This document shows positions 1 through 40,398 of a DNA stretch of 40,398 nt, piece after piece. Made by a program: the position numbers and the translations under genes. The stretch lies in the IMG/VR virus record IMGVR_UViG_3300021168_000054, positions 1 to 40,398 of that record; one strand, given 5' to 3'. This DNA is from a virus. Positions within the stretch are counted from its first letter, which is position 1, and each line of letters begins with the position of its first letter. Below the pieces are notes generated by a model that saw only the letters and a list, made by a program, of their open reading frames with translations, ran no database searches and was not told where the DNA came from.

Positions 1-140
1 ATTATCGAAGGGGGGGGGGGCGGAGGTGGGGGCGGAGGATCTGCCAATACATCGGCTGGTCAATCAGCAGCTGGCGGTGGTGGGGGGGGCGGAGGCTATG
101 GAAGAAAGTTTGCTTCTGCCGCTACTATTGGAGCTTCTCA
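1..140. repeat. Left copy of 140-bp terminal direct repeat
   Basis: Bases 1-140 repeat bases 40259-40398. The only differences are three positions just after the first nine bases, where an 11-G run here replaces TGTGTGGGGGG in the right copy. The reading frame of the fibre gene is preserved across the overlap. This is the signature of a circular or circularly permuted molecule assembled as a linear contig. The extra Gs look like a sequencing or assembly error in a G-rich stretch, so the right copy is probably the correct one. Confidence 0.9.
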
Positions 141-552
141 ATCGGTAACCATCGGAGCAGCAGGTACAGCAGGAACAAATGCTGGTAGCGCTGGTGGGAC
201 GGGAGGCACTTCATCCGTAGGTGCAATTGTCTCAGCTACTGGTGGTACGGGAGGAGCTGGCGGTTCACCAGGAGCATTCACTTCTGGAGGATCGGGCGGT
301 GCAGGTTCTAGCGGAGACTTTAATACTACAGGAAGTCCCGGAGGAAATGGATGCGCCTATTTCGCAGCTAGCACGTTTTCAGAAATCCCTGGATTTGGAG
401 GGTCTTCCTTTTTTGGGGGTGGAGGAGCTCCATCTAATAATGCTGGTTCTTATGGAGGCGGCGGTGGAGGAGGTGGCTCACTTAGCGGAGGGGGAGCAAA
501 CGCTGGCGGAACAGGATTTAAAGGCGTCGTAATCATCACGGAGTATATCTAG
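1..552 (+). CDS. C-terminal part of glycine-rich tail fibre 1 (continues from 38801)
   Basis: An open frame runs from base 1 to the TAG at 550-552. Through the 140-bp terminal overlap it is in phase with the gene that starts at 38801, so the whole fibre is about 669 residues. This segment is the glycine-rich C-terminal domain: long Gly runs separated by short Ser/Ala/Thr/Asn segments, ending in a VVIITEYI strand. The same domain ends the next gene (554-1897), which finishes with VVIKEYIA. In phages such domains sit at the tips of fibres and often contact the host receptor; that role is inferred here. The stop lies one base before the ATG of the next gene, so the two fibres are co-expressed. 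Confidence 0.85.
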   Translation: MIEGGGGGGGGGGSANTSAGQSAAGGGGGGGGYGRKFASAATIGASQSVTIGAAGTAGTNAGSAGGTGGTSSVGAIVSATGGTGGAGGSPGAFTSGGSGGAGSSGDFNTTGSPGGNGCAYFAASTFSEIPGFGGSSFFGGGGAPSNNAGSYGGGGGGGGSLSGGGANAGGTGFKGVVIITEYI

Positions 553-553
553 T

Positions 554-1897
554 ATGGCAAGTTATGTAGGAATCCCAAGTAACGATCCCTCAAAATATTT
601 AGGTCCTAATGTTTCTTTGCTATCTATTGTAACACGCAATAGGGCACCAACAGGCGCAGATATACGCCAAGGAACAACAGGGAATTATTATCCAATAGGA
701 TCTTATTGGATAATTTCAAAAACCCCCACAACGGGCAGTCAAGGAGATCTTTGGTATCTTTCAAAGATTGTCGCCAACGTGGCTTTTTGGGTTAAATTAT
801 CAAGTGGTGGGGTGGGACCAACAATTGGCTTTTTGACACCTTTCGGATCTTCACCTGTGTTTCCAAATGGTCTTGGTCTAGTTAATTTAACATCAACCGC
901 TGGCACCATCGCCATCACGGGCGGAACTAATTCCATTAATTTTGACATAACAGGTGGTGGGATTTCGGTTGAATCGTTCAATGTGGATGCTCATACAGCT
1001 CCTGGAACAGATCCAGTATTGCCAACAGCGGGTGGTCAAGTCACTATTACGGGTGGTCAAGTTCCAGCTGGGACAACTGCCAATGTAATGCAGACCAATT
1101 CTTTGGCTGCCAATACTTTTACCATCCAAGTGCAACGATCTCAAGCGGTAGCATCTTCAACAATCGGTGATAACGGAGTTTCTCACTTCAATAGTACCCA
1201 ATTTGCAGTTGATTCTAATGCGTTTGTTTCTCTTTTTGGTGGACCGGGGCCTGCATTAAAGCAAATAAAAAACCAAGTTTTCACTACCACAGGAACTTAT
1301 ACACCGACTTCAGGAATGATCTTCTGTGAAATTGAAGTTGTCGGAGCAGGAGGTGGCGGCGGCGGCGCAGCAGCTGGAAGTTCTACTCTTGCCAATACGG
1401 CTGGAGGCGGCGGTGGAGGAGGCTACGCACGAGGTATCTTTACTGCTGCCACAATTGGAGCCTCAAAGGCGGTCACTATCGGTGCTGGTGGTACCGGAGG
1501 AACAGCTGGGGCGCATAATGGTGTAGGTGGTGGCACGACTTCCGTAGGCTCACTTATTTCAGCAACAGGAGGAGCCGGAGGTGCTCTAGGTAATGCTGGT
1601 TTGATTGGAAACGGCGGAGCAGGCGGTATTGGTTCTAATGGAGATTTCCAGACAAATGGAATGCCCGGCTTAGATGGTGCTTTGTATAATGGAGGCGCCG
1701 GAACATTTTCTGCTGGCGGAGGCGGAGGCGGTTCTTCATTCTTTGGTGGTGGTTCCGGTTATGGATCAGGAGTTGGACCTGCGGGAGCATCCTATGGCGG
1801 AGGCGGTGGTGGTGGATCTTCCGGTCAAGGTGGTTCTGATGCTGCTGGTGGTAATGGATTTGCTGGCTTCGTTGTCATCAAAGAATACATTGCTTAA
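554..1897 (+). CDS. Second glycine-rich tail fibre protein
   Basis: The 447-aa product has three parts. Residues about 30-83 hold a small module (starting APTGAD, then two Trp-containing strands) also seen in the proteins at 37064, 32733 and 15537. Residues about 145-225 are a region closely matching residues about 105-190 of fibre 1, with shared stretches such as [10 protein letters not shown] and DSNAFV. From about residue 260 to the end lies a glycine-rich domain with Gly runs of six to eight, ending FVVIKEYIA. It is therefore a mosaic paralogue of fibre 1. It follows fibre 1 after one base. The last four bases overlap the convergent gene at 1894. Most likely a receptor-binding fibre; the receptor is unknown. 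Confidence 0.8.
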   Translation: MASYVGIPSNDPSKYLGPNVSLLSIVTRNRAPTGADIRQGTTGNYYPIGSYWIISKTPTTGSQGDLWYLSKIVANVAFWVKLSSGGVGPTIGFLTPFGSSPVFPNGLGLVNLTSTAGTIAITGGTNSINFDITGGGISVESFNVDAHTAPGTDPVLPTAGGQVTITGGQVPAGTTANVMQTNSLAANTFTIQVQRSQAVASSTIGDNGVSHFNSTQFAVDSNAFVSLFGGPGPALKQIKNQVFTTTGTYTPTSGMIFCEIEVVGAGGGGGGAAAGSSTLANTAGGGGGGGYARGIFTAATIGASKAVTIGAGGTGGTAGAHNGVGGGTTSVGSLISATGGAGGALGNAGLIGNGGAGGIGSNGDFQTNGMPGLDGALYNGGAGTFSAGGGGGGSSFFGGGSGYGSGVGPAGASYGGGGGGGSSGQGGSDAAGGNGFAGFVVIKEYIA

Positions 1898-2181
1898 TCT
1901 TGCTTAAGACATTCCACGAAAACATCAACTTTTTGGAAGGCTTGATTAACGGCATCCGGATTCTGATTACCATTTTTGACTTCAATACGATACACTAAGT
2001 AAGTCTTCAAAAGAAGATTCAAAAATTGATCTTCGTATAGATAATTTTCTCGACTATCAATTATTCGACTAGAAAGTTCGACATCTGCCTGGTAAAGAGC
2101 TTCACATGTGGATCGAAATTTCCAATAATCAACTGATAAATAATACGGGGTGGTGGCTAAGAGAAAAGATAAGATGGCCAT
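1894..2181 (-). CDS. Small protein of unknown function, N-terminal hydrophobic segment
   Basis: The 95-aa product begins with a hydrophobic stretch (residues about 1-17) that could be a membrane anchor or signal. The rest is an alpha-helical, acidic and polar region rich in Leu, Glu and Asp. The ATG at 2181 is preceded on the minus strand by AAGGAGAATCAA, a good ribosome site. The gene is the last of the leftward nuclease/RecT operon and converges on fibre 2, overlapping its stop by four bases. I do not recognise the family. Confidence 0.6.
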   Translation of the reverse strand: MAILSFLLATTPYYLSVDYWKFRSTCEALYQADVELSSRIIDSRENYLYEDQFLNLLLKTYLVYRIEVKNGNQNPDAVNQAFQKVDVFVECLKQD

Positions 2182-2234
2182 TTGATTCTCCTTGAAGAGA
2201 ATAAATATCGCGCATGAAAAGCTTTTCCGTCAAA

Positions 2235-2486
2235 CTACTTTTTAGCTTTACGTTTTTTTCCAGCTTTAGCCATTGCAGCCATTTTCTTTTCTCCATACTT
2301 TTTTCTGCCGGCTCCTGCTGCAACCGCCGCGGGATTAGTTGCACCACTTTTAGCTGCCGATGCTTCTACTGCTCTAAAGCGAGATCCGCTTCCAAGTTTA
2401 CCTTTTTTCATATGAACCTTTTCTAAATGTTGTTCTATTGCGTCGTCAAGTGCCTCATATATCTCTATGGGAGGTCTTAATTTCAT
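2235..2486 (-). CDS. Small basic phage protein
   Basis: The 83-aa product has an acidic helical N-terminus (residues 1-25) and a C-terminal half made of Lys, Ala and Gly, with the segment GRKKYGEKKMAAMAKAGKKR. Similar Lys/Ala-rich tails (G-R-K-K-Y-G-x-x-K-M/F) recur in small hypothetical phage proteins. The composition suggests nucleic-acid binding, which is inference. Its start overlaps the stop of the upstream gene by four bases (ATGA), indicating translational coupling. Confidence 0.6.
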   Translation of the reverse strand: MKLRPPIEIYEALDDAIEQHLEKVHMKKGKLGSGSRFRAVEASAAKSGATNPAAVAAGAGRKKYGEKKMAAMAKAGKKRKAKK

Positions 2487-2698
2487 TCTATACCATTTTG
2501 TTCAGCTCTAATTCTATGCAATTCTTTTTCGCCTTTTGCGTTTGTTCTTGGCTGATAATATGACCCTCCCTTCGGAAGCTTCTGAATTTCCTTCACAGGA
2601 TTGTAAAGGCATCGTTTGTGGTGATATTTCGTGCTGTGGCAACTGAAGCCGGCTATCAAGATCATTGCAAGTGTCACTAATAAAAATAGCTTTTTCAT
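2483..2698 (-). CDS. Small secreted or lipoprotein-like protein
   Basis: The 71-aa product starts MKKLFLLVTLAMILIAGFSC, a typical exported N-terminus with a Cys after the hydrophobic core. The lipobox (G-F-S-C) is not canonical, so it may be a lipoprotein or simply membrane-anchored. The mature part is short, basic and Tyr/His-rich. The ATG directly abuts the stop codon of the 48-aa gene at 2699, and its end overlaps the next gene by four bases. A role as a spanin-like or surface protein is possible but unsupported by recognised motifs. Confidence 0.55.
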   Translation of the reverse strand: MKKLFLLVTLAMILIAGFSCHSTKYHHKRCLYNPVKEIQKLPKGGSYYQPRTNAKGEKELHRIRAEQNGIE

Positions 2699-2845
2699 TT
2701 ATTTCTTCTTCTTTTTCTTTTTGTTCGACTTCCCGGCTTTGCTGTAAGCTATCGCAATGCTTTGCTTTTCGGGATACCCAGAGTGGCGTAGCTCTGAGAT
2801 ATTCTCGGACATCACTTTTCGGCTTTTTCCTGATTTTAGAGGCAT
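2699..2845 (-). CDS. 48-aa basic protein of a common small phage family (DUF6496-like)
   Basis: The short ORF encodes a product starting [20 protein letters not shown], continuing with [18 protein letters not shown] and ending in a lysine run. The pattern S-K-x-x-S-x-N-I ... G-[YK]-P-x-K-Q-[AS]-I-A-I-A is familiar from very small phage proteins (I associate it with DUF6496; not verified). The function is unknown. The frame is preferred over a 118-aa ORF that covers the same bases. It sits between the 58-aa lipoprotein and the 71-aa exported protein, with no gap before the latter. Confidence 0.65.
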
Positions 2846-2869
2846 AACTTCTCCATGTTTGTATTGGCA

Positions 2870-3046
2870 TTAAGGTTTTATGGGCGTTAAGGGAATTGGA
2901 ATGGATAATTTTGGGGTGTTGGTTTGATTCTCATCTATAGAATCAGAACCAGCTCCATTGCTATTAGTCATAATGATAGACGTTGTACAGCTAGAAAGGG
3001 TGATTAATATAAAAATCAGACTACAAACCTTGATAAGATTACTCAT
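2870..3046 (-). CDS. 58-aa lipoprotein
   Basis: This short ORF starts at the ATG at 3046, which overlaps the end of the RecT-like gene by eight bases. The product begins MSNLIKVCSLIFILITLSSC: a short positive N-terminus, a hydrophobic core and a canonical lipobox L-S-S-C with the modified Cys at residue 20. The mature peptide is about 38 residues, Ser/Asn-rich and then Pro-rich (PIPLTPIKP). A small, proline-rich outer-membrane lipoprotein is what an o-spanin looks like, so a lysis role is possible, but there is no direct evidence. Confidence 0.6.
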   Translation of the reverse strand: MSNLIKVCSLIFILITLSSCTTSIIMTNSNGAGSDSIDENQTNTPKLSIPIPLTPIKP

Positions 3047-3851
3047 TTTTCTTCTCTCTTTTGGATAACCAAATTTTAAACTTTTCTATGGCTTTTTCTG
3101 GTGATTCCCTGAATTTATCGACTATCTGCTGCACTGTGAGATTTAGCTTGTTTTGAAGCTGGCAAATATATTCGTGCCATCCTTTGCATTCTTCTGGATC
3201 AAATTGCGATAAGAAATTCTCTAACAATCTATTTTCTGTTTCTTCAGCCACTTCGATCGATTCAGGGCCGACATATAGTGAGATAGATTCGCCTGGATGT
3301 TCGATTGTTGCGCATGTTTCTTTCTCTCGGATTTCTCCCTCGATATAGCCCATTCCAATAATGTCTGCGAAATGTCTTCTTGCTAATCTAGAAATACAGC
3401 GCGCATAGCACATATCTTTCGGCCATTTCTTCCAACCACCACCATCTTTAATTAAACCGGCCTGTTTTGCTTCTTCCAGAGTGAAAGATTCTGTATGCTC
3501 ATGTGGGCCATCTGCGGATTGTCTGATTCCCTTTAAGACACATTTCTCAAATGTTGACTCAATAATCTCTATTCGATGGCCTCTTTTCATAATTAAAGCC
3601 GTCATCATTCGTGCAGAAATCTCAGTCTTGCCATTGATGATATTAATGCCCCCATTTAGTGCTGCCATAGGTGGTATATCCAACTCCCTTGCTGCTAACA
3701 TTATTGTCATTACGGCAAATTCATCGCCTATTGAACGGTAAAGTTTGCTTTGAGCGGCTTGTTTAGCCATCGTTTGGAAAACTATCATCTCATGATCGGA
3801 TGGTATCATTGTTTTTTGTGGCATCACCGCCAAAGCATTAATAGTAGTCAT
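3039..3851 (-). CDS. recT: RecT-family single-strand annealing protein
   Basis: The product pairs complementary single strands during phage recombination and repair. The 270-aa form starts MTTINALAVMPQ; an upstream ATG at 3878 exists, but the site GGAGAG just before 3851 favours this start. RecT-like features in order: the helical segment AARELDIPPMAALNGGINIINGK, then SARMMTALIMKRGH, then GWKKWPKDMCYARCISRLARRHF followed by GYIEGEI, which matches the conserved RecT core (W-x-K-x-P-x-x-M then Ala/Arg-rich helix). The C-terminal 70 residues are helical and variable. It lies downstream of a RecB/Cas4-like nuclease, the usual exonuclease/annealase pairing. Confidence 0.75.
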   Translation of the reverse strand: MTTINALAVMPQKTMIPSDHEMIVFQTMAKQAAQSKLYRSIGDEFAVMTIMLAARELDIPPMAALNGGINIINGKTEISARMMTALIMKRGHRIEIIESTFEKCVLKGIRQSADGPHEHTESFTLEEAKQAGLIKDGGGWKKWPKDMCYARCISRLARRHFADIIGMGYIEGEIREKETCATIEHPGESISLYVGPESIEVAEETENRLLENFLSQFDPEECKGWHEYICQLQNKLNLTVQQIVDKFRESPEKAIEKFKIWLSKREKKNE

Positions 3852-4107
3852 AATCTCTCCAGTCTTCTTGAACTTCATCTTCAGAAAAACTTAGTCCAAA
3901 TTGATCATTTAAATAGCTTTTGGCTTCTTTAAGAGAATCGAAAGCAACTTCCGATCTTTGGACAAAGGATCGCGTTGATCGTTCAATCGTTATCCGCGAT
4001 ACCATATATACCCCATCGATGTCCAATATCCGGATCTTTTCTTCAATATTTTTATCGTTTGCTCGCAGAAAATTCTCTTCAAATTTCGGGACAATTGGAA
4101 GTTCCAC
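3838..4107 (-). CDS. Small acidic protein between nuclease and RecT-like gene
   Basis: The ORF can start at ATG 4140, but a GTG at 4107 lies eight bases after AGGAGA and leaves a smaller overlap with the upstream nuclease, so I prefer it (89 aa). The product is predicted beta/alpha with the segment GVYMVSRITIERS and an acidic tail (EDEVQEDWRDYDYY). No family recognised. Its position between nuclease and annealase, with overlaps on both sides, suggests it belongs to the recombination module. Confidence 0.6.
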   Translation of the reverse strand: MELPIVPKFEENFLRANDKNIEEKIRILDIDGVYMVSRITIERSTRSFVQRSEVAFDSLKEAKSYLNDQFGLSFSEDEVQEDWRDYDYY

Positions 4108-4639
4108 TGTCTTTTCTCCTGAAAAAGTAATTAAAAACATCTAGAGCCTTCTTAAAAAGATCGAAGCAATCTTCATAGATATGGATCTTGGGTTCTAAAC
4201 CATGTTTGTTGAGTTGTAAAAAATGTATGCCCTTGATGTCATAACCAGCTTTTCGAGCCATATGGGCATACGCGGAGCCCTGTAAGGGCCAAGTTTTGCT
4301 GGGTTTTATAGGTGTTTTCAAATCGAGAACAATAATGCCATCGGAAGTTTCTAAAATCAGATCAACTTGCCCAGTAATCATTAGCTCAGAACAATAGAAT
4401 CGCTTTTCGATCGCTAGCACTTTATGGCCTTTTGACCACCATTTCTTAAAGCTTTCTACATAACCAAAGATCTCATCGCCAACGTCCCATTCTCCGAGCC
4501 CTTCAATGATCGCTTCACAAGCTTTATGGACGCGTGTACCCCGATCGGCGGCGTTTTGAAGAACGGCTGGGTGGATCTTATCCAATCCACTAAATGGAGT
4601 TAAGACTTCTGTCACGCGTAAATATCGTGCTTCAGACAT
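4079..4639 (-). CDS. PD-(D/E)xK exonuclease, RecB/Cas4-like
   Basis: The 186-aa product carries the core of the RecB/Cas4/lambda-exonuclease fold: RGTRVHKACE (His38), GQVD (Asp93), LDLKTP with Asp106 and Lys108, and Gln120 with Tyr124 in the helix after it. These are the metal-binding and catalytic residues of the PD-(D/E)xK family. In phages such nucleases resect double-strand ends for a RecT-type partner, which is encoded just downstream. It is the first gene of the leftward operon and faces the control region 4640-4965. Confidence 0.75.
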   Translation of the reverse strand: MSEARYLRVTEVLTPFSGLDKIHPAVLQNAADRGTRVHKACEAIIEGLGEWDVGDEIFGYVESFKKWWSKGHKVLAIEKRFYCSELMITGQVDLILETSDGIIVLDLKTPIKPSKTWPLQGSAYAHMARKAGYDIKGIHFLQLNKHGLEPKIHIYEDCFDLFKKALDVFNYFFRRKDSGTSNCPEI

Positions 4640-4965
4640 TTTGCCTACATGGGTGTTTAAATTTTTACTTTACGACTGGCAGAATATATTGCAAAGATAA
4701 ATTTCATATACCGCACATATGAGTGATATATAAGGTGATAAAATATTTATCAGAAATATCAGAAAAGACTTGATAAAATAAATATTGGAAAACTATGGTG
4801 ACAAAAGATGTACCCGGCTTGCGAATACCGGGTACATCAAAAAAGGAGTTAGATCTCTTGGCGGATTTCTAATGAACCTTAAACAACCGAGTTGGACGTC
4901 TAAGATATAGCGGTAATTTACCTAATCGCTTCTTTTCGTCCAAGAAAATCTTTTAAGGAGGACTC
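4640..4965. promoter_or_regulatory. Divergent control region between recombination and replication operons
   Basis: This 326-bp gap contains no long gene. It holds an operator-like palindrome TGATAAA-ATA-TTTATCA (4736-4752), with a further TGATAAA at 4771-4777. A plausible rightward promoter has TTGATA (4770-4775), an 18-base spacer and TATGGT (4794-4799). A strong hairpin lies at 4807-4838. Further downstream are AAAAAAGGAG and nested inverted repeats: TTGGACG (4892-4898) with CGTCCAA (4937-4943), and GGTAA-T-TTACC (4912-4922). TTAAGGAGG (4953-4960) precedes the TTG start at 4966. A 12-codon ORF (4872-4910) could be a leader peptide. Confidence 0.55.
4807..4838. promoter_or_regulatory. Perfect 11-bp stem hairpin in the leader
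   Basis: GATGTACCCGG (4807-4817) and CCGGGTACATC (4828-4838) are perfect inverted repeats with a 10-base loop. On the minus strand the stem is followed by TTTTGT, so it could terminate leftward readthrough. On the plus strand it is followed by six A and GGAG, so it would sit in the leader of the replication operon. It might alternatively be a protein-binding palindrome. Confidence 0.55.
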
Positions 4966-5442
4966 TTGGATTCAAAATCATCACCAAAACCCGTAAAAAA
5001 ACAAAAAAGATACAAACACCCACCCGGCTATAAACGCCCTGTTCAGCTTCTGAAGAATCTAAAAGCGAACCCACGAAAAGGTATCCGCAAGAAGATCTGT
5101 ACCTTATGTAAAGAGAATAAGTGGTTGGAAGATTATTACACCAACCATAAGCCCGGCCGTGGTGTTTCATATCGCAGCGAGTGCAAGGCATGCCATACAC
5201 GCCGATCAACCGAAAGAATCAATAAGACGCGTAAGAAAAAGAGTCAGGGTGGGGATCCAGTCTACCAAGCATATCAGCGCGCATATTATGCCAAGAACCG
5301 CGAACAATTTCTAGAATATCGACGCAAGTTTTTGGAACGCAACCCACGATATTTTCAGATAAAAAACAAACAACGTCTTATGAGATTGAAACAAGAAAAA
5401 ATAGATGCTATAGCTGCTTTAAACGACAAGGATTGCGCATGA
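4966..5442 (+). CDS. Zinc-ribbon basic DNA-binding protein, endonuclease VII/HNH-like N-terminus
   Basis: The start is a TTG, chosen because TTAAGGAGG lies six bases upstream. The 158-aa product is very basic. Residues about 44-77 form a zinc ribbon (CTLC ... CKAC) of the kind found at the N-terminus of phage endonuclease VII-like proteins. It is followed by Tyr/Arg/Glu-rich helices (YQAYQRAYYAKNREQF). The catalytic H-N-H segment is not visible, so nuclease activity is doubtful. It is the first gene of the replication operon and its end overlaps the initiator start by four bases (ATGA), which suggests a regulatory or DNA-binding role in replication. Confidence 0.6.
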   Translation: MDSKSSPKPVKKQKRYKHPPGYKRPVQLLKNLKANPRKGIRKKICTLCKENKWLEDYYTNHKPGRGVSYRSECKACHTRRSTERINKTRKKKSQGGDPVYQAYQRAYYAKNREQFLEYRRKFLERNPRYFQIKNKQRLMRLKQEKIDAIAALNDKDCA

Positions 5443-6380
5443 GCTTGAATCTTTCTTTTGAAACGACTAGTATCTTTGAAAAGTCCAGATCCGAGGTTTC
5501 AGCCCCGGATCTGTTAGTTGGTCTTGGTAGGACCGTTGTTAATGGTGATAGCACGATCATACCAAGCCCTCGAAATTTAGACAACAGGGTAAATAATATG
5601 ATCGGTCCATTCATCAAACTTTCTCGTGATGCTTTAGAATTAGTCGAATCAGATCCAGATGCTTTTCTTTTGCTTACTCAAATTTCTTTAAGAGCTCGTC
5701 GAAAAAAATCCAAATATGATCTTGACAATCTGGAACCCAATCAAGCTTACATCGGGGATTATAAAACAATTGGATTGACGGACAAGAGGTATCGATTAGC
5801 TAAAGAAAGGGTCGAACAAAAATATTTTCTGGCAACATTCAAAGGGACGAACAAAGGAACAATTGCAACCCTTACATCTTCAGATGTTTATGATATAAAT
5901 ATAGATTCTGAGGGCGACCAAACAGACGAACAAAAAACAATTCCGAAGGCGAACCAAGGGCGAGCGGAGGGCGAGCCAAGGGCGACTAACAAAGAATGTA
6001 AGAATGTAAGAATTAAGAATAATACCCCCATACCCCCAGCTTCGCCGGGGGCTGTTCAACTTTATGAATTCTTTATAATTTCAATGAAAAAATTTCTACC
6101 TACTTTTCCCGAATCTAAACTTCCAAAAAAAGAAACAGCTCGTAACTTTGATCGAATTTTGAAAGATCATTGTGCTGAGCGTATCAAGCAAGTAATTACT
6201 TTCGCTCATTCCGGATGGTGGTCGGCTCATGTCCACGGACCAAAATATCTGAAAGATAAATTTGAAAAAATTTCTATGTCGCTTGATCGTGATCTGAAAA
6301 CAAAAACCGGATCTAAGCCTGAAAAATCAAGTCCAGTGACTGTCGATGGACCACGGAGGGCAAATGAGCTCGTCGTTTGA
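5439..6380 (+). CDS. Replication initiator (lambda O / replisome-organizer type)
   Basis: The 313-aa product binds the origin and recruits the helicase loader. The N-terminal half (residues about 50-140) resembles the winged-helix domain of phage replisome organizers, with the signature FKGTNKGTIATLTSSDVYDI. A charged linker follows (DEQKTIPKANQGRAEGEPRA), encoded by the iterons described separately. The C-terminal domain (residues about 200-285) is helical, with ERIKQVITFAHSGWWSAHVHGPKYLKDKF, the usual segment contacting the loader. ATG 5439 overlaps the previous stop (ATGA) and lies six bases after AAGGA. An ATPase of the DnaC type follows immediately, as expected for an O/P-like pair. Confidence 0.75.
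   Translation: MSLNLSFETTSIFEKSRSEVSAPDLLVGLGRTVVNGDSTIIPSPRNLDNRVNNMIGPFIKLSRDALELVESDPDAFLLLTQISLRARRKKSKYDLDNLEPNQAYIGDYKTIGLTDKRYRLAKERVEQKYFLATFKGTNKGTIATLTSSDVYDINIDSEGDQTDEQKTIPKANQGRAEGEPRATNKECKNVRIKNNTPIPPASPGAVQLYEFFIISMKKFLPTFPESKLPKKETARNFDRILKDHCAERIKQVITFAHSGWWSAHVHGPKYLKDKFEKISMSLDRDLKTKTGSKPEKSSPVTVDGPRRANELVV
5945..6023. other. Predicted origin: four 11-bp iterons plus AT-rich repeats inside the initiator gene
   Basis: GGCGA recurs at 5948, 5959, 5970 and 5981, giving four direct repeats spaced exactly 11 bp (consensus GGCGARCCAAG); a fifth GGCGACCAAA lies at 5913. Because 11 is not a multiple of three, the repeats change reading phase, so the selection is on DNA rather than protein. 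They are followed at once by an AT-rich tract of 8-bp repeats (AAGAATGT at 5992 and 6000, AAGAATTA at 6008), a likely unwinding element. A C5/G5 hairpin lies at 6033-6051. Iterons within the initiator gene followed by an AT-rich element is the layout of the lambda origin in gene O. Confidence 0.7.
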
Positions 6381-6921
6381 GGGTGGTTTTTTTGGTGGAC
6401 AATGTCCTGAGAGATTCAGAAATTGCAGGCTAGAAACTCTTGATCGTCAATCCTCTTCCCTAATCGAATTCGGCAAAGCATGGGCGAATAACCCCACATC
6501 TGTTTTTGTCTATGGAGGTGTTGGAAGTGGAAAAACACACTATGCTTTTGCAATTGTGAGAGAATACATTCGTTGCCAGGGTAAATGGCCGAGATTTTAT
6601 ACTAGTCCAAATCTCGATTCAATTCTCTGCAAATCTATCATGGAAAAAGGCGATCATTATCTTATCGAACAGATCTCCAAAGAAGATTTATTAATTGTCG
6701 ATGATTTTGGGAGAGAAACAAAAAGCGATCGTATCAGAAGGCAATATTTTGAAATTTTCAACAATCGTTATGCGAATAATTTACCTACGATTGTCACCAG
6801 CAATTACGATTTGACTTGGATCGGCGAAAATCTTGGAGAAGCGATTGCTTCTCGGTTTGAAACATTTCAGATGATACGTTTCACAGGAAAAGATCTACGA
6901 AAACAAGAAATAGTAATTTAA
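6364..6921 (+). CDS. DnaC-like helicase loader ATPase (AAA+)
   Basis: The 185-aa product has Walker A GGVGSGKT (residues about 51-58), Walker B LLIVDDFG (109-116), a sensor TSN (about 145-147) and a C-terminal SRF segment that usually carries the arginine finger. It is the size of the AAA+ core of DnaC/IstB-type loaders, which place the replicative helicase on melted DNA. The start at ATG 6364 is supported by GGAGGG four bases upstream; a longer in-frame start at 6346 lacks a site. It overlaps the end of the initiator gene by 17 bases, giving an initiator-loader pair. Confidence 0.8.
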   Translation: MSSSFEGGFFGGQCPERFRNCRLETLDRQSSSLIEFGKAWANNPTSVFVYGGVGSGKTHYAFAIVREYIRCQGKWPRFYTSPNLDSILCKSIMEKGDHYLIEQISKEDLLIVDDFGRETKSDRIRRQYFEIFNNRYANNLPTIVTSNYDLTWIGENLGEAIASRFETFQMIRFTGKDLRKQEIVI

Positions 6922-6939
6922 CAAAAAAAAAGGAGATTT

Positions 6940-7269
6940 ATGACGGATTCTATTCAGATTTTGAACATCGAACGAGTTGAGAAAAACAATTTGCTGGCGA
7001 CATGCGATGTTTTGATTACACCATGGCGAATGACATTGCACTCAGTAACGATTTTCCAAAAGGGAACCCAACGCTGGATTGGGATGCCTTCCAGGAAGTG
7101 GGAAAAAGATGGCGAAGAGAAATACCAAGAGCTAGTGAGCTTCACAGACGAAGGCATGAAAAAACGCTTTCGGGCACAGATCATGGCCGCTGTTGACAAG
7201 TTTTTACTGGGAAATCCGAACATGGAACCCGAGCCGGCCGTTAGGGATGATGAAGAAATACCGTTTTAA
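6940..7269 (+). CDS. SpoVG-like protein with SSB-type acidic C-terminal tip
   Basis: The 109-aa product follows AAAAGGAGATTT. Residues about 7-90 match the layout of SpoVG-family nucleic-acid-binding proteins: an early strand (NIERVEKNNLLATCDVLI), a central strand (MTLHSVTIFQKG), the motif IGMPSRKWEKDGEEKY, which resembles the SpoVG MPS-x-K-x-x-x-GE segment, then a C-terminal helix. After a Pro/Glu linker it ends in DDEEIPF. This is the classic SSB tip (DDDIPF) that docks repair and replication proteins. Placed right after initiator and loader, it is best read as the phage single-strand-binding protein on a non-OB fold. Fold assignment is by eye. Confidence 0.6.
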   Translation: MTDSIQILNIERVEKNNLLATCDVLITPWRMTLHSVTIFQKGTQRWIGMPSRKWEKDGEEKYQELVSFTDEGMKKRFRAQIMAAVDKFLLGNPNMEPEPAVRDDEEIPF

Positions 7270-7392
7270 TTCCCTTTTAACGGTGTTTGGGGGTGGGGGT
7301 GCTACGTTGATATGGCTCCGACCCCTTTAATCGATTCTAGGCCCATTACAAGAAGAATTTGAGGCATTTAAAAACTAAACGGAAACTGAAAA

Positions 7393-7677
7393 GTGGAAAC
7401 GAACGAAAAAAAAGAAGATTACGAAGATTTAGAATATCGTCTTAAGTTTCTTCATAAAGTTCTTGCGCCCGATGACATCTTCGAGTTCATGGATATATTA
7501 TTACAGATGAATTTTTGCTTGTCCAATGTTCTCAATGAATTCAGCAATCTTGATACCGTTTTCGCAGTCTATCCCGAAGCTTATAAGACAGTAAAAAACT
7601 TAGTCGAGTTCCGTTTAAGAATGCGTCACAAAGATACCCGAATGATCCAATTAGAAAAGTTTAACTTGTACAATTAA
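7393..7677 (+). CDS. Helical protein of unknown function in replication operon
   Basis: The product is 94 aa from a GTG start with a GGAAAC sequence upstream. It is acidic at the N-terminus and otherwise helical (YRLKFLHKVLAPDDIFEFMDILL). No motif recognised. It sits between the SSB-like gene and the RusA gene, after a 123-base gap that holds a G-rich stretch (GGGGGTGGGGGT) and no other gene. Confidence 0.5.
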   Translation: METNEKKEDYEDLEYRLKFLHKVLAPDDIFEFMDILLQMNFCLSNVLNEFSNLDTVFAVYPEAYKTVKNLVEFRLRMRHKDTRMIQLEKFNLYN

Positions 7678-7701
7678 AGTAATTTATATACATCACATGG
7701 A

Positions 7702-8355
7702 ATGAAGATAGTAATTCCAGGTGACCCCAAGCAACAGCCTCGCGCAAGAGCTTTCAATCGTGGAGGGTTCATACGATTATATGATCCAGCAAAGCAAGAA
7801 AAAGACTACATCAAAGCCTATTTACAAGATTTTTTATCTAAAAGATGTCCGAATTATCAATTTCCCCGCAACCCAAAGATCAGCTTCTATTTCTACTGCT
7901 CAATCCCTAAAGGAATGGCTAAAAAGCAGAGATCATATGCAGATATCGGATTATTGCGTAAACGCACAAAGCCTGATGCGGACAATTACATTAAATTGTA
8001 TCTGGATTGCATGAATGAAATTCTCTTTGAAGATGATGCTCAAGTATCATTAGGCAATGTCGATAAATTCTACCATAAAGAGCCCAAGACAGTCATCTAT
8101 ATCGACGAAGCCGACGAGATTCTTAATATACCCCAACATGAGTGGGTGCATTCACTAGAATCTTGTGAATGGATACGTGAGAAAACGGCTTCCCTTCGCG
8201 GTTATATATGCCGTCCATTTGAAGGCGTTGAGCAATTGCCCGTCGAGTCACTCCCTCTGAAGCCCATTGTTGCATGCGCTCCAAAATCTGTTGCTCAGCT
8301 TCATTTTTGGCCAAACGATGGGAAGTCTTCAACTGCGGGCCTTTCGGCGTTATAA
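7702..8355 (+). CDS. rusA: RusA-type Holliday junction resolvase with unusual C-terminal extension
   Basis: RusA cuts four-way junctions formed during replication and recombination. Residues 1-137 contain the family landmarks: IPGDPKQQPRAR near the N-terminus, KRTKPDADNYIKLYLDCMNE with two of the three catalytic aspartates, and FEDDAQV with the third. RusA proteins usually end near residue 120-140. Here the frame stays open to 217 residues because it reads antisense through 233 bases of the convergent serine recombinase gene. The last 75 residues have no family resemblance and look like accidental readthrough or a junction created by rearrangement. Confidence 0.8.
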   Translation: MKIVIPGDPKQQPRARAFNRGGFIRLYDPAKQEKDYIKAYLQDFLSKRCPNYQFPRNPKISFYFYCSIPKGMAKKQRSYADIGLLRKRTKPDADNYIKLYLDCMNEILFEDDAQVSLGNVDKFYHKEPKTVIYIDEADEILNIPQHEWVHSLESCEWIREKTASLRGYICRPFEGVEQLPVESLPLKPIVACAPKSVAQLHFWPNDGKSSTAGLSAL

Positions 8356-8848
8356 TCGTTCGTGTAACAGCTTCGCCAAGACAATACCCATAAGGAACGC
8401 GACCAGTGCGGAAACCATTAGATTTAATCTCCCTAAGTTTGTTTCTAGTCCGGCGTCCAATTAAGTACAATTCAAACTTAGCGAATCCGTCAATCATGGT
8501 TTTCATCAATTCAACAGTTGCCGGCTCCATACCATCGAAGTTCATTGATACGCAAGCCAATGTTGCTTTACGCTTTTGAATCTCTTTTTCTGTCAATACA
8601 TTCACCACAGGATCTCTTCCCAATCTGTCGCGTGAGTCAATCAAAAAGACATCGCCAGGTTGCAAAGCGTCGATAGCATTTAACATCTCGTCGCGCTCTT
8701 CAATGCGCAATGAACCGCGGACATTCATATCAGCAAATTCAATCCATTCTCCGCCCCCTTTTGAGGCGATATAATCCAAGCAATTCTTGCGTTGTGCAGC
8801 AACGTCTTGGTAAATGGTAGAGACGCGTAAATATATAATATATTTCAT
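8123..8848 (-). CDS. Serine recombinase (resolvase/invertase family)
   Basis: The 241-aa product starts MKYIIYLRVST, with the catalytic Ser at residue 10 and Arg8, and has the DRLGRD motif at residues 74-79. The long helix follows (MIDGFAKFELYLIGRRTRNKL). The C-terminal third (from GRVPYGY to GKPFSHVSIHKIL) resembles the start of the Recombinase domain of large serine recombinases, but the protein stops before any zinc-ribbon or coiled-coil domain. Such short enzymes act as dimer resolvases or invertases. With ParA in the same genome, multimer resolution is the likely role. ATG 8848 overlaps the previous stop (ATGA); GGAG lies nine bases upstream. Confidence 0.8.
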   Translation of the reverse strand: MKYIIYLRVSTIYQDVAAQRKNCLDYIASKGGGEWIEFADMNVRGSLRIEERDEMLNAIDALQPGDVFLIDSRDRLGRDPVVNVLTEKEIQKRKATLACVSMNFDGMEPATVELMKTMIDGFAKFELYLIGRRTRNKLREIKSNGFRTGRVPYGYCLGEAVTRTIITPKGPQLKTSHRLAKNEAEQQILERMQQWASEGVTRRAIAQRLQMDGIYNREGKPFSHVSIHKILVNAPTHVGVY

Positions 8849-9003
8849 TTGCATATGCTCCGTATATAAGATAAAGATATAATACATATGCTTGTCATCG
8901 GCATTAGGGTATAAGAGTCTTTTCCTGATAAAATCCACCAGCTGACTGCAAGAATAATTGCTCTCATGAAATCTAACCAAAAATCAAACCATACTGATTT
9001 CAT
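8845..9003 (-). CDS. 52-aa membrane protein B (tandem pair)
   Basis: The product begins MKSVWFDFWLDFMRAIILAV and has two hydrophobic segments (residues about 12-26 and 33-47), ending SYIRSICK. It has the same length and plan as the gene just upstream (9000-9158), which ends SFIRGLSK, so the two are probably tandem duplicates. It is coupled on both sides by ATGA overlaps. Two adjacent short membrane proteins of this size fit a holin/antiholin arrangement, but this is only inferred from size and topology. Confidence 0.55.
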   Translation of the reverse strand: MKSVWFDFWLDFMRAIILAVSWWILSGKDSYTLMPMTSICIISLSYIRSICK

Positions 9004-9158
9004 TTTGATAGCCCTCGAATAAATGACAAACAGGGTAAAGTTATGCAGAAAAAAGCTGAAAAGTCTACAAAACTTTGTCCAATAAAATGCGTAAGTCCCC
9101 AAGAAATACATGCAGCTAATAAAGAAAGAGTCCAGGTTAAATGTATACTTTCTTTCAT
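9000..9158 (-). CDS. 52-aa membrane protein A (tandem pair)
   Basis: This short ORF starts MKESIHLTWTLSLLAACISW and has two hydrophobic segments (residues about 8-22 and 32-46) with a basic C-terminus SFIRGLSK. It matches the next gene (8845-9003) in length, position of Trp residues and the C-terminal S-[FY]-I-R-x-x-x-K. ATG 9158 overlaps the upstream stop, and its own TGA overlaps the next ATG. Candidate holin-like or small regulatory membrane protein; no known family recognised. Confidence 0.55.
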   Translation of the reverse strand: MKESIHLTWTLSLLAACISWGLTHFIGQSFVDFSAFFCITLPCLSFIRGLSK

Positions 9159-9517
9159 TTCTTTTTACCCTTTTTGCGAATTACCGATTTGCTACCAGTT
9201 TCTACCGATTCATTAGCAATCTCTCCGGCAGCTTGTTTCAACATATTCTGCTTCCATTCATCCCAATCTTGGCCAGTACGTTGCACGGTCATGCGCAATA
9301 AGTCATCGCAGCATGTAAACAAACGCTGTATTTGATATCTCATCATCTTTGAAGCCTCTTCTTCATCAGTGTTAAAGATACCAATGGATTCCGCTTTATC
9401 TTGCAGTTTAGCCAAAGTTAATATAGATACACACAGCAAGCCCAAGTGAAATGAATAGCTTTCTAGTGAGTCTATTTTCTCTAGGTCTATATGCTGTAAT
9501 TGGTTATTTTTCGTCAT
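9155..9517 (-). CDS. Helical protein of unknown function, basic tail
   Basis: The 120-aa product from ATG 9517 (which overlaps the upstream stop; AAAAGG upstream) is mostly helical. It has an N-terminal acidic part, a Cys-containing middle (QRLFTCCDDLLRMTVQRTGQDWDEWKQ) and a lysine-rich end (RKKGKKK). No recognised domain. The basic tail could bind nucleic acid. It is part of the leftward small-gene operon. Confidence 0.55.
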   Translation of the reverse strand: MTKNNQLQHIDLEKIDSLESYSFHLGLLCVSILTLAKLQDKAESIGIFNTDEEEASKMMRYQIQRLFTCCDDLLRMTVQRTGQDWDEWKQNMLKQAAGEIANESVETGSKSVIRKKGKKK

Positions 9518-9726
9518 TTGCAATGCCTTTTATGTTTGTTTTCATCCCAATGATTTTCAATCTGATTGTTAATCTGTTCTGATTGAGTTTCTATATTCTC
9601 CAATTTTTCGCCAAGTGATTCCAACGCTTCAATGATTTCTTCACTAGCTTTTGAGATAGCGCTTTGGATCCAACCAATAGCTAGAAGCGCCCCTCCACCA
9701 ATCCATAACCATTGTAAATTACTCAT
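9514..9726 (-). CDS. Small membrane-anchored coiled-coil protein
   Basis: The 70-aa product starts with a single transmembrane segment (residues about 5-22, LQWLWIGGGALLAIGWI). A heptad-rich helix follows (residues about 26-58, with Leu/Ile at regular spacing: EALESLGEKLENIETQSEQI), then a basic tail. The layout is shared with the proteins at 9955, 18445 and 36739. Such architecture is found in holin-associated and XhlA-like phage proteins, but the role is unknown. Confidence 0.6.
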   Translation of the reverse strand: MSNLQWLWIGGGALLAIGWIQSAISKASEEIIEALESLGEKLENIETQSEQINNQIENHWDENKHKRHCK

Positions 9727-9955
9727 CTTTTTCTACTCCCTCGATGTTCAATTGGATACATTCCCCGTTTAAACAAACGCTTTCGATCTTAGCCAATAAG
9801 CCCGTGTCGGGATTGAAAGCCATTAGGTTATCATGAACACAACGAAGTTCTTCGATAACACTTAACATCTCATCAAAGTCCAGAGTAGCAATGATTCTGT
9901 AAAGTTCAATGAGAGTATCTTTTCTATATTTCTTCAGCAATTCTAACGAATCCAT
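9719..9955 (-). CDS. Acidic helical protein of unknown function
   Basis: The 78-aa product begins MDSLELLKKYRKDTLIEL and is acidic and mostly helical, with one Cys pair (VCLNGEC). The ATG shares a base with the previous TAA (TAATG), so the genes are coupled. No family recognised. Confidence 0.55.
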   Translation of the reverse strand: MDSLELLKKYRKDTLIELYRIIATLDFDEMLSVIEELRCVHDNLMAFNPDTGLLAKIESVCLNGECIQLNIEGVEKDE

Positions 9956-10218
9956 TATTTTACAATCCTTGTCGAGTTTCTTTCTTCGATAGAGACAAGC
10001 CTTCCGTGGAAGTCTCTCATAGCTAAATGAAACTCTTTCATCTCATTCTGTATGCTTTCAAGAATCCTTTGAGTTTCTTTACCGTTTTCGCGCATCTCTA
10101 GGCGTATATTCTGCGACGCTAGATCCGCACGATTAGTTGCCCAAGTAAACAAGCCAAACATTGTGCCGATGTTAGCCAGCACAATAGCAGCTATCGTTAT
10201 CACTGATGTTATATCCAT
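9955..10218 (-). CDS. Membrane-anchored coiled-coil protein with FHGRL motif
   Basis: The start at ATG 10218 follows AAAGGA; the 87-aa product has an N-terminal transmembrane segment (MDITSVITIAAIVLANIGTM...). A helical region follows, ending with MKEFHLAMRDFHGRLVSIEER. The same C-terminal motif, as MKDFHGAMKDFHGRLCAIEER, is in the plus-strand gene at 18445, also after a transmembrane segment. The two are clear paralogues on opposite strands, 8 kb apart. The F-H-G-x-x-M-[KR]-D-F-H-G repeat is itself an internal duplication. Function unknown; holin-like or membrane-sensing roles are possible. Confidence 0.65.
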   Translation of the reverse strand: MDITSVITIAAIVLANIGTMFGLFTWATNRADLASQNIRLEMRENGKETQRILESIQNEMKEFHLAMRDFHGRLVSIEERNSTRIVK

Positions 10219-10223
10219 ATTTT

Positions 10224-10472
10224 CTAATCCTTTATGTTTAAAGTTTGTAAAGCCATATCCAAGCAATCAGCCATTTTGTCAGCTGTAAGCCTTTTATTCA
10301 ATAGAGGGTGATGTTCTCCCCCCTGATCGTTAACCATCTCAACGACGATATATCCACCATAGCATTGAATGTAGTCTAAATTCCAATTCCCTTTTTTTGT
10401 GCCAATAGTCTTACCCAATTTCTCGCACAAGAAACCCAATTTCTTTTCTAAGATCTTACGTGACATTCTCAT
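10224..10472 (-). CDS. Unknown protein
   Basis: The 82-aa product starts MRMSRKILEKKLGFL and is alpha/beta with the central segment YGGYIVVEMVNDQGGEHHPL. It resembles small host-directed phage proteins of early operons but no family was recognised. ATG 10472 overlaps the upstream stop (ATGA). Confidence 0.55.
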   Translation of the reverse strand: MRMSRKILEKKLGFLCEKLGKTIGTKKGNWNLDYIQCYGGYIVVEMVNDQGGEHHPLLNKRLTADKMADCLDMALQTLNIKD

Positions 10473-10645
10473 TTTTTTTCTTCCTCTATTAAATGCGCTT
10501 TGTAAGCCAATAAAGCACTAAGTGCGCGGTGTGTTTTATCATGAATATCGTCAATTTTAGGTGAGCAAGCTCTCAATAAGAGTAAGTCATCAATAGCGCA
10601 TTGGATATAGCATAATTTTGTTTCATGGATTTCTTGCGCAAACAT
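10469..10645 (-). CDS. 58-aa helical protein
   Basis: The start at ATG 10645 (AGGAAG nine bases upstream) is preferred over an in-frame start at 10768, which would overlap another gene. The product is a helical hairpin: CYIQCAIDDLLLLRACSPKI followed by HRALSALLAYKAHLIEEEKK. Function unknown. Confidence 0.5.
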   Translation of the reverse strand: MFAQEIHETKLCYIQCAIDDLLLLRACSPKIDDIHDKTHRALSALLAYKAHLIEEEKK

Positions 10646-10646
10646 C

Positions 10647-10820
10647 TTATTTTTCTTCCTTACGTTTAATTTCTTCAATGTAGCTAACTTCGTACATATC
10701 TTCCTCATGAGATAAGACGTTTTCTTCAAACATTCTGTTTTTTGCTTCCTGTTTACTGTTAGCTTCAACTATCTCTACAATGTAAGAAGTTCTTTTCAAT
10801 TCCACTTCATAGGTTTTCAT
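10647..10820 (-). CDS. 57-aa MKTY-family protein B
   Basis: This short ORF begins MKTYEVELKRTSYIVEIVEA and ends YEVSYIEEIKRKEEK. It resembles the upstream neighbour (10807-10989): both start MKTY, share T-x-Y and SK-x-[EA]-A spacing and end in an I-E-E-I segment. The two are probably tandem duplicates of a small beta-beta-alpha-beta protein. Function unknown. Confidence 0.5.
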   Translation of the reverse strand: MKTYEVELKRTSYIVEIVEANSKQEAKNRMFEENVLSHEEDMYEVSYIEEIKRKEEK

Positions 10821-10989
10821 TTTCTATTTCCTCAATTTCTAGTTCATCATCATCATAGACAACATAATCTACTTTCGTAAATAGCGATGGATCGCCGTTT
10901 AGTGTATGGATAGCGTCTTTTTTGCTAGGGGATTCAATAATCGCTTCATAGTAAACCGTTTCTCTATACCAAGCTTTGTAAGTTTTCAT
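10807..10989 (-). CDS. 60-aa MKTY-family protein A
   Basis: The product starts MKTYKAWYRETVYYEAIIES, then a helix (SKKDAIHTL), then an acidic beta strand and tail (DYVVYDDDELEIEEIE). It is paralogous to the gene at 10647-10820. Its ATG overlaps the upstream TGA. The compact acidic fold suggests a small host-interaction protein, which is a guess. Confidence 0.5.
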   Translation of the reverse strand: MKTYKAWYRETVYYEAIIESPSKKDAIHTLNGDPSLFTKVDYVVYDDDELEIEEIENENL

Positions 10990-11159
10990 TTTTTCATCTC
11001 ATCATATATTTCGTTAAAAATAGGCGTAAATTCCGCTTTACAGTTCATGTATTGGTGAAATTGTAAAGTTGTTCCCCAACATGCAACAAAGCGTTCTATT
11101 TCTTGTTGATGTTTCACCAATGCTTTTACATCTCTATCAAACAATTCGCTTGCGTTCAT
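10986..11159 (-). CDS. 57-aa helical protein
   Basis: The short ORF starts MNASELFDRDVKALVKHQQE and is coupled by ATGA overlaps to both neighbours. It is predicted helical with two Cys and one Trp. No family recognised. Confidence 0.5.
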   Translation of the reverse strand: MNASELFDRDVKALVKHQQEIERFVACWGTTLQFHQYMNCKAEFTPIFNEIYDEMKK

Positions 11160-11386
11160 TCTGTCACCTCATCGTATACAGTTGCCGTTAGTCCGTTCAA
11201 AATCACTTGTTTCTTGACATACATAGAAATAATCGCTTTATCAACGCCATTTGCATTAATATTGGCTGCCCAAGCTTGGGCACGCTGTTGATTATACCAA
11301 CGTCGATCAACAAAGAATGAACCCTCTTTAAAGATTCGATAACGGCCAACCGGATAACCGTTAATAGTTGCTCTATAGTGTTTCAT
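11156..11386 (-). CDS. Unknown small protein
   Basis: The 76-aa product begins MKHYRATINGYPVGRYRIFK. It combines short beta strands (YRIFKEGSFFVDRRWY) with a helix (QQRAQAWAANINANG) and a further strand. No family recognised. It overlaps the next gene by four bases. Confidence 0.55.
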   Translation of the reverse strand: MKHYRATINGYPVGRYRIFKEGSFFVDRRWYNQQRAQAWAANINANGVDKAIISMYVKKQVILNGLTATVYDEVTE

Positions 11387-11445
11387 GTATTCCCTTTTGG
11401 TTTAAAACTCATCTCTCTCCATGAGATTCATAGAGAGAAGGAATA

Positions 11446-11640
11446 TTAAACTTCTTTGATTTTCACTTTTGCAGTTGGTAAAGCAATTGAGATATTTCTA
11501 TAGGCTTGTTGAGCGTCTTTCAAAGAATATCTGTATGGCAAGTTAAATCGTCCATGAGGTTTATATTCTGTCCACCCTTTCAATTTAACCATTACTCTGT
11601 AGTCTTTTTCCATTCTTTCCACCCTTGGGTTAATGTTCAT
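11446..11640 (-). CDS. First gene of leftward operon, unknown
   Basis: The 64-aa product (MNINPRVERMEKDYRVMVKL...) is basic with beta strands and one helix (SLKDAQQAYRNISIAL). A shorter start at residue 10 is possible. As the promoter-proximal gene, facing the AT-rich region 11641-11824, it could be an early host-takeover or regulatory protein; there is no HTH to support a repressor role. Confidence 0.5.
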   Translation of the reverse strand: MNINPRVERMEKDYRVMVKLKGWTEYKPHGRFNLPYRYSLKDAQQAYRNISIALPTAKVKIKEV

Positions 11641-11824
11641 GAAAACATGTTAACCCACCCATACATTTATATGCAACATATATATATCGCATATGTATAT
11701 GTATCTCATATATGATATATAACTCATTGATAACAAACATCTGTTGACTTTAATTAAAATTAAATATATACACTCGTTATAATCAGCCTTGAGCCGAAAG
11801 CGTCACGCAGTGACATATACATAA
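11641..11824. promoter_or_regulatory. AT-rich divergent promoter region
   Basis: On the plus strand TTGACT (11744-11749) and TATACA (11767-11772) are 17 bases apart, a near-consensus sigma-70 promoter for the gene at 11825. A second -10-like TTATAAT lies nearby (11777-11783). GTCAC-GCA-GTGAC (11802-11814) is a perfect operator-like palindrome just before the gene. The left part (11670-11720) is an alternating purine/pyrimidine tract with repeated CATATATATAT and CATATGTATATG, a motif that recurs in other gaps of this genome. Confidence 0.65.
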
Positions 11825-12259
11825 ATGGATAGCATGAAAGATAAACATAGCTTCAAAGGGCCCCCAAAAACAGAAAATGCACACAACGCAGGTGTAGCCC
11901 TAGACAAGGAAAAAGTCAAAGAGCAAATAATCAAATACAAAGGCAATCTCACCAAGGTTGCACAAGCCTTCAAATGCGCACGCACAACAATCCAACGAAT
12001 CGTACGCGTTAACCCCGATGTAAAAGAAATAGTTGACGAAGCCCGCGAAAGAACCATAGACGACGTTGAGGACGCTTTCATTCAAAAAGCACTCCGCGGT
12101 GATACAACCGCCAGCATATTCTTCTTAAAGACCCGAGCCCGCGAACGCGGTTATGATCAGGACTTCCGCGCAGATATGGAATCAGTCACCCGCGCAGCTT
12201 TAGACTTTGCACTCAACAAGTCTCGCAATCCCGCAGAACGCCATAAAGATACCGAATGA
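11825..12259 (+). CDS. terS: Probable small terminase subunit
   Basis: The 144-aa product has a helix-turn-helix near residues 38-60 (GNLTKVAQAFKCARTTIQRI). A helical region ends in DDVEDAFIQKALRGDTTASIFFLKTRARERGY, which is the typical ending of phBC6A51-like and related small terminase subunits (A-L-x-G-D-x-T-A-x-x-F-x-L-K-x-x-x-x-x-x-G-Y). Small terminases recognise packaging sites and load the large subunit. It lies 9.4 kb from the large terminase gene, which is unusual; the alternative is an unrelated DNA-binding regulator. No clear ribosome site; ATG 11825 and 11837 are both possible. Confidence 0.6.
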   Translation: MDSMKDKHSFKGPPKTENAHNAGVALDKEKVKEQIIKYKGNLTKVAQAFKCARTTIQRIVRVNPDVKEIVDEARERTIDDVEDAFIQKALRGDTTASIFFLKTRARERGYDQDFRADMESVTRAALDFALNKSRNPAERHKDTE

Positions 12260-12450
12260 CAACATCAATTCCCGAATTGATCCATACATTCAACCAATTA
12301 CAACAATGCTTATGCGATGACTGCCAAGCCGATTCCCAAGCACTCTACAGCGAAATAGATAGACGCATCGCCCAAGGCGATAAATCCATCCATAAAACAC
12401 TCACAACAACTTTCACGCCCAACGGCATACAGCTAAGTACGTCGTGTTAA
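12256..12450 (+). CDS. Unknown small protein following small terminase
   Basis: The 64-aa product (MTTSIPELIHTFNQLQQCLC...) is helical with a Cys cluster C-x-C-x-x-C (residues about 18-23) and ends in TSC. The ATG overlaps the upstream TGA by the ATGA arrangement. Function unknown. Confidence 0.5.
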   Translation: MTTSIPELIHTFNQLQQCLCDDCQADSQALYSEIDRRIAQGDKSIHKTLTTTFTPNGIQLSTSC

Positions 12451-12925
12451 TAGCCAGTATCCCAATATCTACCATAACATCAACACGACTACAAAAGTAT
12501 ACTATTGCTTAAGAATGGTAAGGAATGAAGGGGGACAAATGAAAAGAAAATCTTTCTCTTGTTGTTGGTATCAACAGCCCTCCCAAGTAAACATTTTACT
12601 ATAGTGATTAAACTTAAGTCTTAACACTATGTTAACGTAACGCCCGTTTGTTTCTCTATGAATAGACCACGTTAACAGTAGCACGGTAGGGTAAAACAGC
12701 CCTCTAATGCACACAACATACGCATAAACATTTAAATGGCTATCAACTAAAGTATTAAATTGATAGGTGGGGGTACATCGCTATGGTGGTACTGGTTATT
12801 CTATATATATAGGCTATAGACCCCTCCCTCACATCTACCCAAAATTTGGTCTCCATATTTTTTGGTATATGATTTTGTGGTTTTTGTTATTCTGTAAAAA
12901 TATTACCAATAAATTTTGGAGATGT
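12451..12925 (+). other. 475-bp stretch without a convincing gene
   Basis: No long gene is supported. A 21-codon ORF (12539-12604, starting MKRKSFSCCW) follows GGGGGACAA and could be a leader peptide. GTTAAC occurs at 12630 and 12671. A near-palindrome ATAGTG...ACTTAAGT...CACTAT lies around 12601-12630. The downstream 12760-12900 part is T-rich with the AT-alternating tract CTATATATATAG. It may hold promoters or an untranslated RNA; nothing more can be claimed. Confidence 0.4.
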
Positions 12926-13102
12926 ATGAATTATGATGATATTCCTGAGTGTGACCGTTATCAGTATTTGGGGCATTGTGAATGGTGTGATGCATCAATT
13001 GAAGTGTTAACTCAAGAAGATGGTAAGCCAGAATATTACACGCAAGTTTATGTGCGATGTGTTTGTGGGGAATATTTGGAATTTAGACTGCCGGTGAATT
13101 GA
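12926..13102 (+). CDS. 58-aa zinc-ribbon protein
   Basis: ATG 12926 is chosen because GGAG lies five bases upstream; a longer upstream extension is hydrophobic and unlike the rest. The product starts MNYDDIPECDRYQYLGHCEW and contains C-x-x-C and C-x-C pairs (CEWC ... CVCG), a compact zinc ribbon. Several tiny zinc ribbons occur in this genome (16220, 20633, 21442, 23161). Function unknown. Confidence 0.55.
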   Translation: MNYDDIPECDRYQYLGHCEWCDASIEVLTQEDGKPEYYTQVYVRCVCGEYLEFRLPVN

Positions 13103-13167
13103 AAAACATTGCTGGTTAAATTATGGATGTATATGATTTACATATGTAAAATATATATGGGTAGTAT

Positions 13168-13404
13168 ATGACATGGATACATGTTGATGTTGGGCAGCCC
13201 ATGGATGAGCGAGTTGTGTTGGTGTATGGGTATTATCGTGGCAGACCATTTCGATCACTGGGGATATATGATGCGAATATCAATTGGTGGAATGTTTTGG
13301 TTGAATCGTTGGATTTCATATTGATTGAGATGGAACATCCTGCGAAAGATGAAAAAGTAAAAGTGATGTATTGGCAACCATTTCCATGCCCTCCAAGGGA
13401 GTAA
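13168..13404 (+). CDS. DUF551-like protein
   Basis: The 78-aa product begins MTWIHVDVGQPMDERVVLVY and ends VKVMYWQPFPCPPRE. A Trp near the start, a VLVY strand after a Pro/Asp turn, and a final W-x-P-x-P-x-P-P segment are the pattern of DUF551 proteins, which are common in phage accessory regions. Function is not known. The gene follows an AT-rich motif CATATGTAAAATATATATGG at 13141-13160. Confidence 0.6.
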   Translation: MTWIHVDVGQPMDERVVLVYGYYRGRPFRSLGIYDANINWWNVLVESLDFILIEMEHPAKDEKVKVMYWQPFPCPPRE

Positions 13405-13406
13405 AT

Positions 13407-13571
13407 ATGGCAAGTTCCAGTAAAGAAGAGAGTGATTATATTCGTGCGAAGTTATGCGATATGATCTTTAAGTTAGCTGACGAGATACGTGTGCTTGAAG
13501 AGCGGCGTGATTTCTTGCAGAAGTTATTATCCTGTGAGGGCCAATATGCCCAAGAGAAACAGTGGATATGA
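13407..13571 (+). CDS. Small coiled-coil protein
   Basis: The 54-aa product from ATG 13407 (AGGGAG upstream; an earlier in-frame start would overlap the DUF551-like gene) is one long charged helix, e.g. KLADEIRVLEERRDFLQKLL. Probably a dimeric coiled coil. Function unknown. Confidence 0.5.
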   Translation: MASSSKEESDYIRAKLCDMIFKLADEIRVLEERRDFLQKLLSCEGQYAQEKQWI

Positions 13572-13640
13572 TATTTCTGTTGTGTTAAGAAATATTTCTG
13601 GTGTATTTTATGATGCATATGAAATATATGGGATGAATAT

Positions 13641-13712
13641 GTTAGTGTGGGTGACTGGATAGCCGCCAGATTGCAACCCTGGCTTAAGCGGGTTCGATTC
13701 CTGTCACTAACT
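13641..13712 (+). tRNA. tRNA-Cys (anticodon GCA)
   Basis: A cloverleaf can be drawn. The acceptor stem GTTAGTG/CACTAAC has 7 perfect pairs. The D arm is GGT...GCC with GG in the loop. The anticodon loop TTGCAAC has anticodon GCA at 13673-13675, U33 and A37. The T arm is GCGGG-TTCGATT-CCTGT with a consensus T loop. The discriminator is T at 13712, as expected for tRNA-Cys. CCA is not encoded. The anticodon stem has an A-C mismatch at its last pair and the loop has C38, so it may be slightly degraded. It sits in the gap between two small genes and would be expressed with them. Confidence 0.8.
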
Positions 13713-13724
13713 TAATGGAAGTAT

Positions 13725-14015
13725 ATGGACGAAAAATTGCAAATCAAAAAGTCTGTGCAATCGTGTGTGACGCTTCATGGCATCATTGAAGATATGAACC
13801 AGCGAATGGTTGAATTGGGTGGTGAACGTATGCGATGGATATTGCTGAAGTTCTTGAAAGACTCGTTGGATTACTTAAGCACATCCAGAACAGCACGAAA
13901 AACCAAACGTAAAGAGTGGATAATCGATTGGCAGAAAGAGAACTTGCAACCAGAAGTGTTGAATGGGTGGTTACCTCGGGAAGAGCAATTTGGATATATC
14001 CATCAGCCATTATGA
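13725..14015 (+). CDS. Unknown protein downstream of the tRNA
   Basis: The 96-aa product begins MDEKLQIKKSVQSCVTLHGI and is basic and helical with several Trp residues. It ends in an ATGA overlap with the DUF551-like gene at 14012. Two alternative frames in the same stretch also give protein-like fragments (13854 onward), so a past frameshift cannot be excluded. No family recognised. Confidence 0.45.
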   Translation: MDEKLQIKKSVQSCVTLHGIIEDMNQRMVELGGERMRWILLKFLKDSLDYLSTSRTARKTKRKEWIIDWQKENLQPEVLNGWLPREEQFGYIHQPL

Positions 14016-14203
14016 ATGATGAATGGATCAGCGTTTCTGAAAGACTTCCAGCGGTTGGGATGCAGTGCCGGGTAAAGAATGCTACCCAAGAAGTAGATGC
14101 TTGGTTTATTTCATGGAAACATGGGTATTATTTCTCCATGGAACGCGATACGCGACAAAATTGGGAACCTACACATTGGCGTCCCCTTCAGGAACAAAAA
14201 TGA
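14012..14203 (+). CDS. DUF551-like protein, second copy
   Basis: The 63-aa product starts MNDEWISVSERLPAVGMQCR, the common opening of DUF551 proteins (W-I-x-V-x-x-R-L-P), and ends with THWRPLQEQK. It is a divergent relative of the product at 13168. ATG 14012 overlaps the previous stop and its own TGA overlaps the next ATG. Function unknown. Confidence 0.6.
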   Translation: MNDEWISVSERLPAVGMQCRVKNATQEVDAWFISWKHGYYFSMERDTRQNWEPTHWRPLQEQK

Positions 14204-14403
14204 AATTAGAACTTAATGATACCGAATTGAAATTGTTGCTTGAAACCCTTGGGAAATGCCACGTGATCGCTCATTGGAAGAAAGACGCTCTCGAAGAGAA
14301 TGATCTGGGGAATCTATTAAACACTCTTATCACCCAGTCTATGCGTCAAAGCAAAGGTGAAATCATTTCAAAAGTTTTTGAAGAATGCCCAGGACCAAAA
14401 TGA
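14200..14403 (+). CDS. Unknown helical protein
   Basis: The 67-aa product starts MKLELNDTELKLLLETLGKC at an ATG that overlaps the upstream TGA. It is helical, with a second helix NDLGNLLNTLITQSM. A longer reading from 14065 overlaps the previous gene and is not preferred. Confidence 0.5.
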   Translation: MKLELNDTELKLLLETLGKCHVIAHWKKDALEENDLGNLLNTLITQSMRQSKGEIISKVFEECPGPK

Positions 14404-14459
14404 ATGAACCAGAAGAAAAATAAGTTACTGTTTTTTGTACTAAAACAAAATGGAGAAAA

Positions 14460-15128
14460 ATGAAAAAGATTGCAATTTTGGCGTTACTTTCTAGTGCTAG
14501 TGCGTTTGCAGATGGAAATATTATCGTGATACCCTCTGTACCGGTCGTACGTGAACACCGAGTGAATTTCGGCTTGTTGAATGTGGGCTATGAAAGAATT
14601 AAACCAGACTCGGTTTATGTGGGTGTGGATGCTAAATTGAATCCAGTATGGTCCACTAAAACCAATGGGTCCAATGAATACCGTTTAGACCATTTTATCA
14701 ATGCAGAGTTTCGTGTGGGATACAACAAGACTTTAAATGCACTCGATTCTGCCACTCTGTATGTGGGAATGGGGCATACCATCTATTCATTGGAAAAAGT
14801 CTCTGGTAACACCAAATATCTCAGCACGGGATGCATGGGAATAAAATACCTGCACGCTTTTGGAGACACTTTTAAAATGGGGGTGCATCTGAAGGGTTCA
14901 CTGGGATTCTCGCATCAAAGATATCAACTTGATGACAAAAAAGATAACTTAATGGCCGTCAAAGTAGAAGACTCGGCATGGATACCAGAAATTGGCTTAC
15001 CCATGACATGGATTGTCGGTGCCGATAGAAATTGGGAGATCCAATTTGAACCATACTACTTGCAGATTCCTAACCTCAAAAAAACTCACCTGTTGGGCTC
15101 TAGACTAACCTTAGGTTATAGTTTCTAA
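14460..15128 (+). CDS. Outer-membrane beta-barrel protein
   Basis: The 222-aa product has a signal peptide (MKKIAILALLSSASAFA, cleavage before DG). About 200 residues of alternating amphipathic strands rich in Tyr, Gly and Asn follow (VNFGLLNVGYERI, SVYVGVDAKLNPVW, AEFRVGYNKTL, ATLYVGMGHTIYS). It ends in a C-terminal Phe (RLTLGYSF), the beta-signal used for outer-membrane insertion. The size suits an eight-stranded barrel. GGAG lies before the ATG. A phage-encoded barrel is most likely expressed in the carrier state to alter the host surface, for example superinfection exclusion or host fitness; the exact role is unknown. A terminator-like hairpin follows. Confidence 0.7.
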   Translation: MKKIAILALLSSASAFADGNIIVIPSVPVVREHRVNFGLLNVGYERIKPDSVYVGVDAKLNPVWSTKTNGSNEYRLDHFINAEFRVGYNKTLNALDSATLYVGMGHTIYSLEKVSGNTKYLSTGCMGIKYLHAFGDTFKMGVHLKGSLGFSHQRYQLDDKKDNLMAVKVEDSAWIPEIGLPMTWIVGADRNWEIQFEPYYLQIPNLKKTHLLGSRLTLGYSF

Positions 15129-15142
15129 ATTATAACCACTGC

Positions 15143-15175
15143 GGGCGTCTTCTTCTTGTTGAGGGCGCCCCTTTT
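15143..15175 (+). terminator. Terminator-like hairpin after the barrel gene
   Basis: GGGCG (15143-15147) pairs with CGCCC (15166-15170) and is followed by CTTTTGT. The loop is long (18 bases) and the T-run short, so termination would be partial at best. Confidence 0.35.
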
Positions 15176-15196
15176 GTGAACCATTAGGGTTAAAAG

Positions 15197-15427
15197 ATGA
15201 CTGATGAAGAGATTCTTAAATATGTTGAGAAAGTTCTTATTTTGGTGCATGAGAACGCCAAGACACATAGAGACATATTCGGAATTCTGATGACATCTTT
15301 AGTTGTTTTTATCGCTTCAAACGATCCATGTTGGGATTCCATAATGAACGGCATTGAAGAAGAGCTCAAAAAGCAAGTAAAAAAGAGCCGCCTAACAATC
15401 AAAGAGGCTATGGAGAAACAGAAATGA
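15197..15427 (+). CDS. Unknown small protein
   Basis: The 76-aa product (MTDEEILKYVEKVLILVHEN...) is helical with a hydrophobic middle (ILMTSLVVFIAS) that could be a membrane segment, and a basic C-terminus. ATGA overlap with the next gene. No family recognised. Confidence 0.5.
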   Translation: MTDEEILKYVEKVLILVHENAKTHRDIFGILMTSLVVFIASNDPCWDSIMNGIEEELKKQVKKSRLTIKEAMEKQK

Positions 15428-15570
15428 AATATACCCTTATTCTGCTGTTCTTCGTAATCATCTTCGGATGCTTTTTTGAACATTGGTGCCGCTTAAGAGC
15501 GATACAAGAGATATGTTATGAAATAAGGGAGGATGTATGTGGTTCAAAAAAAGAACTCTCAAAGAACTAA
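15424..15570 (+). CDS. 48-aa membrane or lipoprotein-like peptide
   Basis: This short ORF starts MKYTLILLFFVIIFGCFFEH. The hydrophobic N-terminus ending in F-G-C resembles a lipobox; the remaining 30 residues are charged. It overlaps the 76-aa gene by four bases and the next gene by 34 bases. Could be a spanin-like lipoprotein or simply an anchored peptide. Confidence 0.4.
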   Translation: MKYTLILLFFVIIFGCFFEHWCRLRAIQEICYEIREDVCGSKKELSKN

Positions 15571-15728
15571 TAAGAGAAGTTCTCCGGGAAGAGATTAAAA
15601 ATATACCACTGATAATCTCGGAACGTGCGCCCACAGCCGACGATGTCTACTTGCGCGGAACTATGTGGCTACATGGCAATGATAAATACATGGTAAAATC
15701 TACCAGTGCAGAATGGGAGAAGCAATGA
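15537..15728 (+). CDS. Small protein carrying the fibre-associated APT-D module
   Basis: The 63-aa product has a basic helical N-terminus (FKKRTLKELIREVLREEIKN). From residue 29 it carries the module ERAPTADDVYLRGTMWLHGN with W60 near the end. The same arrangement (A/G-P-T-x-x-D, then [R/G]-x-x-W, then a final Trp) occurs in the virion genes at 554, 37064 and 32733. GGGAGG precedes the ATG. Its location far from the virion genes is odd; it may be a minor virion component or a recombined fragment. It ends in an ATGA overlap. Confidence 0.55.
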   Translation: MWFKKRTLKELIREVLREEIKNIPLIISERAPTADDVYLRGTMWLHGNDKYMVKSTSAEWEKQ

Positions 15729-15946
15729 GAGATCCTGGATTAGACCAGAATGAACGTATTAATAAAGTTAGACTTCTTCTATGGGAATTAATTAAGTTGA
15801 ACCCACAATATAACAATAATGATTGGTGCGCAGCATATATGGGCCAGATTGCTATAGCTTTTCAACAAAAATACACCTTTGAGGAGTTCCAAGAGGAAAT
15901 GGAAAGGATGACTTCATATTACAAACATTTGTGGGAAAATAAATGA
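15725..15946 (+). CDS. Unknown helical protein
   Basis: The 73-aa product (MRDPGLDQNERINKVRLLLW...) is helical, with several Trp and Tyr. ATG 15725 overlaps the upstream TGA and follows GGAGAAG. It overlaps the next gene by four bases. No family recognised. Confidence 0.5.
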   Translation: MRDPGLDQNERINKVRLLLWELIKLNPQYNNNDWCAAYMGQIAIAFQQKYTFEEFQEEMERMTSYYKHLWENK

Positions 15947-16227
15947 ATTTCCCCAATAACATAGACACTCATTTTCCACCACCGGGTCCACACACAATGG
16001 AAGATGTCAAAAAATGGCAAAAGAAAATAGATGATAACATTATGACAGATCAAGATTTCAAACTTTATGCGATATATGGAGAAGCCAATGTTTTGAGAAA
16101 AAGACTCAAAGATGAAATAATAATCACAATTTGTTGTCCCCATTGCCATCAACGAGTTGATATATTGGCTTCATATGATGATGCAGAAAGAGTTTTACTG
16201 CTTAAGGAAGTGAAAAAACATGAATGA
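15943..16227 (+). CDS. Helical protein with C-terminal zinc-binding pair
   Basis: The 94-aa product is Pro-rich at the start (DTHFPPPGPHTMEDVKKWQK), then helical. It carries CCPHCH near residues 69-74, which could be half of a zinc site. ATGA coupling upstream. Function unknown. Confidence 0.5.
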   Translation: MNFPNNIDTHFPPPGPHTMEDVKKWQKKIDDNIMTDQDFKLYAIYGEANVLRKRLKDEIIITICCPHCHQRVDILASYDDAERVLLLKEVKKHE

Positions 16228-16423
16228 ACCATTCACCTTCTGGTGCTGTTTTTATTGCGATGGAGAATTGATCGTTACATCGGTTATTCACCAACAAGTC
16301 AATGTGAAATGCAAATGCGGGGCTATTGGGTTTATTTTTGAAGGGAAGGTCTATATGGGTCAACGAGAAACGATTGCTGATGAAAATATGGAGAAAAAAG
16401 ATGGATTGGGATCTATTAGCTAA
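16220..16423 (+). CDS. Zinc-ribbon protein
   Basis: The 67-aa product begins MNEPFTFWCCFYCDGELIVT and has a C-x-x-C pair followed about 18 residues later by CKCG, a compact beta-stranded zinc ribbon of the type common in tiny phage proteins. Function unknown. Confidence 0.5.
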   Translation: MNEPFTFWCCFYCDGELIVTSVIHQQVNVKCKCGAIGFIFEGKVYMGQRETIADENMEKKDGLGSIS

Positions 16424-16577
16424 TCAGATGTTTCATAATTGCGTAGAAGCCATAAAAATATGTGATCCGCTTAAACGACGACGCGAATGGCAATTATATT
16501 GGCAGTTGATGTACGATTGGAAACACTTCAAAGAGGAAAAAGCTGCTATTGAATATGGGAACAACAAAAATGATTAG
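16401..16577 (+). CDS. Unknown Trp-rich helical protein
   Basis: ATG 16401 follows GGAGAAAAAAG; an earlier in-frame start would overlap the zinc-ribbon gene more deeply. The 58-aa product (MDWDLLANQMFHNCVEAIKI...) has four Trp in a basic helix (RREWQLYWQLMYDWKHF). No family recognised. Confidence 0.5.
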   Translation: MDWDLLANQMFHNCVEAIKICDPLKRRREWQLYWQLMYDWKHFKEEKAAIEYGNNKND

Positions 16578-16833
16578 ATTCGTCCCCAAAGACCCATCAG
16601 ACAAATTCTATTGCGATCAGATGGATAAACTGTTCAATAACTATCTAAACGAGAAAAAAATCGCAAAAGCAATCTATCTGGCAAGTAGACCTATGATCGA
16701 GGGACTTCATTGTCCCAAATACAATCCTTTTCTGGAGCCAGAGAAATTTGAACGACATTGCAACTGGCAGAAGTTTTTCATATCCAAAAGACCGGATGCC
16801 CATCTTTTCCAATGCGTAAAATTGCCTAGATAA
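16570..16833 (+). CDS. Unknown basic protein
   Basis: The product (about 87 aa from ATG 16570; ATG 16555 is an alternative) starts MIRFVPKDPSDKFYCDQMDK and is rich in Lys, Phe and Cys. It overlaps the previous gene's stop. No family recognised. Confidence 0.5.
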   Translation: MIRFVPKDPSDKFYCDQMDKLFNNYLNEKKIAKAIYLASRPMIEGLHCPKYNPFLEPEKFERHCNWQKFFISKRPDAHLFQCVKLPR

Positions 16834-16886
16834 TAAATATTGATCATGTAAATATGCAGTTCATATGTCCCCCATAGGAGGAACCC

Positions 16887-17090
16887 ATGAAAGAGAAACT
16901 AGACATATCAAAATTCCCTTGGCACTTAGTCAAGAAGATCACTTTCCATAATATCACTCATCAAGTGATGGTCTTATTCCGCTCTGGCTTTGAGTTGGAA
17001 ATGCGCCCTCCCGATAATGACCAATGGGATGAGATGTTACGCGAAGCCGCACTTAAGCTCGACAAGGACAAGCAATTCTATGCGGCTTAA
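16887..17090 (+). CDS. Unknown small protein
   Basis: The 67-aa product follows a strong site (AGGAGGAACCC). It begins MKEKLDISKFPWHLVKKITF and contains two beta strands (HQVMVLFRSGFELEMRP) and a helix (WDEMLREAALKL). It overlaps the next gene by 11 bases. Confidence 0.55.
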   Translation: MKEKLDISKFPWHLVKKITFHNITHQVMVLFRSGFELEMRPPDNDQWDEMLREAALKLDKDKQFYAA

Positions 17091-17835
17091 GATTTACCAC
17101 TATAGCGCATCACCCATCAAGAAGATCGTGCAAAAGCATTATTATGCTTATGACCGCGTTCCATGGGAAGAAATGAATGTCATAGCTAAGAATTCTAAAT
17201 CTCCTGGTAAGCCAATTGGTTTCTGGTTAAGCGCCGGAACCGCTTGGGAAAGATGGTGCAAATCAAATGACTTTGAATCGTTCCGCTTGAGATATCAATA
17301 TCGCATCAAACTTAGAAAAAATCACAATGTTTTGATGATCCATGACCTTGTTGGCTTTGACAAGTTTTGCTATGAGTATGGATATGATCCTTATGGGATA
17401 TATTCCAACCATAGTGAAAAAACCAAAGAACTTTTCGGTGAATCGGAAGCCGGGCAAAGACTTGCCACTTATTGGCATATCAGAAAATATTATCCAGATT
17501 GTCGTTGGAATCTGGTGAAAGAAAAATATCAAGGGATCATCATCTGTCCATATTTCCACAATAGACGCTTAATGACGTCACACTCTCAATGGTATTACGG
17601 CTGGGATTGTGCATCGGGATGCATCTGGGATGTGGATTGCATAAAGTCATTTGAACTAGAGAAGAAAAATAAAGTGAAAAGGGTTAAAAAACCTGATTAT
17701 AGCGAACTGGTAAGTTTTAACCTATTGGGCAAAGGAGCATTGGGTGGCAATCTTGATAACGAATCCACGAAAACGCCACAATCTTTGGGTGTTTTACAAC
17801 AACAAGAAACCTTGGTGGAAAACCCATCGAGCTAA
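17080..17835 (+). CDS. Conserved-looking phage protein of unknown function, possible ART-like fold
   Basis: The 251-aa product from ATG 17080 (the longer frame from 16990 is a shadow of the previous gene) starts MRLKIYHYSASPIKKI. Striking segments are YHYS (6-9), GFWLSAGTAWERWC (47-60), a strand NHNVLMIHDL (about 81-90), YQGIIICPY (150-158) and WYYGWDCASGCIWD (171-184). A His-containing first strand followed by a G-[FY]-W-L-S strand is reminiscent of PARP/DarT-like ADP-ribosyltransferases (H in strand 1, aromatic-Ser in strand 2). This is pattern matching only. The C-terminal 50 residues are basic and probably flexible. Confidence 0.55.
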   Translation: MRLKIYHYSASPIKKIVQKHYYAYDRVPWEEMNVIAKNSKSPGKPIGFWLSAGTAWERWCKSNDFESFRLRYQYRIKLRKNHNVLMIHDLVGFDKFCYEYGYDPYGIYSNHSEKTKELFGESEAGQRLATYWHIRKYYPDCRWNLVKEKYQGIIICPYFHNRRLMTSHSQWYYGWDCASGCIWDVDCIKSFELEKKNKVKRVKKPDYSELVSFNLLGKGALGGNLDNESTKTPQSLGVLQQQETLVENPSS

Positions 17836-17971
17836 ATTTATGGTCAAACCACGTCATTTTATGATTATAGAACTACGCAAAGAATTTGACATCGATGTAG
17901 AAAATCTTTGGGTGAAATTCGGTCATGGTAAAAAGCTTTTTTCAATTAACAAATTTAGCGTGAGGATTTAA
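17744..17971 (+). CDS. Unknown basic protein
   Basis: The start is GTG 17744, supported by AAAGGAG six bases upstream. The frame overlaps the end of the previous gene by 92 bases; ATG 17840 would avoid most of this. The 75-aa product is basic and Trp/Phe-rich (RHNLWVFYNNKKPWWKTHR), then beta-stranded. Ends in a TAATG overlap with the next gene. Confidence 0.45.
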   Translation: MAILITNPRKRHNLWVFYNNKKPWWKTHRAKFMVKPRHFMIIELRKEFDIDVENLWVKFGHGKKLFSINKFSVRI

Positions 17972-18165
17972 TGAAACTTTACATATTGATGACAGTAGAG
18001 ACGAGCGAGAAAGTGGTAGAAATATATTATCACAAGAATTTTTATGCTGATCGTGATTCTGCTTTTAAAGACTGCTTAAGTCGACCAAACACTTCGGTGC
18101 TGGAATTCGAGCAATCATGTTCATGGAATCACTTCCAAATTAAGCAAGAAATGCTTTGCTCGTAA
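17971..18165 (+). CDS. Unknown small protein
   Basis: The 64-aa product begins MKLYILMTVETSEKVVEIYY and looks like a small beta-alpha-beta protein with a C-terminal helix and three Cys. It is loosely reminiscent of the MKTY proteins at 10647 and 10807 in layout. Coupled to the previous gene by TAATG. Confidence 0.5.
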   Translation: MKLYILMTVETSEKVVEIYYHKNFYADRDSAFKDCLSRPNTSVLEFEQSCSWNHFQIKQEMLCS

Positions 18166-18204
18166 TGATATGTATCATATATATGGCAAACATACGGGGT
18201 ATAT

Positions 18205-18429
18205 ATGGTTAACAAGAAAAAAGATTACAGTGATTTAGAGAAGACTCATATTGCTGTTAATATCGCTACTGCCTTTTTGGAACAATTAGAAAAAGCAAAT
18301 TGTCCCTCCGATATCGCATATGCAGCTTGCGGGAATGCCTTCTCGCGAGTGCATGTTGGTCTTGGAAAGGGAAAAAAAGAATTCATTGAAATAGCCACAG
18401 AAATGGCCGATCATTTAGACTGTGATTGA
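18205..18429 (+). CDS. Unknown helical protein
   Basis: The 74-aa product (MVNKKKDYSDLEKTHIAVNI...) is alpha-helical with a Cys/Ala-rich middle (CPSDIAYAACGNAFSRV). The gap before it (18166-18204) holds the AT-rich motif ATATGTATCATATATATGG at 18168-18186. No clear ribosome site beyond GGGG. Confidence 0.5.
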   Translation: MVNKKKDYSDLEKTHIAVNIATAFLEQLEKANCPSDIAYAACGNAFSRVHVGLGKGKKEFIEIATEMADHLDCD

Positions 18430-18444
18430 AAAAGAAGGGAATCT

Positions 18445-18693
18445 ATGGAATGGGTACAATTTATAATATTTTTCTTAGGGGTGTTTGGTCTTTGGCTTTG
18501 GAATAGAGCTGAGAGTCGAGCTGATAATAGGCATATGGATGCTAAATTAGAAAGCCACAGAAAAGAAATGGCGGAATTGCTAAAGGTGATTTCCGATGAT
18601 ATGAAAGATTTTCATGGTGCTATGAAAGATTTTCATGGAAGATTGTGCGCCATAGAAGAACGACGCACTATAATACTCGAAGGAAAACCTTAA
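18445..18693 (+). CDS. Membrane-anchored coiled-coil protein with FHGRL motif, second copy
   Basis: The 82-aa product has an N-terminal transmembrane segment (WVQFIIFFLGVFGLWLW). A charged helix follows, and then MKDFHGAMKDFHGRLCAIEER, which closely matches the end of the minus-strand product at 9955. The 18445 and 9955 genes are paralogues in oppositely oriented operons. The stop overlaps the convergent gene at 18690 by four bases. Membrane role unknown; holin-like or sensor functions are possible. Confidence 0.65.
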   Translation: MEWVQFIIFFLGVFGLWLWNRAESRADNRHMDAKLESHRKEMAELLKVISDDMKDFHGAMKDFHGRLCAIEERRTIILEGKP

Positions 18694-18902
18694 CGCTTCT
18701 TCTTAGATCCTTTTCCTTTTGGGGTCAGACCACGAATATTTGGATTCTTGTTAGTTTTTGTTCCCAGCACATAGGAAGACATTCCTTTATTGTCTGGGCT
18801 CTTCGCATCATAAGCACCACGAGAGACTGGGCCTTGCGGACCGCGGACTTTACTGACAGGTTTGTCTTTCTTTAATTTCATTCTTTTCTTCTTAATGACC
18901 AT
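18690..18902 (-). CDS. Small basic protein
   Basis: ATG 18902 follows AGGTGAG; a longer frame from 19004 runs through the structured RNA region and is not preferred. The 70-aa product is extremely basic and Gly/Pro/Lys-rich (KLKKDKPVSKVRGPQGPVSR, ending GKGSKKKR) and probably disordered. It may bind nucleic acid or be packaged in virions; both are guesses. Confidence 0.55.
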   Translation of the reverse strand: MVIKKKRMKLKKDKPVSKVRGPQGPVSRGAYDAKSPDNKGMSSYVLGTKTNKNPNIRGLTPKGKGSKKKR

Positions 18903-18973
18903 ATACTCACCTAAAGGGTTGGTTAATATTCCTTGTGTCAGTATAAGAAATAATTGTAAAGTGAATTTGGGGG

Positions 18974-19066
18974 CTCTCCGATCCTGAGAGGAATAGACTA
19001 CCATCAGACGGATCTTGTAAGCAGGTTGAGCGAGTTGTACGGCACGTAGTCTACCGATGGACTCGC
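18974..19066 (+). ncRNA. Candidate pseudoknotted RNA or structured leader
   Basis: Several strong pairings interlock. CTCTC (18974-18978) pairs with GAGAG (18986-18990), and the loop GATCC (18980-18984) can pair with GGATC (19010-19014). TAGACTAC (18994-19001) pairs with GTAGTCTA (19046-19053), and GCGAGT (19030-19035), inside that loop, pairs with ACTCGC (19061-19066), outside it. Two crossing pairings in 93 bases suggest a compact folded RNA. It lies in the 240-base gap before the gene at 19143, so it may be a leader element or a separate RNA. A further GAGG/CCTC hairpin lies at 19085-19100. No known family recognised. Confidence 0.4.
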
Positions 19067-19142
19067 AATAGAACTGAAAGGTCCGAGGAGTAAAAACCTC
19101 AACAATCCTTTGGAGTCCCTATTTTTAATTTACGAAGGAATT

Positions 19143-19517
19143 ATGAGTACACCTAGTAATTTCACAGACGAACATTACACACCGATCGCCATCACAGCTG
19201 CTTTCCCTCCTGTGGTGACGATCCCTTCTCATGGGTTATTAAATGGTCAACGCATTAGAGCCACCAGATTCTACGGTATTCCTTTCGCCACAGCCACTGG
19301 AATGGAGCAGCTTAATAACAACCTGTACACCATTCAACAAGTCACTATTGACACATTCCAGCTTTGGGACCAGTTCGGTCATGCGGTGGACGGCCGGGCA
19401 TACACACCATTTATCTCAAACGGTCTTGCTCAGTTTACTTTAACCGGCCCGGATCTATTAATCCAGAATCCAGCCCCAGCTCCTCCTTTGGGAGTTCCTC
19501 CATTGATCGGCGAATAA
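19143..19517 (+). CDS. Single-domain protein with E1-FCCH-like beta module
   Basis: ATG 19143 follows GAAGGAATT. The 124-aa product is mainly one beta domain (residues about 12-105): ITAAFPPVVTIPSHGLLNGQ, then GMEQLNN, then a Thr/Phe-rich strand TIDTFQLWD. This pattern (I-x-x-A-x-P-x-V-V-T ... H-G-x-x-N-G ... G-M-x-x-[LI]-N ... T-F-x-L) matches the FCCH-type module often detected in phage structural proteins. The same module appears in the proteins at 27863 and 30337. The C-terminus is Pro-rich. Probably a minor virion protein encoded away from the virion genes. Confidence 0.55.
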   Translation: MSTPSNFTDEHYTPIAITAAFPPVVTIPSHGLLNGQRIRATRFYGIPFATATGMEQLNNNLYTIQQVTIDTFQLWDQFGHAVDGRAYTPFISNGLAQFTLTGPDLLIQNPAPAPPLGVPPLIGE

Positions 19518-19586
19518 TTTTTTAACATTTACATATACAATATATATGCGCCTAATATAAGCTAGATGTCCTAAAGGGAGGGCTTT

Positions 19587-20276
19587 ATGCTTTTAGTGGT
19601 AGGAGGAATCAAGGGTGGTTCCGGGAAAACAACTATCGCAACAAATCTGGCTGTTTGTCGAGCCTCTCTGGGAAAAAGAGTTCTTCTGATTGATGCCGAT
19701 GAACAACAAACCGCTATGGATTGGCAAGCTCAAAGAATTCCTTTTTTGCCTATAACAGTAGGCTCTCACTTGGGAAATGATTTATATATTCATCTTATGG
19801 AAGTAAAGAGATGCGGAGTTTATGAAGAGATCATCGTAGATGTGGGTGGGAGAGATACTACCAGTCAAAGAGCTGCTTTAATCGGCTGCGACGCATTTCT
19901 AGCCCCCTTCCGTCCACGATCGTTCGATGTTTGGACCCTGAGTAGTCTACGGAAGATCAACAAGGAAATACGCCAAGTAAACCGCAAATTCCGCATAATG
20001 GCAGTCTTGAACCAATGCGAACCCCGCGGAATGGACAAAATGACTGCCCGGACAATCATTGAAGAAAATAAAATTGAATGCCTGAAAGCCGAATTAGGGT
20101 ACCGCAAGGCATTCTCTGATGCTTCATCAGCAGGACTTGGAGTGATCGAATTAAAAACAGCCGATCAAAAGTCTATACAAGAAATTCTTCTTTTGCATGA
20201 TGGCATATATAAGGAAGATATGTTACACACATTTAAAATAGATGGGAAAGATATATGGCAATCTCTAGAAAAATAG
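19587..20276 (+). CDS. parA: ParA-family partition ATPase
   Basis: The 229-aa product has the deviant Walker A KGGSGKTT at residues 9-16 with the signature Lys9, the A-prime motif LLIDADEQQTAMDW (about 33-46), and IIVDVGGRD as Walker B. It lacks the N-terminal HTH of longer ParA proteins, so it is the small type found on many plasmids. ParA uses ATP-dependent binding to nucleoid DNA to move and segregate its replicon. GGGAGGGCTTT precedes the ATG. It is followed by an overlapping ribbon-helix-helix gene, as in plasmid partition operons. Its presence indicates plasmid-like maintenance. Confidence 0.85.
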   Translation: MLLVVGGIKGGSGKTTIATNLAVCRASLGKRVLLIDADEQQTAMDWQAQRIPFLPITVGSHLGNDLYIHLMEVKRCGVYEEIIVDVGGRDTTSQRAALIGCDAFLAPFRPRSFDVWTLSSLRKINKEIRQVNRKFRIMAVLNQCEPRGMDKMTARTIIEENKIECLKAELGYRKAFSDASSAGLGVIELKTADQKSIQEILLLHDGIYKEDMLHTFKIDGKDIWQSLEK

Positions 20277-20476
20277 ATAAAATCATCCAGCAAGGAGGAG
20301 AAGTGAAAACTGCAACTTCTGCTTCAAAAGAATATAAAGTGCTTTGTCAAAAAATCCGCTTAGACATATTGTCCCAAGTAGATAGGGCCGTAGACGACCG
20401 TGCGGGTATGAACCGCAACGCGTGGATACAAGAAGCCATTCAAGAAAAACTAAAGAGGTTAAACGATGTTCGTTAA
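20255..20476 (+). CDS. Ribbon-helix-helix partner of ParA (ParB/ParG/CopG-like)
   Basis: The 73-aa product starts MAISRKIDKIIQQGGEVKTA. It contains a strand and two helices typical of RHH proteins (YKVLCQKIRLDILSQVDRAV ... MNRNAWIQEAIQEKLKRL, with the R-N-x-W-I-x-x-A-I segment). The gene overlaps parA by 22 bases. Small RHH proteins next to short ParA proteins act as centromere-binding partners and autorepressors (ParG-like). The flexible N-terminal tail fits this. The centromere site itself is not evident. Confidence 0.7.
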   Translation: MAISRKIDKIIQQGGEVKTATSASKEYKVLCQKIRLDILSQVDRAVDDRAGMNRNAWIQEAIQEKLKRLNDVR

Positions 20477-20660
20477 AATTGAAGCTGATAAGCCAGAGAC
20501 CGCCCCAGGACAAATGCAATGTATTGCATTCAAATCTGGAGATTTTGTCTTCGCAGGTTTTTATGAAGGGGATAACAAAGCAAAGCCTTTTGCAGCTGAC
20601 AACAAAACAGCCCCAGTCTTTGTAATCGAAGAATGGATGCCCATAAGAATATGGGCTTAA
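20466..20660 (+). CDS. Unknown small protein after partition genes
   Basis: The 64-aa product begins MFVKIEADKPETAPGQMQCI and is beta-rich with Ala/Phe segments (SGDFVFAGFYEGDNKAKPFA). It overlaps the RHH gene by 11 bases and the next gene by 28 bases, so it belongs to the same transcript. No family recognised. Confidence 0.5.
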   Translation: MFVKIEADKPETAPGQMQCIAFKSGDFVFAGFYEGDNKAKPFAADNKTAPVFVIEEWMPIRIWA

Positions 20661-20872
20661 GTTATCCACGGTGGATATGCCAGGACTGTGCTAGAGTTTT
20701 GGACTGTCCACCGCGCACAATGTTTTCCACATTCCATGAAGGTCAGTGCGGTTGGTGTGCAAGACACGTAGCCGTTACTGAACCAAGGGATTATGGTTGG
20801 CCCCCATGTGATAGAGAGCTAATCGAACATCCTACTTCGATAGCCAAGACGGAAGAATCGAAGCCCACTTAA
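20633..20872 (+). CDS. Zinc-ribbon protein
   Basis: The product is up to 79 aa (ATG 20633; ATG 20651 also possible). It contains CQDC and CGWC pairs about 24 residues apart, giving a zinc ribbon (ICQDCARVLDCPPRTM ... GQCGWCARHVAV). The C-terminus overlaps the convergent gene at 20832 by 41 bases. Function unknown. Confidence 0.55.
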   Translation: MDAHKNMGLSYPRWICQDCARVLDCPPRTMFSTFHEGQCGWCARHVAVTEPRDYGWPPCDRELIEHPTSIAKTEESKPT

Positions 20873-21089
20873 ACGAAGACAAACCAGTAAAATAATTAGG
20901 CTTCTTCATGGACTGTATTTGCTGTCTCTTCTGTTCGACAGTCATTATCTTAACCATCTTCTTTAACGAATCTTTAATAATCATCATCTCATCATTCTGT
21001 TTGCAATAGATATCAACCAAGGTTTTCAGTTGCAATCTCAGATTCTGCCAGTCTTGTTCTGACATTTTTGCGTCCAGCTTTTTAGCCAT
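20832..21089 (-). CDS. Coiled-coil protein of unknown function
   Basis: The 85-aa product starts MAKKLDAKMSEQDWQNLRLQ at ATG 21089, preceded by GAGGAG. It is a long helix with heptad Leu/Ile/Met (LKTLVDIYCKQNDEMMIIKD) and a basic C-terminus. It is a lone leftward gene between the partition and packaging modules, so it may be a lysogeny-related regulator, but no DNA-binding motif is seen. Confidence 0.55.
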   Translation of the reverse strand: MAKKLDAKMSEQDWQNLRLQLKTLVDIYCKQNDEMMIIKDSLKKMVKIMTVEQKRQQIQSMKKPNYFTGLSSFKWASILPSWLSK

Positions 21090-21209
21090 ATATGCTCCTC
21101 ATGTGCAATATATATCACAATCACATAAGAAATATTTTCAGTAAATATAAGAAACATGTTGATTTATAAAAATTTGACTTGTTAGGGTGAGCTCTTATCA
21201 GGGGGTATT
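21090..21209. promoter_or_regulatory. AT-rich divergent gap before packaging module
   Basis: The gap contains ATATATATTGCACATGAGGAGCATATATGG read on the minus strand, related to the AT motif seen in other gaps. On the plus strand it contains TTGACTTG near 21176 and an AT-rich stretch. Promoters in both directions are likely, but no clear -35/-10 pair can be fixed on the plus strand. Confidence 0.35.
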
Positions 21210-21467
21210 ATGCAACAACAATTCGTTGAGATTCTGGGGATCTACCCAGGAATGTACGCTTCTAAGTTCCAAGTCCGCATAGATAGTTGGGAACATTTCT
21301 GCGAAACATACATGAACAGCCCAGATCACGGTAACTGTTTTGTTCCCTGTAAAGACGCTGAAGGTGACACCCTTTTTGTGGACATGACAAAGCTACTAGC
21401 ATTCTATGTGCTAACCAAAGAACCAAAGAAGAAAATTAAGAATGGAAGAAAGAAGGCAACCGCTTGA
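21210..21467 (+). CDS. Unknown protein upstream of terminase
   Basis: The 85-aa product begins MQQQFVEILGIYPGMYASKF. It is compact and mixed alpha/beta with two Cys pairs (NCFVPC) and ends in a very basic tail (KKKIKNGRKKATA). GGGGGTATT precedes the ATG. No family recognised; it opens the virion operon. Confidence 0.5.
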   Translation: MQQQFVEILGIYPGMYASKFQVRIDSWEHFCETYMNSPDHGNCFVPCKDAEGDTLFVDMTKLLAFYVLTKEPKKKIKNGRKKATA

Positions 21468-21654
21468 ATTCTACTGCGAAAACTGTGGGCGTAAAGATCC
21501 ACTGGAGTATTTCAGGTGCTTGCCAATCCCTTATGATGATCTTATGTTGTGCAAGAAATGCGCCGATCTTCCACTTTCACGAATCGAAAGGAAAGTTTTT
21601 TCAAATGTTCCGTGGACTAAATGGAGTTCAGAAACAAAAAAGGGTACATTTTGA
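21442..21654 (+). CDS. Zinc-ribbon protein before large terminase
   Basis: The 70-aa product starts MEERRQPLEFYCENCGRKDP and has CENC and CKKC about 23 residues apart, a zinc ribbon. It overlaps the previous gene by 26 bases and the terminase by 34 bases. Function unknown. Confidence 0.55.
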   Translation: MEERRQPLEFYCENCGRKDPLEYFRCLPIPYDDLMLCKKCADLPLSRIERKVFSNVPWTKWSSETKKGTF

Positions 21655-23168
21655 CATCACCAAAAAGGCCTACCTCGAAGGAAATGGATCTGATGGCTCG
21701 GTCCAGAATAGCCGACAGAGTTTGGCGTATGTCCAATATATACAAGATCAAGACCAAAAGCGGAGAGATACTGACATTCCAGCCAAATTGGGCCCAATTA
21801 GAACTGTTAGACAATCTGCATTATCTAAATCTAATTCTAAAGGCACGTCAATTGGGTGTTACCACGTTCTTCTCTCTCCTGTTTTTGGACACATGCCTTT
21901 ACAACGATAACATACATGCCGCGATCATAGCGGATAACAAAGACACAGCAAAGGAGATATTTCGTGATAAAGTTAAATTCGCGTACGACAACATACCGGA
22001 ATGCTTTAAGCAGCATGCTCCGGCCTACAGAGACAATGTTAACGAACTTCGTTTTGGAAATGGCTCTGTCTTTAGAGTTGGAACCGGACTTCGTGGTGGG
22101 ACTCTTCAACTCCTTCACATTACAGAATTCGCAAAAATTTGCGTTGAGAATCCAACAAAAGCCGCAGAGATCATGTCTGGAGCGCTTAATACACTCCAAA
22201 GCGGTCAGTTCGCTACGATTGAGTCTACCGCGCGCGGCCGCGACGGCGACTTTTACGAAATGTGCAAGCAATCCATGGCTACAGCAGCGGCTGGAAAAAA
22301 TCTTAGCACGCTCGATTGGAAATTCTGGTTCTTCCCTTGGTGGAAACATCCAGACTACATCTTGAGCGACGATGAATTGGTAATCCCTATTGAAAGCCAA
22401 AAATACTTCCAAAGTTTGGAAGAAAAAGGGATAAAGCTGACAGACCAACAAAAAGCGTGGTATGTCAAAAAAGAAGAAACTCAAGGCGAATACATGAAGC
22501 GGGAATACCCTTCTACGCCTGAAGAATCATTTGAAACAGCAAACCAAGGATATTACTTTGCAGCACTTATGGCCAAAGCCCGCGAAGAGAAAAGGATTTG
22601 TAATATCCCGGCCGACGACTACGTACATAAATTTGCCGTCGCCGACATCGGTTGGGATGATGCTACAGCTATCTGGACGTTCCAGGTTGTCGGTAAAGAA
22701 ATCCATATGCTGGATTACTATGAAAATAGTGGAGAAGCTTTTCCGCATTATGGCAAGTGGATTCAAAAGCTTCCATATCCTATTGAGCGTATTTTTCTTC
22801 CACATGATGCGGCTAATAAAAACCCTGCGACCGGGAAATGTTATGCAGATTATGTTCGGGATATGGGTTTTAGAACTGATATTATTAAAAAATCTGAAAA
22901 TATCTTAGTCGATATCGAAATGCTTAGAGCCTTCTTCCCCAGGATCTATTTTGATCAAACGCGATGCAGTGAAGGGATACGAGCTGTTGAAAACTACCGC
23001 AAAGAATGGAATGAGAAAAAAGAATGCTTTAGAGAGCGTCCATTCCACAATTGGGCCTCCCATGGATCAATTAGTCTAATCTATGCCATGAACGCCGTAC
23101 AGACGCTTGTAGGCAATCGTGGACTAACTGCGGATGATTGGAAGAAAATTAGGTCTAAATATGGATGA
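21621..23168 (+). CDS. terL: Terminase large subunit
   Basis: TerL is the packaging motor: an ATPase that pumps DNA into the prohead and a nuclease that cuts it. The 515-aa product has an adenine-site region (FQPNWAQLELLDNLHYLNLI), a Walker A-like KARQLGVTT (about residues 89-97) and Walker B LLHITEFAK, with the catalytic Glu. The C-terminal RNase H-type nuclease starts FAVADIGWDDATAIW and continues with IFLPHDA. The third usual acidic position (SHG-x-D-A in relatives) reads SHGSIS here, lacking the Asp. The length is typical. The start overlaps a zinc-ribbon gene; a start at a later Met is possible. Confidence 0.9.
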   Translation: MEFRNKKGYILTSPKRPTSKEMDLMARSRIADRVWRMSNIYKIKTKSGEILTFQPNWAQLELLDNLHYLNLILKARQLGVTTFFSLLFLDTCLYNDNIHAAIIADNKDTAKEIFRDKVKFAYDNIPECFKQHAPAYRDNVNELRFGNGSVFRVGTGLRGGTLQLLHITEFAKICVENPTKAAEIMSGALNTLQSGQFATIESTARGRDGDFYEMCKQSMATAAAGKNLSTLDWKFWFFPWWKHPDYILSDDELVIPIESQKYFQSLEEKGIKLTDQQKAWYVKKEETQGEYMKREYPSTPEESFETANQGYYFAALMAKAREEKRICNIPADDYVHKFAVADIGWDDATAIWTFQVVGKEIHMLDYYENSGEAFPHYGKWIQKLPYPIERIFLPHDAANKNPATGKCYADYVRDMGFRTDIIKKSENILVDIEMLRAFFPRIYFDQTRCSEGIRAVENYRKEWNEKKECFRERPFHNWASHGSISLIYAMNAVQTLVGNRGLTADDWKKIRSKYG

Positions 23169-23361
23169 AGAAGTCACATATGAGAATGCAAAATGCGGAA
23201 ATTGCCAGTTCTTTTGCAGATTGGAATACAAAAACTTAGATGTTATCGCTAGCTATGGTCAATGTCGGCGCTTTCCCCCAGTGCCACTTGATGCAAAATC
23301 ATCCACTTTCCCGCTAACAGCTGACAACTGTTTGTGTGGTGAATGGCAAGAAAAAGAGTAA
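23161..23361 (+). CDS. Small Cys-rich protein between terminase and portal
   Basis: ATG 23161 overlaps the terminase stop. The 66-aa product has CGNC near the start, GQCRRFPP in the middle and CLCGEW at the end, a zinc-binding pattern seen in small phage proteins (C-x-x-C ... G-x-C-x-R-x-P-P ... C-G-E-W). Function unknown. Confidence 0.6.
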   Translation: MDEEVTYENAKCGNCQFFCRLEYKNLDVIASYGQCRRFPPVPLDAKSSTFPLTADNCLCGEWQEKE

Positions 23362-23377
23362 ACACTTTTTTTTAAAT

Positions 23378-23406
23378 CCTATATCAAGTAAAGATTTGAA
23401 TATAGG
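23378..23406. promoter_or_regulatory. Leader hairpin before the portal gene
   Basis: CCTATATCAAG (23378-23388) can pair with TTTGAATATAGG (23395-23406) with one bulged base. An eight-T run lies before it, so it is not a rightward terminator. It could mask the portal ribosome site, which is weak (GGGG at 23405-23408). Confidence 0.35.
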
Positions 23407-23417
23407 GGTCTATCTAG

Positions 23418-25541
23418 ATGAGCGTCTATACTACCGGATTCATTCCAGGCGGAAACAATAAGGTTTCCCAGTTCAATCAATTCTTCTACGACGCTTACAG
23501 AACTTGGGGTGTCTACTACGCTGCTGCTTATAGAGATCTTCGGGCATACGCTGGCGATAATTGGACTCAACAAGAAAAGACGATGTTAGAAAAACAACGT
23601 CGCATGATTCTTGAACTAAATAAAATTAGACGTGTAATTAATCTATTCTCTGGTTACGAAAGGGAAAATAGAACTTCTACTGTTGTGGCTCCGGTCGAAG
23701 GATCAGATGAGGCGACCGCGGATTTATTCTCAGAAGTAATGATGTTCGTTTACGCCAAGGCACAAGCCGAGTATGTCTTCTCAGAAGCCTTTGAGCACTC
23801 TCTTAAAACTGGATTGGCCATCATCGGTATCTACATCGATTATTCATGCGACAAAGTCAATGGCGATCTCAAATTCTATTGGAAGCCATTCAACGCATTA
23901 ATGCTAGATCCATACTTCACACGTAGGGACTTAGGCGATTGCGATCAGGCGTCCACACGCGATCTCTTGAGCCGTGAACAAGTAAAGGCACTTCTGCCGT
24001 GGGTACCAGCGCATGAAATCGATAATATACCAACCGGCATAAGGGATAATAAATACCAGTATCTGGGGATCTACCGTCAGTATAATTCAACGTATATAGC
24101 AAAAAACCTTCTGACATATGACCAGTATTGGAAAAGAATTAATAAACCTCAAAAGTTTATTGTCGACATGGAGACAGGTGTCTCTCAAGAGTGGCATGGC
24201 ACACCAGAAGAACAAGACATTCTAGAACAAGAAATTTCCAGAAATCCGCGTGTTCAACTGATCCATTCTCACAAGCGTTCTGTCGAACTAAACATCATCG
24301 TCGGTGGAAAATTACTCTACGAGGGACCAGACCCAACTGGACTGGATAATTTCCCCTTTATTCCGATCATAGCATATCACGAACCGTTAATTGACACCTA
24401 CGAATTAAAGATCCAGGGTGTAGTTCGCTCAATTAGAGATGCACAACGACAATATAATAGACGTCATAGCCAAATTATCGACTTGATGGAATCCATTATC
24501 AATTCCGGATGGATTCATAAAAATGGGGCTGTCGTTGATCCAGACATGTTATTTCAGTCTGGCCAAGGTCGAAACATCGTCGTCAATCCCGAATTCGATG
24601 TTCAGACAGATATTAAAGAAATTTCGGCCCCTAACATTCCGCCTGGATACCTTCAGTATCAAGACATCATGGACCGAAACATCATGGAGATCCCCGGTGG
24701 CTCAGATGAACTTCTGGGTCTTTCTAGTACCGGGGACATCCAGGTGTCTGGAAAATTGGCGGAAGTTAGAGCTTCTAACGGCCTGAAAGGAAATCGAGGG
24801 CTCTTCGATAACTTTGAATATGCCCAGAAACTTTTTGGCAATCTTGCTCTAGAAGCAATCCAAAAGAACTTCACGCCTGGGAAAGTATGGCGTATTACCG
24901 GTAAACAACCCACCCCAGAATTCTTCTCTGGTCAATTTGATCAATACGATTGCCTGATTAAGTCTACCGTCAAAACACAGACCCAGCGCGAAGCTTATTA
25001 CTTCCAATTGATGCAGCTAAGAGCTATTGGGATTGCTATCCCTGACGAAGAGCTCATTGATGCAGCGCCACTCCAAGGCAAGACAAAACTTCGAGAAGCG
25101 GTCGCAAAACTATCAGCTCAACAGCAACAAGTCCAAGCTCAAGAAGTGGAAGATCGCCGCATAAAGAACGAATACCTGATGAGTCAATCCGACCAAGCAA
25201 TTGCTCTGGCTCAAGAACGAAGAGCTCGTGTGCTTTCAGATATCGGTCTTGCGCGAGAAAGAATCTCAGAAGGCGAACAGAATTACGCCAAAGCACTGCT
25301 TGATAACGCTAAGACTGTCTCTGAAATGGAAAAAAACAAAAACGATTCCGTTATGGATGCGGTTCGCCTGGCAATGGAAATGAGTCAAATGGCCCGTGAT
25401 AGAGCTAATGACACCTTAAGCCAGGACTCACAAGTGATGGAATCCCTGAAAACTGAATCGCAAGAAGCAGTTCAAGGGAGTCCAGGTCAATCCGTCGGCC
25501 AAGGTGACGGAAATAACGTAAATGGAGGCCCAAATGGCTAA
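23418..25541 (+). CDS. Portal protein (P22 type)
   Basis: The portal forms the dodecameric channel at one capsid vertex. The 707-aa length and layout agree with P22-like portals (about 700-725 aa). The N-terminal helical clip and wing come first (SRRMILELNKIRRVINLFSGY in outline), with PVEGSDEATADLFSEVM near residue 93. The central core contains FPFIPIIAYHEPLIDTYELK and the stem helix SIRDAQRQYNRRHSQIIDLM. A long C-terminal Gln/Ala/Glu-rich coiled coil corresponds to the P22 barrel region (residues about 560-680). It follows terminase and precedes a scaffold, the conserved order. Confidence 0.85.
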   Translation: MSVYTTGFIPGGNNKVSQFNQFFYDAYRTWGVYYAAAYRDLRAYAGDNWTQQEKTMLEKQRRMILELNKIRRVINLFSGYERENRTSTVVAPVEGSDEATADLFSEVMMFVYAKAQAEYVFSEAFEHSLKTGLAIIGIYIDYSCDKVNGDLKFYWKPFNALMLDPYFTRRDLGDCDQASTRDLLSREQVKALLPWVPAHEIDNIPTGIRDNKYQYLGIYRQYNSTYIAKNLLTYDQYWKRINKPQKFIVDMETGVSQEWHGTPEEQDILEQEISRNPRVQLIHSHKRSVELNIIVGGKLLYEGPDPTGLDNFPFIPIIAYHEPLIDTYELKIQGVVRSIRDAQRQYNRRHSQIIDLMESIINSGWIHKNGAVVDPDMLFQSGQGRNIVVNPEFDVQTDIKEISAPNIPPGYLQYQDIMDRNIMEIPGGSDELLGLSSTGDIQVSGKLAEVRASNGLKGNRGLFDNFEYAQKLFGNLALEAIQKNFTPGKVWRITGKQPTPEFFSGQFDQYDCLIKSTVKTQTQREAYYFQLMQLRAIGIAIPDEELIDAAPLQGKTKLREAVAKLSAQQQQVQAQEVEDRRIKNEYLMSQSDQAIALAQERRARVLSDIGLARERISEGEQNYAKALLDNAKTVSEMEKNKNDSVMDAVRLAMEMSQMARDRANDTLSQDSQVMESLKTESQEAVQGSPGQSVGQGDGNNVNGGPNG

Positions 25542-25779
25542 AGAGAAAATGATGCCTTATATGCAAGGGTACAACAACGGCTATATCCCACCTAAAGGTA
25601 GTGCGGGATCAGAAGCGCGTGGTGAGTATTCCACTAAAGGCAACCCTCGTCCAGTTCCAAAAAAAGGCTCTACAATTAGCGCTGCTTCCGAATTCGGTCG
25701 CAATGCTGATAGAGAGAAAATTATGAGACTGAAAGACGAAGAAGCGAAGAAAGAATCACTTCGAGGAATGGGATGCTAA
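25534..25779 (+). CDS. Small basic protein after portal
   Basis: ATG 25534 is preceded by GGAGG within the end of the portal gene. The 81-aa product is Gly/Lys/Arg-rich and probably disordered (MAKEKMMPYMQGYNNGYIPP ... KKESLRGMGC). Possibly a minor head protein; no family recognised. Confidence 0.55.
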   Translation: MAKEKMMPYMQGYNNGYIPPKGSAGSEARGEYSTKGNPRPVPKKGSTISAASEFGRNADREKIMRLKDEEAKKESLRGMGC

Positions 25780-26156
25780 TACTTCCGGAATCAACTCAGC
25801 AACAAATGAAAGTTCAGCATCAGCTTGCAAAAGAAGGTCTGACTATGCACTTCAATGATGAGTTGGAAAAGATCATGAACGCGAATCAAGCACCCGACCG
25901 GTACTGGATTCTCGGCAAGGTCAAGTTCCCGGAAAACTTAGGGGGCAAGGTAGGACGGGTTTTTCTACAAGCATGTATGGAAAAACCACCCCTTGTCGCA
26001 GAAGCTTTTCTCTACGAGGTAGACAATCGTAGAGGGGTAAAGACACTACTATGGGTAATGCACCCAGGTGGAAAATTGGCTTTACCTACCCTAGGAAAGA
26101 CGCTTTCGGTTGCGCCTAAGTCTAAAAAGAAATCGAAACGGGTGTTAACAGCTTGA
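25773..26156 (+). CDS. Conserved head-module protein of unknown function
   Basis: The 127-aa product starts MLILPESTQQQMKVQHQLAK. It has a helical N-terminus, a beta-rich core (YWILGKVKFPENLGGKVGRV) and a Lys-rich tail. Its place between portal and scaffold is where small head-assembly proteins are encoded. It overlaps the previous gene by seven bases. Confidence 0.6.
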   Translation: MLILPESTQQQMKVQHQLAKEGLTMHFNDELEKIMNANQAPDRYWILGKVKFPENLGGKVGRVFLQACMEKPPLVAEAFLYEVDNRRGVKTLLWVMHPGGKLALPTLGKTLSVAPKSKKKSKRVLTA

Positions 26157-26211
26157 GCCACCGTCAAGCAAGGCCGCCGCTTTACGGGCGAACAACTTAC
26201 GGGAGTAAGAA

Positions 26212-26886
26212 ATGAATCAGAAAATAGAAGCCGAACAACCTGTTGTCTCCGAACCGGTTGTCGACGCTGGGTCGGACAATCAGGTAGCTGATCAAGCCGA
26301 GCGCCAAGTGCCACTTTCCGCTTTAGAAGCAGAGCGCCAAAAACGCCAGGAAAGGGACGAAGAGAATCGTTATTTGAGAGAACTAGCAACACAGCAAAAA
26401 GCCCAATTGGAATCTATGCAACAAAGGCCAGCAGCTCAAGATAATAGCGACGAAGATTTGGTGAATAAACGTGACCTTAGACAATTCAAAGATCAACTGA
26501 GTAAAGAAGACTTTATCCAGATGAAAAGAGAAATTGCCGAAGAATCGTTTAAAGACGCAAACCCAGAGGCCATAAGACAGATAGACATGCACCTAAAAGA
26601 AATTATAGAAAGAAAACCTTGGTTAGCTGAAACGATAGAACGAGCTCCAAATCGATATTCTCGTGCATATGAAATTGTCCAAGATTACGCGCCTGCGCTA
26701 AAAGCAAATGCTGCTGCAAAGCAAAGCAAAGCTGAAGACGCGAAGCGAATAGTTGATAACTCTAAGAAACCTGGAACCCCAGCTGTTGTTGGGAAACCTG
26801 CGAATATGAGTCAGGGTGATTACATGAAAAGTATGAGAGGTAAGAAGGAATTTAAGGACTATCGTCGTGAGCTACTCCAGGGGTAA
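26212..26886 (+). CDS. Scaffolding protein
   Basis: The 224-aa product is highly charged and helical. It has a Glu/Gln/Pro-rich N-terminus (MNQKIEAEQPVVSEPVVDAG), a coiled coil (SALEAERQKRQERDEENRYL) and a basic C-terminus (SQGDYMKSMRGKKEFKDYRR), which in scaffolds usually binds the capsid protein. It lies directly upstream of the major capsid gene. GGGAGTAAG precedes the ATG. Confidence 0.75.
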   Translation: MNQKIEAEQPVVSEPVVDAGSDNQVADQAERQVPLSALEAERQKRQERDEENRYLRELATQQKAQLESMQQRPAAQDNSDEDLVNKRDLRQFKDQLSKEDFIQMKREIAEESFKDANPEAIRQIDMHLKEIIERKPWLAETIERAPNRYSRAYEIVQDYAPALKANAAAKQSKAEDAKRIVDNSKKPGTPAVVGKPANMSQGDYMKSMRGKKEFKDYRRELLQG

Positions 26887-26907
26887 TTAACCCAATGGAG
26901 GCTTTTA

Positions 26908-27852
26908 ATGGCCAGCGGCGTAACAACCACAACGCAGGTCGATCCAGAAGTCGGAATTTATTTCGACAATATCTTGCTCGACAGGCACCAGCCTTATTAT
27001 GTTCATGGATATTTCTGCCAAGAGCGCAGAATTCCTCAAAAGAACAGTAAGTCTGCTATTTTTAGACGATTTGACAACCTTGCAGATGCGCTTACCCCGC
27101 TTACTGAAGGTGTCACTCCTAATGCTGAACAAGTTTCTAAATTCGATATCACTGCTGTCGTATCTCAATACGGTAAAGTTGTCGAGCTTAGTGACGATGT
27201 CATCATCACAGTTCAAGACCAAACTTCTAACGAAGTTGCAGACATGCTCACACAGAACATGTGGTCCACGTACGATAAAATTATCAGAAACATGTTAGCT
27301 GCTACAGCGGCACAAATTGACTGCTTAAACGGCGTTAATGGTAATGCGATCACAGAGATCACAACTACCGACGTTGAATTGGCAATTGACTTTCTGACAG
27401 AAAACAATGGCAAAAAACTTTCGCCGAATGAGGAGGGCACCAACGCCTTCGGAACGGCTCCAGTTTGGGCCGCTTTTTGGATGATTATCAACACTGCTAT
27501 CCGTAGCAATGTGAAGAATCTTTCCAACTTCTTGAGCACTGCTCAGTATCCACGTCAACAGTCTGTCCTAGAGGCGGAATATGGCTCACTCGATGAAGTT
27601 CGCGTAGTCATGACTTCTGAGGGATATGTCGACAACACAGTTTCACCAGCCGTTTATAGCAACTTCATGTTCGCTGCTAACGCTTATGGCAGAATCGCTA
27701 TTGACGATCAGTCAATGGAAATGATCATTAAGCCATTAGGAGCTGGGGAAGATGCCCTTAACCAACGTCAGACAATGGGTTGGAAAGGACGACTTGGAAG
27801 CGTCATTCTCGATGACAGCTGGGTAATCAATTTACGTTGCACAGCAGCATAA
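26908..27852 (+). CDS. Major capsid protein (N4-gp56 family)
   Basis: The 314-aa product forms the HK97-fold icosahedral shell. Family signatures are FRRFDNLADALTPLTEGVTP (about residues 52-71) and VSQYGKVVELSDDVI. In N4-gp56-type capsid proteins these lie at the same places, giving the L-T-E-G-V-x-P and Q-Y-G-x-x-V motifs. The C-terminal region contains VVMTSEGYV and a final beta-rich part. The length is somewhat short for the family. It follows the scaffold with GGAGG at the ribosome site. Confidence 0.85.
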   Translation: MASGVTTTTQVDPEVGIYFDNILLDRHQPYYVHGYFCQERRIPQKNSKSAIFRRFDNLADALTPLTEGVTPNAEQVSKFDITAVVSQYGKVVELSDDVIITVQDQTSNEVADMLTQNMWSTYDKIIRNMLAATAAQIDCLNGVNGNAITEITTTDVELAIDFLTENNGKKLSPNEEGTNAFGTAPVWAAFWMIINTAIRSNVKNLSNFLSTAQYPRQQSVLEAEYGSLDEVRVVMTSEGYVDNTVSPAVYSNFMFAANAYGRIAIDDQSMEMIIKPLGAGEDALNQRQTMGWKGRLGSVILDDSWVINLRCTAA

Positions 27853-27862
27853 GGAGAAATAT

Positions 27863-28570
27863 ATGACAGCATCACTCGGTACTTCAGCAAACTTGTCAAC
27901 TGGCTTAGTTCAACAAAGCTTGGTGACAAACTCATACGCAGGATACATCATCTCTGCGGGAGCTGCCTATAATCTTACATTGCCATTCGTGGCCGATAAG
28001 ATTTCATGGTGGAACTATACTAAATATGGCACTAACACCAACAACATCCAGGGTGTGTGGTTAAGAGATTTCCCTGCTGGGGACGCTCTAATCATTACTC
28101 GTGGCACCACAACATTGACTTCAACTTTGGAGACAACAAACGGTGTAACGAACGCAAGCACTACTGGTGGTTTCGCAGATGAACATAAAACGATCACAAA
28201 CATCACAGCTGCAACGCCTGGCGTTGTAACCGTAGCCAGCACTGCTGCTTACACTGATGGTGATCGTGTTGTCATCACGAAAGTAATTGGTTCTCTTGGT
28301 GCAACAGTAAACAACCAGACATTCGTTGTAAAAGTCCTTTCAGGGACTACTTTTGCTTTATATGACATCTATGGCTTGCCAGTAACAACTTCAGGCACAT
28401 ACACGTCAGGTGGGCAATCAACATTGACTGGTCCAAGTTTAGGAATCGTGGACTCGCCACCTTCTTATATTTACACCTTGGGTACAGCTATTATGGGATC
28501 TGCTTCAGATGTTATCTATCTAGAAGCTTTCCAATTTAACAGCTACTACAACCTTGGAACTGCATCGTAA
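27863..28570 (+). CDS. Virion protein with embedded FCCH-like module (head decoration or fibre)
   Basis: The 235-aa product is Thr/Ser/Gly-rich and beta-stranded. Residues about 1-105 and 195-235 make one domain (IISAGAAYNLTLPFVADKIS ... YLEAFQFNSYYNLG). It is interrupted by residues about 112-190, an FCCH-like module (ITAATPGVVTVASTAAYTDG ... TSGTYTSGG), also present at 19143 and 30337. It follows the capsid gene closely (AAGGAGAAATAT) and ends before a terminator, so it is a head decoration or head-fibre candidate. Confidence 0.6.
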   Translation: MTASLGTSANLSTGLVQQSLVTNSYAGYIISAGAAYNLTLPFVADKISWWNYTKYGTNTNNIQGVWLRDFPAGDALIITRGTTTLTSTLETTNGVTNASTTGGFADEHKTITNITAATPGVVTVASTAAYTDGDRVVITKVIGSLGATVNNQTFVVKVLSGTTFALYDIYGLPVTTSGTYTSGGQSTLTGPSLGIVDSPPSYIYTLGTAIMGSASDVIYLEAFQFNSYYNLGTAS

Positions 28571-28575
28571 ACCCT

Positions 28576-28602
28576 AGGGGTGGGGAAACTCACCCCTTTT
28601 TT
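28576..28602 (+). terminator. Rho-independent terminator after capsid block
   Basis: AGGGGTG (28576-28582) and CACCCCT (28591-28597) form a 7-bp GC-rich stem with an 8-base loop, followed by a six-T run to 28602. A textbook terminator, likely partial, so that the capsid mRNAs exceed the downstream tail mRNAs. Confidence 0.85.
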
Positions 28603-28616
28603 AAAAAAGGAAACAA

Positions 28617-29036
28617 ATGGCATCTAGACGAAAAGAAGACATTATAGTCGACAAAGAGTTCGACTATGCACGCATGGAGCTAAATACCATGGAAGACTAT
28701 GACAAATATAATAACTGGGCTCGCAAACAGGGCCGTCCAGTAAAAGTTCCCGATGAGAATTCACCAATCCACAAAAAAGTAAGAGTGAAATTTCAAAGGT
28801 TCGATCAGCCAGAAAACATTCTTAAAAGTCGTCTCAGAACGCGTGAGATCGATTGGAAAGGACAATTGAAGCCCGGCAAGACTTATGACCTGCCATTGCC
28901 AGTAGTTCGATTTATCAACCGTTTGTCAGTGCCTATTTTTGAAGAAAAGCCCGTCGAGCCCGGAAGTAAACGAACTGAAACTGTGCAAGTAGGCGAGAAA
29001 AGCCGATTTTCTTGTCAGGTACTAGATTTTATTTAA
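28617..29036 (+). CDS. Virion-associated protein of unknown function
   Basis: The 139-aa product follows AAAAAAGGAAACAA. It is charged, with a helical N-terminus (DYARMELNTMEDYDKYNNWA) and a beta-rich C-terminus (PGKTYDLPLPVVRFINRLSV). It sits between the capsid block and the adaptor gene, a usual place for head-completion proteins. No family recognised with certainty. Confidence 0.6.
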   Translation: MASRRKEDIIVDKEFDYARMELNTMEDYDKYNNWARKQGRPVKVPDENSPIHKKVRVKFQRFDQPENILKSRLRTREIDWKGQLKPGKTYDLPLPVVRFINRLSVPIFEEKPVEPGSKRTETVQVGEKSRFSCQVLDFI

Positions 29037-29045
29037 GGAGATCAT

Positions 29046-29720
29046 ATGCCAAAGTCCGGTGCAGAAATTATTCAAATCGTGAGAAACGTCACAGGTCGTG
29101 TAGACGCTTCAGACCCTCTTTTCACAGATACGATTATGCTCGGCTATGTCAATGATTTTCTAAACCTAGAGATGCCTCAAGATGCGCGTCTCTTTGAAAA
29201 TAAAACCTGGTGGGAGTTCACTATTGATCAAACGACTGTAGATCCATTCCCTGTTGATCTTGCAGCGCTTGGTTTCAGTACGATCGGCCCACCAGCTTAT
29301 GTTTGGGTCAACAACGAAGTTAGTCCCACTCAAATTACTCGCTTTAGTTTGTGGTGGTATCAATCGCCTGCTGTTTTCTTTGCTAAATGGCCACAAGTGG
29401 TTGGTGCAACTCCCCAAAGACCGCAAGATGTTTTATATTATAATAACGAGTTGATATTCCGCGGACCACCCGATCAAGAATACACCATCCAGATCCAAGC
29501 CAACATGATTGAAGCTGAGCTAGCGTCGCCATCAGATGAAGTCACTAATTCATATTTCTGGAGATATGTAGCCTATGGGGCTGCCATGGACATCTTCAGC
29601 GACTTCGGTGAGATGGATAAATATAACGCTACGATGCCGGCGTACATGCGGTATCGATCAATGATGTATGCGCGGACAAATCAACAATATGAAAACCAAA
29701 GAACTTACCCAACCTTCTAG
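29046..29720 (+). CDS. Head-tail adaptor protein (SU10/P22 gp4-like)
   Basis: The 224-aa product begins MPKSGAEIIQIVRNVTGRVD. A helical start is followed by a beta insertion (PAYVWVNNEVSPTQITRFSL) and long C-terminal helices (SNSYFWRYVAYGAAMDIFSD in outline, NATMPAYMRYRSMMYARTNQ). This matches the adaptor proteins of SU10-like and P22-like podoviruses, which sit below the portal and close the head. AAGGAGATCAT precedes the ATG. Confidence 0.7.
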   Translation: MPKSGAEIIQIVRNVTGRVDASDPLFTDTIMLGYVNDFLNLEMPQDARLFENKTWWEFTIDQTTVDPFPVDLAALGFSTIGPPAYVWVNNEVSPTQITRFSLWWYQSPAVFFAKWPQVVGATPQRPQDVLYYNNELIFRGPPDQEYTIQIQANMIEAELASPSDEVTNSYFWRYVAYGAAMDIFSDFGEMDKYNATMPAYMRYRSMMYARTNQQYENQRTYPTF

Positions 29721-29728
29721 GAGATTTT

Positions 29729-30337
29729 ATGACTTATCAAACAAACATCCCAAACTCTGGACAATCTCCGGGACTGTTTCCAGCTCAAGCGAACGCTAAC
29801 TTTACACGTTTGAAAACCATTGTAGGGGCCAACCACAAGTTCAATGATACAGCAGCTACGGATGATGGATATCATCAAGATATCAAAATTCTACCCATAG
29901 CTGTTCCTGGGACAGATGCCACCATAGGACAATTGTTTGCTAACACAGCAATCTCATCCTTCCCATTGTCTTATGTAGATGGTCTAAATAATCTCTATCA
30001 AATTACACCTACACTTCCGGTTCGAGCAGCTGTAAACTTTAGCGTGACTCCAGTAACGTTTGCTATCACGATAAATTATTCACAAAATGTCGCTTCAGTA
30101 GTTAGAACTTCAAATGGACTTTATACGATTACTTTCACAATAGCAATGCCATCAAATTTTTACATTGCATCTGGTATGTGTATGTTCCCTTTTGGCACTA
30201 ATATTCCTCTTCAAATTCAGGGAAATGCAACCTATGGGAATTCTGTGACAACAGGACATGTAAAAATTGACACTGGTGTCGATGGCACATCTAGTGCTGA
30301 TCCTATTAATGTCATGCTCTTAATTAGCGGAGGGTAA
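29729..30337 (+). CDS. Tail or fibre-base protein of unknown function
   Basis: The 202-aa product begins with IPNSGQSPGLFPAQANANFT, followed by LKTIVGANHKFND and DDGYHQDI. Similar openings (I-P-x-x-x-x-x-x-S-Q-x-x-x-x-x-N-F-x-x-[LI] ... D-H-x-F-N ... G-x-H) occur at the N-terminus of virion proteins in environmental podoviruses. The remainder is beta-rich. It shares one base with the next gene (TAATG), so their synthesis is coupled. Confidence 0.6.
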   Translation: MTYQTNIPNSGQSPGLFPAQANANFTRLKTIVGANHKFNDTAATDDGYHQDIKILPIAVPGTDATIGQLFANTAISSFPLSYVDGLNNLYQITPTLPVRAAVNFSVTPVTFAITINYSQNVASVVRTSNGLYTITFTIAMPSNFYIASGMCMFPFGTNIPLQIQGNATYGNSVTTGHVKIDTGVDGTSSADPINVMLLISGG

Positions 30338-32733
30338 TGAGCGCTTCATACGTTCCCTATCTAATTGCCAAATATGTAACTGGGTTAGACAATTCGGTTC
30401 AGCCGTGGCTACAGCCAGATGATTCCCAAGAATCTTTGCTGGATGGTTTCGTTTATCGTGGAGTATGGAATAAGCGCCCTGGTTTTGATCAATATGCTAC
30501 CGGGCAACAAGGTGGTTCAGCTTACACAGAATCGCGTATAATCACTACGACGACATCTGAGTCCTATGGGACTGGAAATGGCACCGCAGGGCCATATACA
30601 CACACAGCCGCTCATATCCCTCTTAGCCGCGGATCTATTACCATCACAGCTGGAGCTCAATCAGCAACTGATGACGGTCTAGGCAACTTTGTTACCACCC
30701 CAGCTGGTGGTAGTGGCACGGTCAATTATACCACAGGGGCGATGTCTATTACTTTTAATGCCATCGTTGCCGTAGCTCAAGCTATAACAGTAACCTATAG
30801 CGCTTTTCCAGGGCTTCCAGTGATGATGGTGGCTAACTATTACACTTCAGCCGGTGTACGTGAATTAATTGTTGCCGATACTCGCAATGTCAATAGATAT
30901 AACGAAACTACCAATAGATTGGATTTCCTTGCTTTACCAATTACATTGACGGGAAACAATCACAATTTCTTCACTTGGGTCAACTATCCGGATGCTTCAA
31001 ATAACAAAAGGCTTCTTTTCGCCAACAGTGTTGATCCAATTCTCCAATATGATGGCACAACCATAACCGTCTATGCCTTTACATTGACTGGCGTGACCAC
31101 CCTAAGTGCATTGCTGATGTTTCAATTGAAAGACCGTCTAATTCTATTAAGAACTCGTGAAGATGGTGTTGTGTTTGGGCAAAGAATTAGAATATCTGGA
31201 ACCGGTGCTAACAGTGATGTTTTTGATACGACTGCGACAGGGGCTGGCGTCATCGACATCCCTGATGCTTCGTTTATCTTTGCAGCTGCTTTCAATAGAG
31301 ATGATCTAGTTATCTTTACAGAGAACTCCACTTGGATATTACAATTCACCGGAAGCGATGTTGTTCCCTTTACTTTAGTTCGGCTTGATAGCAGCCGCGG
31401 CTCTGGAGCTCCTTTTTCTGGGTTCACTTATCTAGAGCGAACTACAACCATCAGTCCAAGGGGATATATCGGTACGGATGGCTATCGCGTAGATAGAATC
31501 GATGACAAAATTCCGGAATATTCTTTCGATCAAATCGATCAAAGTAATTTTGATCTGTGCTTCGCGGGTTCTGTCGATGAAGACCGCGATCTTTATCTGA
31601 TACACCCTTCTCCCCAAAACCCTACTTCAGATCGCATTTTAGTGACTAACTATGAAGAAGACAATTATTGCGTCTATAGAATTCCACTTAGCTGCATGGG
31701 AAACTTCATTGAATCGTTTAATACGACATGGACCGACATGTTGGAGTTCGAGAACTGGGATGAAATGGCAGAAAGATTCGGGAATTGGCAAGCCTTTAGC
31801 TACACGAAGGGACTTCCTTTTGCTGTTGGTGGTGGACAAAATGGTCAGATCTGGCGTCTGAATGTGAATGGTATTGAAGACGATCCAGTGCGCATTAGAA
31901 ATGCCACAGTTATCGATTCGCATACTCTTCAGATAGAAACCGACTTTAACATTTTTGTTGATGGCGATTACATATTTATCAATGGAATGTCTGGAATGGC
32001 AGAAGGCAATGATAAACAGGGTGCCATCAAAAGCATTATCACCCCTAATCGTGTCTTTCAACTTGATATGCCAACCGATCGATTTTCTTCATACACATCT
32101 GGGGGCTTTGCCTCTAGAGTAATACCCTTTGAATCGACAACCAAAAAATTCAACCCCTTTTCTCAAAATGCACAAAAAGTCCGATGTGGCTATTTATACA
32201 TGTACGTCTCGGCATCCAATACTGGCGTTACTAGAAATATTAATTTGGTTAATATTACTCAAACGAATCCTGCAATTGTAACTGCAAATAATCATCAATT
32301 TAAAAACAATCAGATAATTACAATTCACGGTGCTGGAGGAATGACCCAAATCAATGGTCTAGCTTCAGAGATCACAGTCATCGATCAAAACACGTTCTCA
32401 TTGAATGCCATCGATGCAACGGCTTTCTCAGCATACACATCTGGGGGCGTGGCAAGCGGCCCAGAAGAATGCTTCATAGATGTCGAAATCATCACAAATG
32501 ACAATCTAAATGTCACTCAAGTGGAAGATGCTTCATTGATTACCTATCAGCACCCATATCGCATTAACTGCACACCGGATAACAATGATCTTGGAAGCAA
32601 AAGATGGGTGAAGATTTTCATCAATCAGACAGCGCGATTCATCCAATTTAAGTTGACGAACACACAAGCACTTTCTGTTATCCAAATTCAAGCCATGATG
32701 CCGGGATTTGCAGGTGTCGGGAGATTAATCTAA
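30337..32733 (+). CDS. Large tail protein, probable nozzle/stabilisation protein
   Basis: The 798-aa product starts MSASYVPYLIAKYVTGLDNS. It resembles nozzle or tail-stabilisation proteins of short-tailed phages in size, position after the adaptor and beta-propeller-like repeats (RELIVADTRNVNRYN, LIHPSPQNPTSDRILVTNYE). Two FCCH-like inserts are visible: residues about 518-595 (TVIDSHTLQI ... SSYTSGGF) and 632-707 (NITQTNPAIVTANNHQFKNN ... SAYTSGGV). The end is a basic/beta domain. It overlaps the neighbours on each side by one base, a tight tail cluster. Confidence 0.65.
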   Translation: MSASYVPYLIAKYVTGLDNSVQPWLQPDDSQESLLDGFVYRGVWNKRPGFDQYATGQQGGSAYTESRIITTTTSESYGTGNGTAGPYTHTAAHIPLSRGSITITAGAQSATDDGLGNFVTTPAGGSGTVNYTTGAMSITFNAIVAVAQAITVTYSAFPGLPVMMVANYYTSAGVRELIVADTRNVNRYNETTNRLDFLALPITLTGNNHNFFTWVNYPDASNNKRLLFANSVDPILQYDGTTITVYAFTLTGVTTLSALLMFQLKDRLILLRTREDGVVFGQRIRISGTGANSDVFDTTATGAGVIDIPDASFIFAAAFNRDDLVIFTENSTWILQFTGSDVVPFTLVRLDSSRGSGAPFSGFTYLERTTTISPRGYIGTDGYRVDRIDDKIPEYSFDQIDQSNFDLCFAGSVDEDRDLYLIHPSPQNPTSDRILVTNYEEDNYCVYRIPLSCMGNFIESFNTTWTDMLEFENWDEMAERFGNWQAFSYTKGLPFAVGGGQNGQIWRLNVNGIEDDPVRIRNATVIDSHTLQIETDFNIFVDGDYIFINGMSGMAEGNDKQGAIKSIITPNRVFQLDMPTDRFSSYTSGGFASRVIPFESTTKKFNPFSQNAQKVRCGYLYMYVSASNTGVTRNINLVNITQTNPAIVTANNHQFKNNQIITIHGAGGMTQINGLASEITVIDQNTFSLNAIDATAFSAYTSGGVASGPEECFIDVEIITNDNLNVTQVEDASLITYQHPYRINCTPDNNDLGSKRWVKIFINQTARFIQFKLTNTQALSVIQIQAMMPGFAGVGRLI

Positions 32734-33011
32734 TGCCTGTACTTTCTAGGGTATTTAATTGGGGAGTTCGCATAAAAGACATGGGGGATGATCTCTATAA
32801 TCAGCTCTCAAAAGCTTACACAGATACTGCAAACGTAGTGAACACCAAAGTCAGCAAGCGGGTGATAGCCGATCAAGACCCTCCTGCGTCAGATCAAGTA
32901 AATAAAAATTATGATATAGGTGATGTTTGGGTGCGCACAAGCTCTGACAGGGCTTGGATGATGACTAGCCGAACATCTGATATAGCAGTAACGTGGACTG
33001 AAATCACGTAG
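32733..33011 (+). CDS. Small tail protein with APT-D-type module
   Basis: The 92-aa product has a basic N-terminus. From residue 46 it carries ADQDPPASDQVNKNYDIGDV, then W-x-R-T and a final T-W-T-E-I-T, the same module as in the proteins at 554, 37064 and 15537. In phages such modules often sit at fibre attachment ends. It starts one base into the previous stop (TAATG). Confidence 0.6.
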   Translation: MPVLSRVFNWGVRIKDMGDDLYNQLSKAYTDTANVVNTKVSKRVIADQDPPASDQVNKNYDIGDVWVRTSSDRAWMMTSRTSDIAVTWTEIT

Positions 33012-33019
33012 GAGAAAAT

Positions 33020-33694
33020 ATGGCATACGATATTGGAAGAGGATTAACCGGAGCTGGCACAGGAGCGGCATATGGGGCAGCATTTGGTCCTATAGGATCT
33101 TTAGTCGGTGGTGGCTTAGGTGCAATTGGTGGTTTTTTCGGTAGCCGTAAAGAAAAGAAACCAAGACAAGTCAGCACATTCGATCCACGCCAGAAGCAAT
33201 TATATGAACAACAATCACAAGCTCTTCAGGGCGCAGGTGGTCCTTTAGCTGATGTCTATGGTCAATATAATCCTCAACAGATGCAAGATTTTTATCAAAA
33301 GGCATATGCCCAACCTCAATATCAAGAATTTCAAGAAAACATAGTCCCCACTATCACAGGTCAATTCCGAGGCCAGAATCTTCAAAACTCAAGTTATCTT
33401 GGCGGGGCTCTGGCTAAAGCCGGGACAAATGTGCAGAATAACCTAAATGCTCAGATGGCTCAATTGCTCTATAACGGCCAGCAATCTCAACTGGACCGCA
33501 GATCAAATGCCATTGACCGTGCTTTAAATCTACAAACCCATGTGAATCAACGCCGTCAACCTTCAGTGTTTGATAATCTATTGACTACTCTATCGAGCGG
33601 AGCTGGAGATATGCTAGGTGATATTCTGAAAAACAGAAGAACTCCATATCAAACTGCTCAGTCTTCTGGCGTTCAACCAACCATAGGAGGATAA
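33020..33694 (+). CDS. Ejection/internal virion protein 1 (glycine-rich membrane segment)
   Basis: The 224-aa product has a glycine/alanine-rich hydrophobic N-terminus (GAGTGAAYGAAFGPIGSLVG) that could insert into a membrane. A Gln/Tyr-rich helical region follows (QQSQALQGAGGPLADVYGQY) with a C-terminal disordered part. This is the layout of DNA-ejection proteins such as P22 gp7 and T7 gp14, which pass through the tail and form a channel. GGAG precedes the ATG. It is the first of three such genes. Confidence 0.7.
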   Translation: MAYDIGRGLTGAGTGAAYGAAFGPIGSLVGGGLGAIGGFFGSRKEKKPRQVSTFDPRQKQLYEQQSQALQGAGGPLADVYGQYNPQQMQDFYQKAYAQPQYQEFQENIVPTITGQFRGQNLQNSSYLGGALAKAGTNVQNNLNAQMAQLLYNGQQSQLDRRSNAIDRALNLQTHVNQRRQPSVFDNLLTTLSSGAGDMLGDILKNRRTPYQTAQSSGVQPTIGG

Positions 33695-33695
33695 C

Positions 33696-34868
33696 ATGCC
33701 TCAATATCAATTGATCGATGCGCAACCAGATGCAGTAAAACAAGCTGTTGGAAACTTTGCTCAAAGCTTTTCGGAGAACCTCAGAAAAAGCCGTGAAGAG
33801 CAAAGAAAAACAGATGTGATAGATCAGATTTTTAATAGACAATCTTCTCCATCGCAGAATCCTTTGAATAGCTCTAATGCGATGAATGGCCCTTCCTATT
33901 TGGGACAACAGACTGAAGCTCCAGACAATCTCACTAAGATACTTAATGATGTCAAACAACATCCAGACACTCTGGCGCGACAAGGTGTCGTATCTGGTCC
34001 CAATCCTGAAGGGTTGAACAACGCCCGTGTGACCCCTCAGAAGATGGCTCAATTAAAAATCGTAGCACCTGATGTGGCAAAAGCTTTAGAACCTGTCTAT
34101 GAAAGTCAGACAAATAAAGAAAAAGAGGGTCTGAAAGCTGACGTTAAACGCTCTACAGATTTTCTTTCTAAGATCGATAAGATTGCAGAAGGGATTCCCC
34201 GCAAAGAACTGGCTTTAAAACAAATTGATCAAGCTATTGCTTCTGGAACAAAGTTAGACACTCTTCAGAACCAATTGGCTGATGTTACCGGATTGGAAAG
34301 TTTACGTTCTGCAAAAGGTGCCCAGTTAAAGTCAGCCACCAAGGAATTCTTTCTTTCTGATCTGTCGAGTATACCTGGTGTACGTCCAAATCAATTCTTA
34401 GAGAAGGCTTTATCTTCTGCTATGACTGACGATTCGCGGACAAAAGAAGCCAATGAAATGCTAGCAGCTGGCATGAGATCAAATTTAATGTTAGACAAAG
34501 TAAGAATAGAGCTGACATCCCAGATAGAAAATCGGTATAAAAACCAATTGGGATATGTCCCATCTAACATTTCTAAAGATGTGAATACTGCTTTAGCTCC
34601 ATATGCCCAGCAAATCCAAGATCAATGGGCGAATGAAGTGCAACATATTGAAGAGAAAAATAATAAAAAGATCCAAGAATTCGTAAAAGTTTCTAGTGAT
34701 CCTGTGAAGAGAAAAGCTGCTGCTGGGAAAGTTCCATTGAAACCTGCTATTCCTGGCTCTGTCATAGATAAAACCATGTGGCAGATTCTACTTACGAAAT
34801 ATGATGGCGACAAAGAAAAGGCTGCCCAAGTAGCCACAGAACGATTAAAATATAAATTGCCGGAATAA
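33696..34868 (+). CDS. Ejection/internal virion protein 2
   Basis: The 390-aa product begins MPQYQLIDAQPDAVKQAVGN and is mainly helical, with charged coiled coils (NEKEGLKADVKRSTDFLSKI in outline). The low-complexity N-terminus and helical body resemble the P22 gp20/gp16 class of ejection proteins in position. No enzymatic motif such as a lysozyme was found. AGGAGG lies before the ATG. Confidence 0.6.
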   Translation: MPQYQLIDAQPDAVKQAVGNFAQSFSENLRKSREEQRKTDVIDQIFNRQSSPSQNPLNSSNAMNGPSYLGQQTEAPDNLTKILNDVKQHPDTLARQGVVSGPNPEGLNNARVTPQKMAQLKIVAPDVAKALEPVYESQTNKEKEGLKADVKRSTDFLSKIDKIAEGIPRKELALKQIDQAIASGTKLDTLQNQLADVTGLESLRSAKGAQLKSATKEFFLSDLSSIPGVRPNQFLEKALSSAMTDDSRTKEANEMLAAGMRSNLMLDKVRIELTSQIENRYKNQLGYVPSNISKDVNTALAPYAQQIQDQWANEVQHIEEKNNKKIQEFVKVSSDPVKRKAAAGKVPLKPAIPGSVIDKTMWQILLTKYDGDKEKAAQVATERLKYKLPE

Positions 34869-34870
34869 GC

Positions 34871-36730
34871 ATGTCTATATTAGATGATTGGTCCGAAGAA
34901 TTGAATGCTCCTGCAAAATCTAAGAAAATTTCCACACCAAGCAAATCTAATAATACCGTACGTGAAAAAAGTCCTGCTTCGATTTTAGACCAATGGGAAG
35001 ATGAGTTAGACAATCCTTTGCCCAGAGATGAATTAGATTTCTCAAATGAAAGCACTGCGGAACGTATTGGTAGAGGTGCAAAAGAAGTCGGCCAACAGGC
35101 AGTTAAAGGCACAGCTTCAGGTGCTCTAGGTGGTTGGGGAAATGTTCTAGAATTGACCACAATAAACCCTCCAGAAGATTATCAACATCCGGGTGAAAAA
35201 GCGGTTTATGATTACCAAGCTGAATTATTGGATAAACCAAAAGAGACAGGGCAGCCAATGTCTGCTTCGGATATTTATTCCCTTTCTATGCTTTCTGATA
35301 ATGAATTCGCCCCACGACCTGGACGACTTCCAACCAGTCAAGATATTGAGAAAACGATAGAAGAATATGGTGGGCCTGGCCAACCAACGACTCCTGAAGG
35401 TAAATTTGCTAATCGTGCTGGGCAGATTTATGGTAATACTCTTTCATTTGGGATAAATGCCCCCGTATCTGCTGCGGCTGGTGGTGCAGCTGGACAAGCT
35501 GTAGAAGAGGTGGGTGGTGGACCGTTGCTTCAAGCCACCGCAGAAATAATCACTATATTGGCCACTCAAGGCAAATCAGTATCGAGTGCTTTAACATCTA
35601 AAGATCCGGTCATCAGGGCAAGAATTAATGCGCTTAAAAAGATTGGTTACACCGACCAAGATATCACTTTGGCTTTAAACGCTGAGAAAGCGGGCACCAA
35701 TCGCGTCAAACGTGCTAAGGCTACCGGAGCATCAGAAAAAGCTTTTGAAGGCGCCTTGGAGCGTTCTGAGGGTCTTTTTAATGAAACTCTTGAGAATGCC
35801 TTTCCGGGATATGGGAAAGGGACAGAACATCTTCATCAAACTGCAAGTGATGCTTATGGAGAAGTCGCTAGAGGCGCTAAAAACATAACCATTAAAGATC
35901 CATCACGATTTCAAAAGACAATTGAAAATGTAGTTCAAAGAGTTAAAAACACATTGGGGGAAAATCCCGATGCAGCTCCATTTTTGAAACGCCTCGAAGA
36001 TGCTTCGATTGCAGCTGCTCATCAACCAAATGCAGATACATATATCAACTTTTATAAAGAATTGAATAAGATGGGGAAATGGTTAAACCCAAAAGAAAAA
36101 GAGATCTTTATTACTCATGTGAAAAATGGCATTAAATCCACCTTTAGAAATGCTGGGCCCGAAGGCAAAGTGTTGGCTGAAAAGTTTGAAAAAGTAAACA
36201 AGGGCATTCAACGAGCCTATCAAGCAGAAGCAGTCAGCGATCTAATTGGCAAATCGACAACTGCAGAAGGAAATATAGATTGGAATAAGATGCATAAATC
36301 TTTTAAAAATAAAAAGACATGGGAGACTCTGGATGCCGGCTTAGGAAAAGACCAAGCTAAGAATCTTCATAAAATATCCAAACTAGCTAAAGATGTGGGG
36401 CAATTCCAAAAGAAGTTGGGTTCAGCCAAATCAGCAAAAATGGATGCTATTTTAGATAAAGGTCTGTGGTATGGATTTGCAGGATCTCTTTGGACTCACA
36501 ACTCTAAATACGGCTTGATTGCCGGAAGCGCTAAGTTGATCCATAAAATAGGGAAAGAAGCTTATAGTCGTCTTCAAACAAAGTTATTGACAGATCCAAA
36601 ATATCAAAATATTACCATCCGAGCTCTAGAAGCGTTAAAAGCCGGATCACCAGAAGCTCTTCAACGCACTTCCAATTCTCTTGAAAGAGCCCTTCAAGAA
36701 GATGGTTATGATATCAATGATTTCTATTGA
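34871..36730 (+). CDS. Ejection/internal virion protein 3 (large, glycine-rich core)
   Basis: The 619-aa product starts with a short acidic motif, SILDDWSEELNAP, which recurs at residue about 36 as SILDQWEDELDNP. A Gly/Ala-rich hydrophobic segment lies near 195-225 (GINAPVSAAAGGAAGQAVEE), followed by long charged helices. Large internal proteins with a hydrophobic centre are typical of the last ejection protein in P22-like phages. No transglycosylase or lysozyme signature was seen. It is the final gene of the virion operon proper. Confidence 0.65.
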   Translation: MSILDDWSEELNAPAKSKKISTPSKSNNTVREKSPASILDQWEDELDNPLPRDELDFSNESTAERIGRGAKEVGQQAVKGTASGALGGWGNVLELTTINPPEDYQHPGEKAVYDYQAELLDKPKETGQPMSASDIYSLSMLSDNEFAPRPGRLPTSQDIEKTIEEYGGPGQPTTPEGKFANRAGQIYGNTLSFGINAPVSAAAGGAAGQAVEEVGGGPLLQATAEIITILATQGKSVSSALTSKDPVIRARINALKKIGYTDQDITLALNAEKAGTNRVKRAKATGASEKAFEGALERSEGLFNETLENAFPGYGKGTEHLHQTASDAYGEVARGAKNITIKDPSRFQKTIENVVQRVKNTLGENPDAAPFLKRLEDASIAAAHQPNADTYINFYKELNKMGKWLNPKEKEIFITHVKNGIKSTFRNAGPEGKVLAEKFEKVNKGIQRAYQAEAVSDLIGKSTTAEGNIDWNKMHKSFKNKKTWETLDAGLGKDQAKNLHKISKLAKDVGQFQKKLGSAKSAKMDAILDKGLWYGFAGSLWTHNSKYGLIAGSAKLIHKIGKEAYSRLQTKLLTDPKYQNITIRALEALKAGSPEALQRTSNSLERALQEDGYDINDFY

Positions 36731-36738
36731 TAATCTTT

Positions 36739-36930
36739 TTATCTACCTTTCTTCACTAATTCAATGAACATTTCATAAAGCCTATCAGAACGGGCGGATT
36801 GTTGGTCAATTTTAGCCTCCAAAAGTTTCATTTCAGATTTCAAATTAGATGAGAATAGCCAAACGATACCGGCAAGACTCATTATTGTTTGAACATTGAA
36901 ACCTTTCATGAATTCTAAAATTTGATCCAT
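36739..36930 (-). CDS. Small membrane-anchored coiled-coil protein, leftward
   Basis: The 63-aa product starts MDQILEFMKGFNVQTIMSLA at ATG 36930, well placed after AGGAGAAGG. A transmembrane segment (about residues 13-30) is followed by a charged helix (LKSEMKLLEAKIDQQSARSD). The layout is that of the coiled-coil membrane proteins at 9514, 9955 and 18445. It is a single minus-strand gene between ejection and fibre genes, so it probably has its own promoter in 36931-37063. A holin-type role is conceivable. Confidence 0.6.
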   Translation of the reverse strand: MDQILEFMKGFNVQTIMSLAGIVWLFSSNLKSEMKLLEAKIDQQSARSDRLYEMFIELVKKGR

Positions 36931-37063
36931 TGCCTTCTCCTATGTAACCCCTAGCATATCACCCTCTTAAATAGATCACTAGACTCAAATAATGTTTTAC
37001 TATATGTGTAAAGTAAAGTTTTTAGTTAACACCCTTACCCCAAAAGCCCCAAAGGAGGCATAG
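36931..37063. promoter_or_regulatory. Divergent promoter gap before fibre genes
   Basis: An AT-rich 133-bp gap separates the leftward gene from the fibre operon. It contains an ATGTTTTACTATATGTG stretch at about 36993 that may hold a -10 element. AAAGGAGG lies before the ATG at 37064. No complete promoter can be fixed by eye. Confidence 0.35.
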
Positions 37064-37807
37064 ATGTCATTAGCAAGAAGTCCAAAACAGTATACGGGAG
37101 TCCGTCCCATTAATCCGCCTAATGTTATCTATGCGGATAGAGGTCCAACAGGAACAGATGTCGCGTATGTACGCGGAGATTTCTGGTTAGATATCCCAGA
37201 TGCAGCAAGCTATCAATATGCTGGCGCAGGTGTTTGGATATCGCTTGGTTCCGGAACCATTGGCGCAGTTGATACTTTGACAGGCGGATCAGGTGGCGCT
37301 ATAGCTCCGACTGGTGGCACAATCTCAATTTTGGGAACTGCGAATCAATTGACATCTACAGGCAATGCGGGCGCCCATTCTATCACCTTTAGCATTCCTA
37401 CTACGTTCATCACTCCCGGAACGATTGCTTCAACCACAACTATCACAGCGGGTACAGCTTTAATAGCTACCACATCAGTGACAGCCGGCACCAGCATCAC
37501 AGCTACTTTAGGGAATATTACTGCAACCAATGGCAACGTAGTTTTGGGAACTGCTGGTAACAAGATCGTTATCGCTACAGGGTCCAATGCTTCAGTTGGC
37601 ACTTCAGCAGCCATGGGCGGAACACCTGGGACAGTCACCGTAGCCACAACTGCATCAAGTGCAACAGCGAAAATTTTCTATGCTAGAGCAACAACTGGTG
37701 GAACTCCGGGCCAAGTGTCAATCACTGCTCAAGATGGTACCGGTTTCACACTTACTTCAACTGGCAACGAAACATCTACCTTCAACTGGTGGATCATCAA
37801 CGCTTAA
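37064..37807 (+). CDS. Fibre-like structural protein with APT-D module
   Basis: The 247-aa product has the module at residues about 26-64 (DRGPTGTDVAYVRGDFWLDI ... GVWIS). A long Thr/Ala/Gly-rich beta-repeat region follows (TITAGTALIATTSVTAGTSI), typical of trimeric fibre shafts, and it ends FNWWIINA. It follows AAAGGAGG and is the first gene of the fibre cluster. It probably contributes to the fibre base or shaft. Confidence 0.65.
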   Translation: MSLARSPKQYTGVRPINPPNVIYADRGPTGTDVAYVRGDFWLDIPDAASYQYAGAGVWISLGSGTIGAVDTLTGGSGGAIAPTGGTISILGTANQLTSTGNAGAHSITFSIPTTFITPGTIASTTTITAGTALIATTSVTAGTSITATLGNITATNGNVVLGTAGNKIVIATGSNASVGTSAAMGGTPGTVTVATTASSATAKIFYARATTGGTPGQVSITAQDGTGFTLTSTGNETSTFNWWIINA

Positions 37808-37816
37808 GGAGCAAGT

Positions 37817-38164
37817 ATGTCTGCAAAGAAAGTTTACTTAGACACCCTGAGAACTCTTGCTTTTGGATCTATTTCCGGAACATATGCAGCTGTGGGCGGA
37901 CCATTAACGGTTGAAGCTCGCATAATCTGCATAACCAATGATACTGCTGGCGGAATGATTTTCAGTACTGATAACACTAATGCTACCGGCCAGCTTTATC
38001 TGCCAGCCGGATCATTTAAGTTATTCGATCTCACGGCAAATATGGTTCCAGAAAAAGATGACAATTTTGTAATTGCACAAGGCACCCAGTTTTACGTTAA
38101 ACAGGCTGCCGCACCAACTAGTGGAGCTGTTTACATTGAAATCGTATACGGAACGCCCAGCTGA
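37817..38164 (+). CDS. Small beta-rich fibre-associated protein
   Basis: The 115-aa product starts MSAKKVYLDTLRTLAFGSIS and is beta-stranded ([40 protein letters not shown]). It resembles small fibre-chaperone or capping proteins in size and position. AAGGAG lies before the ATG. No family recognised. Confidence 0.55.
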   Translation: MSAKKVYLDTLRTLAFGSISGTYAAVGGPLTVEARIICITNDTAGGMIFSTDNTNATGQLYLPAGSFKLFDLTANMVPEKDDNFVIAQGTQFYVKQAAAPTSGAVYIEIVYGTPS

Positions 38165-38804
38165 GATTGACCGAAGAGTTGCACAAGAGCTTAAGAATAA
38201 CCAAGATTTTATCAATACGACAAATCAATGGCTTCAAAAGATTGATACAGCTCTAGAGAAGATCAAAAAAGAGATGCAAGAACATACCAATTCCGTTGGT
38301 AGTAAAATTAAGACTCAAGATATCTCTTTTGAAAATCTGGTAACTCGCAATGAGGCCCATAAAAAATTATGCAATGCGGACTTAGATGAATATCGAAAGC
38401 AAATGGCTTTTTGTATGGAATTTGTTCGTGAAAGCGTTAGCAAATCTGACGAAAAATTTTCCATCCTAGAAGAATGTTCAACGTCTATAAATGCTTTGTA
38501 TTATCAATTAGATACTTTGTCTATAGAAATATCTCGATTGGATCAATTGATTACAAATGAAGTTATCAGACTTTCAAATGAAATTAATGAAAAAACATCT
38601 TCTATAAAAAACGAAATTTTAAATCTTCCAAGCGAAATTCCCGAAGTCCGCAAAACGATGATCGATCAAATCAAAATCTTCCAAGTGGATTTTAACGGAT
38701 TGTTTTGTGAGATCGAGAAGATCAAGAAAGCGGCTTTTGTTTCTTCAAAACATGTAGAGGATCTCTACACCCGAATAGAGCAACTAAAACAGGTGAAACA
38801 ATGA
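38136..38804 (+). CDS. Long coiled-coil protein of the fibre cluster
   Basis: The frame is open from ATG 38073, but that start is inside the previous gene. TTG 38136 has GGAG nine bases upstream and is preferred (222 aa); the start is uncertain. The product is nearly all helix with heptads throughout ([40 protein letters not shown]). It overlaps the fibre start by four bases (ATGA). Possibly a fibre chaperone or connector. Confidence 0.55.
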
Positions 38805-40398
38805 GTCAGGCTGGCCCAGTAGATTTTATCACGAATCATCCACAAATCCCTGTCCAGTTCAATGGAAATACTGGATCTGCGGTCCCCATTGGGAACCAAT
38901 TAAATATCTTCGGTGCTGTCGTAGCAGCAGGAAGTACCCCGGTCGCCACTGTCGCTTCAGGCATGACAGTGACTACGAATGTTCAGATCTCACAGGCTAT
39001 TGCCTCATCAGATGCAACTAAAATTGGATTGGCTGCTTTCAATTCAACAGACTTCTCAGTGGACGCTAATGGTTTGGTTTCATTAACGGCTCTAGTTGCT
39101 GCCACTAAAATGCAGGTAGATACTTTCACTGCACCAGGAACAAATCCAGTGAATCCGAATGGCTCTGGCGTGATCACAGTGACAGGTGGACAAGTTGCCG
39201 CCGGAACGACAACGAATGTCATACAAACTGATTCATTGGCAGCGAATACTTTCACAATTCAAATCCAACGTAGTTCTGCTCAGGCTGGATCTACAGTCGG
39301 AGCCAATGGCGTTTCTCATTTTGACACTGCATCGTTTACCGTCGATAGCAATGCATTTGTTGGGCTTAAAAGCTCTGCATTGGGTGTCTTAACAGTCTCT
39401 GGAACGGCTAATAGAATCACCTCTACGGGTGGTCAGAATCCTGTTATAGACATCTCTGCTGCATATGTCGGACAAACATCCATAACTACTCTGGGGACCA
39501 TAACTACCGGCGTTTGGAATGGCACAGCAATTGATCTAGCAAACTTCGTTTCCGGCAACCTAGCTGTGACGCATTTAAACAGTGGTACAAGCGCATCAGC
39601 AACCACATTCTGGCGTGGGGATGGTACATGGGCTACACCGGCTGGAACAGGCGTTACAAGCGTTTCTGGTACACTTAACCGAATCACATCGACTGGTGGC
39701 ACAACTCCAGTCATAGACATTTCAGCTTCATATGTTGGACAGGCATCTATAACGACTCTTGGCACTATTACGACTGGGGTATGGAATGGAACTGCTATTG
39801 ACTTAGCCTCATTCGTTAGTGGCAACTTGGCGGTTACGCATCTAAACAGTGGAACCAGTGCTTCTTCTTCAACATTTTGGAGAGGCGACGGAACATGGGC
39901 CACCCCAGCGGGAACTGGCGTAACCAGTGTATCTGGGACAACAAATCGAATTACATCTACCGGTGGAACTACACCCGTCATCGATATATCAGCTGCGTAT
40001 GTGGGACAAAGTTCAATTACCACTCTAGGTACGATCACAACTGGAGTCTGGAACGGAACAGCCATTGATTTAGCAAGCTTTGTATCGGGAAACTTAGCAG
40101 TAACTCATCTTAATAGCGGAACTTCAGCTTCTGCCACGACTTTCTGGAGAGGTGATGGGACGTGGGCTACTCCGACAGGTACAGGTTTCACCACTATCAA
40201 TGTGCAAACTTTCACATCAACAGGAACCTACACCCCAACAGCCAATATGAAATATTGCATTATCGAATGTGTGGGGGGCGGAGGTGGGGGCGGAGGATCT
40301 GCCAATACATCGGCTGGTCAATCAGCAGCTGGCGGTGGTGGGGGGGGCGGAGGCTATGGAAGAAAGTTTGCTTCTGCCGCTACTATTGGAGCTTCTCA
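38801..40398 (+). CDS. N-terminal part of glycine-rich tail fibre 1 (continues into bases 1-552)
   Basis: ATG 38801 overlaps the previous TGA (ATGA). Through the 140-bp terminal overlap the reading frame is continuous with 1-552, so the full gene is about 669 codons. Domains: an N-terminal beta region (residues about 1-100) with the repeat-like segment [16 protein letters not shown]; a region near 105-190 matching fibre 2; three tandem 89-residue repeats (199-465, described separately); and a short bridge [15 protein letters not shown] leading into the glycine-rich tip. It is probably the main receptor-binding fibre. Confidence 0.85.
39395..40195 (+). repeat. Three tandem 89-residue (267-bp) fibre repeats
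   Basis: Units start at 39395, 39662 and 39929 and are exactly 267 bp. Each begins VSGT-x-NRITSTGG and contains [38 protein letters not shown] and [11 protein letters not shown]. Proteins differ at only about 8 of 89 residues, yet the DNA differs at many third positions (for example three different codons are used for the same Gly, Thr and Ser). The repeats form a periodic shaft region of the fibre. Confidence 0.9.
40259..40398. repeat. Right copy of 140-bp terminal direct repeat
   Basis: The copy matches bases 1-140 apart from three T/G differences near its start (TGTGTG here versus GGGGGG there). Removing one copy gives a circle of about 40,258 bp. The copy here keeps the codons TGT-GTG after IIE and is probably the true sequence. 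Confidence 0.9.

Follow-up and report, generated by a model that had tools for sequence, protein, structure and literature searches.

A probable replication origin of head-to-tail 11-bp iterons within the initiator gene of a phage

Replication origins that lie inside initiator genes have long been known. The O/ori locus of phage lambda is a precedent: repeated initiator sites in the middle of the gene are followed by about 40 bp of purine-rich, AT-rich sequence and then by a hairpin (PMC7466680). In lambda, each iteron is an imperfect inverted repeat of 18-19 bp, the iterons are spaced at about 20-24 bp, and the helicase loader is P. In phage SPP1, gp38 binds the direct repeats of oriL within gene 38 with nanomolar affinity, and an AT-rich element adjoins them (PMC6316719). 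Genes for a helicase loader and a helicase follow gene 38, and SPP1 has a second origin, oriR. The staphylococcal RepA_N plasmid pSK41 has its ori in the part of the Rep gene that encodes the central linker between the winged-helix and C-terminal recruitment domains. Oligomeric N-terminal domains bind its four Rep boxes, and the linker peptide encoded by ori is dispensable when ori is supplied (PMC5703833). In the chimeric Rep of the staphylococcal plasmid pPR9, a block of ~500 bp comprising the N-terminal domain and ori has been swapped as one piece for a phage-like HTH, and the mini-replicon works (PMC5703833).

The DNA analysed here (the window, 40,398 nucleotides) is a single IMG/VR virus record, IMGVR_UViG_3300021168_000054. 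A 116-bp exact terminal repeat (25-140 = 40283-40398) makes it very probable that this is a complete phage genome of ~40.3 kb, assembled as a circle. A gene for a glycine-rich fibre is divided between the two ends of the window, and runs of G at its start look like sequencing or assembly error. The phage carries genes for a P22-like portal, a tail fibre, a RecT-like protein, an exonuclease, RusA and a DnaC-like loader. A large protein of the structural region (30337-32733) matches Pfam E1_FCCH, a domain of the ubiquitin-activating enzyme E1, above the cut-off (3e-19, two stretches), which is odd for a phage protein.

We conclude, with a probability of roughly nine in ten, that positions 5948-6051 are the replication origin of this phage and lie within its own initiator gene (Table 1). 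The origin would be of the lambda/SPP1 type, used with a DnaC-like loader, and built of short, non-palindromic, head-to-tail iterons. Computationally, we observe the array itself, the AT-rich tract, the gene context, conservation of the period across homologues and codon registers, and the joint exchange of array and DNA-binding domain.

Table 1. Coordinates of the proposed origin, the surrounding genes and predicted domains, and a related initiator pair (window positions unless a locus is named).
Feature	Position	Strand	Basis or remark
Initiator gene (predicted winged-helix, O/DnaD-like replisome organizer)	5439..6380	+	class from PHROG matches of relatives
Predicted winged-helix DNA-binding domain, coding region	5610..5882	+	residues ~60-150, AlphaFold2
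Predicted disordered linker, coding region	5886..6029	+	residues 152-199, pLDDT < 50
Iteron array GGCGAACCAAG, GGCGAGCGGAG, GGCGAGCCAAG, GGCGA	5948..5985	+	11-bp head-to-tail units, non-palindromic
AT-rich (79%), purine-rich tract, proposed DNA unwinding element	5986..6024	+	composition; ~40-bp A-rich tract after the array in 39 loci
8-bp AAGAATGT repeats within the AT-rich tract	5992..6020	+	repeat detection
G/C hairpin CCCCC-AGCTTCGCC-GGGGG	6033..6051	+	directly after the AT-rich tract; same place as the family hairpin peak and the lambda ori hairpin
C-terminal helical domain, coding region	6045..6308	+	related via L028 to the lambda O C-terminal domain
DnaC-like helicase loader	6346..6921	+	overlaps the 3' end of the initiator gene
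Swapped initiator pair	L144 828-1625; L152 1189-1986		shared AT tract and C-terminus, exchanged DNA-binding domain and iterons

The initiator ORF spans 5433-6380. Its ATG at 5439 overlaps the stop codon of the upstream ORF (TGA, 5440-5442), and homologues start near the position of ATG 5598. AlphaFold2 models residues 61-150 with pLDDT of ~72-92 in the order H-H-E-H-H-E-E, and the C-terminal helical part at low confidence. The array falls exactly within the predicted disordered linker. The product of the adjoining loader gene matches PHROG 50 (DnaC-like helicase loader, 4e-33) and Pfam IstB (3e-11) and Bac_DnaA (6e-11).

The class of the initiator is suggested by its relatives. No Pfam match was found for the window protein at E 0.1, and its match to PHROG 2514 (DnaD-like) is weak (E 0.08); it is too divergent to pass the thresholds of PHROG 2514 and Phage_rep_org_N. 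A profile search of PDB sequences gave no convincing relative, and a PDB fold search with the model returned generic winged-helix proteins only (E > 0.3, none at E <= 0.001). A search for related loci with the whole protein, also too divergent for this purpose, found nothing. Thus, relatives were reached via Vibrio phage 1.177.O, Cellulophaga phage phi18:3 and a DNA pattern. The initiator aligns with the protein of Vibrio phage 1.177.O at 40% over 146 aa, with that of viral locus L028 at 34% over 253 aa and with that of a Listeria prophage (L044) at 26%. The PHROG families of the relatives are DnaD-like helicase loader, replisome organizer and replication initiation O-like. Matches of the replisome-organizer type are strong in L028 (O-like, 1e-15), L044 (DnaD-like, 1e-60), L015, L031, L100, L084 and L121, and L100, which bears an array, also matches Pfam Phage_rep_org_N. 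PHROG 2514, PHROG 391 (O-like) and Phage_rep_org_N are therefore matched by relatives, whereas the window protein stays below their thresholds. The C-terminal domain of L028 is homologous to its lambda O counterpart (30% identity over 74 aa, E 4e-11), and that of L044 is 43% identical to the same lambda domain over 74 residues. The link of the window initiator to this O-family domain runs through L028 and is not direct.

The first-pass annotation reported GGCGA at 5948, 5959, 5970 and 5981, with an exact 11-bp period, and AT-rich 8-bp repeats immediately after. Both are present in the sequence, the latter with AAGAAT at 5992, 6000, 6008 and 6015, and Tandem Repeats Finder independently returned an 11-bp array (5948-5985) and an 8-bp array (5992-6020). 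A fifth GGCGA, at 5913, is out of register. The iteron consensus can be written GGCGARC. The 11-bp units are 74% GC, and the best circular identity of the unit to its own reverse complement is 6/11. The 39 bp on the 3' side of the array are 79% AT, a value reached by only 1.2% of the 39-mers in the window. No DnaA box (at most one mismatch) was identified in the array or AT-rich tract, the nearest being at 6261 and 6526. Thus, a DnaA-driven origin at the array is not indicated either.

The periodicity stands out from the rest of the genome. When periods of 7-33 were scanned over the 40.4-kb window, only two places had at least 24/33 matches, and the array was the best (25/33, period 11). None of 60 order-1 Markov genomes of the same size and dinucleotide content reached 25/33 at any period. 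The encoded peptide was also recoded synonymously 20,000 times with the codon usage of the phage; no recoding reached the observed 26/37 at period 11, and none contained four in-register GGCGA. It had been argued from the sequence that a period of 11 bp does not keep step with codons, so that protein repeats could not be the explanation. The argument holds: the array covers an 11-residue peptide period ~1.3 times and is therefore not a protein repeat. The 11-bp period is a property of the DNA, not of the peptide.

The same period is found in related genes. We chose 27 homologues by protein similarity outside the linker and then scanned their linkers at periods 7 to 30. The mean best score peaks at period 11 (22.4/33, vs. 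14.9 for codon-shuffled linkers), with a harmonic at period 22 (19.6 vs. 14.7). The best period is 11 in 15 of these linkers and 22 in two. A second peak, at 9 and 18, apparently reflects in-frame AAGAATGAA-type repeats of the AT tract. Arrays of 11 bp occupy the same place in the genes of Vibrio phage 1.177.O (motif GGCAAGCGACA) and Cellulophaga phage phi18:3 (motif GGCAAGCAAAG). The DNA after the array is similar in these two phages, and ACTAACAAAGAATGTAA is identical in the window and 1.177.O. Other motifs are GCAAACGAATS in V. breoganii phages, CAACAAGTAAC in HS2 and GTCCAGCCGAT in Klebsiella phage Chronis. No clear 11-bp array was seen in some homologues (Vibrio phage jenny, Bacillus phage 031MP004 and Paenibacillus phage Tadhana). 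Across homologues, motifs vary and the 11-bp period stays. The earlier proposal to look for homologues that keep the linker peptide and lose the period thus had the opposite outcome: the period is mostly kept and the linker peptides differ.

The DNA pattern GGCRASCNRNGGGCRASCNRNGGGCRAS was found at 41 loci in viral contigs, 37 of them in initiator ORFs by our reading of the translations. One candidate, the first pattern place in Dulem virus 31 (L141), was rejected as an initiator because it is a frame artefact opposite short ORFs. This virus (PP511318.1; L136, L141) is filed under Microviridae, a label that looks wrong for a 35.8-kb sequence with a replisome organizer, an exonuclease and a CI repressor. 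Bacterial genomes, from which loci under 58% GC were taken and seven kept, have the pattern in initiators of probable prophages in Ruminococcus, Listeria, Bacteroidales, Prevotella, Gallispira and Akkermansiaceae. Several other matches in bacterial genomes are ordinary tandem repeats outside initiators and were set aside. Also outside initiator genes are the 11-bp tandem repeats GGGCAACCTAT / GGGYGACCTAT (L045, L066, L055 and L067), from Cellvibrionales, a marine gammaproteobacterium and Paludibacteraceae; these are probably unrelated.

In 34 non-redundant initiators matched by the pattern, the last unit is in codon register 0, 1 and 2 in 10, 12 and 12 cases, respectively. A protein constraint would favour one register; thus, the DNA is conserved and not the peptide. 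This bears on the idea that the repeats are kept for the protein, as a charged Gly/Gln/Arg/Lys linker with a function of its own. Many relatives do encode similar peptides (KGQAKGKQRAS type), and TNK.. is common in the translation of the AT tract. However, such a function would account neither for the even use of registers nor for a DNA period that synonymous recoding did not give, the 11-bp spacing is kept across different motifs and peptides, and the pSK41 linker is dispensable (PMC5703833). We regard this as the least probable of the alternatives considered here.

The sequence that follows the arrays also fits an origin. Over 39 loci, the array is about 62% GC, purine-rich, and ends abruptly. 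The next ~40 bp are ~75% AT, with 56-64% A on the coding strand, after which composition returns to average. Single-strand folding peaks at +40 to +50 past the last unit (mean z about -1.3), where z is below -2 in 14/39 loci, vs. 0-4/39 upstream of the tract. The window hairpin has a folding z of -0.87, which is not significant in the window alone. Lambda (J02459, L148), read identically, shows its annotated iterons, then an A/G-rich tract and then the hairpin ATTCGTCAGAGAATTCTGGCGAAT. In the lambda record (J02459.1), O and P are labelled 'cII (antitermination;119)', evidently an annotation error.

An array in a linker predicted to be disordered could in principle be a neutral minisatellite, expanded by slippage and without a role as DNA. 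Related 11-bp tandem repeats do occur outside genes in some bacterial genomes (e.g., L045 and L066). Yet spacing in the window is exact although the units have drifted apart in sequence (identity of 74-89% over the 19-bp repeat). The motif recurs at the same position of the gene, in phages and prophages of several bacterial phyla and in all three codon registers, the arrays as a group precede a 40-bp AT tract, and an array has been exchanged together with a DNA-binding domain (see below). We consider a neutral minisatellite highly improbable.

The site is not marked by GC skew. A cumulative GC skew plot, suggested in the first-pass annotation as a check, has no extremum at 5.9 kb and only a minimum near 12.5 kb, and lends no support to an origin here; skew in the window follows gene orientation. 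The absence of a skew signal would fit an operator, through which the initiator regulates its own operon while replication starts elsewhere, and iteron-type sites can also serve autoregulation in plasmids. However, the array is in the middle of the gene and is followed by an AT tract and a hairpin instead of promoter elements, and its counterparts at the same place in lambda and SPP1 are proven origins. Thus, we think it quite unlikely that the array is an operator, and favour an origin.

A natural domain swap in Lacticaseibacillus elements links the iterons to the protein domain that would read them. The initiator genes of Lactobacillus phage BH1 and of an L. zeae plasmid are near-identical from the AT tract to the gene end (55-60/60 bases per block) and have most of the first 24 bases in common. 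The DNA encoding the DNA-binding domain between these parts shows no relationship, and the two genes have different 11-bp iterons (GAACAGCTACC in BH1 vs. GACAAGCAACT in the L. zeae plasmid). The recognition domain and its sites have thus been replaced jointly, with the AT tract and C-terminal domain retained. The pPR9 exchange (PMC5703833) is a parallel. The BH1 / L. zeae pair is a ready test system for initiator-iteron specificity.

The locus can be compared with the known systems on these grounds. The analogy with the lambda ori drawn at first reading holds for iterons followed by an A-rich tract, across the family for a folding peak where lambda has its hairpin, and for the C-terminal domain of relatives, which is homologous to that of lambda O. 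It does not hold for the iterons, which are 11-bp direct, non-palindromic units, nor for the loader, which is DnaC/IstB-like. As 18-19-bp inverted-repeat iterons and a P-type loader were looked for and not found, the locus falls outside a strict definition of the lambda ori. From its published description, SPP1 oriL/gp38 is alike in having direct repeats and an AT-rich unwinding element in a replisome organizer gene, and in the window phage, too, a loader gene adjoins the initiator; oriR is a difference. With pSK41 the locus shares the placement of the sites in a linker between a winged-helix domain and a C-terminal domain. Unlike RepA_N plasmids, the window initiator has no RepA_N domain (no Pfam match at E 0.1, and only generic winged helices in the fold search).

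By analogy with lambda, SPP1 and pSK41, initiator binding, melting, helicase loading and the start of replication would all take place here. The winged helix of the initiator would bind the GGCGARC iterons. With asymmetric 11-bp units in tandem, each helical turn would carry one protomer, and the protomers would follow one another head-to-tail along a single face of the DNA. The bound complex would melt the adjoining 39 bp of A-rich DNA. The host replicative helicase would be brought to the opened strand by the initiator's C-terminal part, acting with the DnaC-like loader. Beyond the tract, the hairpin may limit the melted region or stabilise it.

A wider proposal, for and against which we see the balance as even, is that such loci form a large unnamed origin class in phages and prophages of Bacillota, Bacteroidota, Verrucomicrobiota and Pseudomonadota. 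Monomers would bind head-to-tail at asymmetric sites with a spacing of exactly one helical turn (11 bp), form a short helical filament and melt a fixed ~40-bp A-rich tract. The DNA-binding domain and iterons would be an exchangeable cassette before a conserved AT tract and C-terminal recruitment domain. The open-access literature that we searched gave no account of 11-bp iterons within phage initiator genes, which is not proof of novelty. Apparently undescribed there are the class of 11-bp direct iterons, its spread over several phyla, its frame independence and the cassette exchange with the DNA-binding domain.

The features identified here amount to a sequence rule: an 11-bp direct array, then a ~40-bp A-rich tract, then a hairpin, inside an O/DnaD-like gene. 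With this rule, sequence alone could suffice to locate origins in many uncultivated phages and prophages. Two questions also become testable. One is how initiators with one protomer per turn melt DNA without palindromic sites of the lambda type. The other concerns the evolution of origin specificity where a gene carries the very sites that its own product recognises. That the array is independent of frame shows cleanly how a DNA function can override the reading frame.
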